From positions 560,987 through 624,986 of the forward strand of contig NZ_HE611015.1 of NCBI RefSeq assembly GCF_000236865.1: a stretch of DNA of 64,000 nucleotides. Reading direction: 5' to 3'. The notes beneath the pieces were generated by a model, which was given only the letters and a program-made list of their open reading frames with translations, was not told where the DNA came from and did no database searches. The stretch comes from Senegalimassilia anaerobia JC110. Its GTDB lineage: Bacteria > Actinomycetota > Coriobacteriia > Coriobacteriales > Eggerthellaceae. Below, one piece after another: positions 1-64,000 of this stretch (positions are counted from its first letter, which is position 1; each line of letters opens with the position of its first letter). A program made the position numbers and the translations under genes.

Positions 1-63
1 CTAAGCTGCACGCCTATGCCGGCGCGCGAAAAATGTTTCCCTTGGATAATACTACGAACAACA

Positions 64-93
64 GCGGGACGCCACCCAAAGGCGGCGTCCCGC
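64..93 (-). terminator. Hairpin downstream of feoB
   Basis: A perfect 10-bp stem (GCGGGACGCC at 64-73 with its complement at 84-93) and a 10-nt loop lie 80 bp past the feoB stop. On the minus strand it is followed by GTTGTTCG, a weak U-rich tract. It probably ends the feo transcript, although the tail is poor for an intrinsic terminator. Confidence 0.55.
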
Positions 94-172
94 TTAAAGC
101 AGCTCACGTCTTCGCAAAACCGTCATCGATGGTTTTCTGGCCCGATACCGGTCTTGCAAGATGGGCGCGGCG

Positions 173-2767
173 CTACTTCTCCTGCTTCTCCTCACGCTTG
201 GGCATGGGGCGGAAAATCTGGAACAGCATGGCGGCTGCGATGACGATGGCCACCACGGTGAACACGTTGAACTCGACCTCGCCGGTCGCAAGGCCGACGA
301 ACTGGTAGAGCATGGTGCCCACGCACCAGGCGAAACCGCACAGGTAGCCGATGGTGATCCAGAACCACTTCGGGGAGTTCTGCTGCTGGCGGATGGTGCC
401 CATGGCGGCGAAGCACGGAGCGCACAGCAGGTTGAACGCGCAGAAGGCGACCACGGCAGCGGTGGAGCCGCCGAGCATCTGCAGGAAGCCGAACCACAGC
501 TGCGGGTCAGCCTCGCCGTAATCGGCCAGCTGCGTGATGATGCCCACGGTTGCCACGACGTTCTCCTTGGCCACCAAGCCGGTGACGGCGGTCGCCGTAG
601 CCTGCCAGTTGTCAAAGCCCAGCGGAGCGAAGATCCAGGCAAGCAGGTTGCCCAAGCCGGCCATGAGGCTGTGCTCCATGTAGTCGGGGGCATCGGGGTC
701 GAGCAGGCCGAAGCCCTCGCCCGCATCGCCGAAGTTCATGAGGAACCAGATGACGATGGTGGACAGGAAGATGATGGTACCTGCCTTGATGATGTAGCCC
801 TTCACGCGCTCCCACATGGACAGCAGGATGGACTTCACCGTAGGCATATGGTACTCGGGCAGCTCCATGACGAACGGGGTTGCCTCGCCGGCGAACAGCT
901 TGGTCTTCTTCAGCATGATACCGGACAGGATGATGGCGATGACGCCCAGGAAGTAGAACATGGGGGCCACGTACCACGTTGCAGACGAATCACCGGACGC
1001 CAGAGCGCCGAACACGAGCGCGATGATGGGCATCTTCGCGCCGCACGGGATCATCGTGGTGGTCATGATGGTCATGCGACGGTCCATCTCGTTCTCGATA
1101 GTCTTGGTGGACATGACGGCGGGCACGCCGCAGCCGGAAGCGATGAGCATCGGGATGAACGATTTACCGGACAGGCCGAACTTGCGGAAGATGCGGTCCA
1201 TGATGAACGCGACGCGGGACATGTAGCCGCACAGCTCCAAGATGCCCAGCAGCAGGAACAGGATGACCATCTGCGGGATGAAGCCGATGACGGCGCCGAC
1301 GCCGGAGACGATGCCGTCATTGACGAGGGACTGCAGCCACGGCGCGACGTCTGCCGCTTCCATGGCATCGGCGATGATGGCGCCAAGACCCGGGATCCAC
1401 AGGCCCCACGTGCCGTCGGACGGATCGGGCTCCTCGACCTCAAGCGCCTTCTGGTAATCGGCGAACGTGATGGACTGCTCCTCCACGTTGCCATCCTCGT
1501 CCTCAACCTCCATGGTGGCCACGGCGTGCGAGGCTTGCGCCTGCTCGTCGAAGTCGGCGACGATGGCCTGCGCCTCCTCATATTCAGCCATGGCATCCTC
1601 ATATTCGGCCACGGCGTCCGCATCGGCGTCGTCTTCAGGCGCCTCAGGCTCCTCGGCGGCTAAGGCGTCGAGCACTTCCTGCGATGCATCGGAAGGCAGC
1701 TCGGACTCCTCGTCCTCGCCCAAGATGTTCTCGACATAGGTCACAACCTGGGAATGCGCGTCCTCGTATTCCTCGGTGGCCTCGTCGAACGCGGCGTTGC
1801 CGGTGTAGAGCCAGCCGTCGCCGGAGATGCCGTCGTTGGCCCAGTCGGTCACCACGCCACCGCCGACGGAGACCGCCAGCCAGTACACGAAGAACATGAT
1901 GACGATGAAGATGGGCAGGCCAAGCCAGCGGTTGGTGACCACGCGGTCGATCTTCTGCGAGGTGGTCAGGCCCGTGCGCGTGCGCTTGACGGTCTTGCCC
2001 ATAACGTGGCTGATGGCGTCGTAACGCTCGGCGGTGATGATGGATTCAGCATCGTCGTCGAGCTTGTCCTCGATGGAGGTGCGGATGGCTGAGATGGCGT
2101 CCAAGTCGGCCTGGGACAGCTTGAGGTCGGCGATGGTCTTGTCCTCGGCCTCGAACAGCTTGATAGCGTACCAACGAGCCGCGTTGGGGGACACCTTATC
2201 GCCGAGCACGCCCTCGATCTTGACGAGCGCCTCCTCGACGGCAGCGTCGAACTTCATCTGCGACGCGGGGGCTTTCTCGGCCCGAGCGGCATCGATGGCG
2301 GCCTTGACGACGTCCTCCATGCCGCGGCCCTTCAGCGCCGAGGTGGGGACGATGGGGCAGCCCAGCTCGCGGGACAGGCCGTCGACGTCAATCTTGTCGC
2401 CGTTCTTCTCCACCAGGTCCATCATGTTCAGCGCGATCACGACCGGGATACCCAGGTTCAGGATCTGGCTGGTCAGATACAGGTTACGCTCAAGGTTGGT
2501 GGCGTCGACCAAGTTGATGACGGCGTCGGGGCCGCCTTCGAGCAGATAATCGCGCGCCACGATCTCCTCGGGCGAATACGGGGACAGCGAGTAGATGCCC
2601 GGCAAGTCCGTGATGGTCACGTCCTTGTCGCGCGTGTACTTGCCCTCCTTCTTCTCGACGGTCACGCCCGGCCAGTTGCCAACGTACTGGTTGGCGCCCG
2701 TCAGGTCGTTGAACATCGTCGTCTTGCCGCAGTTCGGGTTGCCGGCAAGGGCAATGCAGATTCCCAT
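173..2767 (-). CDS. feoB: Ferrous iron transporter FeoB
   Basis: FeoB is the inner-membrane Fe(II) permease with an N-terminal cytoplasmic G domain. The 864-residue product shows G1 GNPNCGKTT (9-17), G3 DLPG (54-57), G4 NMMD (114-117) and G5 SALKG (143-147). The polytopic core follows, with the conserved stretch around 486-560 (GYMSRVAFIMDR, then a GCGVPA gate region). The first membrane helix is at about 281-300. Between it and the next conserved segment lies a strongly acidic insert, about 325-455, rich in Glu and Asp, which is not typical of FeoB. It would face outside the cell by standard FeoB topology. It is the last gene of the feoA-feoA-feoB cluster and follows a candidate iron-regulator box. 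Confidence 0.97.
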   Translation of the reverse strand: MGICIALAGNPNCGKTTMFNDLTGANQYVGNWPGVTVEKKEGKYTRDKDVTITDLPGIYSLSPYSPEEIVARDYLLEGGPDAVINLVDATNLERNLYLTSQILNLGIPVVIALNMMDLVEKNGDKIDVDGLSRELGCPIVPTSALKGRGMEDVVKAAIDAARAEKAPASQMKFDAAVEEALVKIEGVLGDKVSPNAARWYAIKLFEAEDKTIADLKLSQADLDAISAIRTSIEDKLDDDAESIITAERYDAISHVMGKTVKRTRTGLTTSQKIDRVVTNRWLGLPIFIVIMFFVYWLAVSVGGGVVTDWANDGISGDGWLYTGNAAFDEATEEYEDAHSQVVTYVENILGEDEESELPSDASQEVLDALAAEEPEAPEDDADADAVAEYEDAMAEYEEAQAIVADFDEQAQASHAVATMEVEDEDGNVEEQSITFADYQKALEVEEPDPSDGTWGLWIPGLGAIIADAMEAADVAPWLQSLVNDGIVSGVGAVIGFIPQMVILFLLLGILELCGYMSRVAFIMDRIFRKFGLSGKSFIPMLIASGCGVPAVMSTKTIENEMDRRMTIMTTTMIPCGAKMPIIALVFGALASGDSSATWYVAPMFYFLGVIAIILSGIMLKKTKLFAGEATPFVMELPEYHMPTVKSILLSMWERVKGYIIKAGTIIFLSTIVIWFLMNFGDAGEGFGLLDPDAPDYMEHSLMAGLGNLLAWIFAPLGFDNWQATATAVTGLVAKENVVATVGIITQLADYGEADPQLWFGFLQMLGGSTAAVVAFCAFNLLCAPCFAAMGTIRQQQNSPKWFWITIGYLCGFAWCVGTMLYQFVGLATGEVEFNVFTVVAIVIAAAMLFQIFRPMPKREEKQEK

Positions 2768-2853
2768 GATCTACCTTTCTTGCGAATCGATTCGGCTTCT
2801 TGCGCTGTTCTGGGTTTCGATGTTTCACATCGTCCCAGCTCAGAAGTCATTTT

Positions 2854-2874
2854 GAGTTAGGTTACGGTAACTCG
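2854..2874 (-). promoter_or_regulatory. Candidate DtxR/IdeR-like iron box before feoB
   Basis: The 182-bp gap between feoA and feoB contains TTAGGTTACGGTAACTCG (2857-2874). It holds the palindrome GTTAC-G-GTAAC (2861-2871) and an outer repeat GAGTTA (2854-2859) / TAACTC (2868-2873). The first eight bases equal the left half of the known IdeR/DtxR consensus, TTAGGTTA. A metal-dependent repressor site giving feoB its own iron control is plausible. The right half matches poorly, so this is a candidate only. Confidence 0.4.
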
Positions 2875-2949
2875 TTCCGGTAAAAAACGGCGCACTCGCG
2901 CCACTGCCCGTCGACGGTCGATGCGCCGGCTGTTACGCCGGCGTACATG

Positions 2950-3186
2950 CTAGTCGACGAGGATGCACTCCGCCTCGCTTTTGCGCAGCGACAGCTCGTA
3001 ACCGCGAACCGTCACCTCAATGGGATCTCCAAGCGGCGCCACCTTACGCACGTACACCCCGACGCCTTTCGTGATGCCCATGTCCATGATGTGACGCTTG
3101 AGCGCGCCCTCTCCGCTAAGGCGGCGCACCGTAGCAGATTCGCCGACCTGCACATCGCGCAGCGTTTTGCCCTGAATCTCGGCCAT
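2950..3186 (-). CDS. feoA: FeoA domain protein (proximal copy)
   Basis: A 78-residue SH3-like FeoA protein, the usual size for this cytosolic FeoB partner. The typical FeoA core is visible: a Leu-rich start, GEGALKRHIMDMGITKG in the middle (25-41), and a C-terminal half DPIEVTVRGYELSLRKSEA. It lies 182 bp upstream of feoB and 130 bp downstream of a second feoA on the same strand. FeoA is thought to bind FeoB and modulate its GTPase or assembly. The gap to feoB is longer than expected for tight coupling and holds a possible regulatory site. Confidence 0.9.
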   Translation of the reverse strand: MAEIQGKTLRDVQVGESATVRRLSGEGALKRHIMDMGITKGVGVYVRKVAPLGDPIEVTVRGYELSLRKSEAECILVD

Positions 3187-3316
3187 CTAGCCCTATCCTC
3201 GCTTTCTTATGCTTCTCTCCATGCCCTTATACTGGCGGCTGCAGCGCAGCCGCACGAACGGCCGCAGCGTTTTCCCGCTGCGGCCGGATTCGCCTACTGC
3301 GGCGGAGGATCGGCCG

Positions 3317-3607
3317 CTATGCCGTTGCCGCGGAGGTGATGATATGGGACGCCGCTTGACGGCCGATGGCCACCTGCGCGCCTTTGACGGAGACGATCAG
3401 GTCTCCCGCCACGCCCGACACCACCTTGACCTCCGCTCCTTCCACGAAGCCGAGATTCTCAAGATGATGCTGCAAGTCGCCCCTCCCACGCACTTTGACG
3501 ACATGCGCGGACTCACCCTCTTTCAGGAAGGAAAGCGGCATCTGCTGGACGGACACGCTAGAAGCTCGCGCAGCCTTCACCGCAGCGCTCGTCATCGCAG
3601 TCTCCAT
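3317..3607 (-). CDS. feoA: FeoA domain protein (distal copy)
   Basis: A second FeoA-like protein of 96 residues, first in the feo cluster. The FeoA core covers about 21-90 (LKEGESAHVVKV, then the helix with LENLGFVEGAEV and the C-terminal IVSVKGAQVAIGRQAA). Residues 1-20 are a non-conserved extension. A GGGAG SD sits before the ATG at 3607, and an internal ATG at codon 5 is an alternative. Two FeoA paralogues with one FeoB recur in Gram-positive and actinobacterial feo clusters. Whether the two work together on FeoB cannot be read from sequence. Confidence 0.88.
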   Translation of the reverse strand: METAMTSAAVKAARASSVSVQQMPLSFLKEGESAHVVKVRGRGDLQHHLENLGFVEGAEVKVVSGVAGDLIVSVKGAQVAIGRQAASHIITSAATA

Positions 3608-4050
3608 GATGTTCTCCCTTCATTTGTTAGACGCATACAACAGAAAGATGTTACATCAAATTGACTTTGCATGGAAGCCTTGGGCAACTTTTTGTACGCT
3701 ACGGGTAATTTTTCAAAGTTTCACCACATTTACTCCGGAACGAGCAAAGCGCGGCTGAAGATGCCAGACGAGCGGACATGAAAAGCGTTCCGACTGCAAA
3801 CTTGCTCTCCGCCACCCTTCCTACCCGCCTCCGTCGAAACTGCTCGCAAGTATTTCCCGCACTAAAAGAGGGCGAGCCCTCTGCAGCTAGGCGGCACGAG
3901 TCCCGACATCGATCTCATTTGCCGAAAACGTCATTCGCCACCGTTTGTCTGAAGAACGGGAAATTCATCTTCCATCTGTACTTTCGCAGGAATATTATGC
4001 GTACCGTGAATAATCCCCCTTTTCGCAATGCCGAAGGAGGCGCCAAGCCC
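3608..4050. other. Intergenic region between feoA and thrC
   Basis: A 443-bp divergent gap. The open frame running into thrC from 3778 encodes a basic, low-complexity N-terminus and looks non-coding. A 7-bp inverted repeat, AGAGGGC/GCCCTCT, spans 3867-3882. A TATTAT hexamer at 3993-3998 could be the thrC -10 element, but no convincing -35 is seen. No T-box signature (GGTGG-type antiterminator bulge) and no tRNA were found. The feoA promoter could not be assigned. Confidence 0.5.
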
Positions 4051-5607
4051 ATGCAAGAGAATCGCTATATCGATACGCGCGGATGCGTCGACCAACCCGT
4101 CGAGTTCACCGAAGCCGTTATCAACGGCCTGGCAGATGGCGGCGGACTGTACGTTCCGCAGCATATCCCCGAGCTTACGCTCGACGAGATCTGCGAGCTG
4201 GCTCAGCTGCCCTATGCGCAGCGCGCAGCGCGCATCTACAAGGCCTTCGGCGTCGATCTTCCCGCCCAGGTGATCGACGAGCTGATGGCCCAGGCCTATG
4301 GCGACAACTTCGATGACGAGCGCATCTGCCCCATCACCTCCCTTGATGCCGACACCCACGTCCTCGAGCTGTGGCACGGCCCCACCAGCGCCTTCAAGGA
4401 CATGGCGCTGCAGTGCCTGCCGCGCTTCTTCAGCGCATCGGCAGCCCAGCTGCGCGAGCAGGGCAAGCTCGACCACGACTTCCTTATCCTGGTGGCAACG
4501 TCGGGAGACACCGGCAAGGCCGCCCTCGAAGGCTTCCGCGACCTGCCCCATGTCTCCATCTCGGTCATGTATCCCGACGGCGGGGTGAGCGACATCCAGT
4601 ACCGCCAGATGGCCACGCAGCGCGGATCGAACGTCAACGTGTGGGGCGTGCGCGGCAACTTCGACGATTGCCAAACGGGCGCTAAGAACGTGTTCGGCGA
4701 CGCGGCCTTCGCCGAGAAGCTGCTCTCCGAGCACGGCGTCTCGCTCTCTAGCGCGAATTCCATCAACTGGGGCCGCCTGCTGCCGCAGGTGGTGTACTAC
4801 GTGTCCGCATACTCGCAGCTGGTCGCCGACGGCAAGCTCGCAGCCGGCGCGCCGCTTGATGTCTGCGTGCCTACCGGCAACTTCGGCAACATCCTTGCCG
4901 CGTACTACGCCAAGCGCATGGGAGTGCCCATCGACATGCTGTACTGCGCCAGCAACGAGAACCGCGTGCTCACCGATTTCATCAACACCGGCACCTACGA
5001 CGTGTCCGACCGCCCGTTCGTGCTGACCCCCTCCCCTTCCATGGACATCCTGGTCAGCTCCAACCTGGAGCGCCAGCTGTTCGAGCTGACGGGCCGCAAC
5101 CCCGAAGCGATCGCCGGCTGGATGGCAGACTTGAAGCAGCAGCGCTGCTTCCGCGTGGACGAGGACACGTTCAAGGCCGTTCGCAAGCACTTCGCCGCCG
5201 ATAGCGTGGACAACGCCGAGTGCCTGCGCACCATCAAGGAGGTGCTCGACAAGCACGACTACCTGCTCGACCCGCATACCGCCGTGGCATACCGCGCCGC
5301 ACAGAACCTGCGCGGCGAAAACCCCGTGCTCATCGCCAGCACCGCCCACTGGGCCAAGTTCGGCAACAACGTGTACCGCGCCTTGCACGATATGCAGCCC
5401 GGCCAGCCCCTGCCGGAAAACGTTGCCGCACTTTCCGGCTGCGGCCTCAACGACCTGGTCGCCGACGAATCGGGCCACCACGACGTGCCGCGCGGCCTGG
5501 CGGAACTCGACGGTCTGCCCATCAAGTTCACCGAAGTCATCGACGGCACCACCGAGGACATCGAGAGCGCGACGGAGCGGTTTCTCGCTGCCTTGGACAA
5601 CGAATAG
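4051..5607 (+). CDS. thrC: Threonine synthase
   Basis: PLP enzyme converting O-phosphohomoserine to threonine, 518 residues, the size of the long fungal/E. coli-like class. Visible motifs are the Schiff-base lysine region HGPTSAFKDMAL (about 107-118), the phosphate/PLP loop ATSGDTGKAAL and the C-terminal PTGNFGNILAAYYAKRMG segment. The ATG at 4051 is chosen because AAGGAGG (4034-4040) precedes it by 10 nt. In-frame ATGs further upstream (3997, 3778) give a non-conserved extension and overlap a possible -10. It is followed after 31 bp by a ModE-like regulator gene, probably cotranscribed. Confidence 0.96.
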   Translation: MQENRYIDTRGCVDQPVEFTEAVINGLADGGGLYVPQHIPELTLDEICELAQLPYAQRAARIYKAFGVDLPAQVIDELMAQAYGDNFDDERICPITSLDADTHVLELWHGPTSAFKDMALQCLPRFFSASAAQLREQGKLDHDFLILVATSGDTGKAALEGFRDLPHVSISVMYPDGGVSDIQYRQMATQRGSNVNVWGVRGNFDDCQTGAKNVFGDAAFAEKLLSEHGVSLSSANSINWGRLLPQVVYYVSAYSQLVADGKLAAGAPLDVCVPTGNFGNILAAYYAKRMGVPIDMLYCASNENRVLTDFINTGTYDVSDRPFVLTPSPSMDILVSSNLERQLFELTGRNPEAIAGWMADLKQQRCFRVDEDTFKAVRKHFAADSVDNAECLRTIKEVLDKHDYLLDPHTAVAYRAAQNLRGENPVLIASTAHWAKFGNNVYRALHDMQPGQPLPENVAALSGCGLNDLVADESGHHDVPRGLAELDGLPIKFTEVIDGTTEDIESATERFLAALDNE

Positions 5608-5638
5608 CAGCACACGAGGGGGAACCGAAGGACCATTC

Positions 5639-5989
5639 ATGAGCAAACTATCCAAGCTTAAACCGATCGTCAGGCTTTCCGTGGTCAATCCCAACACGGA
5701 TAGCAACTCGGTGTTCGGCCGCGGCATCGCCAGCCTGTGCATCGGCGTGCGAGACACCGGCTCCTTAAACGCCGCAGCCAAGAGCATGGGCATGGCATAT
5801 AGCAAGGCATGGCGCATCATCAAAGACACGGAAGCAGCCCTTGACGTGCAGCTTCTTTACCGCGATGGCGCCCATGGAAGCCGACTGACCGAAGACTGCG
5901 AGCAGATCCTTGCCGCCTACCAGGCCATCGAGGAGCAGCTTCAAGCGCAAGCCGAGGACAGCTTCGAGAAGCAGGTTGATGGCCAGTAG
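5639..5989 (+). CDS. ModE-like winged-helix regulator
   Basis: A 116-residue protein matching the N-terminal DNA-binding domain of ModE/LysR-type winged helices: VFGRGIASLCIGVRDTGSLNAAAKSMGMAYSKAWRIIK, then the wing GAHGSRLTEDC. It lacks the C-terminal TOBE (molybdate-binding) domains of full-length ModE, so ligand sensing, if any, is unknown. Such short ModE-type proteins are common in Eggerthella relatives and often sit near molybdoenzyme genes, but none is nearby here. The ATG at 5639 follows GAAGGA. Linkage to thrC is by proximity only. Confidence 0.85.
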   Translation: MSKLSKLKPIVRLSVVNPNTDSNSVFGRGIASLCIGVRDTGSLNAAAKSMGMAYSKAWRIIKDTEAALDVQLLYRDGAHGSRLTEDCEQILAAYQAIEEQLQAQAEDSFEKQVDGQ

Positions 5990-6130
5990 CCGATAGCCGC
6001 TCGCCCTACGCATCACCTCGAGGTTTTTCAACGATAACGTGCGGGGAAAGCAAATCGGCCTTATCTCGCATTTTGCGGTGCGGCGCTACCGCGCATCTTG
6101 TCATGCGCCCCAGCGCGCACCGCACCCCAG

Positions 6131-6159
6131 ATCGAGCCGCCAACCGATGGCGGCTCGAT
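6131..6159. terminator. Bidirectional hairpin between convergent genes
   Basis: A perfect 11-bp stem, ATCGAGCCGCC (6131-6141) / GGCGGCTCGAT (6149-6159), with a 7-nt loop. It lies between the plus-strand ModE-like gene and the stop of the minus-strand gene ending at 6173. It probably terminates one or both transcripts. Only short T runs flank it. Confidence 0.6.
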
Positions 6160-6172
6160 TCGTATTCCACGC

Positions 6173-8773
6173 CTACGAAACCCAAATGCCCTCGTATCTC
6201 GGCAAGGCCCATCCGAGATATGCCGTCATAGAGCACGTCACCTTCAGCTTCGGCGCCGGCGGCTGGGATGCAGAAGCATCGGCATATGCGCCGATAACGC
6301 CGATCGCCTCCCTTGCACGCCCCTCGGCCTCGTACCATACGCTGGGACGCCGCGAAAACGACAGCACCTCCCCGTAGGCCACCTTTTGCACAGGCGGCAG
6401 CATGGATTCGCCGTCCACCTCGGCTTCAAGCTGCTTATCGGCGAAGCACCGCCGCTCAGAGAACAATTGCCGCGCCATATCCGTCAATGCATAGCGGACC
6501 TCGGCGATATTGCGTCCGAACAGGTCCAACGTCGCCCCCTGCACCACCGTCCCATCCGCGAACGGAACGGTGCACGCGGCATCGGCGAACCACCCTTCAA
6601 CCTTCTCGCACCCGGGCTTCAACGCGGCGGTGCGCGCATCGGGGGCGACGCAGTACGAGGACGACTCGTCGACGCGTTCGGACCAGCAAGGCTCTCGTTC
6701 GCCATCCACGAAATAACGCACCGTGGTGAAGGGGTTCACTACTCGCAAAGGCTTTGAAACGGCACACCCAAGATACGCGGCGTCCAGGTACGCGGTAGTC
6801 GCGCGCACGATGCACGCCAGCCGCTTTCCCGCCAAATGCTCGCCGATCTGAAGCGTCCGCCCCGTCTCCTCAAGAAGCCCCGCTGGCACGATTCGGGCGC
6901 TTACGCCATGAAGCGGCATCCCGCCACAGGAAGCCTCCTGCCCATCTTGGACCCACTCGGACCAGCTCCCATCCTTCCCGCACACACGATAGCGCACATG
7001 AAAGCGCGATGCGGCATCCCCGCCGAGCTTTATGCTGAGACCCTGCGCCTCGGCTCCCTCTTGCGAGGCATCGCGCCACGCTCCGGACGAGACGATTCGT
7101 GCGACAAGCCCCAGCCCGCTTCCTTCGGCCGATAGGTTCAAAGCACGCAAAGCCCCGGCACGCCCGCGCGTTCCCACCACGTTCGCCGCCGGTTGCGCAT
7201 CAAGCCGCAGGCGCCCGCCGCCAAACGACACGCATGCACGGCCCGTGACCTCGGGAATCTCGGAGACAGCTTCTCCCTGACCGTCATCGGCAAACCACAG
7301 GTATTCGTATCGAATGCCCTTCGCATCGGCCGATGCGCCTCCGGGCCTGAACGCGGTCCGGGGGTCGGGAACGCCAAGCGAAACGCCCACGGTAACCGTC
7401 GAGCCGTCTGCAGCGCCCTCAAGGTCGAACAGGCCGCCGTCCTCCGTGCCGAAACGAGCATCTTCGAGATGCCACATATGCGATTCGTTGCCCCACTCCC
7501 CATCGGCATAGCCGTTTGAATGGAACTGCACGCGCGCGCCGTTTTCCTGCGAAGCCCCCACGCGATCCAGCGCCATGCCGGAGCAATCGCTGAAAAGCCA
7601 TTGGCGCGGCCCTCGCCCATGCACCCACACCGCCTGCGCGCGATCGGCCTCCGCACGATGCTGGAGCTCCGCCGCGCTTGCGTCGAAACGCGGCCCGCCG
7701 CCAGCCTGGCCTAATGAAAGCGATCCGTCGCCGGCGCAAACGGGCACGAAGCGAAACGTCCCGGCAAGATGCTCATCTTCATGCTCCGCCGCTATCCAAT
7801 GGCGCCTCGTGGATGACGCAGCGGCGAACACGCCGCATCCCTGGCCGGTCCGAGGCCCGTCGACGCCCAACTGCAGCGACGGCACCGTTGCCGGGGAGAT
7901 AACGAGCACGCGACCGGCCCATTGCGCCTCACTCGCAATGCCCACCCGTTTCGCACGCTGCTTGACCCACTTCGTGGAAAAGCCGATAGGGGGATCGTCG
8001 GCACGCTGGTAGTACCAGTCCTTCCCATAGTAGTAATAGTTCCAAAACCACGACCTCAGCTGAAACCCATGCATCGCATCGCGGTCGGTGCGCCGGATCC
8101 ATACCGAATAATCCGATCCTGGATACCCGCGGTAATCGGTCCACACATGGTAACCGTCTCTATGGATGCCAGCTCCTGCCTCGTTGTCGATGACAACGAC
8201 CTTCGACCCCTCTTCCACGCCCCCTTTAGGCGCACCATCGACGGTATGGAACAGGATGAAACGCGTATCATCGCCCGAATCCGTATGCCATAGGTTATAC
8301 GAGGGATTCAGCTCGTTATAGCTTCCGCATGCTATCTCGAGCTTGCCTCTCATGTGGTAATACAGCTCCGTCGTGAAATCGCATGCCATGGTGATCTTAG
8401 TAGCCACCCTGATGAACTGCCGTGAGGAGATATCCCATTCAACCCAAGGCGTTTTCGCCGATACCTGCAAACCGGTGTACATATTCCCCGCCTGTTCGGC
8501 GCCTGCCCCCGCTTGCACCGAACCGACCTCGTTCCAAAACCTGCTGGCATAACGCGCACCATATCCGCGGAAGATCAAGGACCCGTCCCACCAAGGCTCA
8601 TCGGCAAACGCCATTCGGGGGTTGTACATAATCAGTCCAACAGCAACCGCCCCTAAACCGAACACGAAACCGCGGCGCGTGAACACGCGTCCATCCCCCG
8701 TCGCCGCATTACCCGATGCAGGAACGCAGCGCCGCCGACGGCGCATCGCGGTTTTACGCCTCTTCCTCACCAT
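6173..8773 (-). CDS. Large Tat-exported protein, ricin-like and InlB-B-like segments
   Basis: An 866-residue protein, last gene of the tad cluster, 40 bp after tadC. The ATG at 8773 is preferred because AAGGAGG precedes it by 9 nt. The N-terminus has many Arg, then a twin-arginine motif FTRRGFVFG (31-39), a hydrophobic stretch and an AFA cleavage site near 57. Residues about 290-440 resemble a ricin-type beta-trefoil (Q-N-G-A-R-V-Q and W-H-L patterns). Residues about 745-800 resemble a Listeria-Bacteroides InlB B-repeat (VEGWFADAACTVPFADG). No LPXTG or C-terminal helix is seen, so anchoring is unclear. Position suggests a pilus-associated adhesin or tip protein; that is inference. Confidence 0.7.
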   Translation of the reverse strand: MVRKRRKTAMRRRRRCVPASGNAATGDGRVFTRRGFVFGLGAVAVGLIMYNPRMAFADEPWWDGSLIFRGYGARYASRFWNEVGSVQAGAGAEQAGNMYTGLQVSAKTPWVEWDISSRQFIRVATKITMACDFTTELYYHMRGKLEIACGSYNELNPSYNLWHTDSGDDTRFILFHTVDGAPKGGVEEGSKVVVIDNEAGAGIHRDGYHVWTDYRGYPGSDYSVWIRRTDRDAMHGFQLRSWFWNYYYYGKDWYYQRADDPPIGFSTKWVKQRAKRVGIASEAQWAGRVLVISPATVPSLQLGVDGPRTGQGCGVFAAASSTRRHWIAAEHEDEHLAGTFRFVPVCAGDGSLSLGQAGGGPRFDASAAELQHRAEADRAQAVWVHGRGPRQWLFSDCSGMALDRVGASQENGARVQFHSNGYADGEWGNESHMWHLEDARFGTEDGGLFDLEGAADGSTVTVGVSLGVPDPRTAFRPGGASADAKGIRYEYLWFADDGQGEAVSEIPEVTGRACVSFGGGRLRLDAQPAANVVGTRGRAGALRALNLSAEGSGLGLVARIVSSGAWRDASQEGAEAQGLSIKLGGDAASRFHVRYRVCGKDGSWSEWVQDGQEASCGGMPLHGVSARIVPAGLLEETGRTLQIGEHLAGKRLACIVRATTAYLDAAYLGCAVSKPLRVVNPFTTVRYFVDGEREPCWSERVDESSSYCVAPDARTAALKPGCEKVEGWFADAACTVPFADGTVVQGATLDLFGRNIAEVRYALTDMARQLFSERRCFADKQLEAEVDGESMLPPVQKVAYGEVLSFSRRPSVWYEAEGRAREAIGVIGAYADASASQPPAPKLKVTCSMTAYLGWALPRYEGIWVS

Positions 8774-8813
8774 CGCCCCGCCCCTCCTTCCTGCGGCGCC
8801 CATCGAAACGACC

Positions 8814-9737
8814 TCAAGCCAGCCCACCTCCTAGAAACGCCAGCAGATCGACCACCGTGGGAACGAGCACCAGCAACGTGGTAGGCGGCAAAAAGCAAAC
8901 GGACAGCACCACATCAAGCTTCGTCGGCATTTTCCTGATATGCTCGAGCGCCGCCGCTTGTGCGCGCGCACGGGCAAGCGCAGCTTGATTGGCAAGCCCT
9001 TGCGCCACCGATGCGCCCTGCTCTATGGCCTGAGTCAGCTGAGCGGCGAACGCGGTGACCTCCTGGCTTGCGCAGCGCTGCGCAAGATTGGAAAGCGCCT
9101 TCGCACGGGAATGCCCCAACAGGTTGACCTCTTGGTCCACCAGGCGGAACTCATCGGCAAGCGGGCCGCTCAAGCTCTCGGCGACTTGGCGGAAGCACTG
9201 TTCCACCGGAGATCCGGCAGCTATCGCCACGCCAAGCAGTTCCATGGCGTCGGGCAATCCGGCATCGATGGCGGCGCGGCGCGCTTGGCGCTTCGATCGC
9301 AGATACAGCTGCAAGCCTCCGCAACCCGCTAGCCCCGCTCCGCAAACGACGAAAACGAAAACCGCCGGCGCTGCACGAAACGCGATGCACGCCGCAACGG
9401 CGATGACCACGCAGCCCGAAACCGCGGCAAAGCACACGCAACGCCAGGTTTCGGGCTCCAAAGCGATGCCCGCGCATCGAAGCCGTTCCCTTGACCGCTC
9501 CCGCTCCCTCATTGAAAGCGGGGCGAAACCCGCAAGCGCCTCCACAGCACGCGACCACAAGCGAGCCGCACCCGCATGAGCCCGACCCCTCGACGAGCCG
9601 CCTGCCTGATCGGATCTTGCCCATGCCGGCATAAGCCCACGCGCCTTCACCCCGACCCAAGCGTTGAGCGCCTCGTAAACCGCCAACCCCGCAGCAACCG
9701 CCAGCAGGCAGATCGCGCAAAACGTCAGACTTCGCAT
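8814..9737 (-). CDS. tadC: Tad pilus inner-membrane protein TadC (module B)
   Basis: A 307-residue T2SSF/GspF-family protein of the Tad pilus inner-membrane platform, expected to work with TadB and the CpaF ATPase. Membrane segments are at about 3-22, 104-122 and 125-145, with a final pair near 275-305. The conserved F-domain helix IDAGLPDAMELLGVAIAAG lies in the middle and PTKLDVVLSVCFLPPTTLLVLVP at the C-terminus, typical of TadC. GGGGG precedes the ATG. It follows tadB by 29 bp. Confidence 0.88.
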   Translation of the reverse strand: MRSLTFCAICLLAVAAGLAVYEALNAWVGVKARGLMPAWARSDQAGGSSRGRAHAGAARLWSRAVEALAGFAPLSMRERERSRERLRCAGIALEPETWRCVCFAAVSGCVVIAVAACIAFRAAPAVFVFVVCGAGLAGCGGLQLYLRSKRQARRAAIDAGLPDAMELLGVAIAAGSPVEQCFRQVAESLSGPLADEFRLVDQEVNLLGHSRAKALSNLAQRCASQEVTAFAAQLTQAIEQGASVAQGLANQAALARARAQAAALEHIRKMPTKLDVVLSVCFLPPTTLLVLVPTVVDLLAFLGGGLA

Positions 9738-9766
9738 GTATCACCCCCTACCCGGCGCAAGCGCGC

Positions 9767-10684
9767 CTAATACGAGAACCTTGTGATCCGACGGCACGCC
9801 GCAATACCCGCCACCTCCATGAGCGCAGCGCCCGCAAGCACGGCCCACCCCAGCGGGTTTTCCCGATAGAACAGGGAAAAAGCCGGGTTTGTGGCGAACA
9901 TGAACGCGAAGATCGCAGGCATGGCGCACGCCACCACCACCGTGGCCATGCGCGTTCCCGCAAGTTCGCTGCGCAGCTCCTGCTGCATGAGGGCGCGGCC
10001 CTGGGCGTGCTCCGCGATCAGATCGAGAACCGCGCCCATCGACCCACCGAAACGCTGCTGGATGCGCATGGCCGACGCCAACGCCGCGACATCGGCGTCG
10101 CCTGTGCTCTGCGCCATGCGGGCAAGCGCCTGCACCAACGGCATGCCGTAGGAAACGCGCGCGAGCACCGCCATCAGCTCCGAGCGCAACGGCTCCGGAG
10201 CATGGTCGGCCGAGACCCGCAGCGCGCGCTCAAGAGTCAGCGAGCTTTTCACGCTGGCCGACAGCTGAGGAACGAGCCGCACGAACTGCCGGGAAAGCAG
10301 CTCGCGCCGTTTCGCCCGTGCGCGCAGCACGTACAGCGCCGCGGCGATGGCGACCAGCCCCATGCCCAGCATCGCACCGAGCGGGCCGCTTATCCGCATG
10401 CCGAAAAATGCCGCGAACGCGCCCACGGTGCCCAAGCACAGCGTCCATGAAACCGGAGATGCCTCGATACCCGCATCGCGCAGCATCCTGCCAAGCGGTC
10501 CTTCGGCATCCGCCTTCGCCGACTCGGCATCGCGTTTGCCCAGCTCGTACAACGCCCGGTCCGACGCCCGAGCGTCGCTTTCCTCGGCCCTTTGCCGCAA
10601 CCTCAAGGACAGGGCGGTGCACGCCACCGCCGCTGCCGCCAAAAGCACGCCGAAGGCAAGCGCCCCGGAGAAGAATCCCTTCAT
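9767..10684 (-). CDS. tadB: Tad pilus inner-membrane protein TadB (module B)
   Basis: A 305-residue T2SSF-family protein. The N-terminal helix covers about 5-25 and a paired hydrophobic region about 85-125. The F domain has FVRLVPQLSASVKSSLTLERAL and MRIQQRFGGSMGAVLDLIAEH, typical of TadB. The C-terminal helices surround FSLFYRENPLGW. The ATG at 10684 (with GGAAGG 8 nt upstream) is favoured over one two codons earlier at 10690. It is 13 bp downstream of cpaF. Confidence 0.88.
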   Translation of the reverse strand: MKGFFSGALAFGVLLAAAAVACTALSLRLRQRAEESDARASDRALYELGKRDAESAKADAEGPLGRMLRDAGIEASPVSWTLCLGTVGAFAAFFGMRISGPLGAMLGMGLVAIAAALYVLRARAKRRELLSRQFVRLVPQLSASVKSSLTLERALRVSADHAPEPLRSELMAVLARVSYGMPLVQALARMAQSTGDADVAALASAMRIQQRFGGSMGAVLDLIAEHAQGRALMQQELRSELAGTRMATVVVACAMPAIFAFMFATNPAFSLFYRENPLGWAVLAGAALMEVAGIAACRRITRFSY

Positions 10685-10697
10685 AGCCATCGCCTTC

Positions 10698-12017
10698 CTA
10701 TGACCCGAAAAACCAAGACGGATCGAACCTCACCCCTGCCGCGAGCATGCGCTGCTTGATGCGCTGCGGCTGAACGCCGCACGCGCGCCAAGCTCCCGTG
10801 ATGCGGCCGAACGCATCCACCCCGCGCGGGTCGAACCGGAACAGCTCGGCGCGGGGGATGACCGTCGCGCCCTCGGACATCTGGTCGACCGCCACGATGC
10901 TGGTAACGCGCCGCCCTCCGTCGCGCATGCGCTCCACATGGACGGTCAAACCCCCCGCAAGCGACTCCGAGATCTGCTGCACGATGACGTCGCGACCCAA
11001 ATCGGCGTTGGCATAACCCACCATGGTGCGCAGGCGGCTCAGCGCATTCCCCGGGTCGTTGGCATGCACGGTGGTCATCGAGCCGGGGTGGTCGGTCTGC
11101 ATCGCCTGCAGCATCTCGTAAGCCTCCGCCCCGCGACATTCGCCCACGATGATGCGATCGGGGCGCCGACGCAACGAGAGCGCCACCAGCTCGCGCATGC
11201 CAACGGCCCCTTCGCCTTCGATGTTCGCCTCGCGCGTCTGCATCCGCTCGACGTGCGCAGCACGCAACCGCAGCTCAGGCGTATCCTCGATGGTCAAAAC
11301 GCGCTCATCGTCGGGAATGAACCCGGAAAGCGCGCCGAGCATGGTCGTCTTTCCCGACCCGGTGCCTCCGGATATGACCACAGGGCACCGAGCGCGCACC
11401 GCCGAGCCTAAAAACTCTGCCATCACGGGGCTGAGGGCGCCTCGCGCCGTCAGATCCTCGATGCTCATGACGTCATCGCCGAACAGGCGAAGGTTGAGCG
11501 CGGGGCCGTCCGGGGCAAGCGGAGGCACGATGTAGGTCGCTCGCGCCTTGCCGCCCGGCAGCATGGCGCAGCCCATGGCATGCGCCTCATCGCAGCGCAT
11601 GCCCGCCTGCTCGGCGATCTTGTCGATGATGCGACGGAGATGGTCGGCGTCGTCGAACCGAACGTACGGGCACGGCTCCAATCGCCCTGCGCGCTCCACG
11701 AACACATGCGGCTCCAAAAACCTTGCAACTCCGGCATCGATCGCCACGCCACCGCCGTTGACGATGATCTCGGTGATCCCAGGGTCCTCCAACAGCCCTT
11801 GCAAAGGGCCGTAGCGAAGGAAATCGTCGCCGACCGAACGGCACAAGCGAGCGACATCGGGCTCTGCAAGGCCCAGGTTCCACGCCCGCACGGCCTCTTG
11901 CACAAGCGACTGAATGGCCGATTCCACCTCCACGGGATCGAAATCACCCTGTAACCTCGTCGCAAGGCCTTCGCGAACCGCCCGCTTCAGGGCAAGCTCG
12001 GTCCCCCTATCCATCAT
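10698..12017 (-). CDS. cpaF: Tad secretion ATPase CpaF/TadA (module B)
   Basis: A 439-residue hexameric secretion ATPase that powers Flp pilus assembly. It has an N-terminal helical domain (YGPLQGLLEDPGITEIIVNG), Walker A GGTGSGKTT (217-225), an Asp box ending IEDTPELRL, Walker B RIIVGECRGAEA and a His box with MTTVHAND. The start at 12017 (or 12014) overlaps the end of cpaB by about 11 bp, with GGGGGG upstream. It is clearly divergent from the second CpaF at 22.5-23.9 kb. The two share motifs but differ in most surface sequence, so this is not a recent duplication. Confidence 0.95.
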   Translation of the reverse strand: MMDRGTELALKRAVREGLATRLQGDFDPVEVESAIQSLVQEAVRAWNLGLAEPDVARLCRSVGDDFLRYGPLQGLLEDPGITEIIVNGGGVAIDAGVARFLEPHVFVERAGRLEPCPYVRFDDADHLRRIIDKIAEQAGMRCDEAHAMGCAMLPGGKARATYIVPPLAPDGPALNLRLFGDDVMSIEDLTARGALSPVMAEFLGSAVRARCPVVISGGTGSGKTTMLGALSGFIPDDERVLTIEDTPELRLRAAHVERMQTREANIEGEGAVGMRELVALSLRRRPDRIIVGECRGAEAYEMLQAMQTDHPGSMTTVHANDPGNALSRLRTMVGYANADLGRDVIVQQISESLAGGLTVHVERMRDGGRRVTSIVAVDQMSEGATVIPRAELFRFDPRGVDAFGRITGAWRACGVQPQRIKQRMLAAGVRFDPSWFFGS

Positions 12018-12864
12018 GCTCGACCATACCCCCCGACAACATGCCGCCCGCAACGAGCTGGACGCTGATAGTGCCCGACGCCTGCGCGCGGCGGACGGCG
12101 TCCGCCTGCTCCGGCGTCAACTCCAACGTGATGGCGCTATACGCCGCACCCTCGCCAGCGCCATCGCCGCCCACCGACATCACCCGCGCCGAAGCGCAAA
12201 GCTCGTCCAAGCTGACCGCGCCGCCGGCGGCATCGGTGACGCACACCACGCGAACCTCGTCGAACGGCTGGACCTGCCCGGCCACGCCCGTCTCGTCGTT
12301 GACCGACAGGGACACCGCCTCCATGCCCGCGGCGAGCTGCGCGGCCAACCTGCCATCCGCCGCGCTGCCGGCGATCATCTGAGGCGATAGCTGCGTGTTC
12401 GCCGGAATGGACACCAACGCCCGGGCACCTGCCACGCCGCCCGCACCGTCAAGGGCGTCGGCGCCGAGCGCATCATCTTGGCGGAAGGCCTGAGGGACCT
12501 CCACAAGCTGCACCGCATCCGCGCCGAACGGATCGCCGGCCGCAACGTCGCGCGTGGTGACGACCACGCTGCGAGCGCCCTTCGTCGCTTGATCGACCGC
12601 CGCATGGGACACCCCAGCCTGCCATAACCCGTATCCCACCGCCACGACCGCAACGGCCACCGCCGCCGCGGTCACCGCCGACATCTGTTTGAAACGCGCA
12701 GCTGCGGAATCCATCGAGCGGACGGCATCGTCGATCGGACGCTGCTCGCCCTCGTCCTGCTGCCCGGCCGTCCTTCCAGACGCCGCCCCCGAACGCCCGC
12801 CGGAGCGCAACCGCCCCGACAGCGTCTGCCGCGAGACGCGCCCCGTATTCCTTCCGACCGACAT
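12007..12864 (-). CDS. cpaB: CpaB/RcpC-type Flp pilus protein (module B)
   Basis: A 285-residue SAF-domain protein of the CpaB/RcpC family. A cytoplasmic Arg/Gly/Ser-rich segment of about 70 residues precedes one membrane helix (AVTAAAVAVAVVAVGYGLW). The SAF domain then follows (VVVTTRDVAAGDPFGADAV ... RALVSIPANTQLSPQMI), and the C-terminal part includes LELTPEQADAVRRAQASG. The start at 12864 is set by AAGGGGG. CpaB is thought to form part of the periplasmic or cell-wall assembly complex. The other copy (25436-26089) lacks the long cytoplasmic tail. Confidence 0.87.
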   Translation of the reverse strand: MSVGRNTGRVSRQTLSGRLRSGGRSGAASGRTAGQQDEGEQRPIDDAVRSMDSAAARFKQMSAVTAAAVAVAVVAVGYGLWQAGVSHAAVDQATKGARSVVVTTRDVAAGDPFGADAVQLVEVPQAFRQDDALGADALDGAGGVAGARALVSIPANTQLSPQMIAGSAADGRLAAQLAAGMEAVSLSVNDETGVAGQVQPFDEVRVVCVTDAAGGAVSLDELCASARVMSVGGDGAGEGAAYSAITLELTPEQADAVRRAQASGTISVQLVAGGMLSGGMVEHDG

Positions 12865-12880
12865 GGTCGTCCCCCTTTCG

Positions 12881-13468
12881 CTATCCACCTAAACGGGCTT
12901 GAGCCTCCTCGGCTATCTCCCGAGGGAACCCCTCAAGCGCGCTTATCGCCGAAAACCGCCCCTGGCCTGCGCCGCAGCCATCGCCAAAACAATGCACGCC
13001 GCATATGCGGGCATCAGGCCGCCAAACTTGCTGCGCCGCATACGGGCGCGCGCTGAACACCCGGCTCGAAGCCACCTTCGCATCGGGGGCGGAGCTTGTG
13101 GCAAACGGAAGGGCTTTCGCCTCCTCCACCTGCATGCCCACCACCCAAATCCGCTCGCTTTTGGCGACTGCCTGAGCAGGTGCCTCGTAGAACCACACGC
13201 TTATCGCCCCTTCCACCCCTTGCGCCCTAACCTGCTCCACGATCAGGTCGGCAAGAATCGCGCCTGCATCATCGCCGTATTTCGCGGCGGCGGCTTGGCT
13301 GGCATCCATGCAGGCCGACCTTGCGGCATCCAATGCCTGTTCCTGACGGGCCTTTGCGCCGTAAAGCAGGGCGCAATCCGCCAAAAAGCCCAGCGTCATC
13401 ACCAATACCAGGCACAACGCCACGGCAAGCGGGGCAACGTTGCCCCTCTCCCCCCGATATCGGCTCAT
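12881..13468 (-). CDS. TadE/TadG-like minor pseudopilin
   Basis: A 195-residue protein with an N-terminal pseudopilin-like segment (GERGNVAPLAVALCLVLVMTLGFLADCALLYGAKARQEQALDAARSACMDA), like TadG/TadE N-termini. The mature part is extracytoplasmic and contains a Cys-rich stretch CGVHCFGDGCGAG. The usual Glu at +5 of TadE pilins is not present. ATGA coupling with the upstream TadE-like gene (overlap 13465-13468) indicates cotranslation. A precise role is not known. Confidence 0.75.
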   Translation of the reverse strand: MSRYRGERGNVAPLAVALCLVLVMTLGFLADCALLYGAKARQEQALDAARSACMDASQAAAAKYGDDAGAILADLIVEQVRAQGVEGAISVWFYEAPAQAVAKSERIWVVGMQVEEAKALPFATSSAPDAKVASSRVFSARPYAAQQVWRPDARICGVHCFGDGCGAGQGRFSAISALEGFPREIAEEAQARLGG

Positions 13469-13923
13469 GCAAGGCTCACCTCCGTCACCCGCTCATCGAC
13501 CACCGCGCACGTGACATGACGCGACAGCCTTCCGCCTTCACGAAACCCCGCCAGCGAGATCGGCGCCTTATAGGACACGTCGTAGGAAACGGAAGTGAGG
13601 GCCGTGCGGCTTGAGACGCCGCTTGCGGAAAACGCATCCTCGCGCGCGTTCGATTCCACCCGCACCCCCGACACCGTCAAATCGCTACGGCGCAGCTGCG
13701 CAGACTCATCGAGAATCTGCTCGGCGACGAACGACTCCCTATCCGATGCCGTCCTCAGACCTGACACGTCGATGCGCATGCACGCCTGGGTAAGCTCGGA
13801 GGACAGCATGATGGCGGCCGCGTTCATCATGGCCACCTGCATGATGCCGAACGCCACGACGATGAGCAGCACCGCGGCGAAGGAGAACTGCACGCTCTCG
13901 CTCCCCCGTTCATCGACGACCAT
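13465..13923 (-). CDS. TadE-like minor pseudopilin
   Basis: A 152-residue TadE-family protein: short N-terminus, DERGSESVQFSFAAVLLIVVAFGIMQVAMM membrane/pilin-like segment, then a soluble extracytoplasmic domain. The ATG at 13923 has GGAGG 6 nt upstream and overlaps the previous gene by 14 bp. The Glu in GSESVQF is near the position expected for pseudopilin processing. It is the second of three consecutive TadE-like genes in module B. Confidence 0.78.
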   Translation of the reverse strand: MVVDERGSESVQFSFAAVLLIVVAFGIMQVAMMNAAAIMLSSELTQACMRIDVSGLRTASDRESFVAEQILDESAQLRRSDLTVSGVRVESNAREDAFSASGVSSRTALTSVSYDVSYKAPISLAGFREGGRLSRHVTCAVVDERVTEVSLA

Positions 13924-14392
13924 GCCCCACCTCCGCATCCGCATCCACCGAAACCGTCCTGCTCGCCGCCGATGACAGCTGCAGCCCGTCGACCGCGCCC
14001 GCCGCGGAGAGCGCCACCTCGCCGACGGGAGTCAAGCATCGGGCGCTCACGCGCATCCTCACGTCCACCTGCCGGCAAGCGAACCCGACCGGTCGCGCTT
14101 CGAAGCGATCCGCCTGCGGATCGAACGTCTTGCGCTCGACCTCCTTCGTCCGCACGGGCGAGCAGTCGACCTCGATCGAGCAGGAAACTCCCTCGCCCGC
14201 AAGCCCGGGAGCCTGCTCGAGCGCCGCCGAAAGAGCAAACGCCCCGTCCGGACCCTTATCCCCTTGCGCGACGCGCTGAGCCGCATAGCGGCAGGCGGCC
14301 TGGGCCGCGACATCCGCTTCCATCCCCAGATACGCCGCCCTTCCGATATCCGCGACGGCGCACAGCAGGCCCATCAGCAAGGGCAGCGCCAT
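13910..14392 (-). CDS. TadE-like minor pseudopilin, start uncertain
   Basis: The frame shows an N-terminal hydrophobic segment ASAVTFVMALPLLMGLLCAVADIGRAAYLGMEADVAAQAACRYAAQ, typical of TadE-like proteins, then about 110 soluble residues with several Cys. The first ATG that gives this product is at 14392, but conserved-looking residues lie just before it and no SD is visible. The frame stays open back to about 14461, where the pilin gene stops, with only CTG codons as alternative starts. Translation may depend on coupling to the pilin gene. The +5 Glu is absent. Confidence 0.6.
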   Translation of the reverse strand: MALPLLMGLLCAVADIGRAAYLGMEADVAAQAACRYAAQRVAQGDKGPDGAFALSAALEQAPGLAGEGVSCSIEVDCSPVRTKEVERKTFDPQADRFEARPVGFACRQVDVRMRVSARCLTPVGEVALSAAGAVDGLQLSSAASRTVSVDADAEVGHGRR

Positions 14393-14457
14393 CACGAACG
14401 TGACGGCGCTCGCCCCATCGACCCGTGCCCGGCTGCCGGCCAGGCACGCAAGCGCAG

Positions 14458-14706
14458 CTACCTGCTTCCCACCGCGCCGCTCGTCACGCTCTTGAACATG
14501 TTCGTGACCGAGTTGCCAGCGGACGTGATCGCCGTGTTGACCTGCGTCTGTAAGATCATGAGCGCCGCTCCCAAGCCCACGGCGAAGCCGAGCGCGATGA
14601 CCACCTGCACAATCTCCGATCCGCCGTCTTCCTCGCCGCGATACGCCAGAGCGCGAGCCTTGTCCGCAAAGCCCCTCAGGGCAACGCCGTTCATGTCCAT
14701 ACCCAT
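14458..14706 (-). CDS. Flp1-type type IVb pilin
   Basis: An 82-residue small pilin. Residues 23-45 read EEDGGSEIVQVVIALGFAVGL, followed by QTQVNTAITSAGNSVTNMFKSVTSG. This is the pattern of Flp1/Flp-family pilins of Firmicutes and actinobacteria: acidic turn, short hydrophobic helix, polar amphipathic tail. The ATG at 14706 follows GGGAAGG. It sits directly downstream of the prepilin peptidase gene and upstream of three TadE-like genes, so it is the most likely major pilin of module B. It differs in sequence type from the flp gene at 20.5 kb. Confidence 0.75.
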   Translation of the reverse strand: MGMDMNGVALRGFADKARALAYRGEEDGGSEIVQVVIALGFAVGLGAALMILQTQVNTAITSAGNSVTNMFKSVTSGAVGSR

Positions 14707-14801
14707 ATCCAAACCTTCCCATTCGCTGCCTTTTCCTTGTCATCGAATCGAACCGACGCCGAACCAGCCCAAAGGCACCACCTCCTTTCCAGATCCCGCC
14801 C

Positions 14802-15692
14802 TCATCCGAGCACCGTCGTCCCCACCGCCAGCCATATGGACAAAAACGGCGCCATGGGAATGCCGTCGCGACGTCCAAGCCGATGCATCAGCATCCCGAC
14901 AATCGAGAACGTGCACGCCGACACATAGCAAGCCGCCGCGCCCAGAAGCGTCGCGGGACCGCACGCGAAGGCAAGCGCCGTCATACAGCGAATATCGCCG
15001 AAGCCCACCGATCCGCCGCTTTTTCGCGCAATGCGGTTCGCCGTCCAGCACACCGCCAGAACCGCTGCCGCGGCAACGGCGCCTTCCGCGATGCCGATGG
15101 ACCCATGGCGAAGAAGTTGATAAGCGCCTCCTGCGACCAGCAACGCCGCACAGCACTCAAGCGGGATCATCCTTGCCCGCAGGTCGCACACCACCCCCGA
15201 CGCCATGGCCACGCCGCATACGCAAAGCAAAGCGCCTTGGTGCCACGGGACGCCGGACAGCGGCTGGGCCGCGAACCACAACGCCATGGCGGCGGCGAGC
15301 ACCGCTCGCTGCCACGACCGCGGGGAGAACGAGCAGCGCCGTTGCTGCTGGACCTCGCTTCGCGTTGAGGCGCCCTTTCCAACATCGATGCCTGCCTCCC
15401 GAAGCTCTTCGGCGCGCTCGTGCGTGAGCGCCCCCTTCAAAGCCTGGGAGCGGCAATCCGCAAGCCAGATGCCCACGGCGCCTGCCGTCCCCCTCTCGTT
15501 TTGACGGGGAAGCCGGCCAGGACAGGCGTCGCGATAATGCGCAAAATCATCCAAACAACGATACCACCAGGTATAAGAGCGCCAATATGCCCTGCTCAGC
15601 AGCATGTCGGCGATTCGAGGGATCGCGAACGCCCCCGCCACCGCCCCGACTGCCGCGCATAAGGTCAACACGGTAAGCGCATACCCCGTCAT
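14802..15692 (-). CDS. Prepilin peptidase (A24 family)
   Basis: A 296-residue polytopic aspartyl protease that trims prepilin leaders. The two catalytic aspartates are visible: CDLRARMIP (the D after Cys) and GFGDIRCM, matching the GxGD motif. The fold continues with IPMAPFLSIW near the C-terminus. An N-terminal region of about 100 residues with one helix and a soluble charged segment precedes the peptidase core and is longer than in minimal TadV/CpaA. The start overlaps the zinc-ribbon gene by 4 bp. It is the only prepilin peptidase seen here, so it may serve both tad modules. Confidence 0.88.
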   Translation of the reverse strand: MTGYALTVLTLCAAVGAVAGAFAIPRIADMLLSRAYWRSYTWWYRCLDDFAHYRDACPGRLPRQNERGTAGAVGIWLADCRSQALKGALTHERAEELREAGIDVGKGASTRSEVQQQRRCSFSPRSWQRAVLAAAMALWFAAQPLSGVPWHQGALLCVCGVAMASGVVCDLRARMIPLECCAALLVAGGAYQLLRHGSIGIAEGAVAAAAVLAVCWTANRIARKSGGSVGFGDIRCMTALAFACGPATLLGAAACYVSACTFSIVGMLMHRLGRRDGIPMAPFLSIWLAVGTTVLG

Positions 15693-16303
15693 GCGCTTAC
15701 CGCCTGCAATTCGGCAGCATGACGCGGATGGGTCGATCTTGCCTGCTCAGCCCCTTGCCCGGCCGATGCTCCTCGCTGCACATCGGCCGGGCGGGCGCCG
15801 ACCGATCCCCGTATCGGCCTACCTCGGCGTAACAGCTGGCAAGCGGTGGCCTGAGCCGCCTGACGAGCCGCATCGTCCTCCGCAGCCGCATTCGCTTCCG
15901 CAGCCCCTACCAACTCGATGCGCACCACGATGTCGGCACCGCCGGCGGAAACGCTCACGTTCCTGGCGATGACAGGAGCGCTCCCGCAAGGTTCTCCATC
16001 CAGGCGCTGCTCGATTCCGGAAACGCCATCATCGGGCAACGGCCGCTGCAGTTGCTCCGCCGAGCGTCCCTTCATCAAAGCCGCCTGCCGCGCATCGGCC
16101 CAAGAAGCCGCGTTCGCACCAGAACTCGGCGCCTGAGCACGCATCTGCGTCTCCTGGGACAGCGACCCGACGGCCTCTCCCTTATGCGCGTTGCCTGGCA
16201 TCGGAGCAGCCACCGGCTCTTTGCCGCTGAACCGATGCATGCAGCCGTAGCAGACCTCGGCATCGTCGAACGCCCTTGCGTGGCAAACCGGGCATACCCT
16301 CAT
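15689..16303 (-). CDS. Zinc-ribbon protein in the tad locus
   Basis: A 204-residue protein of unknown function. The N-terminus has a CPVC-x10-CYGC four-cysteine motif (4-21), consistent with a small zinc ribbon. A low-complexity linker follows (about 30-95), then a segment VIARNVSVSAGGADIVVRIELVGAAEA that could form a beta domain, and an Arg/Gln/Ala-rich tail. No membrane segment. ATGA overlaps on both sides (DUF192 gene and prepilin peptidase) place it firmly in the operon. Confidence 0.7.
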   Translation of the reverse strand: MRVCPVCHARAFDDAEVCYGCMHRFSGKEPVAAPMPGNAHKGEAVGSLSQETQMRAQAPSSGANAASWADARQAALMKGRSAEQLQRPLPDDGVSGIEQRLDGEPCGSAPVIARNVSVSAGGADIVVRIELVGAAEANAAAEDDAARQAAQATACQLLRRGRPIRGSVGARPADVQRGASAGQGAEQARSTHPRHAAELQAVSA

Positions 16304-16626
16304 TTCCCTGCACCATCCTTTCTCGTCATCTCCACATGCTCCCCCGCTGAAAACCAGGGCGGGTCGTTCACGGAGAATCGCTCTAAAACGGCCACCGCTT
16401 TACGGCATCTGATACGCCTGCGCGGCCCGACGGCCCGATACGACTCCAACACCCGCCCTTGCTCGTCCAGGAATGCGATGTCGATCAGCTCGGCCATGCC
16501 GAAGGTGTGAACGTCGTTGCACGGCGCCAGCATGACGACGCCCTTCGAGCGCTTCGCCCCCAGCAAGCCGCGCACGCGCGTCCCGAAGCCGACCGCTAAC
16601 CTCATCGGCGCATCCCTTCCCTTCAC
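16300..16626 (-). CDS. DUF192 family protein
   Basis: A 108-residue protein with the DUF192 core: TRVRGLLGAKRSKGVVMLAPCNDVHTFGMAELIDIAFLD, then VLESYRAVGPRRRIRC. DUF192 proteins are small beta-barrels of unknown biochemical function, often secreted in other bacteria. No signal peptide is present here. The GTG at 16626 has AAGGAGG 7 nt upstream and shares one base with the stop of the preceding gene. It sits between the two tad modules. Confidence 0.85.
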   Translation of the reverse strand: MKGRDAPMRLAVGFGTRVRGLLGAKRSKGVVMLAPCNDVHTFGMAELIDIAFLDEQGRVLESYRAVGPRRRIRCRKAVAVLERFSVNDPPWFSAGEHVEMTRKDGAGK

Positions 16627-17186
16627 TAACGCACCTCCTTCTCGCATTCGGACCACTGCACGACCACGCTCGTCCCCTGCGGCATCTGCACACACTGCAC
16701 AAACGCCCAACGACAAGCGCCGCAGTCTTTCGAGAACGTCGCGCATAAGCCCTGGCCTGCCGCCGTCGTCCTCCATCCGCCGCGCTCAAGCGCATCCTGC
16801 ACCTCCCGCAGCGCATCGGGAGCGCTGCCCGCATGCTCGAATCCCACCAGGTGCGACCCGACATCGCATCGCAGCCCGCGCTTGCCCGCCACCGAAAACA
16901 GCTCGTCCCTGAACGTCTCGGGGACATCCGAGGGCAAGCAGGAAAAGCCGTCATCGACCCTGCCCATGACCGCATCGAAGCCTGCAAAGGAAGCCGACTC
17001 GGACGCCGTCCACCATGCCGCCTGGGCTTGCGCGCCGCCGGCACCGGCAAGAAGCACGATCCCCGCGGCAACGATGAGCACCGCACGGACAAGCCGCGCC
17101 CGCACACAACCGCCGCGCCCCGCGCGCGCCGACCGTCTTGGCGCCCGATCACCGCCGCACGCCGCATACCCACGGCCGCCGCTCAC
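16626..17186 (-). CDS. Small exported cysteine-containing protein, function unknown
   Basis: A 186-residue protein not recognised. The N-terminus is Arg/Gly-rich, then a signal-peptide-like helix (VRAVLIVAAGIVLLAGAGGAQAQA) with cleavage expected near AQA. The mature part of about 130 residues has several Cys (FSCLPSD, LRCDVG, LCATFSKDCGACRW, QCVQ), suggesting disulfides. It starts with GTG at 17186 in a GTGA overlap with the TadE-like gene. Context suggests a role in pilus assembly or the extracytoplasmic environment of the Tad system. Confidence 0.65.
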   Translation of the reverse strand: MSGGRGYAACGGDRAPRRSARAGRGGCVRARLVRAVLIVAAGIVLLAGAGGAQAQAAWWTASESASFAGFDAVMGRVDDGFSCLPSDVPETFRDELFSVAGKRGLRCDVGSHLVGFEHAGSAPDALREVQDALERGGWRTTAAGQGLCATFSKDCGACRWAFVQCVQMPQGTSVVVQWSECEKEVR

Positions 17187-17626
17187 AACAGCACCCCGGG
17201 CTTGTAGCAATCCACCACCAGCTCCTCGGTATGCGACAGCTTCGGCAGCGCCACTCCCATCACCTCCGACTTCAACCCCAGACCGAACAACGTGGGCATG
17301 TACTCGAGCGTGGCCGAAAACGATGTATGCCCCGCTGAGACGCCATGCGCCGAAACGCTTACCGAGACGTTTTCCGCGTCCAACCGTTCATCGAGCGCCC
17401 GCTCGATGAGCGCGCAAGTATCGCCCACGCCCTGCCCGTACGCCGGCGAAGCGGCATAGACCCGGACCGAATCGCGGAAATCGTCATCGAACGCCGCGCA
17501 CCAGCCGAAAAACGCCAGGGCGTTGACCGAGATGGCCGCCACCGCCAAAAGCACGGGCAGCGCCGCCACGAACTCCACCGTCATCTGCCCCGACGACCTG
17601 CCGACGGCGCATATCCGATCAACCAT
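17183..17626 (-). CDS. TadE-like minor pseudopilin (module A)
   Basis: A 147-residue TadE-family protein. The N-terminus VDRICAVGRSSGQMTVEFVAALPVLLAVAAISVNALAFFGW has the G-x4-E pattern (GQMTVE) used for prepilin peptidase cleavage. An extracytoplasmic domain of about 105 residues follows. The ATG at 17626 shares its first base with the TGA of tadG; ATG at 17635 is an alternative. Its partner genes are tadG upstream and the exported protein downstream, both overlapping. Confidence 0.82.
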   Translation of the reverse strand: MVDRICAVGRSSGQMTVEFVAALPVLLAVAAISVNALAFFGWCAAFDDDFRDSVRVYAASPAYGQGVGDTCALIERALDERLDAENVSVSVSAHGVSAGHTSFSATLEYMPTLFGLGLKSEVMGVALPKLSHTEELVVDCYKPGVLL

Positions 17627-19755
17627 CAATCCCATTGCCTCAATCCCGTCACGCTCGCATACACGGACAGAAGCTTGTCGGCCGCAGCCCCGATGGCATC
17701 CGAGGCGAGCCCTTTCACCGCCGGGGGCAGCGCCACCGTTACGGGCACCTGGGCGCCGCCTATGCTGATGGTCGCTACTTCCACCGAATCGCCCCAAGCG
17801 TCGAAACGCTGCAGCACGTCCCTGCGAACAGCGCCCACCACCGACGAGAACACGTCGTTGGACATGAGCGGATGCTCGACCGCCTGCCGCTTCACCTCGA
17901 GCAAGCGAGCGCAAAACGCGCTATCGCCGGCCTGCGCGACATGCGCCGTGTTCACCGTCGCCGGGCGCAGCGCATCCAGGTTCGCCGGCTGAAGCCCTAC
18001 GGTGCGAAACGCATCCGAAAGCGCATCGGCGGCCCAATCCCCTAATCCGGAGGCGCTTACCAGGGGCAAGCCCCCCAAGCCCTCGCGCACAGCCGCATCC
18101 AACGCCGACTGCCCATCGGCATAGGCGCTCAGCGCCCCCGACCAAACGCCCGCTGCAGCGCCCAACACGCCCGCAAGCGCCGAATCCGATGCCAGGCCGT
18201 CGGTCAAAGAGGCGATGACGCTTCGCCCCTCGCCGGACGGATCGGCCACCAGCGTTGCCGCCGATATCGCCACGCGGCACCCCAGCTGGCCGCTGGCCTG
18301 CACGAACGCGGATTCGAACCCCTTGTCGGGGGCATCGGGGCCCGTATTCACCGCAAGGCAAACCACCCCCTTGCCCCCGGGCGGATCCGCATCGATGCGG
18401 AACGATCCCACGCTCGAGCACGCGTCGCGCAGCTGGTCGAGCAGCTTGGATACGCGGCTTTTCGCCTCCCGCTTCGCCGGGGCGCCCTCCTCAAGGGCCT
18501 TTTGATACTCCTCGGCGGCAAGCGCCACCTGCTCGTAGTGATGCTCGAAGCCGTTTCCTATCGACGTGGAGGCTGCCGCCACCTTGCCCAGGCTTGCCGC
18601 CGTGAAGCCGCATTCCGAGCACGTCTCCCATGCGCCCGCTTCCATATCGCGAAGGGAGGCCCGCGACGTGGACCCCGCCGCCTTCGGGCAACCGTCCCAC
18701 GCGTGCAAGGTCGGGGAGGCGTCCGTCACGCTGACCGGGTACACCGCCTGCGCGAACAGCTCGGTCTCCCGCATCTGCGCGGTGTTGGCGGGAAGATGAG
18801 GGAACAAGGCCTCGAACGAATCGCCCTCCCGAACGTATCCACGCGCCACCTCCTTCGCGGCATAGGTGTAAAAGCGCTTGCGCAGCGCCGATTGGGCCTG
18901 GGCCTGAACGCTGCCGTCATCGGGGCGTTCGACCGCCAAGCGCGCCGGGTAATACGCCTGTGCCCTGCGAAGCGCCACGGAAAACGACCAGGCGTCCACG
19001 CTTGAGAACACCGGATTTTGCGCGCCCATCATATGCGCCAGGGTTTCGGCGCGCTCGGCCATGCACCAACCGGGACGGGCACCGCAGTCGTGATCGAACG
19101 CTCGCTGCTTGGCGTCTTGGGCCCGCAAGGCCGCCTCCTCGGCCCGCCGTGCCAGCTCCTTGACCTCCTCAGCCTGGCCGATCGCATCTTCTCGAGCCTG
19201 CTTGGCGCGCGCGTCTTCCTGCGGCACCCGGATATCCTCGGCGGAATCGGGGACCAGCAGGGCAAGCGCCGTGTAATCGGACCCGTTCGAGCCGTTCCCC
19301 TGCGCAACCGATGCCGCGCTGGCCGCCGCCAAAAACGGGAGGGCCTTCTGAACGCGCGTCAAGCCCTCGGAAGCGGTCTTCGAGAACGAATCTCGGGCAT
19401 CGGCCACGCGCGCACCGGCTTCGAGCAGCTTGGCGCCCACGCCCTGCCCGCCGGGAACGCAACATGCGACGATCCCCAAACCTGTGGACGTCAAGCTGGT
19501 CAGCGACAAGGACAGGGCCACGGAATCGCACACGCACACCGCCACCATGAACTCCGCGACCACGTTGCCCGCCGCAAGCGCACCGGCATCTGCCACCGAC
19601 TGCACACGCGATGACACGGATTGGATTCGGTACACCTGAGCCGACGAGAAGATCATCGACAACGCCAGCAGAAGCGACACCACCATGCCGACCGTGGTCA
19701 TCCCGTCCTCATCCCGCAGGGAAAACGCCTGCGCCATTCTGCGCGGCACGCTCAT
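17626..19755 (-). CDS. tadG: TadG-like Flp pilus assembly protein
   Basis: A 709-residue protein anchored by one N-terminal helix: DGMTTVGMVVSLLLALSMIFSSAQVYR, then SVADAGALAAGN, the pattern typical of TadG-type proteins. A Glu/Ala-rich coiled-coil stretch (DARAKQAREDAIGQAEEVKELARRAEEAAL) lies at about 185-220, and a Cys pair CSECG occurs further on. The rest is large, extracytoplasmic and of unknown fold. ATGA overlap with the upstream TadE gene sets the start at 19755, with GGAG 7 nt before it. It probably shapes or anchors the pilus at the cell surface. Confidence 0.78.
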   Translation of the reverse strand: MSVPRRMAQAFSLRDEDGMTTVGMVVSLLLALSMIFSSAQVYRIQSVSSRVQSVADAGALAAGNVVAEFMVAVCVCDSVALSLSLTSLTSTGLGIVACCVPGGQGVGAKLLEAGARVADARDSFSKTASEGLTRVQKALPFLAAASAASVAQGNGSNGSDYTALALLVPDSAEDIRVPQEDARAKQAREDAIGQAEEVKELARRAEEAALRAQDAKQRAFDHDCGARPGWCMAERAETLAHMMGAQNPVFSSVDAWSFSVALRRAQAYYPARLAVERPDDGSVQAQAQSALRKRFYTYAAKEVARGYVREGDSFEALFPHLPANTAQMRETELFAQAVYPVSVTDASPTLHAWDGCPKAAGSTSRASLRDMEAGAWETCSECGFTAASLGKVAAASTSIGNGFEHHYEQVALAAEEYQKALEEGAPAKREAKSRVSKLLDQLRDACSSVGSFRIDADPPGGKGVVCLAVNTGPDAPDKGFESAFVQASGQLGCRVAISAATLVADPSGEGRSVIASLTDGLASDSALAGVLGAAAGVWSGALSAYADGQSALDAAVREGLGGLPLVSASGLGDWAADALSDAFRTVGLQPANLDALRPATVNTAHVAQAGDSAFCARLLEVKRQAVEHPLMSNDVFSSVVGAVRRDVLQRFDAWGDSVEVATISIGGAQVPVTVALPPAVKGLASDAIGAAADKLLSVYASVTGLRQWD

Positions 19756-20261
19756 AGCCAAGCTCCTATCCAAGCCTCAGGGTCAAGCCCCTGCGGGCTG
19801 CCCGCAACCCACTCGGGCTGCGTCGCCCGCTCGCAACGGACCTTCACCGTCAACAGCCCATCGCCGTCCGTCATACCGAGCAGCACGGCGCCCGCGCCCA
19901 AAAACGGCAGCGGCTTGACCTTGCCGACAACCTCCACGCTCACCTTCTCGGAACGCTCGTCCCCTTGCACGGACACCTTCCAGCTGCAACCTCCCTCGTG
20001 CACGTGAAAGCAGGGGACGGGCGGGATGGCGCCCAGCCTATGGCGGACGAACGCCTCCACGGCCTGCGACGAATCACCTACGGCATCGGTCTTGACGGCG
20101 GCAAGCCTGCACGCATCGCTTGCCGCCGCCTGCATGACCATCCGGTCGTACAGGACCATGCCGGGCTGCACGGACAGCAACAGCACCGTGAACAGGACCG
20201 GGATGAGGAACGCAGCCTCCACGGTCGCCTGCCCGCGCTCGCTTGCGCGCGAAACGCCCAA
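19752..20261 (-). CDS. tadE: TadE-like minor pseudopilin (module A)
   Basis: A 169-residue TadE protein with a classical N-terminus, ERGQATVEAAFLIPVLFTVLLLSVQPGMVLYDRMVMQAAASDACRLAA, including GQATVE for prepilin peptidase processing. Extracytoplasmic Cys residues (PCFHVHEGGCSW, VRCER) may form disulfides. The start codon is TTG at 20261, supported by a perfect AAGGAGG 7 nt upstream. It lies 27 bp after a smaller TadE-like gene and overlaps tadG by 4 bp. Confidence 0.85.
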   Translation of the reverse strand: MGVSRASERGQATVEAAFLIPVLFTVLLLSVQPGMVLYDRMVMQAAASDACRLAAVKTDAVGDSSQAVEAFVRHRLGAIPPVPCFHVHEGGCSWKVSVQGDERSEKVSVEVVGKVKPLPFLGAGAVLLGMTDGDGLLTVKVRCERATQPEWVAGSPQGLDPEAWIGAWL

Positions 20262-20288
20262 TCCCTCACCTCCTTGCGAATCCGAAAG

Positions 20289-20525
20289 CTAGTACAGCAC
20301 CGTGTCCGCCAGCGCCCCAGGCAACGAGCCCGTCACGCAATGGGAGGCGCACGACAGCGCATGCTCCACGAACGTGCCCGCCGAAACGCTGCGCCAAAGC
20401 GCGCCCATCCCAAGCACGACCGACAGAAACGCCACGGCGACCAGCGCGAACTCGACCGTCGCCTGACCCGCGCAATCGCGCGCCGCGATTCGCCTACAGG
20501 CTGTTGATGCCGTCGGCGATCGCAT
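20289..20525 (-). CDS. Small TadE-like pseudopilin (module A)
   Basis: A 78-residue TadE-like protein: CAGQATVEFALVAVAFLSVVLGMGALWRSVSAGTFVEHALSCASH. GQATVE is intact. It is shorter than usual TadE proteins, ending soon after the helical segment. The ATG at 20525 lies inside the 3' end of the flp gene in another frame, with AGGAG 7 nt upstream, so it should be translated even though the flp reading frame is interrupted. Confidence 0.8.
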   Translation of the reverse strand: MRSPTASTACRRIAARDCAGQATVEFALVAVAFLSVVLGMGALWRSVSAGTFVEHALSCASHCVTGSLPGALADTVLY

Positions 20526-20709
20526 CCCACAGCTCCTGCAGCTTCGGCCGGAAAACCGTTATCGCGATGATGGCTATCACCACCAGCACGCCGACCAAGA
20601 TCGCGTATTCGGTCGTTCCCTACCCGTCCTCGCCGTGCCGAAGGCGGGCCACCTTGCACGCGGCCTTCGCCAGCGCTCGCCGATATGCATCCATAACCGC
20701 TCGAATCAT
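20494..20709 (-). pseudogene. flp: Flp pilin gene with in-frame amber codon
   Basis: Read through, the frame encodes a 71-codon Flp prepilin: a basic leader starting MIRAVMDAYRRAL and ending RHGEDG, then the mature pilin GTTEYAILVGVLVVIAIIAI and an amphipathic tail ending INSL. Codon 30 is TAG (20622-20620), exactly where Gln or another residue would follow the cleavage Gly in a G-Q-GTTEY motif. The product would therefore end with the leader alone. GGAAGGG precedes the ATG at 20709, two bases after the tadC stop. A CAG-to-TAG nonsense change, a sequencing error or recoding are the options. TAG ends other genes here, which argues against reassignment. Confidence 0.85.
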
Positions 20710-20711
20710 GC

Positions 20712-21635
20712 CTACATCCCTTCCATAAGCTCCAACAACACGGGCCCGAGCACCAAGAGCAGCATGGCGGGAAGGATCAGCGTCCCCGTGGGGATCATCA
20801 TCTTCACAGGCGCCTTGGCGACCCGCTCCTCCACCTGCGCCTTTCGCGCCGCACGCGCCTGTTCCGCCGCCTGCTCCAGAACCTCGCCAAGCGAGGTGCC
20901 GAACCGCAGCGAGCGGATGACGGCCGACACCGTGCGCGAGAACAGCGGGTTATCGTACCCTTGCGCCAAAGCGCGCAAAGCGTCTTGACGGGTCGCAAGC
21001 CCCGCTTCCCACGACCTTTGCGCCACGGCGCACTCGCGCGCCAGCCCATCATCGAAATGCCCCGTGTACAGCTGCAGGCTGCGATCGAACGAAAGCCCGC
21101 TGCGCACGCCGAGCGCCACCACTTCCAACATCTCCGACATGCTGCGCTCCAGCGCCTGAGCGCGCTGACGCCGGGCCCCGCGCACCGCACGTCCCGGCGC
21201 GGTCGCGCCTGCGATACCGCCCGTCACGCAACCAACTACCGCAAGCTCGTTCGATGCCGCGCAGCCCAACAACGCTCCCGCCGCCGCACCCGCCGCAGCA
21301 AGGCGCACCGCTCCCTCGCAACACGCCTGGGCCGACACCGTCCCGCCAAGACCGGCCTTGCCCACCTGCTCCTCGAAGCGCGCATGCGCACCGCGCAATG
21401 CGCCGACAGGCAGCACCGAGCGAGTGGCCCGCAATGCCAATCGCCTGCTCAAACCCTCCAGATACGAAAGACATGCGCTCGCCTGCGCACCGCCTTTCGC
21501 CCGCCCGTCATCAGGCGCGCGGGCCCTTGCCGCGCGGGCTCGGCGAATCGATTGCGCGCCCGTCCAGCCAATGCACGCACCCGACGCCGCGCCTAGAACG
21601 GCCGCGATCGCAGGCAGCGCCATCGCATACACCAT
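20712..21635 (-). CDS. tadC: Tad pilus inner-membrane protein TadC (module A)
   Basis: A 307-residue T2SSF-family platform protein. The N-terminal helix is MVYAMALPAIAAVLGAASGACIGW. The F domain has ERSMSEMLEVVALGVRSGLSFDRSLQLYTGHF and IRSLRFGTSLGEVLEQAAEQAR, and the C-terminus KMMIPTGTLILPAMLLLVLGPVLLEL is diagnostic of TadC. The ATG at 21635 overlaps the TGA of tadB by one base, with GGAGG 7 nt upstream. Confidence 0.92.
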   Translation of the reverse strand: MVYAMALPAIAAVLGAASGACIGWTGAQSIRRARAARARAPDDGRAKGGAQASACLSYLEGLSRRLALRATRSVLPVGALRGAHARFEEQVGKAGLGGTVSAQACCEGAVRLAAAGAAAGALLGCAASNELAVVGCVTGGIAGATAPGRAVRGARRQRAQALERSMSEMLEVVALGVRSGLSFDRSLQLYTGHFDDGLARECAVAQRSWEAGLATRQDALRALAQGYDNPLFSRTVSAVIRSLRFGTSLGEVLEQAAEQARAARKAQVEERVAKAPVKMMIPTGTLILPAMLLLVLGPVLLELMEGM

Positions 21636-22582
21636 CACGACACCTCCACGTTCAACATGCGGCGCACCGCGAGCACGCCCGCAACCTCCATCGTGCACGC
21701 CAATCCCAACAGGCCCAACCCCAGCGGGCTTTGCAGGAACGGGTCCAAAAACCCTTTGCTCACCAGCGAGAACACGGCGACCAAAGCGAACGGCATCACC
21801 GTGACCACGCGCGCCGACAGCCGCGCCTGAGCCGTCTGCACCCGCAACGCACGGCGCAGGGCCAGCTCCCCTTCGACCGTCTCGCGCGCCGCCTCGAGCA
21901 CCGGACGCATGCTGCCGCCCGCTTGGTGCTGCACGTCGAGCGCCACCGCCACGAAGGCAAGCTCCGACCTTTTCCCGCCCGCGCGCAGCGCCCTTAAGGC
22001 CTCGCTCGAGCCATGGCCCGTCTCGAGCAGATGAGCGCAAGCCGCGAACCTCTTCCCCAGCGGCCCCTTTATCTCGCCCGCCAGCTGCTGAAACGTCTGC
22101 AGCAGCGAAAAGCCCGCCTGAAAGCACGAACCCATGGCATGAAGCGCATCGGGCACCGCCTCGCGCAACGCCTCCTCCTGGCGATCGCGCCACCCGTGGA
22201 CGCGCGCCACCGCCACGGCGCAAGCCAGAACCGCCACGGCGACGCCGGCAAACGGCGAGGCGGATACCAGCCCCACGCAAACCGCCAGCGCCGCTGCCGC
22301 CGCAACGGCAAGCGAACACAGGCTCCGCGGCGTGCAAACCACCCCGCGGCCTTGCAACGCCGCCTGGGCGTCACCCGCAAGAGCGGCTACCTTGGGCACG
22401 GAAAGCAAGCGGCGCGCAACCCCGTCGGCGCAGCGCACGCCGTTGCGTGCAAGATGCTGCCCGATTCCGCCTTCGCCCGCCCTACGGCGCCGGGTACGCC
22501 GTAACACGGCCTGCGCGCAAAGCGCACCACCGGCAAATGCGGCTATGGCTGCTGCCGCCCCGAACACGCCAGATGCTTCCAT
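21635..22582 (-). CDS. tadB: Tad pilus inner-membrane protein TadB (module A)
   Basis: A 315-residue T2SSF-family protein. Segments visible: N-terminal helix, paired helices around 89-130, REAVPDALHAMGSCFQAGFSLLQTFQQLA in the F domain, DVQHQAGGSMRPVLEAA, and C-terminal helices around FLDPFLQSPLGLGLL. The ATG at 22582 lies 40 bp inside the end of cpaF, with GGAGG 7 nt before it, which is strong evidence for translational coupling. Confidence 0.92.
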   Translation of the reverse strand: MEASGVFGAAAAIAAFAGGALCAQAVLRRTRRRRAGEGGIGQHLARNGVRCADGVARRLLSVPKVAALAGDAQAALQGRGVVCTPRSLCSLAVAAAAALAVCVGLVSASPFAGVAVAVLACAVAVARVHGWRDRQEEALREAVPDALHAMGSCFQAGFSLLQTFQQLAGEIKGPLGKRFAACAHLLETGHGSSEALRALRAGGKRSELAFVAVALDVQHQAGGSMRPVLEAARETVEGELALRRALRVQTAQARLSARVVTVMPFALVAVFSLVSKGFLDPFLQSPLGLGLLGLACTMEVAGVLAVRRMLNVEVS

Positions 22583-23871
22583 TCCAATACCTCCTCCCCA
22601 TCAAGCCCTATGGTTTCGGGCAGGTCGTCCACCCAATCGGGCAGGGCCTGCCACGACCCCGCTTCTTCGGGAGAACGCCGCTCGAACAACGTCTTCACGC
22701 TGCAGGCACGCGCCCTTTGGTCGTACACAAGCTCCGACACATGGGTCACGCATCGCCTGCCGCTGAGCGCCCGCGACGTCTGCACCACCACATCGAACGC
22801 GCTTGCCGCGTTCGCCTCGATCACGTCCACGGGCAGATCGACGCCGTAGCGGACCATGGTCACCACGCGGGAAAGCACGTCGCGCGGGGAGTTGGCGTGC
22901 AGCGTGGTGAGCGACCCGTCGTGCCCGGTGTTCATGGCGGTGAGCATGTCCACCGCCTCCGCGCCGCGGCACTCGCCTACCACGATGCGGTCGGGGCGCA
23001 TGCGCAACGCGTTGATCACCAGCTCGCGGATGGTCACCTCGCCCGCCCCCTCGGCGTTGCGCGGGCGCGCCTCCAAGCGCACCACATGGGGATGCTCGAG
23101 AAAGCGCAGCTCGGCCGTATCCTCGATGGTCACGATGCGCTCGCCTGCGGGAATGCAGCACGACAGCGCGTTGAGCAACGTGGTCTTGCCGCTGCCCGTA
23201 CCGCCTGCCACCACCACGTTCTTGCGCGCAAGCACCGCCCATTCCAGAAAGCGCCGCAAATGCCCGTCGATCGAGCCGAAACGCTCCATCTCCTGCAGCG
23301 TTATCACGCGCTGGGTGAACTTGCGGATGGTGACGATGGGCCCGTCCGGCGCAAGCGGCGGGATGACCACGTGCACGCGATGGCCTTCGGGCATGCGGGC
23401 GTTCACCATCGGCGACGACTCGTCCACACGCCTGCCGAGCGGCCCGAGCACGCGATCGATAAGCGCCCGAAGCTGGGCTTGGCTCGAAAACGCCCGGTCG
23501 CTGCGCACAAGGCGCCCTTGCCGCTCGAAGAACACGTCGCCGGGGCCGTTCACCATGATCTCGGTGATGGTCGGATCGGCCAGCAACGGTTGCAATGGGC
23601 CGAAGCCGAACACCTCGTCGATCAGCTGCTCGGACAGCCTGGATCGACGCAAGGCATCAGCCCCCTGCCACACGGGCAGCGCGAACGCCTGGCGGCACGC
23701 CCCTAAAAGCTCGCTTCGCGCCCGCGCCGGCTCGAACGCCATCAACGCCGCTATGTCGTCCACCGACACGAACAGGCGCACATCCTCTTTCAGGCGCGCA
23801 AGCGTCGCCGTGGGCGCATGACCTTCGCCGCCGCCCGCACCCAACGCCTGCGCACGCTCGGCCAGCGTCAT
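22543..23871 (-). CDS. cpaF: Tad secretion ATPase CpaF/TadA (module A)
   Basis: A 442-residue secretion ATPase. The helical N-terminal domain ends with FGFGPLQPLLADPTITEIMVNG. Then come Walker A GGTGSGKTT (223-231), the Asp box around IEDTAELRF, Walker B RIVVGECRGAEA (295-306) and a His box with LTTLHANSPRD. This is close to canonical CpaF of actinobacterial and Chloroflexi Tad systems. AAGAAGG precedes the ATG, two bases after the tadZ stop. It drives Flp assembly with TadB and TadC encoded just downstream. Confidence 0.96.
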   Translation of the reverse strand: MTLAERAQALGAGGGEGHAPTATLARLKEDVRLFVSVDDIAALMAFEPARARSELLGACRQAFALPVWQGADALRRSRLSEQLIDEVFGFGPLQPLLADPTITEIMVNGPGDVFFERQGRLVRSDRAFSSQAQLRALIDRVLGPLGRRVDESSPMVNARMPEGHRVHVVIPPLAPDGPIVTIRKFTQRVITLQEMERFGSIDGHLRRFLEWAVLARKNVVVAGGTGSGKTTLLNALSCCIPAGERIVTIEDTAELRFLEHPHVVRLEARPRNAEGAGEVTIRELVINALRMRPDRIVVGECRGAEAVDMLTAMNTGHDGSLTTLHANSPRDVLSRVVTMVRYGVDLPVDVIEANAASAFDVVVQTSRALSGRRCVTHVSELVYDQRARACSVKTLFERRSPEEAGSWQALPDWVDDLPETIGLDGEEVLEWKHLACSGRQQP

Positions 23872-23873
23872 GA

Positions 23874-25403
23874 TCAGGCCTTCTTGCGCTTGCGCGAGCG
23901 CTTTCCGCGCAGGAAGGGCATGCCCGGCCCCTCGCGCGAAGACCCCGCCGCAGCCGATACGCCGGGCAATATCTCGGCCATAAGCCCCTCGACGCCCTCG
24001 AACAGGTCGTTGCGCGAATCGATCAGGTCGACCACCAGCCCCGCCGCCAGAAGCTCCTCCACATCGGCGCCGCCGTCGGGCAGCTCATGCACATGAGCCC
24101 CCTTCAACGCGCACGATACGTCCATCGACGATAGCGGCGCCCCCTTGCCGCAGCCGTTCAGCGTGAACAGGAACGGGTTGACGGCTATGCCGCAGCGGGC
24201 GCACAGGTCGAGCGCGCGCTGCGTCGCATGCACCGAGGTGGCTCGCTGATCGACCAAGAACAGGGCCTTCGAGCTGCGCTCCAACAGCACCGCATGCTGC
24301 TCGGCCCACGCGCCGCCCGTGTTCGCCACGATCACGTCGAAGCGCTCTCGCACGGCATCCAGAAGCGCCGGCGCCTGCGCCACCACCGCCTCGGCGGCGT
24401 CCACATGCTCCGGAGCGGCCAGCAGCGCAGGAACCTTCCCCTCGCAGGCAAGCTGGGCCAGACGCTCAGGCCGGGCAAGCACCTCGTCGATGCGCAGGGG
24501 CTTCTTCACGCCCATGAGCTGCGCCATGTCGCCGAACTGCAGGTCGAAGTCGAGCAGCAGCGTGCGCAGGCCCAGCCCCTGGGCCGCATGCGCCGCAAGC
24601 AACGCGACCGCGCTTTTGCCCGCGCCCCCGCTGCCGCTCACCACCGGCAGCAAAAAGCCCTTCGCCGCAGGGTGCTGCGCGTTCGCCGCCGAAGCCGAGG
24701 AGCTTCCAGAAGCCCCCAGCCCCGATGCGGTCCCATAAGGAGAAGCGGTTGCGGCAAAGGCCTTCGTCGCCGATGGGGCGACAAGGCCTGTCTGGGCGTT
24801 CGCCGGCGCATACGATTCTCCCGGCCGGACCCCCGCAGACGTAGCCATTGTTACCGCGGGCGCCGCCGCACCCTCAAACGTCCCCGAAAAGCCAGCCGTA
24901 GGCATTGCGGCCGTTCCGTACGGAGAAGCGGCCGAAGGCGCGTTGCCGAACGCCGCCTGCTGCGGCGCTGCCGCCTCCCCCGCAGGCGCGCAACCGGCCC
25001 CAGGGCCGATCCCCGCCTGCAGCTCGATCGCCCGCATGGCCGCCTGCTTGCACTGCGCGTATCGCTCGACGAAGGCCTGCCTGGTCAACGACGCATCCAC
25101 GCCCGCCGCGGTCGTCCTGGACCGCAGCGATCCCGATTCCTGCGCCGTCAACATGCACACGCGCCTATCGACGCGATCGCGCTTCAACGCCGCCGCAAGG
25201 TTGATGGGCGCCACGTCCGTGCAGGAGACCACCCACACCTCCTGCACGCTCGCCGCATCACGCAACGCCGCACGTGCCGCTTCGGCGGACGTGAACGGCA
25301 TGAGCCACTGCTGCGCAAGCAGGTTCTCCCCTTCAAGGCCCAACAGCTCCGGATGCCGGAAGCATTCCTCATCGGCGCACAGCGCCACCAACGGCATGGA
25401 CAT
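23874..25403 (-). CDS. tadZ: TadZ/CpaE-type MinD-like ATPase
   Basis: A 509-residue pilus localisation ATPase. Residues 1-125 form an atypical receiver-like domain (VALCADEE ... VWVVSCTDVAPINLA). Residues about 130-247 are a low-complexity Ala/Pro/Gly/Ser linker with two SPYGTA repeats. The C-terminal MinD/ParA-like domain has the deviant P-loop SGSGGAGKS (256-264), in which the signature Lys of KGGxGKT is replaced by Ser, and LLLDFDLQFGDMAQLMG. A basic tail ends RGKRSRKRKKA. AAGGAG precedes the ATG at 25403. It is the only TadZ seen, so it may place both modules. Confidence 0.88.
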   Translation of the reverse strand: MSMPLVALCADEECFRHPELLGLEGENLLAQQWLMPFTSAEAARAALRDAASVQEVWVVSCTDVAPINLAAALKRDRVDRRVCMLTAQESGSLRSRTTAAGVDASLTRQAFVERYAQCKQAAMRAIELQAGIGPGAGCAPAGEAAAPQQAAFGNAPSAASPYGTAAMPTAGFSGTFEGAAAPAVTMATSAGVRPGESYAPANAQTGLVAPSATKAFAATASPYGTASGLGASGSSSASAANAQHPAAKGFLLPVVSGSGGAGKSAVALLAAHAAQGLGLRTLLLDFDLQFGDMAQLMGVKKPLRIDEVLARPERLAQLACEGKVPALLAAPEHVDAAEAVVAQAPALLDAVRERFDVIVANTGGAWAEQHAVLLERSSKALFLVDQRATSVHATQRALDLCARCGIAVNPFLFTLNGCGKGAPLSSMDVSCALKGAHVHELPDGGADVEELLAAGLVVDLIDSRNDLFEGVEGLMAEILPGVSAAAGSSREGPGMPFLRGKRSRKRKKA

Positions 25404-25435
25404 CCCTTCTCCTTCCGCTTGCTTTAAAACCGCTC

Positions 25436-26089
25436 TCACCTCGCATCCGCGCCGGGCAAGGTCAGGTACAGCTCGGTTTTTTGAGCCGCCGACACAAGCT
25501 CCTCCACCTGGTTCGGGTCGACGGCAAGCGTCACCCACGTCACCTTCGAGGCCGACCCCGATGCCTGCCGATCGTCCGTTCCGGCGCTGGTGGCCAACAC
25601 GCTCACGCCCCGCGCCAATGCTTGGGTGGCCGCGCTTCCCGTGGCATACACGTCCACCGATGAGCCCGCCGACACCGCGCCGCCCACCGCCTGCACGTCC
25701 TTGGCCGGCACGCTGATCGCAACCTTGCCGTCGGGCACGTCTATCGCCGCCGATGCCGCGCCGAACCTTCTTGCGGAAAGGACCTCTCCGGAAAGCACCG
25801 TGGAAGACGCCTTCGACCCCACAACCTCCGATGTTTGCCGCACCGCTTCGGGCGGCAAGAGGTCGGCAACCCACAAACGCGTCTCAATAGCCCCTGAATC
25901 TACTGTTTCACCTGCGGCTATGTCGCGCTTCGCCACGCAAACCTCCACCTGATCGCCGCCGTAGCGGGCCAAGGCGTCGGCCCGGGCGCGCTCCGCCTCG
26001 CCGCGCACCGACTGGGTATATCCGAGCACGCACAACGCGCACAGCACACCGCATATCGCACCCGCCGCAGCGGTCTTGTTCCGTCTCAT
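25436..26089 (-). CDS. cpaB: CpaB/RcpC-type Flp pilus protein (module A)
   Basis: A 217-residue protein and the first gene of the tad cluster. The N-terminal helix is AAAGAICGVLCALCVLGYTQ. The SAF domain is CVAKRDIAAGETVDSGAIETRLWVADLLP ... VLSGEVLSARRFG, followed by VAISVPAKDVQAVGGAVSAGSSVDVYAT, the CpaB core. AAGGAGG lies 5 nt before the ATG at 26089. No clear promoter could be assigned in the roughly 390 bp between this gene and the tRNA promoter. Confidence 0.9.
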   Translation of the reverse strand: MRRNKTAAAGAICGVLCALCVLGYTQSVRGEAERARADALARYGGDQVEVCVAKRDIAAGETVDSGAIETRLWVADLLPPEAVRQTSEVVGSKASSTVLSGEVLSARRFGAASAAIDVPDGKVAISVPAKDVQAVGGAVSAGSSVDVYATGSAATQALARGVSVLATSAGTDDRQASGSASKVTWVTLAVDPNQVEELVSAAQKTELYLTLPGADAR

Positions 26090-26478
26090 GCGCACCTCCT
26101 TCGCTTCGCAGCATCCAGTATGGGAACGCCATCTTGCGAAACCCTTGCCGGCAACGCCGTCTCTTGTCGTCACAACCTTGCAAGCCCGTCCGATCCGAGG
26201 TCATGCGGAATCCTCTTGCCCGCCCCCAAACGCTTGCAGAAGGAACCGGACCCGGTAACTGCCGAACCCGCACCGTGATGCCCTGCAGCGGACAGCTTCT
26301 CCACGTTCACGAACCCCGCACTATGAACAGCCTTGCAGCAGACAACCTTCTCGCGCATTCGTGGACCCGCGCGGCGACGCTGGCCATATGGCTCAACAAG
26401 ATGCCTTCAACGCAAAAACCCGCCGACGCGGAGGGCAAGCTCGGGCAGGCCCAGCGGCATCGACGGGTTGTGCAGTAT

Positions 26479-26507
26479 TTGCGAAAGCGGGCTTCTTATG
26501 CGACAAT
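26479..26507 (+). promoter_or_regulatory. tRNA-Val promoter
   Basis: TTGCGA (26479-26484) and GACAAT (26502-26507) are separated by 17 bp and end 28 nt before the mature tRNA 5' end. This is a good sigma-70-type promoter for a short leader. Confidence 0.75.
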
Positions 26508-26535
26508 AGGCGTCACCCATTCGGGGACATCAACC

Positions 26536-26610
26536 GGCCGGTTGGCGCAGCGGGAGCGCAGGTGCCTTACAAGCACAAGGTCACAGGTTCAAATCCTGTA
26601 CCGGCCACCA
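26536..26610 (+). tRNA. tRNA-Val (UAC)
   Basis: A 75-nt cloverleaf. The acceptor stem GGCCGGT pairs with ACCGGCC; the D arm is GCGC/GCGC; the anticodon loop CTTACAA gives UAC for valine; the T arm is ACAGG-TTCAAAT-CCTGT; CCA is encoded. The anticodon stem has one terminal G-A mismatch. It is a single tRNA gene with its own promoter and terminator, next to the start of the tad cluster. tRNA 3' ends are frequent integration sites, but no duplicated 3' end was noticed nearby. Confidence 0.95.
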
Positions 26611-26620
26611 TTAAAATCGC

Positions 26621-26657
26621 AGGTCAGACGTTATTCTCGTCTGACCTTTTCTTTTTC
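26621..26657 (+). terminator. Terminator of tRNA-Val
   Basis: A perfect 10-bp stem, AGGTCAGACG (26621-26630) / CGTCTGACCT (26638-26647), with a 7-nt loop, followed by TTTCTTTTT. This is a classical intrinsic terminator, 10 nt after the encoded CCA. Confidence 0.93.
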
Positions 26658-26917
26658 CGGGAAATCTCGGGCAAGCAAGCGCCCGACAAACTCGCGGCAA
26701 TCGGCCACGCAAGCCTTCCGTCAATATGCCGTACCCATAAAAATGTACGCTGACCTGCGCCGGCGTCCGAAAACCAGCGCGCTTTCGCACTAAAAGCCCG
26801 GCTGAGCAACACCGGGATACGGACGCGCCTTCCGTTTTATGGACCCGGGATGCGCCGGCATCCGGATGAGAATCCGCCCTACGCGCCACAGGCCCGATTC
26901 CTTCACGCAAACCCAAA

Positions 26918-26944
26918 AGGGCCGCCGGCTCAGCCGACGGCCCT
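26918..26944 (-). terminator. Terminator of recN
   Basis: A 13-bp stem with one mismatch (26918-26930 / 26932-26944) has a very small loop. On the minus strand it is followed by TTTTGGGTTT. It lies 80 bp past the recN stop. The remainder of the 370-bp gap between the tRNA terminator and recN shows nothing convincing. Confidence 0.7.
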
Positions 26945-27025
26945 CAAGCTATGCGATTTCCATTTGGCGGCCCGGAAAACCCCGATCGGATGCGACGAGG
27001 CTCCACGGGGCAAGCGCACCGTTCC

Positions 27026-28702
27026 TTATTCCCCTTGCGCGCCCTTCACAGCCCCGAGCATCTCGCGCGCATGGGCAAGCGATGCCTCCGTGGCGTCGCC
27101 GGAGAGCATACGGGCGATCTCGGCGGGCCGCTCGTCGGCGGACAGCTGTCGCAGACAGGTCTGGGGCATCCCGTCGTCGCCGGCTATCTTGGTGACCGCA
27201 TAGTGCACATCGCCATGCACGGCGACCTGGGCCAAGTGCGTCACCACGATGACCTGATGGCTGCGGGCAAGGTCTGCCAGGACCTCGGCCAACGCCACGG
27301 CCACGGAGCCGCCTACGCCGGCATCCACCTCGTCGAACACCAACGTATCAACGCTGTCGGCCTGGCCAAGCACCACCTTTATGGCCAGCATGACGCGGCT
27401 GACCTCGCCGCCCGAGGCTATGCGGGCAAGCGGGCGGGCCTGCATGCCGGCGCCGGGCTGGAACATGAACTCCACCTCCGACGCACCGGAACGGGTCCAC
27501 GATGCACGCGGCAGCGCACGCTGCTCGCACACAAGCTGCGCCGTGCCCATCTCCAGTCGCTGCATCTGCGCCGACACCGCCTGGGAGAACCTTGGCGCAG
27601 CTTCGCTGCGCGCATCGTCGAGGGTTCGCGCCGCCGCCGCCAATGCCCGTTCGGCAGCATCGACCGCCCGCTGCGCGACACGCTCGCGCTCCTCGGCATC
27701 GTCCACCAACGACACAAGGTCGGCCGCCTCGTCGCGCGCTGCAAGCACATCGGCCATGCGCGGCCCGTACGCGCGCATGAGCCCCTGCAAGGCCGCCATG
27801 CGCTCTTGCCCCCGCTCCAGTTCCTCAGGGTCGAATTCCACCCCATCGCGATAGTCCCGGGCCGTGCGCGAAACATCCTCCAGCACATACCCCGCCTCGC
27901 GCAGGGATTCCGCAAGCTTGCCGAGCTCAGGATCGTAGCGGGATCCCTCGTCCAAGGCCGCCGCGGCGCTGCCCAGCAAATCGATGGCGCCCTCGTCGCC
28001 CCCGAGCGCCTGATGCGCGCGATACGCCGACGTCGCAAGCGTTTCAGCGTGCTCGGCTCGGGCAAGCTTGGCCGAAAGCTCCTCGTATTCGCCCTCGCGC
28101 GGGTCCACGGCATCGATGCGCTGCAGCACGAAGCGCGCCTCATCGAGCTTCGCCGACGAGGCGGCTCCGGCATCGCGGACCCGGGCAAGCTCCGCCGCCG
28201 CCCGCGACGCCTCGACGAACGCCTCCCGATACGCGCAAAGCGCCTCGGCCACGTCCTGCCCGGCCCATGCGTCGAGCATCCCCACGTGCGCCGCCGGCTT
28301 CAAAAGCTGCTGCTGGTCGTGCTGGCCGCATAAATCGATGGAAGGCGACACCGTGCCCGCCAGCTCCCGCACGCTTGCCATGCGGCCATCAAGCGTGACG
28401 CGCGAGCGCCCATCGGCGCCCACGCGGCGCACGGCCACCAGCTCATCTTCGTCTTCGCGCGGCTCATCGCCATCCGAGGACGCGCGGGAAAGCCCGAAGA
28501 AACGCCCGCTGACCTCCAAGCCGTCCTGGCCATCGCGCACGGAATCCTTGTCCGCGCGGGAGCCCATCAGCAGCTTGAGCGCCGACAGCAACGCCGTTTT
28601 GCCGGCGCCCGTCTCGCCCGTGAGCACGGTCAGGCCCTGCGCGGGGACAAGGGAGGCCTGCTTTATCAGCGCCAAGTTCTTAACTTGCATCTCGTCGATC
28701 AT
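27026..28702 (-). CDS. recN: DNA repair protein RecN
   Basis: An SMC-like ATPase of double-strand break repair, 558 residues. Walker A GETGAGKT is at 29-36. A long coiled-coil middle follows. The ABC signature region SGGEVSRVMLAIK and Walker B TLVFDEVDAGVGG lie near the C-terminus. A Glu/Asp-rich insertion (DGDEPREDEDE) occurs in the N-terminal lobe. The ATG at 28702 is chosen for its SD (AAGGAA, 5 nt); a longer frame to 28789 has no conserved residues. Confidence 0.96.
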   Translation of the reverse strand: MIDEMQVKNLALIKQASLVPAQGLTVLTGETGAGKTALLSALKLLMGSRADKDSVRDGQDGLEVSGRFFGLSRASSDGDEPREDEDELVAVRRVGADGRSRVTLDGRMASVRELAGTVSPSIDLCGQHDQQQLLKPAAHVGMLDAWAGQDVAEALCAYREAFVEASRAAAELARVRDAGAASSAKLDEARFVLQRIDAVDPREGEYEELSAKLARAEHAETLATSAYRAHQALGGDEGAIDLLGSAAAALDEGSRYDPELGKLAESLREAGYVLEDVSRTARDYRDGVEFDPEELERGQERMAALQGLMRAYGPRMADVLAARDEAADLVSLVDDAEERERVAQRAVDAAERALAAAARTLDDARSEAAPRFSQAVSAQMQRLEMGTAQLVCEQRALPRASWTRSGASEVEFMFQPGAGMQARPLARIASGGEVSRVMLAIKVVLGQADSVDTLVFDEVDAGVGGSVAVALAEVLADLARSHQVIVVTHLAQVAVHGDVHYAVTKIAGDDGMPQTCLRQLSADERPAEIARMLSGDATEASLAHAREMLGAVKGAQGE

Positions 28703-28877
28703 GGCGGTTCCTTCTGCGTGCGGATCATGCGGCCGCAACACGTACGGCTGTTCTATATGGCACAGTATACCAGCCTTGCCGCGCAACAAGCGCGCACGCG
28801 GAGGCTTTTCGGGGTATCCGACATAAGTCGGCAGGAAACCTCCCCATACCCCCGAAAACCTTGCACACCCGTCCCCT

Positions 28878-30911
28878 CTAAAGGGCGAACTTGCTCCTCA
28901 AGCTTGCAGACGCGTCCCGCTCGCCGGTCTCGTCAGCCTGCGCGCCGCTGCGATGCCGCCGCTCCATGAGGAAAGCCACGCAGTCCATGCGGTTGCCCTG
29001 GCGCAGCAGCTCGATCTGCGCGTCGAAGCGTTTATCCTCCATAAGCCCTAGATCGGCCAGCTGACGCACCATCTCCAGGCTGCCCTCCCGGGCGATGCGC
29101 ACGAGCGCCTCGCGCCCCGCGGCGCGCACTTCATCGGCGAAGGCGGCCTGCATCTGCACATCCAGCCCCACGGGCCGCTCCAGGCGATGCAGCAGCGCCC
29201 CTAAACGGTCCGGCACGTTCTTTCCCGACCTGAGCACCTCGTCGTAGCGAGGCAGGTCGAACGGGTCGCACCCGGGCTCGGCATCAAGGGTGAAGCAGCT
29301 CAGCAGCTGGTCGGCGGGCACATGCACTGCCACGCCCGACCACGCCAGCCGGCACACGGAGAACTCGAAGCTGCCCTCGCCCACCGACCGAAGCGACTTC
29401 GGCAGGGCCACGGGCCCTTCGAGCGTACGCGAGCAGAAGCTGTGCGCGCCCACGCGCTCAAGGCCCTCGGGAAGCACCAGGCGTTTCGTTCCACGACACG
29501 CGTTGCCGTCTCCCACTTCGCGAACCGTTGCGGGGATGATCAGGGTCTTCGGCGCATACGGCAGCGCGCTCGGGGCGATGCGCGTCAATTCCGCGCCCCG
29601 CACCTGGGCAGGCAAAGCCAGCGTTTCGACGACCTGGGGCTGCGCGAGCACCGCCGCCGACGGCCCCTGGCCGACCGGCCCCAACCTGCCGCCCGACACA
29701 AGCCCGCCGCAATCGTTGGCCTCGGCGCGCGCCGCCGCCTGCTTCGCATCCACGGCGACGCCCTCGTCGCTGGCCGCCGCGGCGCGCGCACGCGCCGCCA
29801 CGCTGGCGAAGCGCTTCGATGCGGACTTCGGAGGCTGCAGACCCGCCACCAGCAGGGCCGCGCCATCGCGGCAGTCGAACCAGCAGCCGTCCGCCTCGAT
29901 GGCGTCAGGGCCGCACACGCGCACGCCTCGGCGGCGCAGGCGGCGCGCACCGTCGCACCCGACCGGGCACATCCACAGCGCAGCATCCCATTGCTTGGCC
30001 CGAACATGCTGCAGACACGCCGGCGCCGACACCACATGCGGCGGCTCGCAACCCTGCGCGAACGCCGTCTCGCCGACCACCTCCACGCCGTCGGGAAGGG
30101 CATAGCGCTCCTCATAGGGCGGGGCGCAGAACAAAAGCATCTTCCCATCAGCGGAAAGCAGGCTGCCATCCTGCGCTTGATAATGCTCGTTCTCCCCGCT
30201 CACCGAATAGGTGCGGCGCTCGAGCGGCGGCGTGACGCCGGAGAGGTCGCAGGCCTGGGCGCCGCCGGCGCGCACGCCCGCCCCCAGATGGATATGACGT
30301 CCGGGCAAGGCCGAGAAGGCGCCGGCGCCGATGCGCTGCACCGTATCGGGCACCACCAGCACGTCGACGCCCACGCCGCGCACCAGGCGACGCGCGAACG
30401 CACCGGGCGCGATGCGCACCACGGGAATGCCGTCCACGAACGAGGGGAGCACCACGGCAAGCCCGGATTGCGCTCCTGCAGCTTGCGCAAGCGCACGCAG
30501 ATCGAAGCCGACCAGGGCATAGCCCGTCTCCTCGCGCTGAACCGATACCGCCGGCGCGTCCTGCTCGTCGGGCACGTCCACGGCCGCGGAGCCGCCCACG
30601 CCCTCTTGCCGGGCCGCCATGGCAAGCAAGCGCGCGCGGGCATCGTCGTCCACGCCCATGCCAAGCGATCCCGCCGCCAGCAGATCGCCGTCGGCATCGC
30701 CGTCCACCTTCCCGGCGCGCGCGGAGCCGCCTTCCCATGATTGATACGGCAGCAGCTGCGGCGACCACACCTCGCCCGCCTGCGAACGCCCCGGGCTCAC
30801 CTCGCGCACCTGATCGGCCGCAAGGCTCACCGGCGCCGCAAGGGCGCGCGCCACCACCTCCTGCGCTTTCGCGCCCTGCGTTGCGAACACCATCTCCTCA
30901 GCCGCTGCCAT
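28878..30911 (-). CDS. LRR_5-type repeat protein with ankyrin-like C-terminus
   Basis: A 677-residue cytoplasmic-looking protein without signal peptide or membrane helix. Two blocks show BspA/LRR_5-type units: FVDGIPVVRIAPGAFARRL ... VLVVPDTVQRIGAGAFSAL (about 160-200) and LTRIAPSALPYAPKTLIIPATVREVGDG ... LVLPEGLERVGAHSFCS (about 450-505). The C-terminal 90 residues have helical ankyrin-like spacing (ALVRIAREGSLEMVRQLADLGLMEDKRF). The middle is Cys- and Arg-rich. The ATG at 30911 has GGAGG 7 nt upstream. It is divergent from the DUF2201/VWA and MoxR genes, separated by only 95 bp, so a shared function is plausible. Confidence 0.7.
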   Translation of the reverse strand: MAAAEEMVFATQGAKAQEVVARALAAPVSLAADQVREVSPGRSQAGEVWSPQLLPYQSWEGGSARAGKVDGDADGDLLAAGSLGMGVDDDARARLLAMAARQEGVGGSAAVDVPDEQDAPAVSVQREETGYALVGFDLRALAQAAGAQSGLAVVLPSFVDGIPVVRIAPGAFARRLVRGVGVDVLVVPDTVQRIGAGAFSALPGRHIHLGAGVRAGGAQACDLSGVTPPLERRTYSVSGENEHYQAQDGSLLSADGKMLLFCAPPYEERYALPDGVEVVGETAFAQGCEPPHVVSAPACLQHVRAKQWDAALWMCPVGCDGARRLRRRGVRVCGPDAIEADGCWFDCRDGAALLVAGLQPPKSASKRFASVAARARAAAASDEGVAVDAKQAAARAEANDCGGLVSGGRLGPVGQGPSAAVLAQPQVVETLALPAQVRGAELTRIAPSALPYAPKTLIIPATVREVGDGNACRGTKRLVLPEGLERVGAHSFCSRTLEGPVALPKSLRSVGEGSFEFSVCRLAWSGVAVHVPADQLLSCFTLDAEPGCDPFDLPRYDEVLRSGKNVPDRLGALLHRLERPVGLDVQMQAAFADEVRAAGREALVRIAREGSLEMVRQLADLGLMEDKRFDAQIELLRQGNRMDCVAFLMERRHRSGAQADETGERDASASLRSKFAL

Positions 30912-30940
30912 CGAAGCACCTCCCATATCAAGGCCCTGTG

Positions 30941-30969
30941 TTTACCCGCTTTGCCGCCCATGCTACACT
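30941..30969 (+). promoter_or_regulatory. Promoter of the VWA-MoxR pair
   Basis: TTTACC (30941-30946), a 17-bp spacer and TACACT (30964-30969), with TG one base before the -10 (TGCTACACT). The transcript would start about 30 nt before the ATG at 31007. The element lies in the 95-bp gap shared with the divergent LRR gene. Confidence 0.7.
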
Positions 30970-31006
30970 GCGCGAAGCGACGAAATCAAGCGACGGGAGG
31001 CCCTCA

Positions 31007-32548
31007 ATGGCATATAACGCCTCAGGTCGGCTTGCCCAGCAAGCCCTTGAGCTCACCCGCAACAAGCTGCTGGTCAGCTTGCGCTTCATGAACGCCGCGT
31101 TCGCCCATCTCAAGCTGCTGGCGCAACCTGGGCAGACCATTGCCACCGATGGCACGTACCTGCGCTACAGCCCGGCCGACGTGGCGCGCACCTTCGCGTC
31201 AAGCCCGGAGGAGCTTGCGCGCACATACCTGCACATCATGCTGCACGACGTGTTTCTGCACCCCTTCCCCAACCCGAACATGGACGCCGCGCGCTGGGAT
31301 GCCGCATGCGACATAGCCGTCGAAGCGGTCATCACCCAGCTGGCGCTGCCGGCCACGGCAAGCCCGCGCGCCGCGCGTCAAACGGCGGCGCTCGCTCAGC
31401 TTCAGGCGGAATGCCCGCAACTCACGGCCGAGGCGCTCTACCGCTATTTCGCCGACAAGGGAATGGACGACCAGCAGCTCGCGCAGCTGGCCGCTCCCTT
31501 CGTCGCCGACGATCACGAACCCTGGCACCGCATGGCGGCCGAGGAAGCCGCGCGCCGTCAGGCCCAAACGGGCGAAAAGCAGGAAAACGCCGCCGACTCC
31601 CCCGCCCCCGCCGCCGGCGAGGCGGGCAAGAACGGCACGGACATGCCCATGCCCGACGAGGCACGCAAGGCCAAGCCCAATCACAAGGCCCACCGCGGCC
31701 TGTCGCTCGACGACATCACCGAGAAGGAGGCGCCCGAGCAGGCCCGCGGCGTGCAAGCCAACCGCTTCGCCGACACCGTCAACCTCGATCGCTCGCGCGA
31801 CCAGTGGAAGAACGCAGCGCTTGAGATGGGCGTGCAGCTTGACTCCTATATCAAGCTTTGGGGCGTGGAAGGGTCGAACCTTTCCATGAACCTGCGCTCG
31901 GTCACGCGCCGCCGGCAGGACTTCACCGCTTTCTTGCGCAAGTTCGCGCGCATGGGCGAGCATGTGCGCGTCAACGACGACGAGTTCGACTACGTCTATT
32001 ATTGCTACGGCCTTTCGCGCTACGGCAACCTGCCGCTGATCGAGCCTTTGGAATACGTCGAGGAGCGGCGCATCCGCGATTTCGTCATAGCCATCGACAC
32101 CTCCGCATCCACCAAAGACGGGCTGGTCAGGCGCTTCCTTGAGCGCACATATTCCATCCTGTCCAACGAGACGGGCTTTTTCACCCGCATGAACGTGCAT
32201 CTGGTGCAATGCGACGCCGCCGTAACGGCCGTCGACTGCATCCACAGCTTGGACGAACTGGACGATTTCCTAGAAAACGTACAGATCAAAGGCCTGGGCG
32301 GAACCGATTTCCGACCCGTGTTCGCCTATGTCGAAGACGCGCTTGAACGAGGCGAGTTCCAAAACCTCGGCGGCCTTCTCTACTTCACCGACGGCCAAGG
32401 CACCTACCCTGCCCACAAGCCGTCCTTCGATACCGCCTTCGTGTTCCCCGACGCCGAAACCGCCGACGCAAGCGCGCCGGTGCCGCCCTGGGCCATGAAG
32501 GCCGTCCTCGACGAAACGTTTACCGAGCAGGCCGGCGACCTGGCCTAG
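31007..32548 (+). CDS. DUF2201-type metallopeptidase-like/VWA protein
   Basis: A 513-residue protein. The N-terminal part has a helix YLHIMLHDVFLHP (75-86) with three His and WDAACDIAVEA, resembling the metallopeptidase-like domain of DUF2201 proteins, though a canonical HExxH is not intact. A charged Ala/Glu-rich linker follows (about 185-245). The C-terminal VWA-like domain has the MIDAS motif IAIDTSAS (about 361-368) and later LGGTDFRPVF. Such proteins are typically encoded with MoxR AAA+ ATPases, as here 27 bp downstream. GGGAGG sets the ATG at 31007. Confidence 0.82.
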   Translation: MAYNASGRLAQQALELTRNKLLVSLRFMNAAFAHLKLLAQPGQTIATDGTYLRYSPADVARTFASSPEELARTYLHIMLHDVFLHPFPNPNMDAARWDAACDIAVEAVITQLALPATASPRAARQTAALAQLQAECPQLTAEALYRYFADKGMDDQQLAQLAAPFVADDHEPWHRMAAEEAARRQAQTGEKQENAADSPAPAAGEAGKNGTDMPMPDEARKAKPNHKAHRGLSLDDITEKEAPEQARGVQANRFADTVNLDRSRDQWKNAALEMGVQLDSYIKLWGVEGSNLSMNLRSVTRRRQDFTAFLRKFARMGEHVRVNDDEFDYVYYCYGLSRYGNLPLIEPLEYVEERRIRDFVIAIDTSASTKDGLVRRFLERTYSILSNETGFFTRMNVHLVQCDAAVTAVDCIHSLDELDDFLENVQIKGLGGTDFRPVFAYVEDALERGEFQNLGGLLYFTDGQGTYPAHKPSFDTAFVFPDAETADASAPVPPWAMKAVLDETFTEQAGDLA

Positions 32549-32575
32549 CACCACCCCATCGAGCAAGGAGCAGCC

Positions 32576-34087
32576 ATGGACATCCAACAGGCGAAACAGC
32601 AGATCAAGTACACCATGCAGGCGTATTTCGCCAAAGACGAGTTCGGCGGCTACGCCCTGCCGCCGCAGCGCCAGCGCCCCATCTTCCTGCTGGGCGCGCC
32701 CGGCATCGGCAAAACCGCCATCGTCGAGCAGATCGCACAAGAGCTTGAGGTGGGCTTCGTTTCCTACTCCATGACCCATCACACGCGCCAAAGCGCGTTG
32801 GGCCTGCCGTTCATCGCCCAGAAGGAATACGGCGGGAAAACCTACGACGTGTCCGAATACACCATGAGCGAGATCATCGCCGCGGTTTACGACGCCATCG
32901 AGCAGACGGGGCATCGCGAGGGCATCCTGTTCCTTGACGAGATCAACTGCGTATCGGAAACGCTCACGCCGGCCATGCTGCAGTTCCTGCAGTACAAGGT
33001 GTTCGGCCGCCACAAGGTCCCCGAGGGCTGGATCGTGGTGACGGCGGGCAACCCGCCCGAATACAACCGCACGGCGCGCGACTTCGACCTGGCAACGTGG
33101 GACCGCTTGAAGCGCCTCGACGTGGAGCCGGACTTCCAGGCATGGCGCGATTATGCGCTCGGCCACGGCGTGCATCCGGCGGTCATCACCTACCTTGACG
33201 TCGAACAGGACCACTTCTACCACCTGGAGACCACGCCCGACGGCAAGGAATTCGTCACGGCCCGCGGCTGGGACGACCTGTCGAGCGCCATCAGGCTCTA
33301 CGAGGCGCAGGACCTGCCCGTCGACGAGGTGCTCATCGGCCAATACGTGCAGGCGCCCCAGATCGCCAAGCGTTTCGCCGTGTACTACGACCTGTTCACG
33401 AAGTATCGCGCCGACTACCAGGTGGACCGCGTGCTTGCAGGCACGGCCGGCCCCGAAGTGGTCGAGCGCGCCCAGGCCGCGCCTTTCGATGAGCGCGTAT
33501 CGGTAGTGGGCTTGCTCTCCGACGCGCTTGCGGGCGTGCTGCGCGAGGCGGTGCTCGAGGAGGGCGCCGTGGAGTTCGCGCACCCGCGCCTTGCAGCCAT
33601 GCGCGACAAGCTTGACGCCGCCGGCGCCGCCGATGCCGCCGAGGAGGTGCGCGCGCAGGAAGCCGAGGTGCGCCGTCTGCTGCGCACCGACCGCGCAAGC
33701 GGGCTTCTGTCCGAGCAGAAGTATCGCTCCTACGAGCGCGCAATCGACATGCTCCAACAGGCGCAGCACCTGGGAGCGCAAACCGGGGCCCTTACGTTCG
33801 ACCAGGTCAAGGAAGCGTTCTCCAAGATGCTCGGCGGGCTTGAGAGCCGCGTTGAGCAGGGCGAGCAGGCCCTTGACCGCGCATTGGCGTTCGCCGAGCA
33901 AGCGTTTGGCGAGGGCCAGGAGATGCTGCTGCTCATCACCGACCTCTCCGCAAACCGCTACAGCATGGCGTTCATCAACGCCCACGGAAGCGAGCGCTTC
34001 TTCAAGCACAACAGCGCGCTTCTGTTCGGCGACCGCGGCGCCGACCTGGCGGCCCGCATCAAGCAGACCGCGCTCGACGAGGAATAG
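32576..34087 (+). CDS. MoxR-type AAA+ ATPase
   Basis: A 503-residue AAA+ protein. Walker A LGAPGIGKT (39-47), Walker B GILFLDEIN (115-123) and sensor-1 VTAGNPPEYN are clear. The AAA+ core ends near residue 270. The C-terminal 230 residues are helical and charged (EEVRAQEAEVRRLLRTDRASGLL) and extend beyond typical MoxR proteins. MoxR ATPases act with VWA proteins as chaperone-like remodelling pairs for protein complexes or cofactor insertion. The target here is unknown; the divergent LRR protein is a candidate partner. Confidence 0.9.
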   Translation: MDIQQAKQQIKYTMQAYFAKDEFGGYALPPQRQRPIFLLGAPGIGKTAIVEQIAQELEVGFVSYSMTHHTRQSALGLPFIAQKEYGGKTYDVSEYTMSEIIAAVYDAIEQTGHREGILFLDEINCVSETLTPAMLQFLQYKVFGRHKVPEGWIVVTAGNPPEYNRTARDFDLATWDRLKRLDVEPDFQAWRDYALGHGVHPAVITYLDVEQDHFYHLETTPDGKEFVTARGWDDLSSAIRLYEAQDLPVDEVLIGQYVQAPQIAKRFAVYYDLFTKYRADYQVDRVLAGTAGPEVVERAQAAPFDERVSVVGLLSDALAGVLREAVLEEGAVEFAHPRLAAMRDKLDAAGAADAAEEVRAQEAEVRRLLRTDRASGLLSEQKYRSYERAIDMLQQAQHLGAQTGALTFDQVKEAFSKMLGGLESRVEQGEQALDRALAFAEQAFGEGQEMLLLITDLSANRYSMAFINAHGSERFFKHNSALLFGDRGADLAARIKQTALDEE

Positions 34088-34097
34088 CGCCAACAAT

Positions 34098-34135
34098 GGC
34101 GACGGGCCGCAAACGTTACATCGCAGCCCGTCGCC
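34098..34135 (+). terminator. Hairpin after the MoxR gene
   Basis: A 10-bp perfect stem, GGCGACGGGC (34098-34107) / GCCCGTCGCC (34126-34135), begins 10 nt past the stop. No U tract follows, so termination is likely but not certain. Confidence 0.5.
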
Positions 34136-34273
34136 GCGCTTCCGGGCCGGGCATCGGCAGCCTGCCATCGCCGACACCCTGCCGAAAGCTCCTTCATGTA
34201 GCGAGACGCGTGCGCGACAACCCAACCATGGCTTCTCGCGCACGCATAGCCAAAGGACATGGTTGAACGAAAA

Positions 34274-34307
34274 CGACGGGCTGCAGCTTGCAAGCTGCAG
34301 CCCGTCG
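34274..34307 (-). terminator. 34-bp perfect palindrome, probable rrf2 terminator
   Basis: CGACGGGCTGCAGCTTG (34274-34290) is followed directly by its exact complement (34291-34307), a 17-bp stem with no spacer. On the minus strand TTTTCGTT follows. It lies 50 bp past the Rrf2-family gene. The CGACGGGC sequence is also used in the hairpin at 34098-34135. Confidence 0.7.
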
Positions 34308-34356
34308 CGTTTGCCGGCACCGGTTTCCGATGATGAATCGCACCACCTGGAATCGG

Positions 34357-34773
34357 CTATGCCTCCACGTTGCCTTCCAGCACATCGGCAAGCGTGATAC
34401 GGTCGATATAGGCGTTGATGGCATTGCCCATCCCCCGCCAGAAGCCGCGCGCCTCGCAGCAGCCCGCAAGATCGCATTTGCCCTCATCGTCCACGCATGC
34501 GACCGGCATGCAGGAACCCTCCGTAGCGCGCAGCACGTCGCCGATGCGGATCTGATCGGCGGGCTTGGCCAGATAATATCCGCCGCTCACGCCGCGAATG
34601 CTCTTCAGCACCCCGGCGCGCACGAGAGCGCCGCCCAGCTGCTCCAAATACTTGACGGAAAGCCCCTGACGTTGCGCGGCTTGCCTCATAGTGACAAGCG
34701 CGCCCGCCTCCCCCTGCTTGGCGATATCGATCATAAGCCTGAGGGCGTACCGTCCCCTTGTCGAAACCATCAT
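34357..34773 (-). CDS. Rrf2-family transcriptional regulator
   Basis: A 138-residue Rrf2 winged-helix protein. STRGRYALRLMIDIAKQ opens the domain. The recognition region is RQAAQRQGLSVKYLEQLGGALVRAGVLKSIRGVSGGYYLAK. A four-Cys cluster, CVDDEGKCDLAGCCEARGFW (93-112), sits where IscR, NsrR and RsrR ligate Fe-S clusters, so cluster-based sensing is likely. No isc or suf genes are adjacent. A palindrome in its own upstream region suggests autoregulation. Tandem ATGs at 34773 and 34770 are both possible starts. Confidence 0.9.
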   Translation of the reverse strand: MMVSTRGRYALRLMIDIAKQGEAGALVTMRQAAQRQGLSVKYLEQLGGALVRAGVLKSIRGVSGGYYLAKPADQIRIGDVLRATEGSCMPVACVDDEGKCDLAGCCEARGFWRGMGNAINAYIDRITLADVLEGNVEA

Positions 34774-34938
34774 CGTAGCGTCCCATCCTCACCTTGTCGC
34801 GCCCCGCTTCCCCAACGAGACGAACACCCGCTTGCTTGCGCACATGCGCAAGCATCCCGAAATCACGCACGAAAACACCTGCGAGAGCGTGCGTATCAGG
34901 CTGAAAACCAATTATGAGACGACCATATTAGAAGTAAG

Positions 34939-34966
34939 TTAGTATCAATTGGATTAACGCCGTTAA
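34939..34966 (-). promoter_or_regulatory. Possible rrf2 promoter with overlapping palindrome
   Basis: TTAACG (34966-34961) and TACTAA (34944-34939) are 16 bp apart on the minus strand. The palindrome TTAAC-GCC-GTTAA (34954-34966) overlaps the -35 hexamer, a typical place for a repressor operator. No other element was found in the 300 bp between rrf2 and the GH25 gene. Confidence 0.4.
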
Positions 34967-35070
34967 CGTGCGTCAGCGGCGGGAAATCACTATGAGCGGC
35001 ATTTGAAAACCCCACGTTCAAACCATGGACGGGCGCCCCGGGCCCCACGCCGTTTGCTACCATAGCGCCT

Positions 35071-36162
35071 ATGAATAGCAGAAACCGCAATGGGCAACCC
35101 GCCCGAATCCCATCATCAACGCGCAACACGCCCACGAAGCCCCGCGTCTCATCATCAATGAGCAGCGACCCTGCACGGCCCCGCACCTCTTCGCCAACGC
35201 GTAACGCATCCACGCGGCCTCAAAGCTCACCATCGGCGCGAAATGCATGCGTGCGATCCCGCACCTCTCCGTCGACGCGCAACGCATCCATGAGGCCCGG
35301 ATCGGCCCGCCCTCAGCAGCGCCCGCGCCGTCACGCCGGCGCCCGCAAGCCGTTCGTCATCCTTGCGTTCGCGCTTGCGCTCATTGCCGTCGGCGTGTCG
35401 GCATGCAACGCAACATCGGCGCTGCTCAACGGCTCGTCGCAAGAAGAAAACTCCCGTTCGGCCAACACAAAGCAACCCTACGTCAGCCCGTATGACTTCT
35501 CGGGGCTCTCCCAGCAAAACGGCAGGTTCTCATACTCTGAAAACGGGGTCGAGAAGTCGCAGACGGGAATCGACGTGTCCGAAATGCAAGGCGCCATCGA
35601 CTGGGAGCAGGTTGCAAGCGATGGAATCCAGTTCGCCTTTGTGCGAGCCGGCTACCGCGGCACCACCGAGGGCGGTCTGTTCGCGGACGGCCGCCTGAAT
35701 GAGAACCTTGCAGGAGCAGCAGATGCCGGCTTGCAGACCGGCGTGTACATTTACTCGCAAGCCACCAGCGCCGAGGAGGCGCAGGAAGAGGCCGACTTCG
35801 TGCTTGACCAGCTTGGCGGCCGCAAGCTCGACCTTCCCATAACCTTCGACCACGAGAAGGATACGACGGTGAACGCACGCGGCAATAACGTGGACCGGGA
35901 CACCCTCACCGCAGCTGCGCTGGCGTTCTGCCAACGCATCGAGCAAGCAGGTTACCGCTCCATGGTGTATGGCAACAAAGTGGATATCGCCCGCATGAAC
36001 CTGGATAGCCTAGGCGATCGCCCCGTCTGGTTCGCCGAATACAACGCGCTGCAGCCCTCCGGGCAGTTCGATTTCGCGCTGTGGCAGTACAGCAACACCG
36101 GCAGCGTTGCCGGCATCTCCACCCCCGTCGACATGAACCTGCGCTTCACCGATATGCTCTAA
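35071..36162 (+). CDS. Membrane-anchored GH25 muramidase
   Basis: A 363-residue protein. The first 90 residues are cytoplasmic, Arg/Ser/Pro-rich and built of imperfect repeats around SPSTRNASMRP. A membrane helix follows (FVILAFALALIAVGVSACNA, about 95-114). The GH25 lysozyme domain covers about 160-360: TGIDVSEMQGAIDW contains the first catalytic Asp, FDHEKD (about 257-262) the D-x-E pair, and ALWQYSNTG the C-terminal strand. It should cut peptidoglycan at the outer face of the membrane. No SD precedes the ATG; an extended -10 (TGCTACCAT) ends 7 nt upstream, so the mRNA may be leaderless. Confidence 0.9.
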   Translation: MNSRNRNGQPARIPSSTRNTPTKPRVSSSMSSDPARPRTSSPTRNASTRPQSSPSARNACVRSRTSPSTRNASMRPGSARPQQRPRRHAGARKPFVILAFALALIAVGVSACNATSALLNGSSQEENSRSANTKQPYVSPYDFSGLSQQNGRFSYSENGVEKSQTGIDVSEMQGAIDWEQVASDGIQFAFVRAGYRGTTEGGLFADGRLNENLAGAADAGLQTGVYIYSQATSAEEAQEEADFVLDQLGGRKLDLPITFDHEKDTTVNARGNNVDRDTLTAAALAFCQRIEQAGYRSMVYGNKVDIARMNLDSLGDRPVWFAEYNALQPSGQFDFALWQYSNTGSVAGISTPVDMNLRFTDML

Positions 36163-36190
36163 ACGCGAAATCTCGCAGCTCGGCAAAACC

Positions 36191-36204
36191 TGAAGCTAAC
36201 TTCA
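36191..36204 (+). promoter_or_regulatory. Dyad upstream of larE
   Basis: TGAAG-CTAA-CTTCA (36191-36204), 47 bp before larE, resembles MerR-family operators, which have this symmetric core between promoter elements. TAGCGT (36210-36215) could be the -10. The -35 is unclear. No MerR gene lies nearby. Confidence 0.35.
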
Positions 36205-36251
36205 TGTGCTAGCGTGTGTAATGAAACCACCTGCAACGCGAAAGGTCCCCC

Positions 36252-37091
36252 ATGAGCACCGACACCCCCGCTCCGCTTCCCGCCGAGCTTTCCAAGAAGC
36301 ACGACGCGCTGAAAGAGCATCTGGCAAAACTGGGAGCGGTTGCCGTAGCGTTTTCCGGCGGAGTGGACTCCACCCTGCTGCTAAGCGTTGCCGCCGATGT
36401 GCTAGGCGACAACACCGTCGCCATCACCGCCCGCGCGCAGATGATTCCCGCACGAGAGGTTCGCGAAGCCAGCGATTTTTGCGCCAAACGGGGCATCCGC
36501 CATGTGGTGATGGACGTCGACGCCTTGACCATACCCGGCTTCGCCGAAAACCCCGCAGATCGATGCTACCTCTGCAAAAGCGCATTGTTCGCTCGCATCA
36601 TGGATCAAGCCGCGCGCCTGGGAATACCCTACGTGGCCGAAGGAACCAACACCAGCGATCTGGGCGATTACCGCCCTGGGCTTAAAGCTCTTGGCGAGCT
36701 GAAGGTGGACAGCCCCTTGCTGGCAGCAGGTTTATCGAAAAGCGATGTTCGCGCCCTATCCCACAAGCTTGGCCTTCCAACCTGGGACAAACCCTCTTAC
36801 GCGTGCCTTGCAAGCCGCATCCCCTACAACGAGGCCATCACCGCCGACAAGCTTCGATCCGTCGAGCATGCCGAGGATGCGCTTATGGACGCAGGCTTTC
36901 CCCAGATACGCTGCCGCGCCCATGGGGACCTTGCACGCATCGAAGTGGCACCCGACCAGCGAGCGGCGCTTATGGACGCACTGATATCCACCGACCTGAC
37001 CGAGCGCATACACGATTCAGGGTTCGCCTACGTGACCGTTGATGCCGACGGCTATCGCACCGGCAGCCTCAACCAAAACGTTCCTGAATAG
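36252..37091 (+). CDS. larE: ATP-dependent sacrificial sulfur transferase LarE
   Basis: A PP-loop enzyme that donates sulfur to the pyridinium adenine dinucleotide precursor of the nickel-pincer cofactor. 279 residues. SGGVDST (35-41) is the PP-loop. NPADRCYLCKSALF (100-113) and the Cys in SYACLASRIPY (C185) match LarE; that Cys is the sacrificial sulfur donor in the Lactobacillus enzyme. larB, larC and the racemase larA are not in this window. Stand-alone LarE-like proteins exist, so the exact substrate is not certain. Confidence 0.88.
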   Translation: MSTDTPAPLPAELSKKHDALKEHLAKLGAVAVAFSGGVDSTLLLSVAADVLGDNTVAITARAQMIPAREVREASDFCAKRGIRHVVMDVDALTIPGFAENPADRCYLCKSALFARIMDQAARLGIPYVAEGTNTSDLGDYRPGLKALGELKVDSPLLAAGLSKSDVRALSHKLGLPTWDKPSYACLASRIPYNEAITADKLRSVEHAEDALMDAGFPQIRCRAHGDLARIEVAPDQRAALMDALISTDLTERIHDSGFAYVTVDADGYRTGSLNQNVPE

Positions 37092-37423
37092 ATAAAAGGT
37101 AATGGCGGCGCCTTGCGAACCGTATGCGGCATCTTCAAACACGCCAACCCCCTCCTGCGCAGCGCAAGTTACCGCCGCAGCTAAGCTAAATGCTAAGCAG
37201 ACACCCCACCACTACTCCACGCCGGGGCACGTGCGGCAAGGGGGACTACTGCCAGCGCCCTGCGCCGCACAAGCCGTAGCCGCGACAAATGCCATGCAAC
37301 CGCTCTCGCCATTGCCCCGCTCCATAGCATGCGCGGCAAGCGAGTTGCCACCAGCGCCCTGCGCTGAGCAAGCAAGCCGTCACCGCCGTGCCCATCAACC
37401 CACGGTCGACGGACAGCATGGTT
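37092..37423. other. Intergenic region with a degenerate triplicated segment
   Basis: A 332-bp gap between convergent larE and uvrB. A core like CCAGCGCCCTGCGC appears near 37253 and 37349 with a weaker relative near 37149, spaced about 100 bp apart. Each is followed by an A/G-rich AGCAAGC-like stretch. A plus-strand frame through it (37102-37509) is Ala/Pro/Cys-rich and runs into uvrB antisense, so it is not called. No clear terminator for either gene was seen. Confidence 0.4.
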
Positions 37424-39577
37424 CTACGACCGACGCGAGCTGCCGTACGCCGCGTTCTTGCGATTGCCGAAGGCGCTGCCCTTGCGCGCGCTCTTCTTCA
37501 GGTCCTTGAGCACATCCGCCTCGCTTTCGCCCTCCACGCCGGCGCGCAGGCGCACCACCTCGTCTCGCAAGCGCGCCGCTTCTTCGAAGTCCATATTGCG
37601 CGACGCCTCCGCCATATCTTCCTCCATGCTGGAGATAACGCGCAGCACCTCTTCGCGCGACAGCTCGGCAAGCTGCATGTTCACCTGCTCGGATGACACA
37701 TCGCCCATTTCCCCATGCACGTAGCTCATGATGTCCACGACCGCCTTCGTGACCGTTTTGGGCGTGATGCCGTGCTCTTCGTTATAGGCCATCTGGATGC
37801 TACGACGGCGCCGCGTTTCGGAGATCGCCAGGTCCATGGAGTCAGTGGTTTTGTCGGCATACATGATCACCTGGCCGTTCGCGTTACGAGCAGCGCGGCC
37901 AATGGTCTGGATCAGGCTGCGCTGGTTTCGCAGGAAGCCCTCCTTGTCGGCGTCGAGGATGGCTACCAACGTTACCTCGGGCAAGTCCAGGCCCTCGCGC
38001 AGCAGGTTGATTCCCACCAGCACATCGAACTTGCCCAAACGCAGATCGCGCAGGATGTCCACGCGCTCAAGCGTGCCGATGTCGCTGTGCATGTAGCGGG
38101 CGCGTAAACCGCGGTCCAAGAGGTGGTCGGTCAAGTCTTCTGCCATCTTCTTGGTAAGCGTGGTTATGAGCACACGCTCGTTGCGGTCGGCGCGCTCCTT
38201 CGCCTCGTCGATGATGTCGTCGATCTGGCTTGCACTGCCGCGCACGATGATCTCGGGGTCCAGAAGGCCCGTGGGACGGATGATCTGCTCCACCTGCCGC
38301 TGGCTGACCTTCAGCTCGTAATCGCCGGGCGTTGCCGACACGTAGATGAACTGCGGCACGCGCTCCTCGAACTCGTCGAAACGCAGCGGACGGTTATCCA
38401 AACAGCTGGGTAGCCGGAACCCATGCTCGGTCAAGGTGATCTTGCGGCTGCGGTCGCCCTCATGCATGCCGCGGATTTGGGGCACCGTCACATGGCTCTC
38501 GTCGATGATGCACAGGAAATCGTCCGGGAAATAGTCGATGAGCGTGTACGGGGGCTCTCCGGGCTCGCGCCCGTCCAAATGCCGGGAGTAGTTCTCGATG
38601 CCGCTGCAAAAGCCCATGGTCTCCAGCATCTCAAGATCGTAGTTCACACGCATCTCCAGCCGCTGGGCCTCAAGCAGCTTGCCCTCCTCTTTAAACTGCT
38701 GCAGACGCTCGCGCAGCTCCTCTTGGATGGTTTGGATAGCGTGCTCCATCTTCGGGCGCGCCGTCACGTAATGGGAGGCCGGCCAGATGGGCAGGGCCTC
38801 ATAAGCTTGCAACACCTCGCCCGTGACGTTGTCGATCTCGGAAATCTGCTCTATCTCATCGCCCCAGAACTCCACGCGCACTGGATTGTCCGCGTACGGC
38901 GGGAACACATCGAGGTTATCCCCGCGCACGCGGAACGTGCCGCGTTTCAGCTCGTAGTCGTTGCGGTCGTACTGGATGTCGATAAGGTCATGGATCATCT
39001 GATCGCGATCCATTTCCTTCTGCTTGTCCACGAACACGGCCATACCCGCATAATCCATGGGGCTGCCGATACCGTAGATGCAGCTGACCGACGCCACCAC
39101 GATCACGTCGCGCCTGGAAAGGAGCGCGCTGGTGGCGGCATGGCGCAGCTTCTCCACCTCCTCGTTGATAGAGGCGTCCTTCTCGATGAACGTGTCCGAC
39201 GAGGGCACGTACGCTTCGGGCTGGTAATAATCGTAGTAGCTGACGAAATACACCACGGCGTTGTCGGGGAAGAACTCCTTCAGCTCGCTTGCAAGCTGAG
39301 CGGCAAGCGTCTTGTTCGGCGCCATGACAAGCGTGGGGCGCTGCACCGCCTCGATGGTTTTCGCCATGGTGAACGTTTTGCCCGACCCCGTGACGCCCAG
39401 AAGCGTTTGATACCGCAGCCCCTCCTCAACGCCCTGTGCAAGTTTCTTGATGGCTTGCGGCTGATCGCCTGAAGGCTCATAAGGGCTGACCGCTCGAAAC
39501 GGCGTGTTCGCAAGGCGCACTTCGGGCAACTTGCCCTCCATTGCCATACCCTCGATGTTCTTCAGATGGCTGCTCAT
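37424..39577 (-). CDS. uvrB: Excinuclease ABC subunit B
   Basis: The helicase-like damage-verification subunit of nucleotide excision repair, 717 residues. Walker A GVTGSGKT (61-68), the beta-hairpin region [41 protein letters not shown] (helicase motif II), the C-terminal helicase motifs with [14 protein letters not shown], and the UVR domain ([24 protein letters not shown]) are all present. The tail after it is basic. The ATG at 39577 is favoured over a TTG two codons upstream. Confidence 0.98.
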
Positions 39578-39689
39578 ATGCAATCACGTCCTTCGCAGGC
39601 GCTTCCTTCGAATCAGTGCCCGAAGTCTATCACGGCATACGGAAAAGAACAAGTGTACGTTTTCGCTTCACATATATGGCAACGCAAAA

Positions 39690-39742
39690 GGCCCCTGCAA
39701 CACGCGGCGCCCGGCAAAACCAGGTGACGCGCCGCAGGGGCC
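39690..39742 (-). terminator. Terminator of coaE
   Basis: GGCCCCTGC (39690-39698) pairs with GCAGGGGCC (39734-39742). An inner GGCGC/GCGCC pairing is possible after a bulge. On the minus strand TTTTGCGTT follows. It lies 40 bp past the coaE stop. Confidence 0.7.
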
Positions 39743-39784
39743 CGCAACGTTCCGAACAATCGCGCCCATCAGCGCGATGCCGCC

Positions 39785-40393
39785 CTAGTCAAGCGTCTTG
39801 CTGTACTCACGCCACCACTGCTCGACCTGCTCGCGCAGCTGCTCGGGCGTGCCGTCGTTGTTGAAAACCACGTCGGATTGCTCGATGCGGTCCGCGTCGC
39901 TGATCTGGCGGGCGATGCGGCGACGCACGTCCTGCTCGTCCCAGCCGCCTGCAACGGCACGCTCGATGCGGTCGTCGAGCGGGGCGAGCACGGCGATAAC
40001 CACATCGGCGCCGTTGGCCATGGACACCTGGCGGTTCTTGAACACGGAATACTCCACCACCACGGCCTTGTTACCCTGGCGCTCAAGCTCGTCGAGCTGA
40101 TCGGTGAACGCCTCCTCGATGCGCGGCATGGTGATGCGGTTGAGCTTGCGCGTCTCCGCCGGCGTGGCGAAGGCCTTCGCCGCCACCTTCGAGCGCACGA
40201 TTTGGCCGTCAGCGCCCAGGATATCGGCGCCGAACGCCTCTACCAGGTCGTCTTTGACCGTATCCCACAGCAATACGTCGTGACCGACCTTGTCGAGGTC
40301 GATGTACGGGACTCCCTGCTCGGCCAGAACCTTGCGGGCCGTCGACTTGCCGGCGCCCATGCCGCCGATGACGAACAGCTTCTTCATACCCAT
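39785..40393 (-). CDS. coaE: Dephospho-CoA kinase
   Basis: Last step of coenzyme A synthesis. 202 residues, the usual size. The P-loop is GGMGAGKST (9-17), and DLDKVGHDVL and RIEQSDVVFNNDGTPEQLREQV are typical of CoaE. The ATG at 40393 has AAAGGAGG 5 nt upstream; the longer open frame to 40519 is not supported. A single gene with its own terminator. Confidence 0.94.
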   Translation of the reverse strand: MGMKKLFVIGGMGAGKSTARKVLAEQGVPYIDLDKVGHDVLLWDTVKDDLVEAFGADILGADGQIVRSKVAAKAFATPAETRKLNRITMPRIEEAFTDQLDELERQGNKAVVVEYSVFKNRQVSMANGADVVIAVLAPLDDRIERAVAGGWDEQDVRRRIARQISDADRIEQSDVVFNNDGTPEQLREQVEQWWREYSKTLD

Positions 40394-40519
40394 GCCTGCC
40401 TCCTTTGTCGGCATCGCAGCGTTACCTTCACGCATATCTCCTTCATATGATACACGCACCGCACAGCCGAAACGGACGGCACGTGCCATCATTTGCCAAC
40501 AGGTTACGGTAGGCGGCAC

Positions 40520-40528
40520 TGGTATACT
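40520..40528 (+). promoter_or_regulatory. Extended -10 promoter of the acyltransferase gene
   Basis: TGGTATACT (TG at 40520-40521, TATACT at 40523-40528) is a perfect -10 with an extended TG. No -35 is found at 17 bp. It lies 52 bp before the ATG. Confidence 0.55.
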
Positions 40529-40580
40529 GAGGCGATGTGCTGCGGATTAAGGGAGCGCAGCAGATGAGAAGGGAACTATC

Positions 40581-42749
40581 ATGCCGGAAACGCCGGCTGG
40601 GAGCCATGCACGCAGCCGCTCGCGAAGCGCATACGCAGGCCCCACATCAGATTCTTACACGCAACACCGTTCCAATGTGCACGGCCATGCCGCAAGCAGC
40701 TCTGCCGCCGCATCGCACGACGCCCGCCGGGCAAACGCCGCAACGAACGGCCGCCACGGCGGCGCGCACGGCGCATCGCCGCGAACCTCGCGCGCATCCG
40801 GCAGCGTAGAACAGCCTAAGCGGAAAAAATCACGTTACATCCCCGCCCTCGACGGCCTGCGCGCGCTTGCCGTGCTCGGCGTCATCGCCTATCACATGGG
40901 CATGGCCTGGATGCCCGGCGGCTTGCTCGGCGTCACCGTGTTCTTCGTGCTGTCGGGCTACCTGATTACCAGCCTGCTGCTCATCGAATGGGATTCCACG
41001 GGCACCATCGACCTGCCGCAGTTCTGGCTACGCCGCGTGAAACGCCTGTTCCCGGCCATCGCCTTCGTCATCATAGTCACCGCCGTGCTCTGCACGTTAT
41101 TCGATCACAGCCTGCTCACGAAGCTGCGCGAAGACATGTGGGCGGCGCTTTGCTGGGTGACCAACTGGTGGTACATCCTGCGCGACGTGTCCTACTTCGA
41201 TGCCCTGGGCGCCCCCAGCCCCGTCACGCATTTCTGGTCGCTGGCCATCGAGGAGCAGTTCTACGTGGTTTGGCCCGTGGTGCTTATCCTTGCGCACAAG
41301 TTCGGCGTGAAGCGCACCCATATGCGCAACGCCACCTTCGTGCTCGCCCTGGCGTCCGCCCTTGAGATGGCGCTTCTATTCAGCCCCGACGCCGACCCCT
41401 CCCGCGTGTACTACGGAACCGATACCCGCGCGTTCAGCCTGCTCATCGGCGCATGGCTTGCCTTCGTATGGCCATCGAACCAACTTGGCGCGAACAACGA
41501 GATCCACTTGGACCGCAACGTGCGGCTGGCGCTCGACGCCGTGGGCGGCATCGCGCTTATAGGCCTGGTGGCCATGATGGCGGGCATCGAGGGTACGTCG
41601 GCGTTCATGTACCGCGGCGGCATCCTGCTCGCCTCCGTGATCACCATGGTCATCATCGCCGTCATCGTGCACCCGTCTAGCCTGTTGGCGAAGGTGTTCG
41701 CCGCAAAACCGCTCGTATGGATCGGCCTGCACTCCTACGGCATGTACCTGTGGCACTACCCTATCCTCCTGCTCATGAACCCGCGCAGCAACATCGAAGG
41801 CACCCCGTGGTGGATGTACCTGGTGGAACTCGCCGTCATCTTCGCCATCTCATGGTTCTCCTACAAGTTTGTGGAAGACCCCATCCGCCATGGCGCCATC
41901 GGGAAGTTCGTGGGCGACGTGCGCAGCGGGCAGATCCTGCTTGCCGACTGGCTTCGCACCCATGCCCTGCCCACTGCGGCGGCCTCCGTGCTCACCATCG
42001 TCTGCATCGGCGGGCTGATCTTCGTACCCGATACCTCCGCTCTTGAGGGCGGCGATCTGCTGAAGGACGAATCGGCGCATGTCGCAGGCTTACCTGCAGA
42101 TACGTCGGGCACCACCGCAGCAGCCGAGAAGCCCAAGCTCGACGTGCTCATGATCGGCGACTCGGTATCGGTTCGCGCCATCCCCAACTTCACCGAAACG
42201 TTCCCCTACGGCGCCATCGATGCCGCCGTGAACCGTCAGCTCACCGTCGGCGAGGAAGTGTACCGCTCCTATGCCGAGCAGGACATCGTGGGTGACGTGG
42301 TGGTGTTCGCCCTGGGAACGAACGGACAGGCCACCGACGAGCAGCTGGACGACCTGCTTGGCGTGGTGGGCACAGACAAGCACGTGTTCTTCGTGAACAC
42401 CCGCAGCCCGCAAAGCTGGATGGCGGAGACGAACGCCGCGCTCGACCGCGCCGCCGAGCGTTACGGCAACGTGCAGGTAATCGACTGGTACAGCCTGAGC
42501 GCATCGCATGGCACCTGGTTCGACGGCGACGGCACGCATCTGTCCTCGGAAGGCGCTCAAGCCTATATCGATATGGTCCACGATGCCATCGGAAGCCTTC
42601 TGCCCGAGCACAAGGAAGGCGACCAGGTAGCACACGCGGAAACACCCATGGAAGCCGCAACCTCGAAGGCCATCGCGGCGCAACAGGCAGCTGTTGCCTC
42701 CATTGCCACCAACATCGCCAACAGCCTAGGGGAGCACCCGCAGGAATAA
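40581..42749 (+). CDS. OatA-like acyltransferase-3/SGNH O-acetyltransferase
   Basis: A 722-residue membrane enzyme expected to O-acetylate peptidoglycan or another surface glycan. The first 85 residues are basic, Ser/Arg/His-rich and cytoplasmic. The acyltransferase-3 domain follows: YIPALDGLRALAVLGVIAYHMG, FVLSGYLITSLLL, HFWSLAIEEQFYVVWPV, LWHYPILLLM. Its 10 or so helices end near residue 480. The extracytoplasmic SGNH domain has IGDSVS (Ser near 528), GTNGQ and the D-x-x-H pair in DGTHLS (about 650-653). This two-domain layout is that of OatA. AAGGGA precedes the ATG. Confidence 0.9.
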   Translation: MPETPAGSHARSRSRSAYAGPTSDSYTQHRSNVHGHAASSSAAASHDARRANAATNGRHGGAHGASPRTSRASGSVEQPKRKKSRYIPALDGLRALAVLGVIAYHMGMAWMPGGLLGVTVFFVLSGYLITSLLLIEWDSTGTIDLPQFWLRRVKRLFPAIAFVIIVTAVLCTLFDHSLLTKLREDMWAALCWVTNWWYILRDVSYFDALGAPSPVTHFWSLAIEEQFYVVWPVVLILAHKFGVKRTHMRNATFVLALASALEMALLFSPDADPSRVYYGTDTRAFSLLIGAWLAFVWPSNQLGANNEIHLDRNVRLALDAVGGIALIGLVAMMAGIEGTSAFMYRGGILLASVITMVIIAVIVHPSSLLAKVFAAKPLVWIGLHSYGMYLWHYPILLLMNPRSNIEGTPWWMYLVELAVIFAISWFSYKFVEDPIRHGAIGKFVGDVRSGQILLADWLRTHALPTAAASVLTIVCIGGLIFVPDTSALEGGDLLKDESAHVAGLPADTSGTTAAAEKPKLDVLMIGDSVSVRAIPNFTETFPYGAIDAAVNRQLTVGEEVYRSYAEQDIVGDVVVFALGTNGQATDEQLDDLLGVVGTDKHVFFVNTRSPQSWMAETNAALDRAAERYGNVQVIDWYSLSASHGTWFDGDGTHLSSEGAQAYIDMVHDAIGSLLPEHKEGDQVAHAETPMEAATSKAIAAQQAAVASIATNIANSLGEHPQE

Positions 42750-42782
42750 GCGCATCTAATCAGCGGGCGCACGACTCGAACG

Positions 42783-42835
42783 ATCGGGCCGCAATCGCAT
42801 GCGAATCAACGCGTCACGATTGCGGCCCGATTTGT
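42783..42835 (+). terminator. Terminator of the O-acetyltransferase gene
   Basis: A 15-bp perfect stem, ATCGGGCCGCAATCG (42783-42797) / CGATTGCGGCCCGAT (42817-42831), with a 19-nt loop, followed by TTGTGT. It lies 34 bp past the stop. Confidence 0.85.
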
Positions 42836-43111
42836 GTCGAGAGACAAGCGTCGAGAACAACACCCCTTAACGCACACCCCTACTTGGGCCATGCTTGTCA
42901 CAATTGTTTTCTGACCTTTGAGGTTTACGATATCCGTAAACGATGACGCCGCGTTGACGACAAATACGCTGCAGCTTTACCGGCATTTTCGCACCTAAGA
43001 GAAGGATTCCTATTGCCGCGCAAAGATTAGGCATCAAAGCTACGACACCAACCGAATGCCTTGTCACCCCGCAGTCCCAACCTTGGGCATCCTTCGATAA
43101 CCTCAAACGCA
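42836..43111. other. Gene-free region with a palindromic site
   Basis: A gap of 276 bp of lower GC than its surroundings. It contains the inverted repeat GTTTACG-ATATC-CGTAAAC (42923-42941). A minus-strand frame of 82 codons (42867-43115) has no SD and no recognisable domain. It has a faint likeness to tyrosine-recombinase C-termini, not enough to call. Possibly a degraded gene. Confidence 0.35.
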
Positions 43112-43143
43112 ACAAGGCCCCCGGCGTATGCCGGGGGCCTTGT
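43112..43143 (-). terminator. Terminator of rpsA
   Basis: A 14-bp perfect stem, ACAAGGCCCCCGGC (43112-43125) / GCCGGGGGCCTTGT (43130-43143), with loop GTAT. On the minus strand it is followed by TGCGTTTG. It lies 41 bp past the rpsA stop. Confidence 0.8.
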
Positions 43144-43184
43144 AGGATTCATGCTTCAGCTTAAAGCTTGAGGCTTAGGTCAGC

Positions 43185-44387
43185 TTATTCAGCCTGCTCC
43201 TCAGCGGGCTTGTCAGCCTTCTTCTCGCGCTTCTTGGCCGGCTTCTCCTCAACCTGGATGGACTCGTCCACGGGGATCTCGAAGCCCATCTCAGCAGCAG
43301 CAGCCTTCATGGACAGGCTGATGCGACGACGGTCGGGGTTGATCTCCATGACCTTGACCTTGACCATGTCGCCGGGCTTGACGACCTGAGCAGGCGTGTC
43401 GATGTGGCGCATGGCCATCTCGGAGATGTGCACCAGGCCCTCGATGGACTGGCCCAGCTCGACGAAGGCGCCGAACGGAACGGTCTTGGTGACCTTGCCG
43501 TCGACGATGGAGCCGACCGGGTAGCTCTCGACCAGCTTGATCCACGGATCCTCGGTGGTCTGCTTCAGGCCCAGGGAGATGCGCTCGCGCTGCAAATCGA
43601 CGTCCAGAACCTCGACCTCGACCTCGTCGCCAACCTTGACGACCTCGGACGGATGGTTAACGTGGTTCCAGGACAGCTCGGAGATGTGGACCAGACCGTC
43701 GATGCCGCCCAGGTCAACGAAGGCGCCGAAGTCGACGATGCTGGAAACCGTGCCCTTGAGGCGCATGCCCTTGGACAGCTTGGAGAGGATCTCGGCGCGC
43801 TCGTTCTTGCGGCCTTCCTCAAGCAGCACGCGACGGGACAGGACAACGTTGTTGCGGTTGCGGTCCATCTCGATGACGCGGGCCTCGATCTCGGTGTGCA
43901 GGTACATGTCCAGGTCCTTGACGCGACGCAGGTCGACCAAAGACGCAGGCAGGAAGCCGCGCAGGCCGATGTCCAGGATCAGGCCGCCCTTGACAACCTC
44001 GATAACCTCGCCGGTGACGGTCTCGCCAGCCTTGAACTTCTCCTCAACGCTGATCCAGGCGCGCTCGTACTCGGCACGCTTCTTGGACAGGATCAGACGG
44101 CCGTCCTTGTCCTCCTTCTGCAGGACCAGAGCCTCGATCTCGTCGCCGAGATTGACGATCTCGGACGGATCGGCGTCCTTGCGGATGGACAGCTCGCGGA
44201 CGGGCACAACGCCCTCGGACTTGAATCCGATGTCCACCAGCACCTCGTCATGCTCGATCTTGACAACCGTGCCGTTGACCAGGTCGCCCTCGTCGAACTC
44301 GGTCAGCGTGCCGTCGATCATCTGGTTCATCTGATCGTCGGAGATGTCCTCGAAGTCGATGACGGACGTGTTCTTGATGTCGGTCAA
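43185..44387 (-). CDS. rpsA: 30S ribosomal protein S1
   Basis: A 400-residue S1 protein with four S1/OB domains (about 35-103, 120-186, 207-275, 292-361), fewer than the six of E. coli and typical of Gram-positive S1. The third and fourth domains carry [25 protein letters not shown] and [26 protein letters not shown]. The C-terminal tail is Lys/Glu-rich. The start codon is TTG, with GAAGGGG 6 nt upstream. A leader of about 155 nt from the promoter at 44.55 kb leaves room for autogenous control. Confidence 0.95.
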
Positions 44388-44546
44388 AACGGACCCCTTC
44401 CATACTTTGCCGGGGACCCTTCGTCATGAATGATTGCTACATAAACCATGTTCGCTTGCAGGAGATGCTCCCTTTTAGCAGTGCAACAAACATGTCTCGG
44501 GGGCCTACATTACCAATGCTTACGGGACCTTCCCATAAGCCAATCG

Positions 44547-44574
44547 AGTATACCACGCGCAATGCGGCATCCAA
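44547..44574 (-). promoter_or_regulatory. rpsA promoter
   Basis: TTGGAT (44574-44569), a 16-bp spacer and TATACT (44552-44547), with an extended TGG before the -10. The strongest-looking promoter in the window. It gives an rpsA 5' leader of about 155 nt. The remaining 180 bp up to the PerR-like gene show nothing definite. Confidence 0.75.
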
Positions 44575-44755
44575 GCCACTATTTTCCAACAGCGTTCCGC
44601 CCTGCACGATTTCTACGCGGAATGGCAAGCCTTCGCTTCACGCTCTTGCACCGCCGCCTTGCGCTCCGGCCGCGCGCTGCGCGACGATCAGCCGCTTCGA
44701 GCTCAACTCCCCCCTAAACACCCAGATTGGAGGACGAGAGCCAACGCACTCCGCG

Positions 44756-45175
44756 CTATTCCCCGCTATTGCGGCGGCAATCAGGGCACACGCCGGAAAA
44801 CGCCAGGTCGAAGCCCGTTACCTCGAACCCGTAATCGTTCACGATACGCGCAAAGGGATCGACCCCCTCGGTCTCGATATCGAAGACGCCCCCGCAACGG
44901 CTGCACTTCGCATGGAAGTGGTTATCGCAGCGGAAGTCGTAGCGGTCCGCCGCGTTGGGCACGGGGATGCGCAACACCTCGCCGCGCTCGGACAGCACGC
45001 TCAAGTTGCGGTACACGGTGGCGCGGGACACGTTGGGGTGATCGCGGTGGACCACATCGTAGATATCCGCCGACGTCGGATGGTTGTGCAGCGAGCGCAC
45101 CGCATCGAGCACCACCGCGCGTTGCTTGGTGTTGCGCGAGCCACGCGGGCTCGGAACCTGAACGTTCGCAGTCAT
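44756..45175 (-). CDS. PerR-like Fur-family regulator
   Basis: A 139-residue Fur-family metalloregulator. The winged helix includes RNTKQRAVVLDAVRSLHNHPTSADIYDVV and PNVSRATVYRNLSVL. The metal-sensing part is RYDFRCDNHFHAKCSRCGGVFDIE, and the structural zinc site has CSRC and CPDC. The D-x-H-x-H arrangement resembles the peroxide sensor PerR, but Fur or Zur cannot be excluded. A well-formed promoter precedes it. No peroxidase or catalase gene is adjacent. Confidence 0.88.
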   Translation of the reverse strand: MTANVQVPSPRGSRNTKQRAVVLDAVRSLHNHPTSADIYDVVHRDHPNVSRATVYRNLSVLSERGEVLRIPVPNAADRYDFRCDNHFHAKCSRCGGVFDIETEGVDPFARIVNDYGFEVTGFDLAFSGVCPDCRRNSGE

Positions 45176-45217
45176 CGCGTTGCTCCTATCCTTCTTGCCA
45201 GGCTTATGCTTAATAGG

Positions 45218-45246
45218 ATTTTATATCACTAGTAAACCTTGTGCAA
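45218..45246 (-). promoter_or_regulatory. Promoter of the PerR-like gene
   Basis: TTGCAC (45246-45241), 17 bp, TAAAAT (45223-45218). The AT-rich segment TAGTGATATAAAATCCTA across the -10 could hold a Fur-type operator, but a clean palindrome is not evident. Confidence 0.65.
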
Positions 45247-45377
45247 TTCGCTCACAACCATTCCATCGGGTATTGCGGAAGAAAGAAGCATCCCTGCCCC
45301 CGTTTCCTGGAACAGGGCTCCTCGCGCTCTAAACGATCCGGCAATCGCCGCGATCCCTCGATGGGCCCGCACACATA

Positions 45378-45413
45378 AGAAGGCCTCCCGTTTCCAGCAA
45401 TGGGAGGCCTTCT
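45378..45413 (-). terminator. Hairpin after glnB
   Basis: A 12-bp perfect stem, AGAAGGCCTCCC (45378-45389) / GGGAGGCCTTCT (45402-45413), with a 12-nt loop, 44 bp past the glnB stop. There is no long U tract on the minus strand. Confidence 0.65.
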
Positions 45414-45456
45414 AGCTCCTTATGAGCGCATCGCGGTCGCAACCAGCCGCCGATGG

Positions 45457-45795
45457 CTAGATCGCCTCGTCTCCTCGCTCGCCGGTGCGAATGCGCACCA
45501 CCTCGTCGACCGGGAAGACGAAGATCTTGCCGTCTCCCACGTTGCCGGTTCGAGCGGTGGCGCTGATCACATCGATAAGCGCATCCACCTCAGCATCGTC
45601 GCAGATGATCTCGAACTTCACCTTCGGCACCATGTTCAACAGCACCTCGGTGCCACGGTAATACTCCTTCCAGCCATGCTGGGACCCGCAGCCTTGCACC
45701 TGCGAGATGGTCATGCCCGAAACCTTCGCCTCGAACAGGGCATCCTTGAGCGGCTCGAGCTTTTCAGGGCGAACGATAGCGGTGATCTTCTTCAT
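45457..45795 (-). CDS. glnB: Nitrogen regulatory protein P-II
   Basis: A 112-residue trimeric PII signal protein. MKKITAIVRPEKLEPLKDAL opens it, the T-loop is GCGSQHGWKEYYRGTEV with a Tyr at the modifiable position, and GKIFVFPVDEVVRIRTGERGDEAI closes it. It follows amtB by 30 bp, the usual amtB-glnK arrangement, so it is best seen as a GlnK-type PII that blocks AmtB when nitrogen is plentiful. Confidence 0.96.
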   Translation of the reverse strand: MKKITAIVRPEKLEPLKDALFEAKVSGMTISQVQGCGSQHGWKEYYRGTEVLLNMVPKVKFEIICDDAEVDALIDVISATARTGNVGDGKIFVFPVDEVVRIRTGERGDEAI

Positions 45796-45825
45796 GGTTC
45801 AACTCCTTCCAATGCTAGCCGCAGC

Positions 45826-47100
45826 TTAGTCCAAGCCGATGTATGCAGGGTACGCGGATTCGCCGTGGGCTGCAATGTCGAGGCCCTGCGCTTCCTTCTC
45901 CTCGCTGACGCGCAAGCTGCCCTTGAAACAGGCCTTCACGATGAAGGCGATCACCACATCGAGAATGCCGACGAACACGATGGTGATGGCGATACCTGCA
46001 ATCTGGCTGCATAGCAGGCTCACATCGCCGGTGTACAGAAGGCCGCCGAAGTCGGTCCAGGACAGCTCGGGCACGCAGAAGATGCCGGTGCAGATACCGC
46101 CCACGACACCGCCGACCGCATGACAACCGAAAGCGTCGAGCGCGTCATCGTAGCCGATCTTGGCCTTGCAGAACGAGATGGCGAAGTAGCAGATCGGGGA
46201 AACGATCAGGCCCATGATGATCGCGGCCCAAGGCTCGACGAATCCAGCAGCCGGGGTGATGACGACCAGGCCGGCGACAAGGCCGGTGGCGGCGCCGACG
46301 AGCGTGGGCTTGCCTACCTTCACACGCTCGACGATCATCCAGGATACGAGCGCCGCGCCGGAGGCGACCACGGTGTTGATCAGGGCAAGACCTGCAACGC
46401 CATCGACGACGAACTCGGAACCGGCGTTGAAACCGAACCATCCGAACCATAGAAGGGTTGCGCCCAGGGCCACGAAGGGCACGTTATGCGGACGGTAGCT
46501 CATCATGCCGAAGCCCTTGCGCTTGCCGAGCATGAGGCACAGGATAAGGCCGGTCAAGCCAGAGGAGATGTGCACGACATCGCCGCCTGCGAAGTCGAGC
46601 GCGCCGATGGTGTCGCCGATAAGGCTCCCGTCACCGCCCCAAACCATATGGGCAAGCGGCGGGTACACCACAATGGTCCACACTGCCACGAATGCGCACA
46701 CCGCACCGAACTTCATACGGCCGGCAAGAGAGCCCGTGATAATGGCTGTGGTGATCATGCAGAACGCCATTTGGAAGATGAAGTCGATGATGGTCGGATA
46801 CGCCGCATCCTCCGGAACCGCCTCGGCCTCGGCGAGCATATCGGTCACGCCGCCCAGGAAGCCAAGCTGATCGAAGCCCCCGAAGAACGGGCTTGAGCCG
46901 TCCCCGCCGTACGCCAGCGACCAGCCGCAGATCGTCCACGTGATCGCCACGATGCCGATGGCCGAGAACACCATGATCATCGTATTCACAACGTTCTTTC
47001 GACGCGACAGGCCTCCGTAGAAAAACGCCAAGCCTGGCGTCATGAGCAAGACGAGCATGGCGCATACCAGCATGAATGCCGTTGAACCCGTGTCATACAT
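45826..47100 (-). CDS. amtB: Ammonium transporter
   Basis: A 424-residue Amt/Mep channel with 11 expected helices. MTPGLAFFYGGLSRRKN, the pore-region FQMAFCMITTAIITGSLAGRM, DFAGGDVVHISSGLTGLILC and FGCHAVGGVVGGICTGIFC (the conserved pore histidine pair) are all present. The ATG at 47100 is favoured by AAGGAGG 7 nt upstream over a GTG one codon earlier. First gene of the amtB-glnB pair; the gap upstream is shared with a divergent GNAT gene. Confidence 0.97.
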   Translation of the reverse strand: MYDTGSTAFMLVCAMLVLLMTPGLAFFYGGLSRRKNVVNTMIMVFSAIGIVAITWTICGWSLAYGGDGSSPFFGGFDQLGFLGGVTDMLAEAEAVPEDAAYPTIIDFIFQMAFCMITTAIITGSLAGRMKFGAVCAFVAVWTIVVYPPLAHMVWGGDGSLIGDTIGALDFAGGDVVHISSGLTGLILCLMLGKRKGFGMMSYRPHNVPFVALGATLLWFGWFGFNAGSEFVVDGVAGLALINTVVASGAALVSWMIVERVKVGKPTLVGAATGLVAGLVVITPAAGFVEPWAAIIMGLIVSPICYFAISFCKAKIGYDDALDAFGCHAVGGVVGGICTGIFCVPELSWTDFGGLLYTGDVSLLCSQIAGIAITIVFVGILDVVIAFIVKACFKGSLRVSEEKEAQGLDIAAHGESAYPAYIGLD

Positions 47101-47249
47101 CACGTTACCTCCTTCGCTTTCCGATACCCATTCCCTCTGAGCACCTTTCTCTTACGCATTCGATACTGCCACTGATTGACCTGGCCTTTTGCGCAATATG
47201 CCATTGTTAACGCTCTGGGAAACGCTTTGTAACGAGCGTGAGACGCGGG

Positions 47250-47258
47250 TGTTACAAT
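47250..47258 (+). promoter_or_regulatory. Extended -10 promoter of the GNAT gene
   Basis: TGTTACAAT (47250-47258) is an extended -10. No -35 is found at 17 bp. It lies 37 bp before the ATG at 47296. Confidence 0.5.
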
Positions 47259-47295
47259 GTGGAAACAGGCGAACTTTGTTGAAAGGAACGAGCTT

Positions 47296-47802
47296 ATGGG
47301 CGTGCGATTCGTTGCCGTTGAAACGGATGAAGATCAGGAAAAGCTGGCGAAGCTTGCCGACGAGATTTGGCACGAATACTGGCCCGCGATCATCGGCGAT
47401 GCGCAAACCGATTACATGGTCGAAAAGTTTCAAAGCCTGGAAGCCATCAAGCGAGACATGACCGAGCATGCCTACGAATACTGGTTCGTGATTGACGAAG
47501 CCGGCAAAACCGTTGGCTACACCGGCGGCTGCGAGGAACCCGAGACCAGCCGCTACTTCATTTCGAAGATGTATCTGCTGGCCGAGGAGCGCGGCAAGCA
47601 TTATGCTTCGCAGATCATCGGATTCTATACCGACTTATGCCGGTCTCGCGATCTGCATAGCATGTATCTGACCGTGAACAAGCAGAACGACCTGGGTATT
47701 CGAGCCTACTACGGCAAAGGATTCGTCACCATCGAATCCGTCAAGAACGATATCGGCAACGGGTTTGCCATGGATGATTACGTGATGGAAAAGGAAGCGT
47801 AA
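47296..47802 (+). CDS. GNAT-family N-acetyltransferase
   Basis: A 168-residue acetyl-CoA-dependent acetyltransferase. The acceptor is unknown. VRFVAVETDEDQEKLAKLADEIWHEYW opens it; the core has WFVIDEAGKTVGYTGG, ISKMYLLAEERGKHYASQIIGFYTDLC (motif A, acetyl-CoA pyrophosphate loop, variant R-G-K-H-Y-A) and YLTVNKQNDLGIRAYYGKGFVTI (motif B). The ATG at 47296 is supported by AAAGGA. Confidence 0.92.
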   Translation: MGVRFVAVETDEDQEKLAKLADEIWHEYWPAIIGDAQTDYMVEKFQSLEAIKRDMTEHAYEYWFVIDEAGKTVGYTGGCEEPETSRYFISKMYLLAEERGKHYASQIIGFYTDLCRSRDLHSMYLTVNKQNDLGIRAYYGKGFVTIESVKNDIGNGFAMDDYVMEKEA

Positions 47803-47848
47803 GCGCTTTCGCCTATCTGCCGTGAAGCCTTTATGGCCTTGCAGCGAA

Positions 47849-47948
47849 AAAGGCCCCACGCCTTCGATTCCGTTCGCCGACCTTGTCGGCAATGCAAGCG
47901 CACCTGACTCAACTTGCTTGAACGGACCTCGAATGACGTGGGGCCTTT
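47849..47948. terminator. Branched 100-nt inverted-repeat element between GNAT gene and dxs
   Basis: The outer stem AAAGGCCCCACG (47849-47860) / CGTGGGGCCTTT (47937-47948) is 12 bp. Inward come TTCGA/TCGAA (47863-47867 / 47929-47933) and CCGTTC/GAACGG (47870-47875 / 47920-47925). Two side hairpins follow: GCCGAC-CTT-GTCGGC (47876-47890) and AAGC/GCTT (47896-47899 / 47916-47919). On the minus strand the stem is followed by five T; on the plus strand it ends CCTTTCGTTGTT. It can end both convergent genes, but is far more complex than a simple terminator. Confidence 0.7.
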
Positions 47949-47978
47949 CGTTGTTCGCGAACTTAGCGGAACCGCGGG

Positions 47979-49865
47979 CTACAATGCCCGATAGCGCTCT
48001 TGCACGCTGGCAGCAATGCCCTCGGCATCAAGCCCTTGTTCGTGAAGCAGCTGCCCTACCCCGCCTTGCGTGACGAACGCATCCTGGATGCCTAGGTTCA
48101 AAGCCGGGGTGTGCAAGCCCATGCGGGCCATCTCGCCGAGAACGCCTTCACCGACGCCGCCTGCGATAACGCCCTCCTCCACCGTGACGACCAGCTTCGT
48201 TTCGGCGGCAGCTTGAATAGCCTGCACATCCAGCGGCTTGACCCAGCGCATGTCCACTACGCGAGCGGAAACCCCCTGCTCGGCAAGCGTATCGGCAGCG
48301 CCCAAAGCCTGGCCGACCATGCGGCCGAACGCCAAAATGGCAACGTCATCGCCTTCGCGTACCACACGCCCCTTTCCTTCCGGCAGCACCTCGGCAGCCT
48401 CGGGCAGCGGAACGCCCTCGCCCTCGCCGCGCGGATAGCGGATGGCGAACGGGCCGCCCATCGCAAGCGCCGTATGCAACGCATGCACGAGCTCGGCCTC
48501 GTTCGAAGGCGCCAGCACGCGCATGTTGGGCACCATGCGGGCGTACACCAGGTCGAACACGCCATGGTGCGTGGGGCCGTCGGCACCGACGATGCCGGCA
48601 CGGTCGATGGCGAAGACGACATCGAGCTTCGGCAGCGCCACGTTGATGATCATCTGATCGATGGCGCGCTGCATGAACGTGGAATACAGCGCCACCACGG
48701 GTTTCTTGCCGTTTGCCGCCAAGCCGCCGGCGAAACCGACGGCATGCTCCTCGCAAATGCCCGTGTCCACGAAACGCTCCGGGAACTTCTCCGCGAACTC
48801 ATCTAGGCCGGTGCCGCCCTTCATGGCAGCGGTGATGGCCACGATATCGGCATTGCTCTCCGCTTCGGCGACCAATGCCTTGCCGAACACGTTGGTGTAC
48901 TTCGGCGCGGAGGGCTTGCCCGACTTGATGACCTCGCCGGTTGCGATGTTGTAGGGCGCGATGCCGTGGAACTTCTCGGGGTTGCGCACAGCGGGCATAT
49001 AACCTTGGCCTTTGCGCGTGACCACATGCATGAGCACCGGGCCGTCGGCATTCAACACGGCTCGCAGCGTTTCCCGCAACTGCGCGATGTTGTGCCCGTC
49101 GATCGGCGCCGTGCATACGATGCCCAGCTGCTCGAAGATCATGGAATGGGGAATGACGAACTGCTTCATCGATTCCTTCATGCTGCGGCCGAAGTTGGTG
49201 ATGGCCTTGCCCACCGGCCCGCTGCTCTCCAGGTGCTCCTGCACGTTGTCGCGCGCCTGACGGTACTGCGAAGATGCGCGCATATAACCCAAGTGCTTCA
49301 TGAGCGCGCCAACGTTGTGCGAGATGGACATCTCGTTGTCGTTCAAAATGATGACCATGGGCGTTTGCGCCTGGCCGATATTGTTCAAGGCCTCGAAGGC
49401 CATACCACCGGAAAGCGCCGCATCGCCGATGAGCGCGACGACCTTCTGGTCGGCACCCGCCAGATCACGGGCCTCCGCCAAGCCGAGCGCCACCGAAAGC
49501 GAGTCGGATGCATGCCCGGAATAGTGCACGTCGTAGGGACTCTCGCTGGGCTTGGGGAAGCCGGAGAGACCGCCATAGGTGCGAAGCGTGCCGAAGTCCT
49601 TCAAGCGTCCGGTGACCAGCTTGTGCGCATACGCCTGATGCCCCACATCGAATACGATCTTATCCTTGGGGCAATCGAGCAGGCTGTGCAGAGCCAGGAT
49701 GATCTCGACCGCGCCCAAAGATGAGGCGACGTGACCACCGGTTTTCGAGGTGGTGGCCACAATCTCCTGACGAATCTCGCCCGCAAGTATAGATAGCTCC
49801 TCATTGCTGAGGAGCTTCAGGTCGGCAGGGGATGCGATTATGTCCAGAATGCGCTTATCGCTCAT
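47979..49865 (-). CDS. dxs: 1-Deoxy-D-xylulose-5-phosphate synthase
   Basis: First enzyme of the MEP isoprenoid pathway, 628 residues, normal length. FDVGHQAYAHKLVTGR, YSGHASDSLSVALG, and the thiamine diphosphate motif GDAALSGGMAFEALNNIG ... NDNEMSI are clear, followed by the transketolase pyrimidine-binding region (GICEEHAVGFAGGLA) and C-terminal domain. AAAGG precedes the ATG. Last gene of the pycB-accC-asp23-nusB-xseB-dxs series, 45 bp after xseB. Confidence 0.98.
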   Translation of the reverse strand: MSDKRILDIIASPADLKLLSNEELSILAGEIRQEIVATTSKTGGHVASSLGAVEIILALHSLLDCPKDKIVFDVGHQAYAHKLVTGRLKDFGTLRTYGGLSGFPKPSESPYDVHYSGHASDSLSVALGLAEARDLAGADQKVVALIGDAALSGGMAFEALNNIGQAQTPMVIILNDNEMSISHNVGALMKHLGYMRASSQYRQARDNVQEHLESSGPVGKAITNFGRSMKESMKQFVIPHSMIFEQLGIVCTAPIDGHNIAQLRETLRAVLNADGPVLMHVVTRKGQGYMPAVRNPEKFHGIAPYNIATGEVIKSGKPSAPKYTNVFGKALVAEAESNADIVAITAAMKGGTGLDEFAEKFPERFVDTGICEEHAVGFAGGLAANGKKPVVALYSTFMQRAIDQMIINVALPKLDVVFAIDRAGIVGADGPTHHGVFDLVYARMVPNMRVLAPSNEAELVHALHTALAMGGPFAIRYPRGEGEGVPLPEAAEVLPEGKGRVVREGDDVAILAFGRMVGQALGAADTLAEQGVSARVVDMRWVKPLDVQAIQAAAETKLVVTVEEGVIAGGVGEGVLGEMARMGLHTPALNLGIQDAFVTQGGVGQLLHEQGLDAEGIAASVQERYRAL

Positions 49866-49910
49866 GCTGCGCCTTTCCTTTTGTCATGCCATCCGATCGC
49901 CTTGCGCGAC

Positions 49911-50231
49911 CTAGACGGAAGCGGCGGCCTGGCCTTGCTGCGCCGCGCCGCCGTCCGCTTGACCTTCCTTATGCGCGCTCGCCGCAGATACCGCGGGTTG
50001 CGCCGAATCATCGGCAAGCCCTGCTGGGGCTTCGGAGGCCAGCGCCTCTTGGACGCTGGCCTCGTCGATGCCCTGCTCAAGCAGATCGCTTGCGCGAAGC
50101 CCCAGCCCAACCGCTTCCTCATACAGGGAAAGCGCCTGGTCCAAGGGCAAATCCTTATCGTTTACCGCTTCGACGATCTCATCCAGGCGGCTTTTGAGCT
50201 CCTCGAAGGACCCGTACGATTCCAATGCCAC
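49911..50231 (-). CDS. xseB: Exodeoxyribonuclease VII small subunit
   Basis: A 106-residue protein. The first 60 residues are the XseB fold (FEELKSRLDEIVEAVNDKDLPLDQALSLYEEAVGLGLRASDLLEQ). The remaining 45 residues are Ala/Gln/Gly-rich and disordered, longer than usual. The start is GTG at 50231. xseA, its usual neighbour, is not in this window. Confidence 0.92.
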   Translation of the reverse strand: MALESYGSFEELKSRLDEIVEAVNDKDLPLDQALSLYEEAVGLGLRASDLLEQGIDEASVQEALASEAPAGLADDSAQPAVSAASAHKEGQADGGAAQQGQAAASV

Positions 50232-50243
50232 CGAATCGCGCCC

Positions 50244-50714
50244 TTACAGCACCAGGGGCTGCGCCGGGTCATCGCCTGCGGGAGCCGCAGCGACCCCATC
50301 GTCGATGTCCTTGGCGATGCGGCCCAGCACGCCGTTGACGAAGCGCGGGGAATCATCCTCGCCGCCGAAATCCTTCGCCAGCTCCACCGCCTCGTTGATG
50401 GCGACGCTGGTGGGCACATCCTCCACAAACATGATCTCGTAGGCGGCCAAGCGCAGAATGGAGCGGTCGACGATGGGCATGCGGCCCAGCGACCAATTCT
50501 CCGCAGCGGCCTTCAGGCTGCCGTCGATGACGATGCGGTTCTGCTCGACGCCGCGCACCAGGTCCTGAGCATATTCCGAAAGCGGGCCCTCCTCGGACGG
50601 GAAGACGCCTTCAGCCACGATCTGAGCTGCGGATGCGCCCTTGATCTCAGCGGTGTACAGAACCTGCAGCGCGACGCGACGTGCCGTCGTGCGCTCGTGT
50701 CTTTTCGATGCCAT
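50244..50714 (-). CDS. nusB: Transcription antitermination protein NusB
   Basis: A 156-residue all-helical protein that binds boxA RNA with NusE. ARRVALQVLYTAE opens the fold, MPIVDRSILRLAAYEIMFVEDVPTSVAINEAVELAKDFGGEDDSPRFVNGVLGRIAKD is the conserved C-terminal half. The ATG at 50714 is favoured over an upstream TTG. Confidence 0.96.
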   Translation of the reverse strand: MASKRHERTTARRVALQVLYTAEIKGASAAQIVAEGVFPSEEGPLSEYAQDLVRGVEQNRIVIDGSLKAAAENWSLGRMPIVDRSILRLAAYEIMFVEDVPTSVAINEAVELAKDFGGEDDSPRFVNGVLGRIAKDIDDGVAAAPAGDDPAQPLVL

Positions 50715-50746
50715 GTGCAAATAATCCCCTGTGCTTCTTCTTATTC

Positions 50747-51100
50747 CTAACGGTTGAACTGGACGCCGTCGATGTAGACGTCGACCGATCCAACCTGCGC
50801 GCCTACCTGGCTAGCCACGGCGTCCGCCACGGACTGGCGGACCGCAGCCGCCACGTCGGGCAGCACGTGTCCATAATAAACGTCGATGCGCACCGAGATC
50901 TGCAGCTTGTCGTTTTCGTCCGCTGCGATCTCGATACCGGACGTGGAGGGCTTGCCGCCGAGCACGCCGCGGATGCCGCGGCTTGCCGCGGGGGCGTTGC
51001 CAACGCTGGCGACGCCGTCCACATCTGCCACGGCGATGGAGACGATGGTCTCGACGACGCCCGGCGCAAGCGCCATGCCGTCAACGGTCAAATCGCTCAT
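50747..51100 (-). CDS. Asp23/Gls24 family envelope stress protein
   Basis: A 117-residue Asp23/Gls24-family protein. LAPGVVETIVSIAVADVDGVASVGN and DVYYGHVLPDVAAAVRQSVADAVASQVGAQVGSVDVYIDGVQF match the family. Its place between accC and nusB is conserved in many Gram-positive bacteria. It overlaps accC by 4 bp (ATGA). The exact cellular role is not established. Confidence 0.93.
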   Translation of the reverse strand: MSDLTVDGMALAPGVVETIVSIAVADVDGVASVGNAPAASRGIRGVLGGKPSTSGIEIAADENDKLQISVRIDVYYGHVLPDVAAAVRQSVADAVASQVGAQVGSVDVYIDGVQFNR

Positions 51101-52449
51101 AACACATCTCCCATCTGGGTTTCGATGAAGTCCGTGGTTGCTTCGCCGGCGCAGAACACCTGGTTATCCAGCACGCGGCGATGGAACGACAGCGTGGTGG
51201 GGATGCCCTCGATGACGAACTCGTCAAGGGCGCGGCGGCCGCGCGCCAGGCACTCCTCGCGATCCTGGCCGTACACGATGAGCTTGGCCACCATGGAGTC
51301 GTAGAACGGGCTGATCTTCGAGCCGGAATGCACATAGGCCTCCACGCGCACGCCCGGGCCCGCCGGGGGCTCGAAGCGCGTGATGGTACCGGGACACGGA
51401 CGGAAACCGTGCTCGGGATCCTCGGCGTTGATGCGGAACTCCATGGCATGGCCGAACGGCGTGAACGGGGCCCTATCGGCGCAGCTCATGGGCTCGCCGG
51501 ATGCGATGCGCAGCTGCTCTTTGATGATGTCGGTGCCCGTGATCTGCTCGGATACCGGATGCTCCACCTGCACGCGCGTGTTCATCTCCATGAAGTAGAA
51601 CTTGCCCGTGGTGTCCAGCAGAAACTCGATGGTGCCGGCATTGCGGTAGTCCACGGCGCGCACGGCCTTGATGGCCGCAACGCCCATAGCGCGGCGCAGC
51701 TCGTCGGTCAGCGCCGGAGAAGGCGCCTCCTCGATGAGCTTCTGATGACGACGCTGCACGGAGCAGTCGCGCTCGCACAGGGCCACGTTGTTGCCGAAGT
51801 CGTCGGCGAGCACCTGCACCTCGACGTGACGCGGACGCAGCACGAGCTTCTCCAGGTAGACCTCGTCGTTGCCGAACGCGGCGCCGGCCTCGGCGCGGGC
51901 GGCCTTGTAGTGCGACTCAAGGTCGGCGGGGTCGTGGACCTCGCGCATGCCCTTGCCGCCGCCGCCGGCGGTCGCCTTGATGAGCACAGGATAGCCCACG
52001 CTCTCGGCGAACCGGCGAGCCTCCTCCACGGTATCGATGCAGCCATCGGAACCGGGGACGGTGGGCACGCCGCAGGCCTTCATGGTCTCACGGGCGGATG
52101 ACTTGTCGCCCATGCGCTCGATGCACTCGGCGGAGGGGCCGATGAACACCAAGTCGTTGTCGGCGCACGCGCGGGCGAAGTCGGCGTTTTCCGCCAGGAA
52201 ACCGTAGCCGGGGTGGATGGCGTCGGCGCCGGTGATGGTGGCCGCCGCGATGATATTGGACATGACCAGGTAGCTTTTCGTTGCCTGGGCGGGGCCGATG
52301 CACACCTTCTCGTCGGCATACTGCACGGGATAGGTGTTCTCGTCCTCGGTAGAGTACACCGCCACGGTCTTCACGCCCAGCTCCTTGCAGGCGCGCATGA
52401 CGCGCAGGGCCACCTCGCCGCGGTTTGCGATGAGTACTTTCTTGAACAT
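51097..52449 (-). CDS. accC: Biotin carboxylase
   Basis: A 450-residue ATP-grasp enzyme that carboxylates biotin. MFKKVLIANRGEVALRVMRACKELG, IHPGYGFLAENADFA, KATAGGGGKGMREV (ATP-binding loop), CERDCSVQRRHQKLIEEAP and FYFMEMNTRVQVEHPVSEQITG are all typical of AccC/PycA. It follows the carboxyltransferase-BCCP gene by one base. The pair can form a two-subunit pyruvate carboxylase, in which this is PycA. No accA or accD is in the window, so a shared role in acetyl-CoA carboxylase cannot be excluded. Confidence 0.96.
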   Translation of the reverse strand: MFKKVLIANRGEVALRVMRACKELGVKTVAVYSTEDENTYPVQYADEKVCIGPAQATKSYLVMSNIIAAATITGADAIHPGYGFLAENADFARACADNDLVFIGPSAECIERMGDKSSARETMKACGVPTVPGSDGCIDTVEEARRFAESVGYPVLIKATAGGGGKGMREVHDPADLESHYKAARAEAGAAFGNDEVYLEKLVLRPRHVEVQVLADDFGNNVALCERDCSVQRRHQKLIEEAPSPALTDELRRAMGVAAIKAVRAVDYRNAGTIEFLLDTTGKFYFMEMNTRVQVEHPVSEQITGTDIIKEQLRIASGEPMSCADRAPFTPFGHAMEFRINAEDPEHGFRPCPGTITRFEPPAGPGVRVEAYVHSGSKISPFYDSMVAKLIVYGQDREECLARGRRALDEFVIEGIPTTLSFHRRVLDNQVFCAGEATTDFIETQMGDVL

Positions 52450-52450
52450 G

Positions 52451-54337
<1,887 letters not shown>

Positions 54338-54392
54338 GAACTCGCACCCCCTTCGTTTTCAAGTGATACAGACCGTATTGATCGAAACCAGG

Positions 54393-54398
54393 ATTATA
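54393..54398 (-). promoter_or_regulatory. -10 element before pycB
   Basis: A perfect TATAAT (54398-54393) about 55 bp before the pycB ATG. The -35 region (ACGGTA at 17 bp) is weak. Confidence 0.45.
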
Positions 54399-54456
54399 GA
54401 AGATACCGGAGCCGATACCGTGCGCGCGCGGCGAATTCACGGGCAAGAAACAGAAA

Positions 54457-54579
54457 CGCCGCCCAGGCGGCGCGCTTCGCAAGCCCTGCAGCCGCGATGG
54501 TCCGCTTACGGCGGCGGCCTTCGCACACCAGAAGGAACGGCCCCGAATACAGCGAATGCGCCCTGAACGGGCGCATTCG
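54457..54579 (-). terminator. Terminator region of efp
   Basis: Two hairpins in the 400-bp efp-pycB gap. CGCCGCC (54457-54463) / GGCGGCG (54466-54472) is followed on the minus strand by TTTCTGTTTCTT, a good terminator. CGAATGCGCCC (54553-54563) / GGGCGCATTCG (54569-54579) is an 11-bp perfect stem with a 5-nt loop and no U tract. The rest of the gap, up to the efp stop at 54739, shows no gene. Confidence 0.7.
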
Positions 54580-54738
54580 GAGATATCGTCGCACTCGACG
54601 AACCTTGATTCATGTGTTTTGGCTCGCCCAACATGAGCGGATGCCGGCTTCCGCAAACGCCTATTGCCATGCTTCAATCGCGCAGCAAAAGCCGTTCGAG
54701 GCGAAAACCGCGGTCGTCGATCGCCGATGCGATGCGAG

Positions 54739-55299
54739 CTAGACGCGCTTGATGACGCGGCCGTCGCGGGTGTCGATCTGCAGCACGTCGCCGATCTCGA
54801 CGAACGTGGGCACCTGCAGCTCAACGCCGGTCTCGAAGGTTGCCGGCTTGGTGGTGTTGGTGGCGGTGTCGCCCTTGAAGCCGGGCTCGGTGTGCGTGCA
54901 CTCCAGCTCGACGAACATCTGCGGCTCGATGCTGATGAGCTCCTCGCCAGCGTACAGCAGGCTGGCCTCGTCGTTCTCCTTGAGCCACTTGGCGGTGTCG
55001 CCGACAGTCTCGGCGGGCATGCTCATCTGGTCGTAGGTGTTGGGATCCATGAAGTAGAAATCGGAACCGTCGTTGTACAGGTACTGCATCTTGCGGGTTT
55101 CCAGACGCACGGTGTCGAACTTCGTGCCGGCGTTGAACGTGTAGTCGACCACGCGACCGGTCTTGATGTCGCGAAGCTTCGTGCGGACGAAGGCGCCGCC
55201 CTTGCCGGGCTTGACATGCTGGAACTCGACGATGGTGCACATCTTGCCGTTGTTGACGATGCACATTCCGTTCTTGAAATCGGCGGTAGAGATAGCCAC
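54739..55299 (-). CDS. efp: Elongation factor P
   Basis: A 186-residue EF-P of three OB/KOW domains that relieves polyproline stalling. The tip loop VKPGKGGAFVRTKL carries the conserved Lys that is modified in some bacteria. No epmA/epmB-type modification gene is adjacent. The C-terminal domain ends with GDVLQIDTRDGRVIKRV. It follows pepQ by 54 bp and ends the aro series. Confidence 0.98.
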   Translation of the reverse strand: MAISTADFKNGMCIVNNGKMCTIVEFQHVKPGKGGAFVRTKLRDIKTGRVVDYTFNAGTKFDTVRLETRKMQYLYNDGSDFYFMDPNTYDQMSMPAETVGDTAKWLKENDEASLLYAGEELISIEPQMFVELECTHTEPGFKGDTATNTTKPATFETGVELQVPTFVEIGDVLQIDTRDGRVIKRV

Positions 55300-55353
55300 T
55301 GGTAGATCCTTTCAACCGTTCAGGCGACCAAGGCCGCCCCTTTAGTTCAACCC

Positions 55354-56499
55354 TTAAATTATAACCATGTCATGCGTAGATTGCGTGAAAACCTGGAATC
55401 CCGTTTCGGTAACCACGCCGAAATCCTCTAAACGCATGCCGAAATCGCCCTCCAGATATATGCCCGGTTCCACCGTGACCACGTTTCCGGGGACAAGCGG
55501 CTCCTTGTTGCGAGGCGACAGCACGGGCTCCTCATGGATGTCGATGCCCACGCCATGACCCAGCCCGTGGCCCATCTTGCCGGCGAATCCGCCCGCGGCA
55601 AGGGCGTCCTCGGCCATCTGGTGCATCTGCGCGCCGGTGACGCCGGGCTTTATCGCGGCCTCCACCCGCTCATTGGCCTCGCGCAGCGTTTCGTAGGCGG
55701 CGCGCATCCGCGCATCGGGCTGGCCGACGAACACGGTGCGGGTCATATCCGAGCAATACCCGTAGGCGCGAGCGCCGAAGTCCATGACCACGCACTGCCC
55801 CGCCTCAAGCCTTGCCTCGCCCGGAACGGCATGCGGGCTCGCGCCGTTGGCGCCGCAGGCCACGATGGAGGAGAACGCCAGGCCGGACGCACCATGACGC
55901 AGCATCCAGTCCTCAAGCTCGATCTGCACCTGCCGTTCGGTCATGCCCGGCTTCATGTACGTGACGATATAGGAGAACGCCGCATCGGTGATTGCCTGAG
56001 CCGCCTTCATGCGCGCAACCTCCGACGGCTCTTTGACCGCGCGCAGCGAGCGGACGAAGCCCGAGGTCTCAAGCAGCTGCGGGGACGCGGGCGCCTTGGC
56101 AAGGGCGCCCTCGAGCGCGCGGAACGCCGCAAGCGTCATGGAGTCCTCGATGCCGAGCACGATGCTCTCGGGCGCCGGCGATCCGGCGGGCGCGCTTGCG
56201 TGACGGGCCGTGAACACGTCGGCAACCCATTCGCCATGGCCCCGACGCGCGTCATCGACGACGATAACGCCTTCGCCCTGCGCCGCTTTTCGCGCCGCAC
56301 CGCTATAGCGGGAATCGGTGTGCAGCACCGCGTCATGCGGCGTGACCAGGAGCGCATGCGCCTGTTCGTCGTCGAAAACGCCATCAAAGGCTGTCAGCCA
56401 TTCGATGCTTGCCGTGTCGCGTACCAAAAACGTGCGAATGCCGTTTTCCGCCGCCGCGTTGCGCAACCGCTCCAAACGCCCTGCGGCCTGGGCTTTCAT
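55354..56499 (-). CDS. pepQ: Xaa-Pro dipeptidase/aminopeptidase (M24B)
   Basis: A 381-residue metallopeptidase cutting X-Pro bonds. The N-terminal creatinase-like domain is followed by the catalytic pita-bread fold with all five metal ligands: D in VVMDFGARAYG, D in YCSDMTRTVF, H in MGHGLGHGVGID, E in VVTVEPGIY and E in MRLEDFGVV. The ATG at 56499 begins one base after the aroQ stop. Linkage of pepQ with efp is common in Gram-positive bacteria. Confidence 0.94.
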   Translation of the reverse strand: MKAQAAGRLERLRNAAAENGIRTFLVRDTASIEWLTAFDGVFDDEQAHALLVTPHDAVLHTDSRYSGAARKAAQGEGVIVVDDARRGHGEWVADVFTARHASAPAGSPAPESIVLGIEDSMTLAAFRALEGALAKAPASPQLLETSGFVRSLRAVKEPSEVARMKAAQAITDAAFSYIVTYMKPGMTERQVQIELEDWMLRHGASGLAFSSIVACGANGASPHAVPGEARLEAGQCVVMDFGARAYGYCSDMTRTVFVGQPDARMRAAYETLREANERVEAAIKPGVTGAQMHQMAEDALAAGGFAGKMGHGLGHGVGIDIHEEPVLSPRNKEPLVPGNVVTVEPGIYLEGDFGMRLEDFGVVTETGFQVFTQSTHDMVII

Positions 56500-56500
56500 G

Positions 56501-57013
56501 CTATTCGTCAATGAGATCACGTCCTGCCACGATGACTTGGCCCGGCGCGTAGCGCCCCTCGAATCCCTCGCCCAAGCGCTCGGTCGTGCCTTCGAGCAGG
56601 ATATCGAGCGCATCGTTGTAGCCGGCGAAGCCGCGGCCCTTGACCTGGGCAACGCACGCCGGGGCGATCACCGAGATATGGCGAAACGCCTCGCGCATGC
56701 TGACATCGGAAATGTGCACCTCAACGCACGGCGTGCTCACGCTGCCGAGAGCGTCGCGCAGCGCATAGGAATAGTGCGTATGCGCGCCGGGGTTGTATAC
56801 GATGCCATCACACGCGCCGTGCGCGGCGTGGATCTTATCGACCAGGTCGCCTTCATGGTTTGACTGGAAGCACTCCACCTCGCAACCGTGCGCGCGGGCA
56901 TATTCGCAGAAGCCCGCCTCTAAATCTTCCAGGGTATCGTTGCCGTACACGCCCGGCTCGCGGATGCCGAGCATGTTCAGATTAGGCCCGTTCATCAGCA
57001 GGATCTTCTTCAT
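56501..57013 (-). CDS. aroQ: 3-Dehydroquinate dehydratase, type II
   Basis: Third step of the shikimate pathway. 170 residues, slightly longer than the usual 145-150 because of a C-terminal extension. MKKILLMNGPNLNMLGIREPGVYG holds the catalytic Tyr; ECFQSNHEGDLVDKI and IVYNPGAHTHYSYALRDAL and EVHISDV complete the active site. GAAAGG sets the ATG at 57013. Confidence 0.96.
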   Translation of the reverse strand: MKKILLMNGPNLNMLGIREPGVYGNDTLEDLEAGFCEYARAHGCEVECFQSNHEGDLVDKIHAAHGACDGIVYNPGAHTHYSYALRDALGSVSTPCVEVHISDVSMREAFRHISVIAPACVAQVKGRGFAGYNDALDILLEGTTERLGEGFEGRYAPGQVIVAGRDLIDE

Positions 57014-57148
57014 GTTGCACACCTTTCGTTGCTTCCCGCGCCGCATCGGACATCGGCTTGAAACGGTGGCCATCGCCGCATCCGCCTTCTCCGGCCAGCC
57101 TGCAAGATGGTCTGCCGCTTGTACGCCGGGCCTTACGCCGGCCGGGCA

Positions 57149-58246
57149 TCACCGCCGCTTCTGCGCGAAATACTCCTCCAGCTCTTCCAGGATCACGCCA
57201 TCGGCCACATCCTGAAGCCGCCACTGCCCCACATCATGCAAGCACACGAAGCGAACCTGCCCGTGACGCGCCTTTTTGTCGCGTTTCATGACATCGAGCA
57301 CCTGCGCCGGGGAAGCCTCCCAGCCAAGCTCGGGCAAACCCAGATCATCGAGCAGCTGCCCTTGCGCCTGGGCTAGCTCGACCGGCATATCGGCGAGCCG
57401 CATGCCCATACGGGCCGCGAAGCGCATGCCCTCGGCAACCGCATGCCCGTGGCTGTACGTGCCATAACCCGAAAGCTTCTCGATGGCATGTGCCAGGGTA
57501 TGGCCGTAGTTCAGGCACTCGCGCACGCCGCGGCTTTCCGTTTTGTCCTGCGCCACCACGTCTGCCTTGAACACCACGCAGCGGGCGATGGCCTCGGAGA
57601 CGGCATCGGGCTGGCGGTCGACCACTGCCGACGCTTGGTCGGAAAGCCAGAAGAAGAACTCGTCGCCGTCGATGAGCGCGGTTTTCGCCACCTCGCCGCA
57701 ACCGCATGCCCACTCGCGCGCAGGCAGCGTTGCCAGCACCTCGGTGTCGGCGCACACGAACGCAGGCTGCTTGAACGCACCTACCAGGTTCTTTCCTGCG
57801 GATAGATTCACGCCCGTCTTCCCACCCACGCTTGAATCCACCATGGACAGAAGCGTGGTGGGAACCTGCACCACCTGCACGCCGCGCATGTAGGTTGCCG
57901 CGGCGAAGCCCGCCAGATCGCCCACGCAGCCGCCGCCGAGCGCGACCACCACGCAGTCGCGCTCGAGCGCCAAAGCGGCCATGGCCTCGAGCACCTCGCC
58001 GAGCACCGTAAGCGATTTCGCCTCTTCGCCTGCGGGAACGCAGATGTCGGAAACGCGATACCCCGCTTGAGCGAGCGATGCCTTCGCCCGGGCCAGGTAC
58101 AGCGGGCCGACGTTGGCGTCGGTGATGACAAGCACCTGCCGCGCATCGGCGAGCACAGGAACGCCGCGCATGGACGACCCCAGCGCATCAAGCACCCCGG
58201 CGCCGACGCGCACGTTGTACGCGTCTTCGCCAGGAATGTTCACCAC
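57149..58246 (-). CDS. aroB: 3-Dehydroquinate synthase
   Basis: Second step of the shikimate pathway. 365 residues. The NAD-binding core GGGCVGDLAGFAAATYMRGV, QVPTTLLSMVDSSVGGKTGVNL, ECLNYGHTLAHAIE and the metal-ligand HGHAVAEGM region are present. The start is GTG at 58246, sharing one base with the aroK stop (TAGTG); GTG at 58243 is an alternative. The 135-bp gap to aroQ has only a GC-rich hairpin. Confidence 0.96.
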   Translation of the reverse strand: MVNIPGEDAYNVRVGAGVLDALGSSMRGVPVLADARQVLVITDANVGPLYLARAKASLAQAGYRVSDICVPAGEEAKSLTVLGEVLEAMAALALERDCVVVALGGGCVGDLAGFAAATYMRGVQVVQVPTTLLSMVDSSVGGKTGVNLSAGKNLVGAFKQPAFVCADTEVLATLPAREWACGCGEVAKTALIDGDEFFFWLSDQASAVVDRQPDAVSEAIARCVVFKADVVAQDKTESRGVRECLNYGHTLAHAIEKLSGYGTYSHGHAVAEGMRFAARMGMRLADMPVELAQAQGQLLDDLGLPELGWEASPAQVLDVMKRDKKARHGQVRFVCLHDVGQWRLQDVADGVILEELEEYFAQKRR

Positions 58247-58917
58247 TACCCTTGTCGCAGGCACAGCACGCCTTCCTTCTCCAAAATCTCCTGGATCTCC
58301 TGGGCCACGACGTTGATGGACTTGCCAACGGTGTCGATGGACACGCTGGCGACGTCTTCGTACATAGGCAGGCGGCCGGCGATGGTCTGTCGCGCGGTCT
58401 CGAGGTTCTTGAACAGCGGGCGCGTGGACACGTCGCCGACGCGCTCGACGGCCTGCTCGGCCGTGACCTGCAGATACACTACGAAACCGTTGTTCTTCAG
58501 AATCTCGCGGTTCTCCTCGCGCAGCACGATGCCGCCGCCGCACGAAACGAGCATGGGGCCCTTGTGGGCGAACTCATCGAGCACCTGGGTTTCCATATCG
58601 CGGAACGCCTGCTCACCCTGCTCGGCGAAAATCTGGTTGATCGCCCGACGCTCACGACGCTCGATGTAGGCGTCCAGGTCGATGGTGGCAAGACCGCACT
58701 GACGGGCCAGACGGCGCGACGTGGAGGTTTTGCCCGCGACCATGAAGCCCACGAAGAACACGTTGCGCGTCAGCTCGTACGTCGGGCGCGCATGGGGCTT
58801 GATCTCGGGGTTGTTGACGATGGCGACGACCTCGTCGGGGGTGGTGACCGACAGCGTGTAGGCTATCGGGTTGCTTTCCGGGGTGATGGCATCGCCCTTG
58901 ACTTCCTGCTGTTCCAT
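58246..58917 (-). CDS. aroK: Shikimate kinase with N-terminal extension
   Basis: A 223-residue protein. The kinase starts near residue 50: NVFFVGFMVAGKTSTSRRLA (P-loop), DLDAYIERRE (shikimate-binding Asp and Arg), VSCGGGIVLRE, and RPLFKN in the lid. Residues 1-49 form an extension not usual in AroK. The ATG at 58917 has AGGAGG 6 nt upstream, so the extension is real. It could aid contact with AroB, which overlaps it; that is inference. Confidence 0.94.
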   Translation of the reverse strand: MEQQEVKGDAITPESNPIAYTLSVTTPDEVVAIVNNPEIKPHARPTYELTRNVFFVGFMVAGKTSTSRRLARQCGLATIDLDAYIERRERRAINQIFAEQGEQAFRDMETQVLDEFAHKGPMLVSCGGGIVLREENREILKNNGFVVYLQVTAEQAVERVGDVSTRPLFKNLETARQTIAGRLPMYEDVASVSIDTVGKSINVVAQEIQEILEKEGVLCLRQG

Positions 58918-58936
58918 GATGGTCCTCCTGGCTGTT

Positions 58937-60112
58937 TTAACGAGATACGGTGTTCAAACGTTGCTTGTAGGCTTTGATGGCCGCTTTGATGTCGGCCATG
59001 TTATCGGAGCCGAACTTGCGCATATAGGCATCGGCTATGGCAAACGCGACCTCCCCCTCGGCGACCACCGCGCATGCCGGAACGGCGCATACGTCGCTTC
59101 GCTCCTTGGAGGCCTGGGCCACCTCGAGCGTGTCAAGGTTCACGGTCTGCAGCGGCTGCATGAGCGTGGGAATGGGCTTCATGGCCGCCGTGACCACCAG
59201 GGGCATGCCCGTGGTCATGCCGCCCTCAAGGCCGCCGGCGTTGTTGGACGCTCGCGTGAACTCGGCTTTCGCCCGATCGAGCAAAATGGGGTCGTGCACT
59301 TGCGAACCGGGCTTGCGAGCCGCCTCGAAGCCCATGCCGAACTCCACGCCTTTGATGGCGGGGATGCTGAACAGGGCGCCGCCGATGGTGGACGTCAGGC
59401 GCTCGGTGGGCACGGCATAGCCGCCGACGCCCGGCAAAAGACCGCGCACGATCACGCGGAACGTGCCTCCCAAGCTGTCCTTATCCTTGATAGCCCGATC
59501 GATCTCGCGTTTCATGGCCTCGCTGGTCTCCGCATCAGGGCAGCGGACTTCGCTCGTCTCGATCTCAAGCGGCGTGTAGCGCGACGGGTTCATGAACGGA
59601 TCGTCCTCGCGCATGACGGCGCTTCCAATGCCGGTGACGTAGGAGAAGATCTCCACGCCCAGATCGGCCAGAAACTCGCGCGCGATGCCCGCCGCCGCAA
59701 CGCGCGGCGCGGTGGTGCGGGCGCTTGAGCGCTCGAGGATGTTGCGGCAGTCGTCGGTGTTCGTTTTCAACGCGCCCACCAGGTCCGCATGGCCCGGACG
59801 AGGGGTCACCTCCCGAGCCAGATCGAGCGGCGGCTCGCCGAAGGGGGCCATGCGATCGGTCCAGTTCGCCCAATCCCTATTTGCCACGAGCATTGCCACG
59901 GGGCTTCCGATGGTGCGCCCGAAGCGCACGCCGGAGATCACCTGCACCATGTCATGTTCGATCTTCATGCGCCCGCCTCGGCCGTAACCCGCTTGGCGGC
60001 GCGCCAGATCGACGTTGATCTGCTCCTCGGATATCTTCAGGCCCGCCGGCACGTCCTCGACGATGGCGACCAGGCCCTGTCCGTGGCTCTCTCCTGCTGT
60101 GTAGTAGCGCAT
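58937..60112 (-). CDS. aroC: Chorismate synthase
   Basis: Last step of the chorismate pathway. 391 residues. YYTAGESHGQGLVAIVEDVPAGLKI, RRQAGYGRGGRMKIEHD, VTPRPGHADLVGALK, RSSARTTAPRVAAAGIAREFL and GGLEGGMTTGMPLVV are the family signatures. The FMN-binding region is intact. It lies 19 bp before aroK. Confidence 0.98.
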   Translation of the reverse strand: MRYYTAGESHGQGLVAIVEDVPAGLKISEEQINVDLARRQAGYGRGGRMKIEHDMVQVISGVRFGRTIGSPVAMLVANRDWANWTDRMAPFGEPPLDLAREVTPRPGHADLVGALKTNTDDCRNILERSSARTTAPRVAAAGIAREFLADLGVEIFSYVTGIGSAVMREDDPFMNPSRYTPLEIETSEVRCPDAETSEAMKREIDRAIKDKDSLGGTFRVIVRGLLPGVGGYAVPTERLTSTIGGALFSIPAIKGVEFGMGFEAARKPGSQVHDPILLDRAKAEFTRASNNAGGLEGGMTTGMPLVVTAAMKPIPTLMQPLQTVNLDTLEVAQASKERSDVCAVPACAVVAEGEVAFAIADAYMRKFGSDNMADIKAAIKAYKQRLNTVSR

Positions 60113-60182
60113 GCTGTTCTCTTTTCGTGCTAGCGCGCGGCCCGACCTTCGCGCCGCGCCGATACGGATGACTATGCTTCGA

Positions 60183-61133
60183 TCACGCGCGCGGGCAATC
60201 GAACCCGGCGGCGTCTGCCATAAGGTTGAACAGCTCCGCTTCGGAATACGGTATCTTCACTTCCGCTACGTCGGACACGATGAGCGCCGAAGCAACCGCC
60301 TGCGCCACCAGCATGCCCCCGCCGTTGAAAGCCGCCTTGCAATCGGCTTGGAGGGCGTCGGCCACCAGCTTCGTGCGGCCCGATGCGTATACCGCATCCA
60401 TAACCACCTGGCCAGGACGCAAAAGCCCCGTATCGAACGGAGCGGGATCGTCGGGCTTCATGCCCACCGGGGTGGCGTTGATGATGATGTCCGCAGAACC
60501 CAGCGCCCCCGCCGAGGTGGTATAGCTGCCGAACTTGAACGTCGGCTTCGTGTAAGCCTCGCGGAAGCTGCGATGCCCCTCCTTCATGGCGGGGAAATCG
60601 ATGGTGGCGTTGGCCAGCTTGCCGAAACGCTCGAGATAGGCGTCGAGCACGCTACGCGCGCGCTCCTTGTCGCGCGAGAGCAGCAACAGCACGTCGGCGC
60701 CGGCGATAGCGCACGCGTGAAGGATGGAGAGGGCCGTAGGACCCGTTCCGCACACCACCACGCGCTTGCCCTTGAATGTCACGCCCGCAAGCTCCAGGAA
60801 CTTGACGCACCCATCGCCATCGGTGTTGAAGCCGATCAGCTGATCGTCCTTGCGGACGAGCACGTTGGCGCCTTGCGCCAGCTGCGCGCTAGCTGCTTTG
60901 CGTGTTGCAGCCTGAAAGGCCAGCGGCTTATAGGGAGTGGTGATGTTCACGGACAGGAAATCCCGCGCATCCAAAAAGGCGCGGGCATCGTCCAGCTCGG
61001 CGTAATCGGCAAGGGCATAGGTCCAAGGCAGACCCAGCCTTTCATATAACGCGTTGTACATTACCGGCGATTTCGAATGCGCGACCGGATGCCCCAGGAT
61101 ATAGAGGCGTTCGCCTTCGCTCTGCTCGGTCAT
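60183..61133 (-). CDS. aroE: Shikimate dehydrogenase
   Basis: Fourth step of the shikimate pathway. 316 residues. HSKSPVMYNALYE and NITTPYK (catalytic Lys) bind shikimate with GFNTDGDG. The NAD(P) loop is GTGPTA rather than the common GAGGA. The protein is about 40 residues longer than E. coli AroE, with an insert around 180-215. First gene of the aroE-aroC-aroK-aroB-aroQ-pepQ-efp run. aroA and aroF/G are not in the window. Confidence 0.93.
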   Translation of the reverse strand: MTEQSEGERLYILGHPVAHSKSPVMYNALYERLGLPWTYALADYAELDDARAFLDARDFLSVNITTPYKPLAFQAATRKAASAQLAQGANVLVRKDDQLIGFNTDGDGCVKFLELAGVTFKGKRVVVCGTGPTALSILHACAIAGADVLLLLSRDKERARSVLDAYLERFGKLANATIDFPAMKEGHRSFREAYTKPTFKFGSYTTSAGALGSADIIINATPVGMKPDDPAPFDTGLLRPGQVVMDAVYASGRTKLVADALQADCKAAFNGGGMLVAQAVASALIVSDVAEVKIPYSEAELFNLMADAAGFDCPRA

Positions 61134-61181
61134 GAAAGTCCTTCCTGGTCGATCAAGGGCCTGCAGGTTAGCAGGGATTTC

Positions 61182-61190
61182 ATCATACCA
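61182..61190 (-). promoter_or_regulatory. Extended -10 promoter of the aro operon
   Basis: TGGTATGAT (61190-61182) on the minus strand, about 50 bp before the aroE ATG. No clear -35. Confidence 0.55.
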
Positions 61191-61228
61191 ATGCAGACTA
61201 CTTTTGTAGGGCTTAATTCGACCGCAGC

Positions 61229-61243
61229 GCCCATCAAATGGGC
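61229..61243 (-). terminator. Small hairpin after yqeG
   Basis: GCCCAT-CAA-ATGGGC (61229-61243), 8 bp past the yqeG stop. There is no U tract; it may only attenuate readthrough into the aro operon. Confidence 0.4.
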
Positions 61244-61250
61244 GGATTCG

Positions 61251-61817
61251 CTACTTTTGCTGCGAGAGAACGCTTGATGCAGCCGACTGGTCGGCCGCTT
61301 GCGCTTGCGCCGGCTGAGGCGCGCCCTCGGGCACCGCCCCGCCTAAGATGGCCTGCTCCACCATGCGCACGTACTTCGTATGGCGCAGGTCCTGCTCCGC
61401 CAGCGGCGCCAGCAGATACGCCGACATGCCGGCGTTGTGCGCGGCAAGCACGTCGGTCGATAGCTGATCGCCGACCATGACGGTCTCGCTGCGCTTCGCC
61501 CCCAGCATGGAGCACGCCGCGAACAGCGCCACGGGCAAGGGCTTCATGGCCTTGGCGATAATGGGCATGGATAGGCGATTCGCAAGCTCGTGCACGTTTT
61601 TGTGCCAGTTGTTCGACACCAGGCAGAAGCTCACGCCTGCGTCTCTCGCTTGAGCAAGCCACAGGCCCACATCTCGCGGGACGTCATGCGTTGCACGCGA
61701 CAGGATGGTGTTGTCGATATCCAGCAAGACATAGCGGAACCCGCATGCAAGCAGGTCCCGTTCTATGTTGATATGCGATATGCGGGAGAAGTAGCGCTCC
61801 GGCTGCAAGTATGGCAT
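61251..61817 (-). CDS. yqeG: YqeG-family HAD phosphatase
   Basis: A 188-residue HAD-superfamily hydrolase of the YqeG type (class IIIA). Motif I is LLDIDNTIL, motif II LVSNN, motif III Lys in IAKAMKPLP, and motif IV VGDQLSTDV. The C-terminal 30 residues are Ala/Gln-rich. The substrate of YqeG is not established. Its place beside aroE is conserved in Gram-positive bacteria. Confidence 0.92.
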   Translation of the reverse strand: MPYLQPERYFSRISHINIERDLLACGFRYVLLDIDNTILSRATHDVPRDVGLWLAQARDAGVSFCLVSNNWHKNVHELANRLSMPIIAKAMKPLPVALFAACSMLGAKRSETVMVGDQLSTDVLAAHNAGMSAYLLAPLAEQDLRHTKYVRMVEQAILGGAVPEGAPQPAQAQAADQSAASSVLSQQK

Positions 61818-61825
61818 GAATCCCC

Positions 61826-62977
61826 TTACGAGAACGCGGCCTTATGCTCGTCGTAGGTTTCGCTGAACGTGTACTTATCGTTTTGGAAGTAGAAGAAGTA
61901 GTACTTGCCGAGCGCATCCTTATTAGGCGAGCACACGGCCTGCAGGCACTCGATGGAAGGCGAGCAGATGGGCGTGGGCGGAAGCCCAGCGTTAGTGTAG
62001 GTGCTATACGGGCTGTTTGCATGCACCTCGTCCGCCGAGGGATCGTGTCCGACCTCGTAAGCGGTGGTGGCATCGCTTTGCAGGTAACCGTTGCTCGGCT
62101 CGCCCTTGGTGGTCAGGCGATTATAGAACACTGCCGCCACCTGAGCGCGCACCGTTTCGTCACCGCTGGATTCCTTCTCCACGATGGATGCCAGGTTGAC
62201 GGTGTCATACACGGAAAGGCCCTGAGATTCGGGATAGGACCAGTCGAGCCCCGCCGTTTCGGTTTGGAACTGGGTGAGCATGGCGCGAATCAAGCTGTCG
62301 GCGGTAGCATCGGCGGCAACATCATAGGTTTTCGGGAACAGGAAGCCTTCAAGGCTGTTCGTGCCCGCAGACTTCAAGAAGCCGTAATCGCCCGCATACA
62401 CGCTGGCATCCGACGCCGCCTGCTTGAAGGAATCGGCGCTGATGCGCCCGCTGGTGGCGCTTTCCACCGCCGAGGCGATCTCGGTCAGGCGATAACCTTC
62501 GGGAATGGTGAGCACGGCATCGGAAACCGGACCGTTGCGCAATGCGGAAATGATATCGTCGACCGTCGCGCCGCCTGCAAAGGTGTAGGTGCCGGGCCTG
62601 AGGTCGGACCCTGCATCCAGGTCCTTCACGCGTTCGGTGAATTCTTTGGAAGACCCCACCAGCTTGGCATCCACCAGCGCGGAGCCTACGGTGTTGGCCG
62701 ATGCGCCTTCGTTGACGGTGATGGTAGCCTGCTGGCCTTCCGCCAGAAGCTCGACCTTCGGCGACACGCAGCTGGCAACCGAGGAACCGACGAACCACAG
62801 GATGCCGATGCCGAGAAGTGCCAGAACCGCAAGGAACACGTAATGCGGAACGTTGGATCGTCTGGGTTGGATGTAACTGGTATCGTACGTGCGGAACATA
62901 CGGTCGCCGCGCGCGTGCGCCGAGCGTGCCGCATGGTTCGGGCGGCGGGAATAGGTCACTTGCCTACGAGGGGACAT
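61826..62977 (-). CDS. mltG: Endolytic murein transglycosylase MltG
   Basis: A 383-residue membrane-anchored YceG/MltG enzyme that cuts nascent glycan strands. Cytoplasmic basic N-terminus, one helix (YVFLAVLALLGIGILWFVG, about 46-64), a LysM-like region (LTIPEGYRLTEIASAV) and the catalytic NLASIVEKESSG with the active Glu. AVFYNRLTTKGEPSNGYLQSDATTAYE and GLPPTPICSPS close the domain. Start at 62977 is set by AAAGG. Confidence 0.94.
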   Translation of the reverse strand: MSPRRQVTYSRRPNHAARSAHARGDRMFRTYDTSYIQPRRSNVPHYVFLAVLALLGIGILWFVGSSVASCVSPKVELLAEGQQATITVNEGASANTVGSALVDAKLVGSSKEFTERVKDLDAGSDLRPGTYTFAGGATVDDIISALRNGPVSDAVLTIPEGYRLTEIASAVESATSGRISADSFKQAASDASVYAGDYGFLKSAGTNSLEGFLFPKTYDVAADATADSLIRAMLTQFQTETAGLDWSYPESQGLSVYDTVNLASIVEKESSGDETVRAQVAAVFYNRLTTKGEPSNGYLQSDATTAYEVGHDPSADEVHANSPYSTYTNAGLPPTPICSPSIECLQAVCSPNKDALGKYYFFYFQNDKYTFSETYDEHKAAFS

Positions 62978-62981
62978 TACA

Positions 62982-63404
62982 CTACCTTTCGCCTGCATGG
63001 CGGGCATCAAGCCACGCCTGAAGGAACACACTTGCTGCAATCATATCTATCTTGCCGCGCATATCGCGCTCCGACATGCCGCTTTCACGCAAACTGCGCT
63101 TCGCCTCCTGCGAGCTGAGACGCTCATCGGTGAACTCCACCGGCAAACCGGCGGACTTTCCGATGCTTGCCGCGACACCGCGGATACGGCCGGCCTGAGG
63201 CCCCTCCTCGCCCGAAAGCGTATACGGCAGACCTGACAAGATAAGCTCCGGCTCCCAGTCCTCGAGCACGCGTTTCCAGCTTTTCGCATTCGAAAGCACC
63301 TCGTTTGCGGGAAGCACGCAAACAGGCGATGCCACGCGCTCGCGCGGGTCGCTGATGGCGACGCCGATGCGCGTCTGACCGATATCCAGTGCAAGAATCC
63401 TCAT
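62982..63404 (-). CDS. ruvX: Holliday junction resolvase RuvX (YqgF)
   Basis: A 140-residue RNase H-like protein. MRILALDIGQTRIGVAISDP carries the first acidic residue, SGLPYTLSGEEGP, and FTDERLSSQEAKRSL and KIDMIAASVFLQAWLD the others. The family also includes pre-16S rRNA nuclease activity. It sits between alaS and mltG, as in many Gram-positive bacteria. Confidence 0.95.
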   Translation of the reverse strand: MRILALDIGQTRIGVAISDPRERVASPVCVLPANEVLSNAKSWKRVLEDWEPELILSGLPYTLSGEEGPQAGRIRGVAASIGKSAGLPVEFTDERLSSQEAKRSLRESGMSERDMRGKIDMIAASVFLQAWLDARHAGER

Positions 63405-63441
63405 TATCGACCTAACCTTACGCAGTGAACGGATAAGAAAA

Positions 63442-63470
63442 ACGCCCCGCAGCCTAGGGCGGCGGGGCGT
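63442..63470 (-). terminator. Terminator of alaS
   Basis: ACGCCCCGC (63442-63450) pairs with GCGGGGCGT (63462-63470). TTTTCTTA follows on the minus strand. It lies between alaS and ruvX, so ruvX-mltG-yqeG must rely on readthrough or a promoter not recognised here. Confidence 0.8.
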
Positions 63471-63488
63471 GAAAACTGCAATCAAAAG

Positions 63489-64000
63489 CTACAGCAGCAT
63501 CTTGCGAGCAGCCTCGAGCGCATCATCGATGCCCGCGGCGTTCTTGCCGCCTGCCTGCGCCATGGCCGGCTTGCCGCCGCCACCGCCCTGCACGCAGGGG
63601 GCGATGGCCTTGATGATGGCACCGGCGTTGAAGCCGGCTTCGACCGCCTCGGGCGTGCCGGCTGCCATCAGCACGGCCTTACCGTCCTTCTCGCCGATGA
63701 GCACGCACGCGCCGGGCTCCGCCATGCGAGCGGACAGGACATCCCAGCCGTTGCGCAGGCCGCCTGCATCGGCGATCTTCACACGGGAGATGACCACGGG
63801 GTAGCCGGCAGCGGACTTCACGGCGGAGCCGACGAGCTTGGTGATGTTGTCATCGGACACGATGCCCTTGGTCTGCTTGGCCTTCTTCTGGAACTCGCGC
63901 AGCTGCTTGACGTTTGCAGCGGTGCGCTCGGACACATCAAACAGCGGAACGCGCAGCTCTTCGGCGGTTTCCTTCAGCTCTGCCTCGACCTTGTTGATGT
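63489..64000 (-). CDS. alaS: Alanine-tRNA ligase, C-terminal part (runs off the window)
   Basis: The last 170 codons of alaS; the gene continues beyond the right edge. The visible part is the C-Ala/DHHA1 domain: a helical stretch (INKVEAELKETAEELRV), VVISRVKIADAGGLRNGWDVL, and the glycine-rich GGGGGKPAMAQAGGKN loop typical of the C-terminus. The catalytic and editing domains are outside the window. The frame is open at the edge, and a start within the window is not implied. Confidence 0.95.
   Translation of the reverse strand, partial: INKVEAELKETAEELRVPLFDVSERTAANVKQLREFQKKAKQTKGIVSDDNITKLVGSAVKSAAGYPVVISRVKIADAGGLRNGWDVLSARMAEPGACVLIGEKDGKAVLMAAGTPEAVEAGFNAGAIIKAIAPCVQGGGGGKPAMAQAGGKNAAGIDDALEAARKMLL

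Follow-up and report, generated by a model that had tools for sequence, protein, structure and literature searches.

A premature TAG codon in flp, the module A pilin gene, among intact tad genes of Senegalimassilia anaerobia JC110

The module A pilin gene and its surroundings

The window analyzed here, 64,000 nucleotides of the Senegalimassilia anaerobia JC110 draft genome, carries a tad operon (module A) in which flp, the gene for the major pilin, lies between a tadC-like and a tadE-like gene (Table 1). The set of genes is that of a Flp/Tad locus, with the A24 prepilin peptidase gene slightly farther off. The minus-strand segment 20709-20494 opens with an ATG at 20709 and translates as MIRAVMDAYRRALAKAACKVARLRHGEDG, a TAG at 20622-20620, GTTEYAILVGVLVVIAIIAITVFRPKLQELWDAIADGINSL and a normal terminal TAG; it is thus codon 30 of 71 that reads TAG, with an open frame on both sides. 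This is the frame of the original prediction – a basic leader, then TAG, then a full tail – and re-translation returned it unchanged.

Flp prepilins are processed by the G/xxxxEY rule (the slash marking the cut), and, stop aside, the module A frame has both hallmarks of a Flp protein, a cleavage motif and a hydrophobic helix (GxGTTEYAILVGVLVVIAIIAI). The stop had been placed exactly at the cleavage site; it does adjoin the predicted prepilin peptidase cut, but is better described as replacing residue +1 of the mature pilin, directly past that cut. Since only about five codons of the gene, codon 30 included, are one transition away from a stop, the position of the TAG at the cleavage site needs no special cause. 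Re-initiation past the stop was considered and rejected, since a pilin started at the in-frame TTG or GTG codons would lack both the leader and the cleavage motif. The Flp_Fap profile (PF04964) did not report the module A locus even at an E value of 1; because an intact Flp encoded elsewhere in the genome (on contig C4, see below) likewise reached a score of only 14.6, where 32.2 is the cut-off, the profile appears to have little sensitivity for this lineage.

The neighboring tad genes, described earlier as intact, are indeed all open. The 55 kb around module A are collinear with the nearest genome of the same genus (G001), with module genes and other conserved genes open throughout, and no decay of the operon as a whole was seen. 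Ahead of its TadE motif the first tadE gene has a single ATG, at 20525, and this falls inside the 3' end of flp: the two genes may thus be translationally coupled, in which case the stop could have a polar effect on tadE. The window also holds a second tad module (module B, 8814-15692), which has a pilin-like gene, cpaF, T2SSF genes and rcpC of its own; the A24 peptidase gene lies at its edge. The module B genes are 39-71% identical to those of G001, below most of the surrounding genes.

Table 1. Positions of the module A genes, the module B pilin-like gene and the elements that split flp in relatives (JC110 positions are those of the window).
Feature	Position	Strand	Remarks
flp, module A major pilin	20494..20709	-	Broken at codon 30; from translation and relatives
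TAG stop, mature residue +1	20620..20622	-	Gln in 93/93 relatives read
tadE-like gene	20289..20525	-	Intact; overlaps flp
tadC-like T2SSF protein gene	20712..21722	-	Intact; putative start
tadB-like T2SSF protein gene	21635..22582	-	Intact
cpaF/tadA ATPase gene	22543..23871	-	Intact
cpaE/tadZ-like ATPase gene	23874..25874	-	Intact; Pfam match slightly under cut-off
rcpC/cpaB	25436..26173	-	Intact
Second TadE-like gene	19752..20261	-	Intact
tadG-like large gene	17626..19773	-	Intact; 64% identity to G001; without Pfam match, named from position and size
Prepilin peptidase (A24) gene	14802..15692	-	Intact
Module B small pilin-like gene	14458..14712	-	Separate, intact
Insert in flp of G053	C1:226356-261035		About 34.7 kb; portal, terminase and tail genes; large serine recombinase by the split gene
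Insert in flp of G100	C2:381050-425591		About 44.5 kb; phage genes not annotated; serine recombinase 56% identical to that of G053, in the equivalent place
Insert in flp of G101	C1:2248583-2262797		About 14 kb; a different serine recombinase

The pilin gene in relatives

Of the 138 family genomes, 132 contain relatives of the module A pilin (the stop was entered in the query as Q in one early search and as X in later ones), and in G001 the gene is intact and 80% identical. The equivalent of codon 30 was read directly in 93 relative loci, some of them from genomes represented twice: TAG is absent from all, and glutamine is encoded throughout, by CAG in 73 and CAA in 20. The proposed origin of the stop in a single base change fits these codons. 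A pattern search of 398 Coriobacteriia genomes, in which GTTEYA had to be preceded by a stop (or TGG), found a stop at the motif in one only, that of JC110 itself; a conserved regulatory stop was rejected on this ground. The finding of the stop in this lineage only, while orthologues in other lineages are intact, is as expected of a pseudogene made by a recent nonsense mutation.

Over the 41 mature codons that follow position +1, JC110 and G001 differ at 15 codons synonymously and at one nonsynonymously. Were these codons evolving neutrally, each synonymous change should be accompanied by about 2.5 nonsynonymous ones. Judged by these codons, the sequence downstream of the TAG still carries the signature of strong purifying selection. 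Assuming 5-10 synonymous changes on the JC110 branch, the share of that branch free of selection is at most about 12-38% (a rough 95% bound). Conservation past the stop implies either that the TAG is young or that it is not real.

A separate observation concerns an AT-rich Eggerthellaceae genome of 1.1 Mb (G066, 75% complete), in which TGA stands at the tryptophan of relatives in 20 of 37 aligned TGA columns, flp (C28, around 3512-3703) among them. In this 75% complete assembly no RF2 was found above cut-off, while three relatives have one; likewise no tRNA-Trp(UCA) was found in the incomplete genome, although a tRNA with anticodon UCA, called as SeC, is present. On this evidence G066 may read UGA as tryptophan.

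Integrated elements in flp and a further tad module

In at least three relatives (G053, G100 and G101) flp is split about ten codons past the cleavage site by an insert that has a large serine recombinase beside the split gene (Table 1), and in a fourth (G021) the gene also breaks off early, close to the end of a contig. By its gene content the G053 element is clearly a prophage, and flp looks like an attachment site (an attB hot spot) in Eggerthellaceae; no paper on flp as an insertion site was among the best matches of one literature query, a weak check. Within the family, insertion of elements appears to be another, independent way in which the pilin is lost. Together the nonsense and insertion cases suggest that loss of the module A pilin recurs in Eggerthellaceae, possibly under selection by phages, given that in Caulobacter phage adsorption involves Tad pili (PMC11067988).

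Contig C4 of JC110 holds another tad module (C4:40000-55000, parts of which read as N). It encodes an intact Flp, EGGQGTTEYALLIGLIIVAVIVAMTLF, together with two TadE proteins, RcpC, a CpaF-type ATPase and a DUF192 protein. The C4 Flp has the same GQGTTEY motif and is only 38-40% identical; it was not found in the other 137 genomes of the family, where matches proved to be the module A orthologue. The G+C content of the C4 region (0.706, against about 0.64) suggests that the module was acquired, likely by transfer. Since this separate module has an intact Flp, the strain need not have lost Flp pili altogether: JC110 may still make them, though not from the module A pilin.

Explanations for the stop and comparison with known systems

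The explanation we favor, and consider probable, is that this one Eggerthellaceae strain has very recently acquired a nonsense mutation in a major pilin gene, its tad (type IVc) operon being complete in all other respects. Loss of the module A pilin was among the options raised originally, and by way of such a mutation it is the best supported of them. The main rival, which we consider unlikely, holds that the TAG is an assembly or base-call error and that flp is intact in the organism. The genome is a draft in 30 contigs, and both the conservation downstream of the stop and its uniqueness in the Coriobacteriia sample would fit an error. However, a 71-codon gene with so few nonsense-accessible sites is a small target for random error, and the assembly looks clean. 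When about 199 kb of the JC110 contig were compared with 200 kb of G001 (some 142 coding-supported genes, about 45,000 amino acids), 18 of the 142 genes showed a stop within the aligned part, mostly close to the N-terminus, as over-extended reading frames would give. The initial survey was noisy, owing to wrong-strand frames, and a codon-position filter plus direct reading of four flagged genes removed the main false breaks: these four were antisense or start-extension artefacts. The only conserved gene with a confirmed mid-gene stop is flp. This argues that the assembly is not generally error-rich, though one wrong base is still possible. Since the stop is known from a single assembly, it may be an error, or else a change present only in the culture that was sequenced.

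The remaining alternatives accept the TAG and keep a pilin. That module A now assembles a pilin encoded elsewhere is very unlikely in our view. An intact Flp with the same motif does exist, in JC110 alone of 138 genomes and in a region whose G+C suggests acquisition, so the earlier idea of a replacement pilin stands to that extent; but this protein is diverged and sits in a separate module whose own CpaF, RcpC and TadE genes likely serve it, just as the ATPase and T2SSF genes of module B likely serve the module B pilin. We give slightly less credence again to read-through, whether at a low level (for example by tRNA-Gln(CUG)) or by a suppressor, yielding little or regulated pilin. The tRNA-Gln(CUG) is present, near-cognate misreading would insert the very residue found in relatives, and downstream conservation is compatible with continued translation; trace amounts of pilin made in this way are conceivable. 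Least credible is the extension of this idea, in which UAG is a tolerated low-level read-through switch: near-cognate tRNA-Gln would restore the native residue, and the strain would make a small number of pilins, and pili that are thin or rare, while keeping the gene. Against read-through, none of the 46 distinct tRNA sequences covering 55 tRNA hits has anticodon CUA, which led us to reject a suppressor tRNA and disfavors the option of a suppressed codon; RF1 is present above its curated cut-off; and a stop found in no relative is not a conserved regulated feature. Near the window TAG also ends more conserved genes than either of the other stop codons (47 of 116, about 40%), in keeping with the original view that a codon ending so many genes is unlikely to be reassigned; with RF1 retained, genome-wide UAG reassignment was rejected. 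The signs of recoding – a UAG-reading tRNA, absence of RF1, a conserved in-frame stop – were not found: what the stop represents is gene loss of an ordinary kind (with a sequencing error as the less likely option), and not a new reading of the code.

If the nonsense mutation is real, RF1 would terminate translation after the 29-residue leader, no module A Flp subunit would be made, and module A would be unable to build a normal pilus. The machinery genes would persist since decay has had too little time to set in. Losing the pilin would be tolerable, perhaps selected: the same strain has the C4 tad module with its intact Flp, and another species is known to lose its Flp pili when passaged. A pilin nonsense mutation in a single strain is in itself ordinary; JC110 would then have its use as a natural pilin-minus strain whose pilus machinery is intact.

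No paper on Eggerthella Tad pili was among the best matches of a literature search. The closest parallel is the rough-to-smooth conversion of Aggregatibacter actinomycetemcomitans, in which small mutations at the flp locus, or a deletion there, cause spontaneous loss of Flp pili on culture (PMC9239275). There the changes are SNPs in the flp promoter or a deletion, whereas in JC110 the change is a nonsense codon with no known link to passage. With Flp/Tad (type IVc) loci module A shares a G/xxxxEY Flp, RcpC/CpaB, CpaF, TadB, TadC, TadE-like proteins and an A24 peptidase; it differs from them in the premature stop in its major pilin gene.
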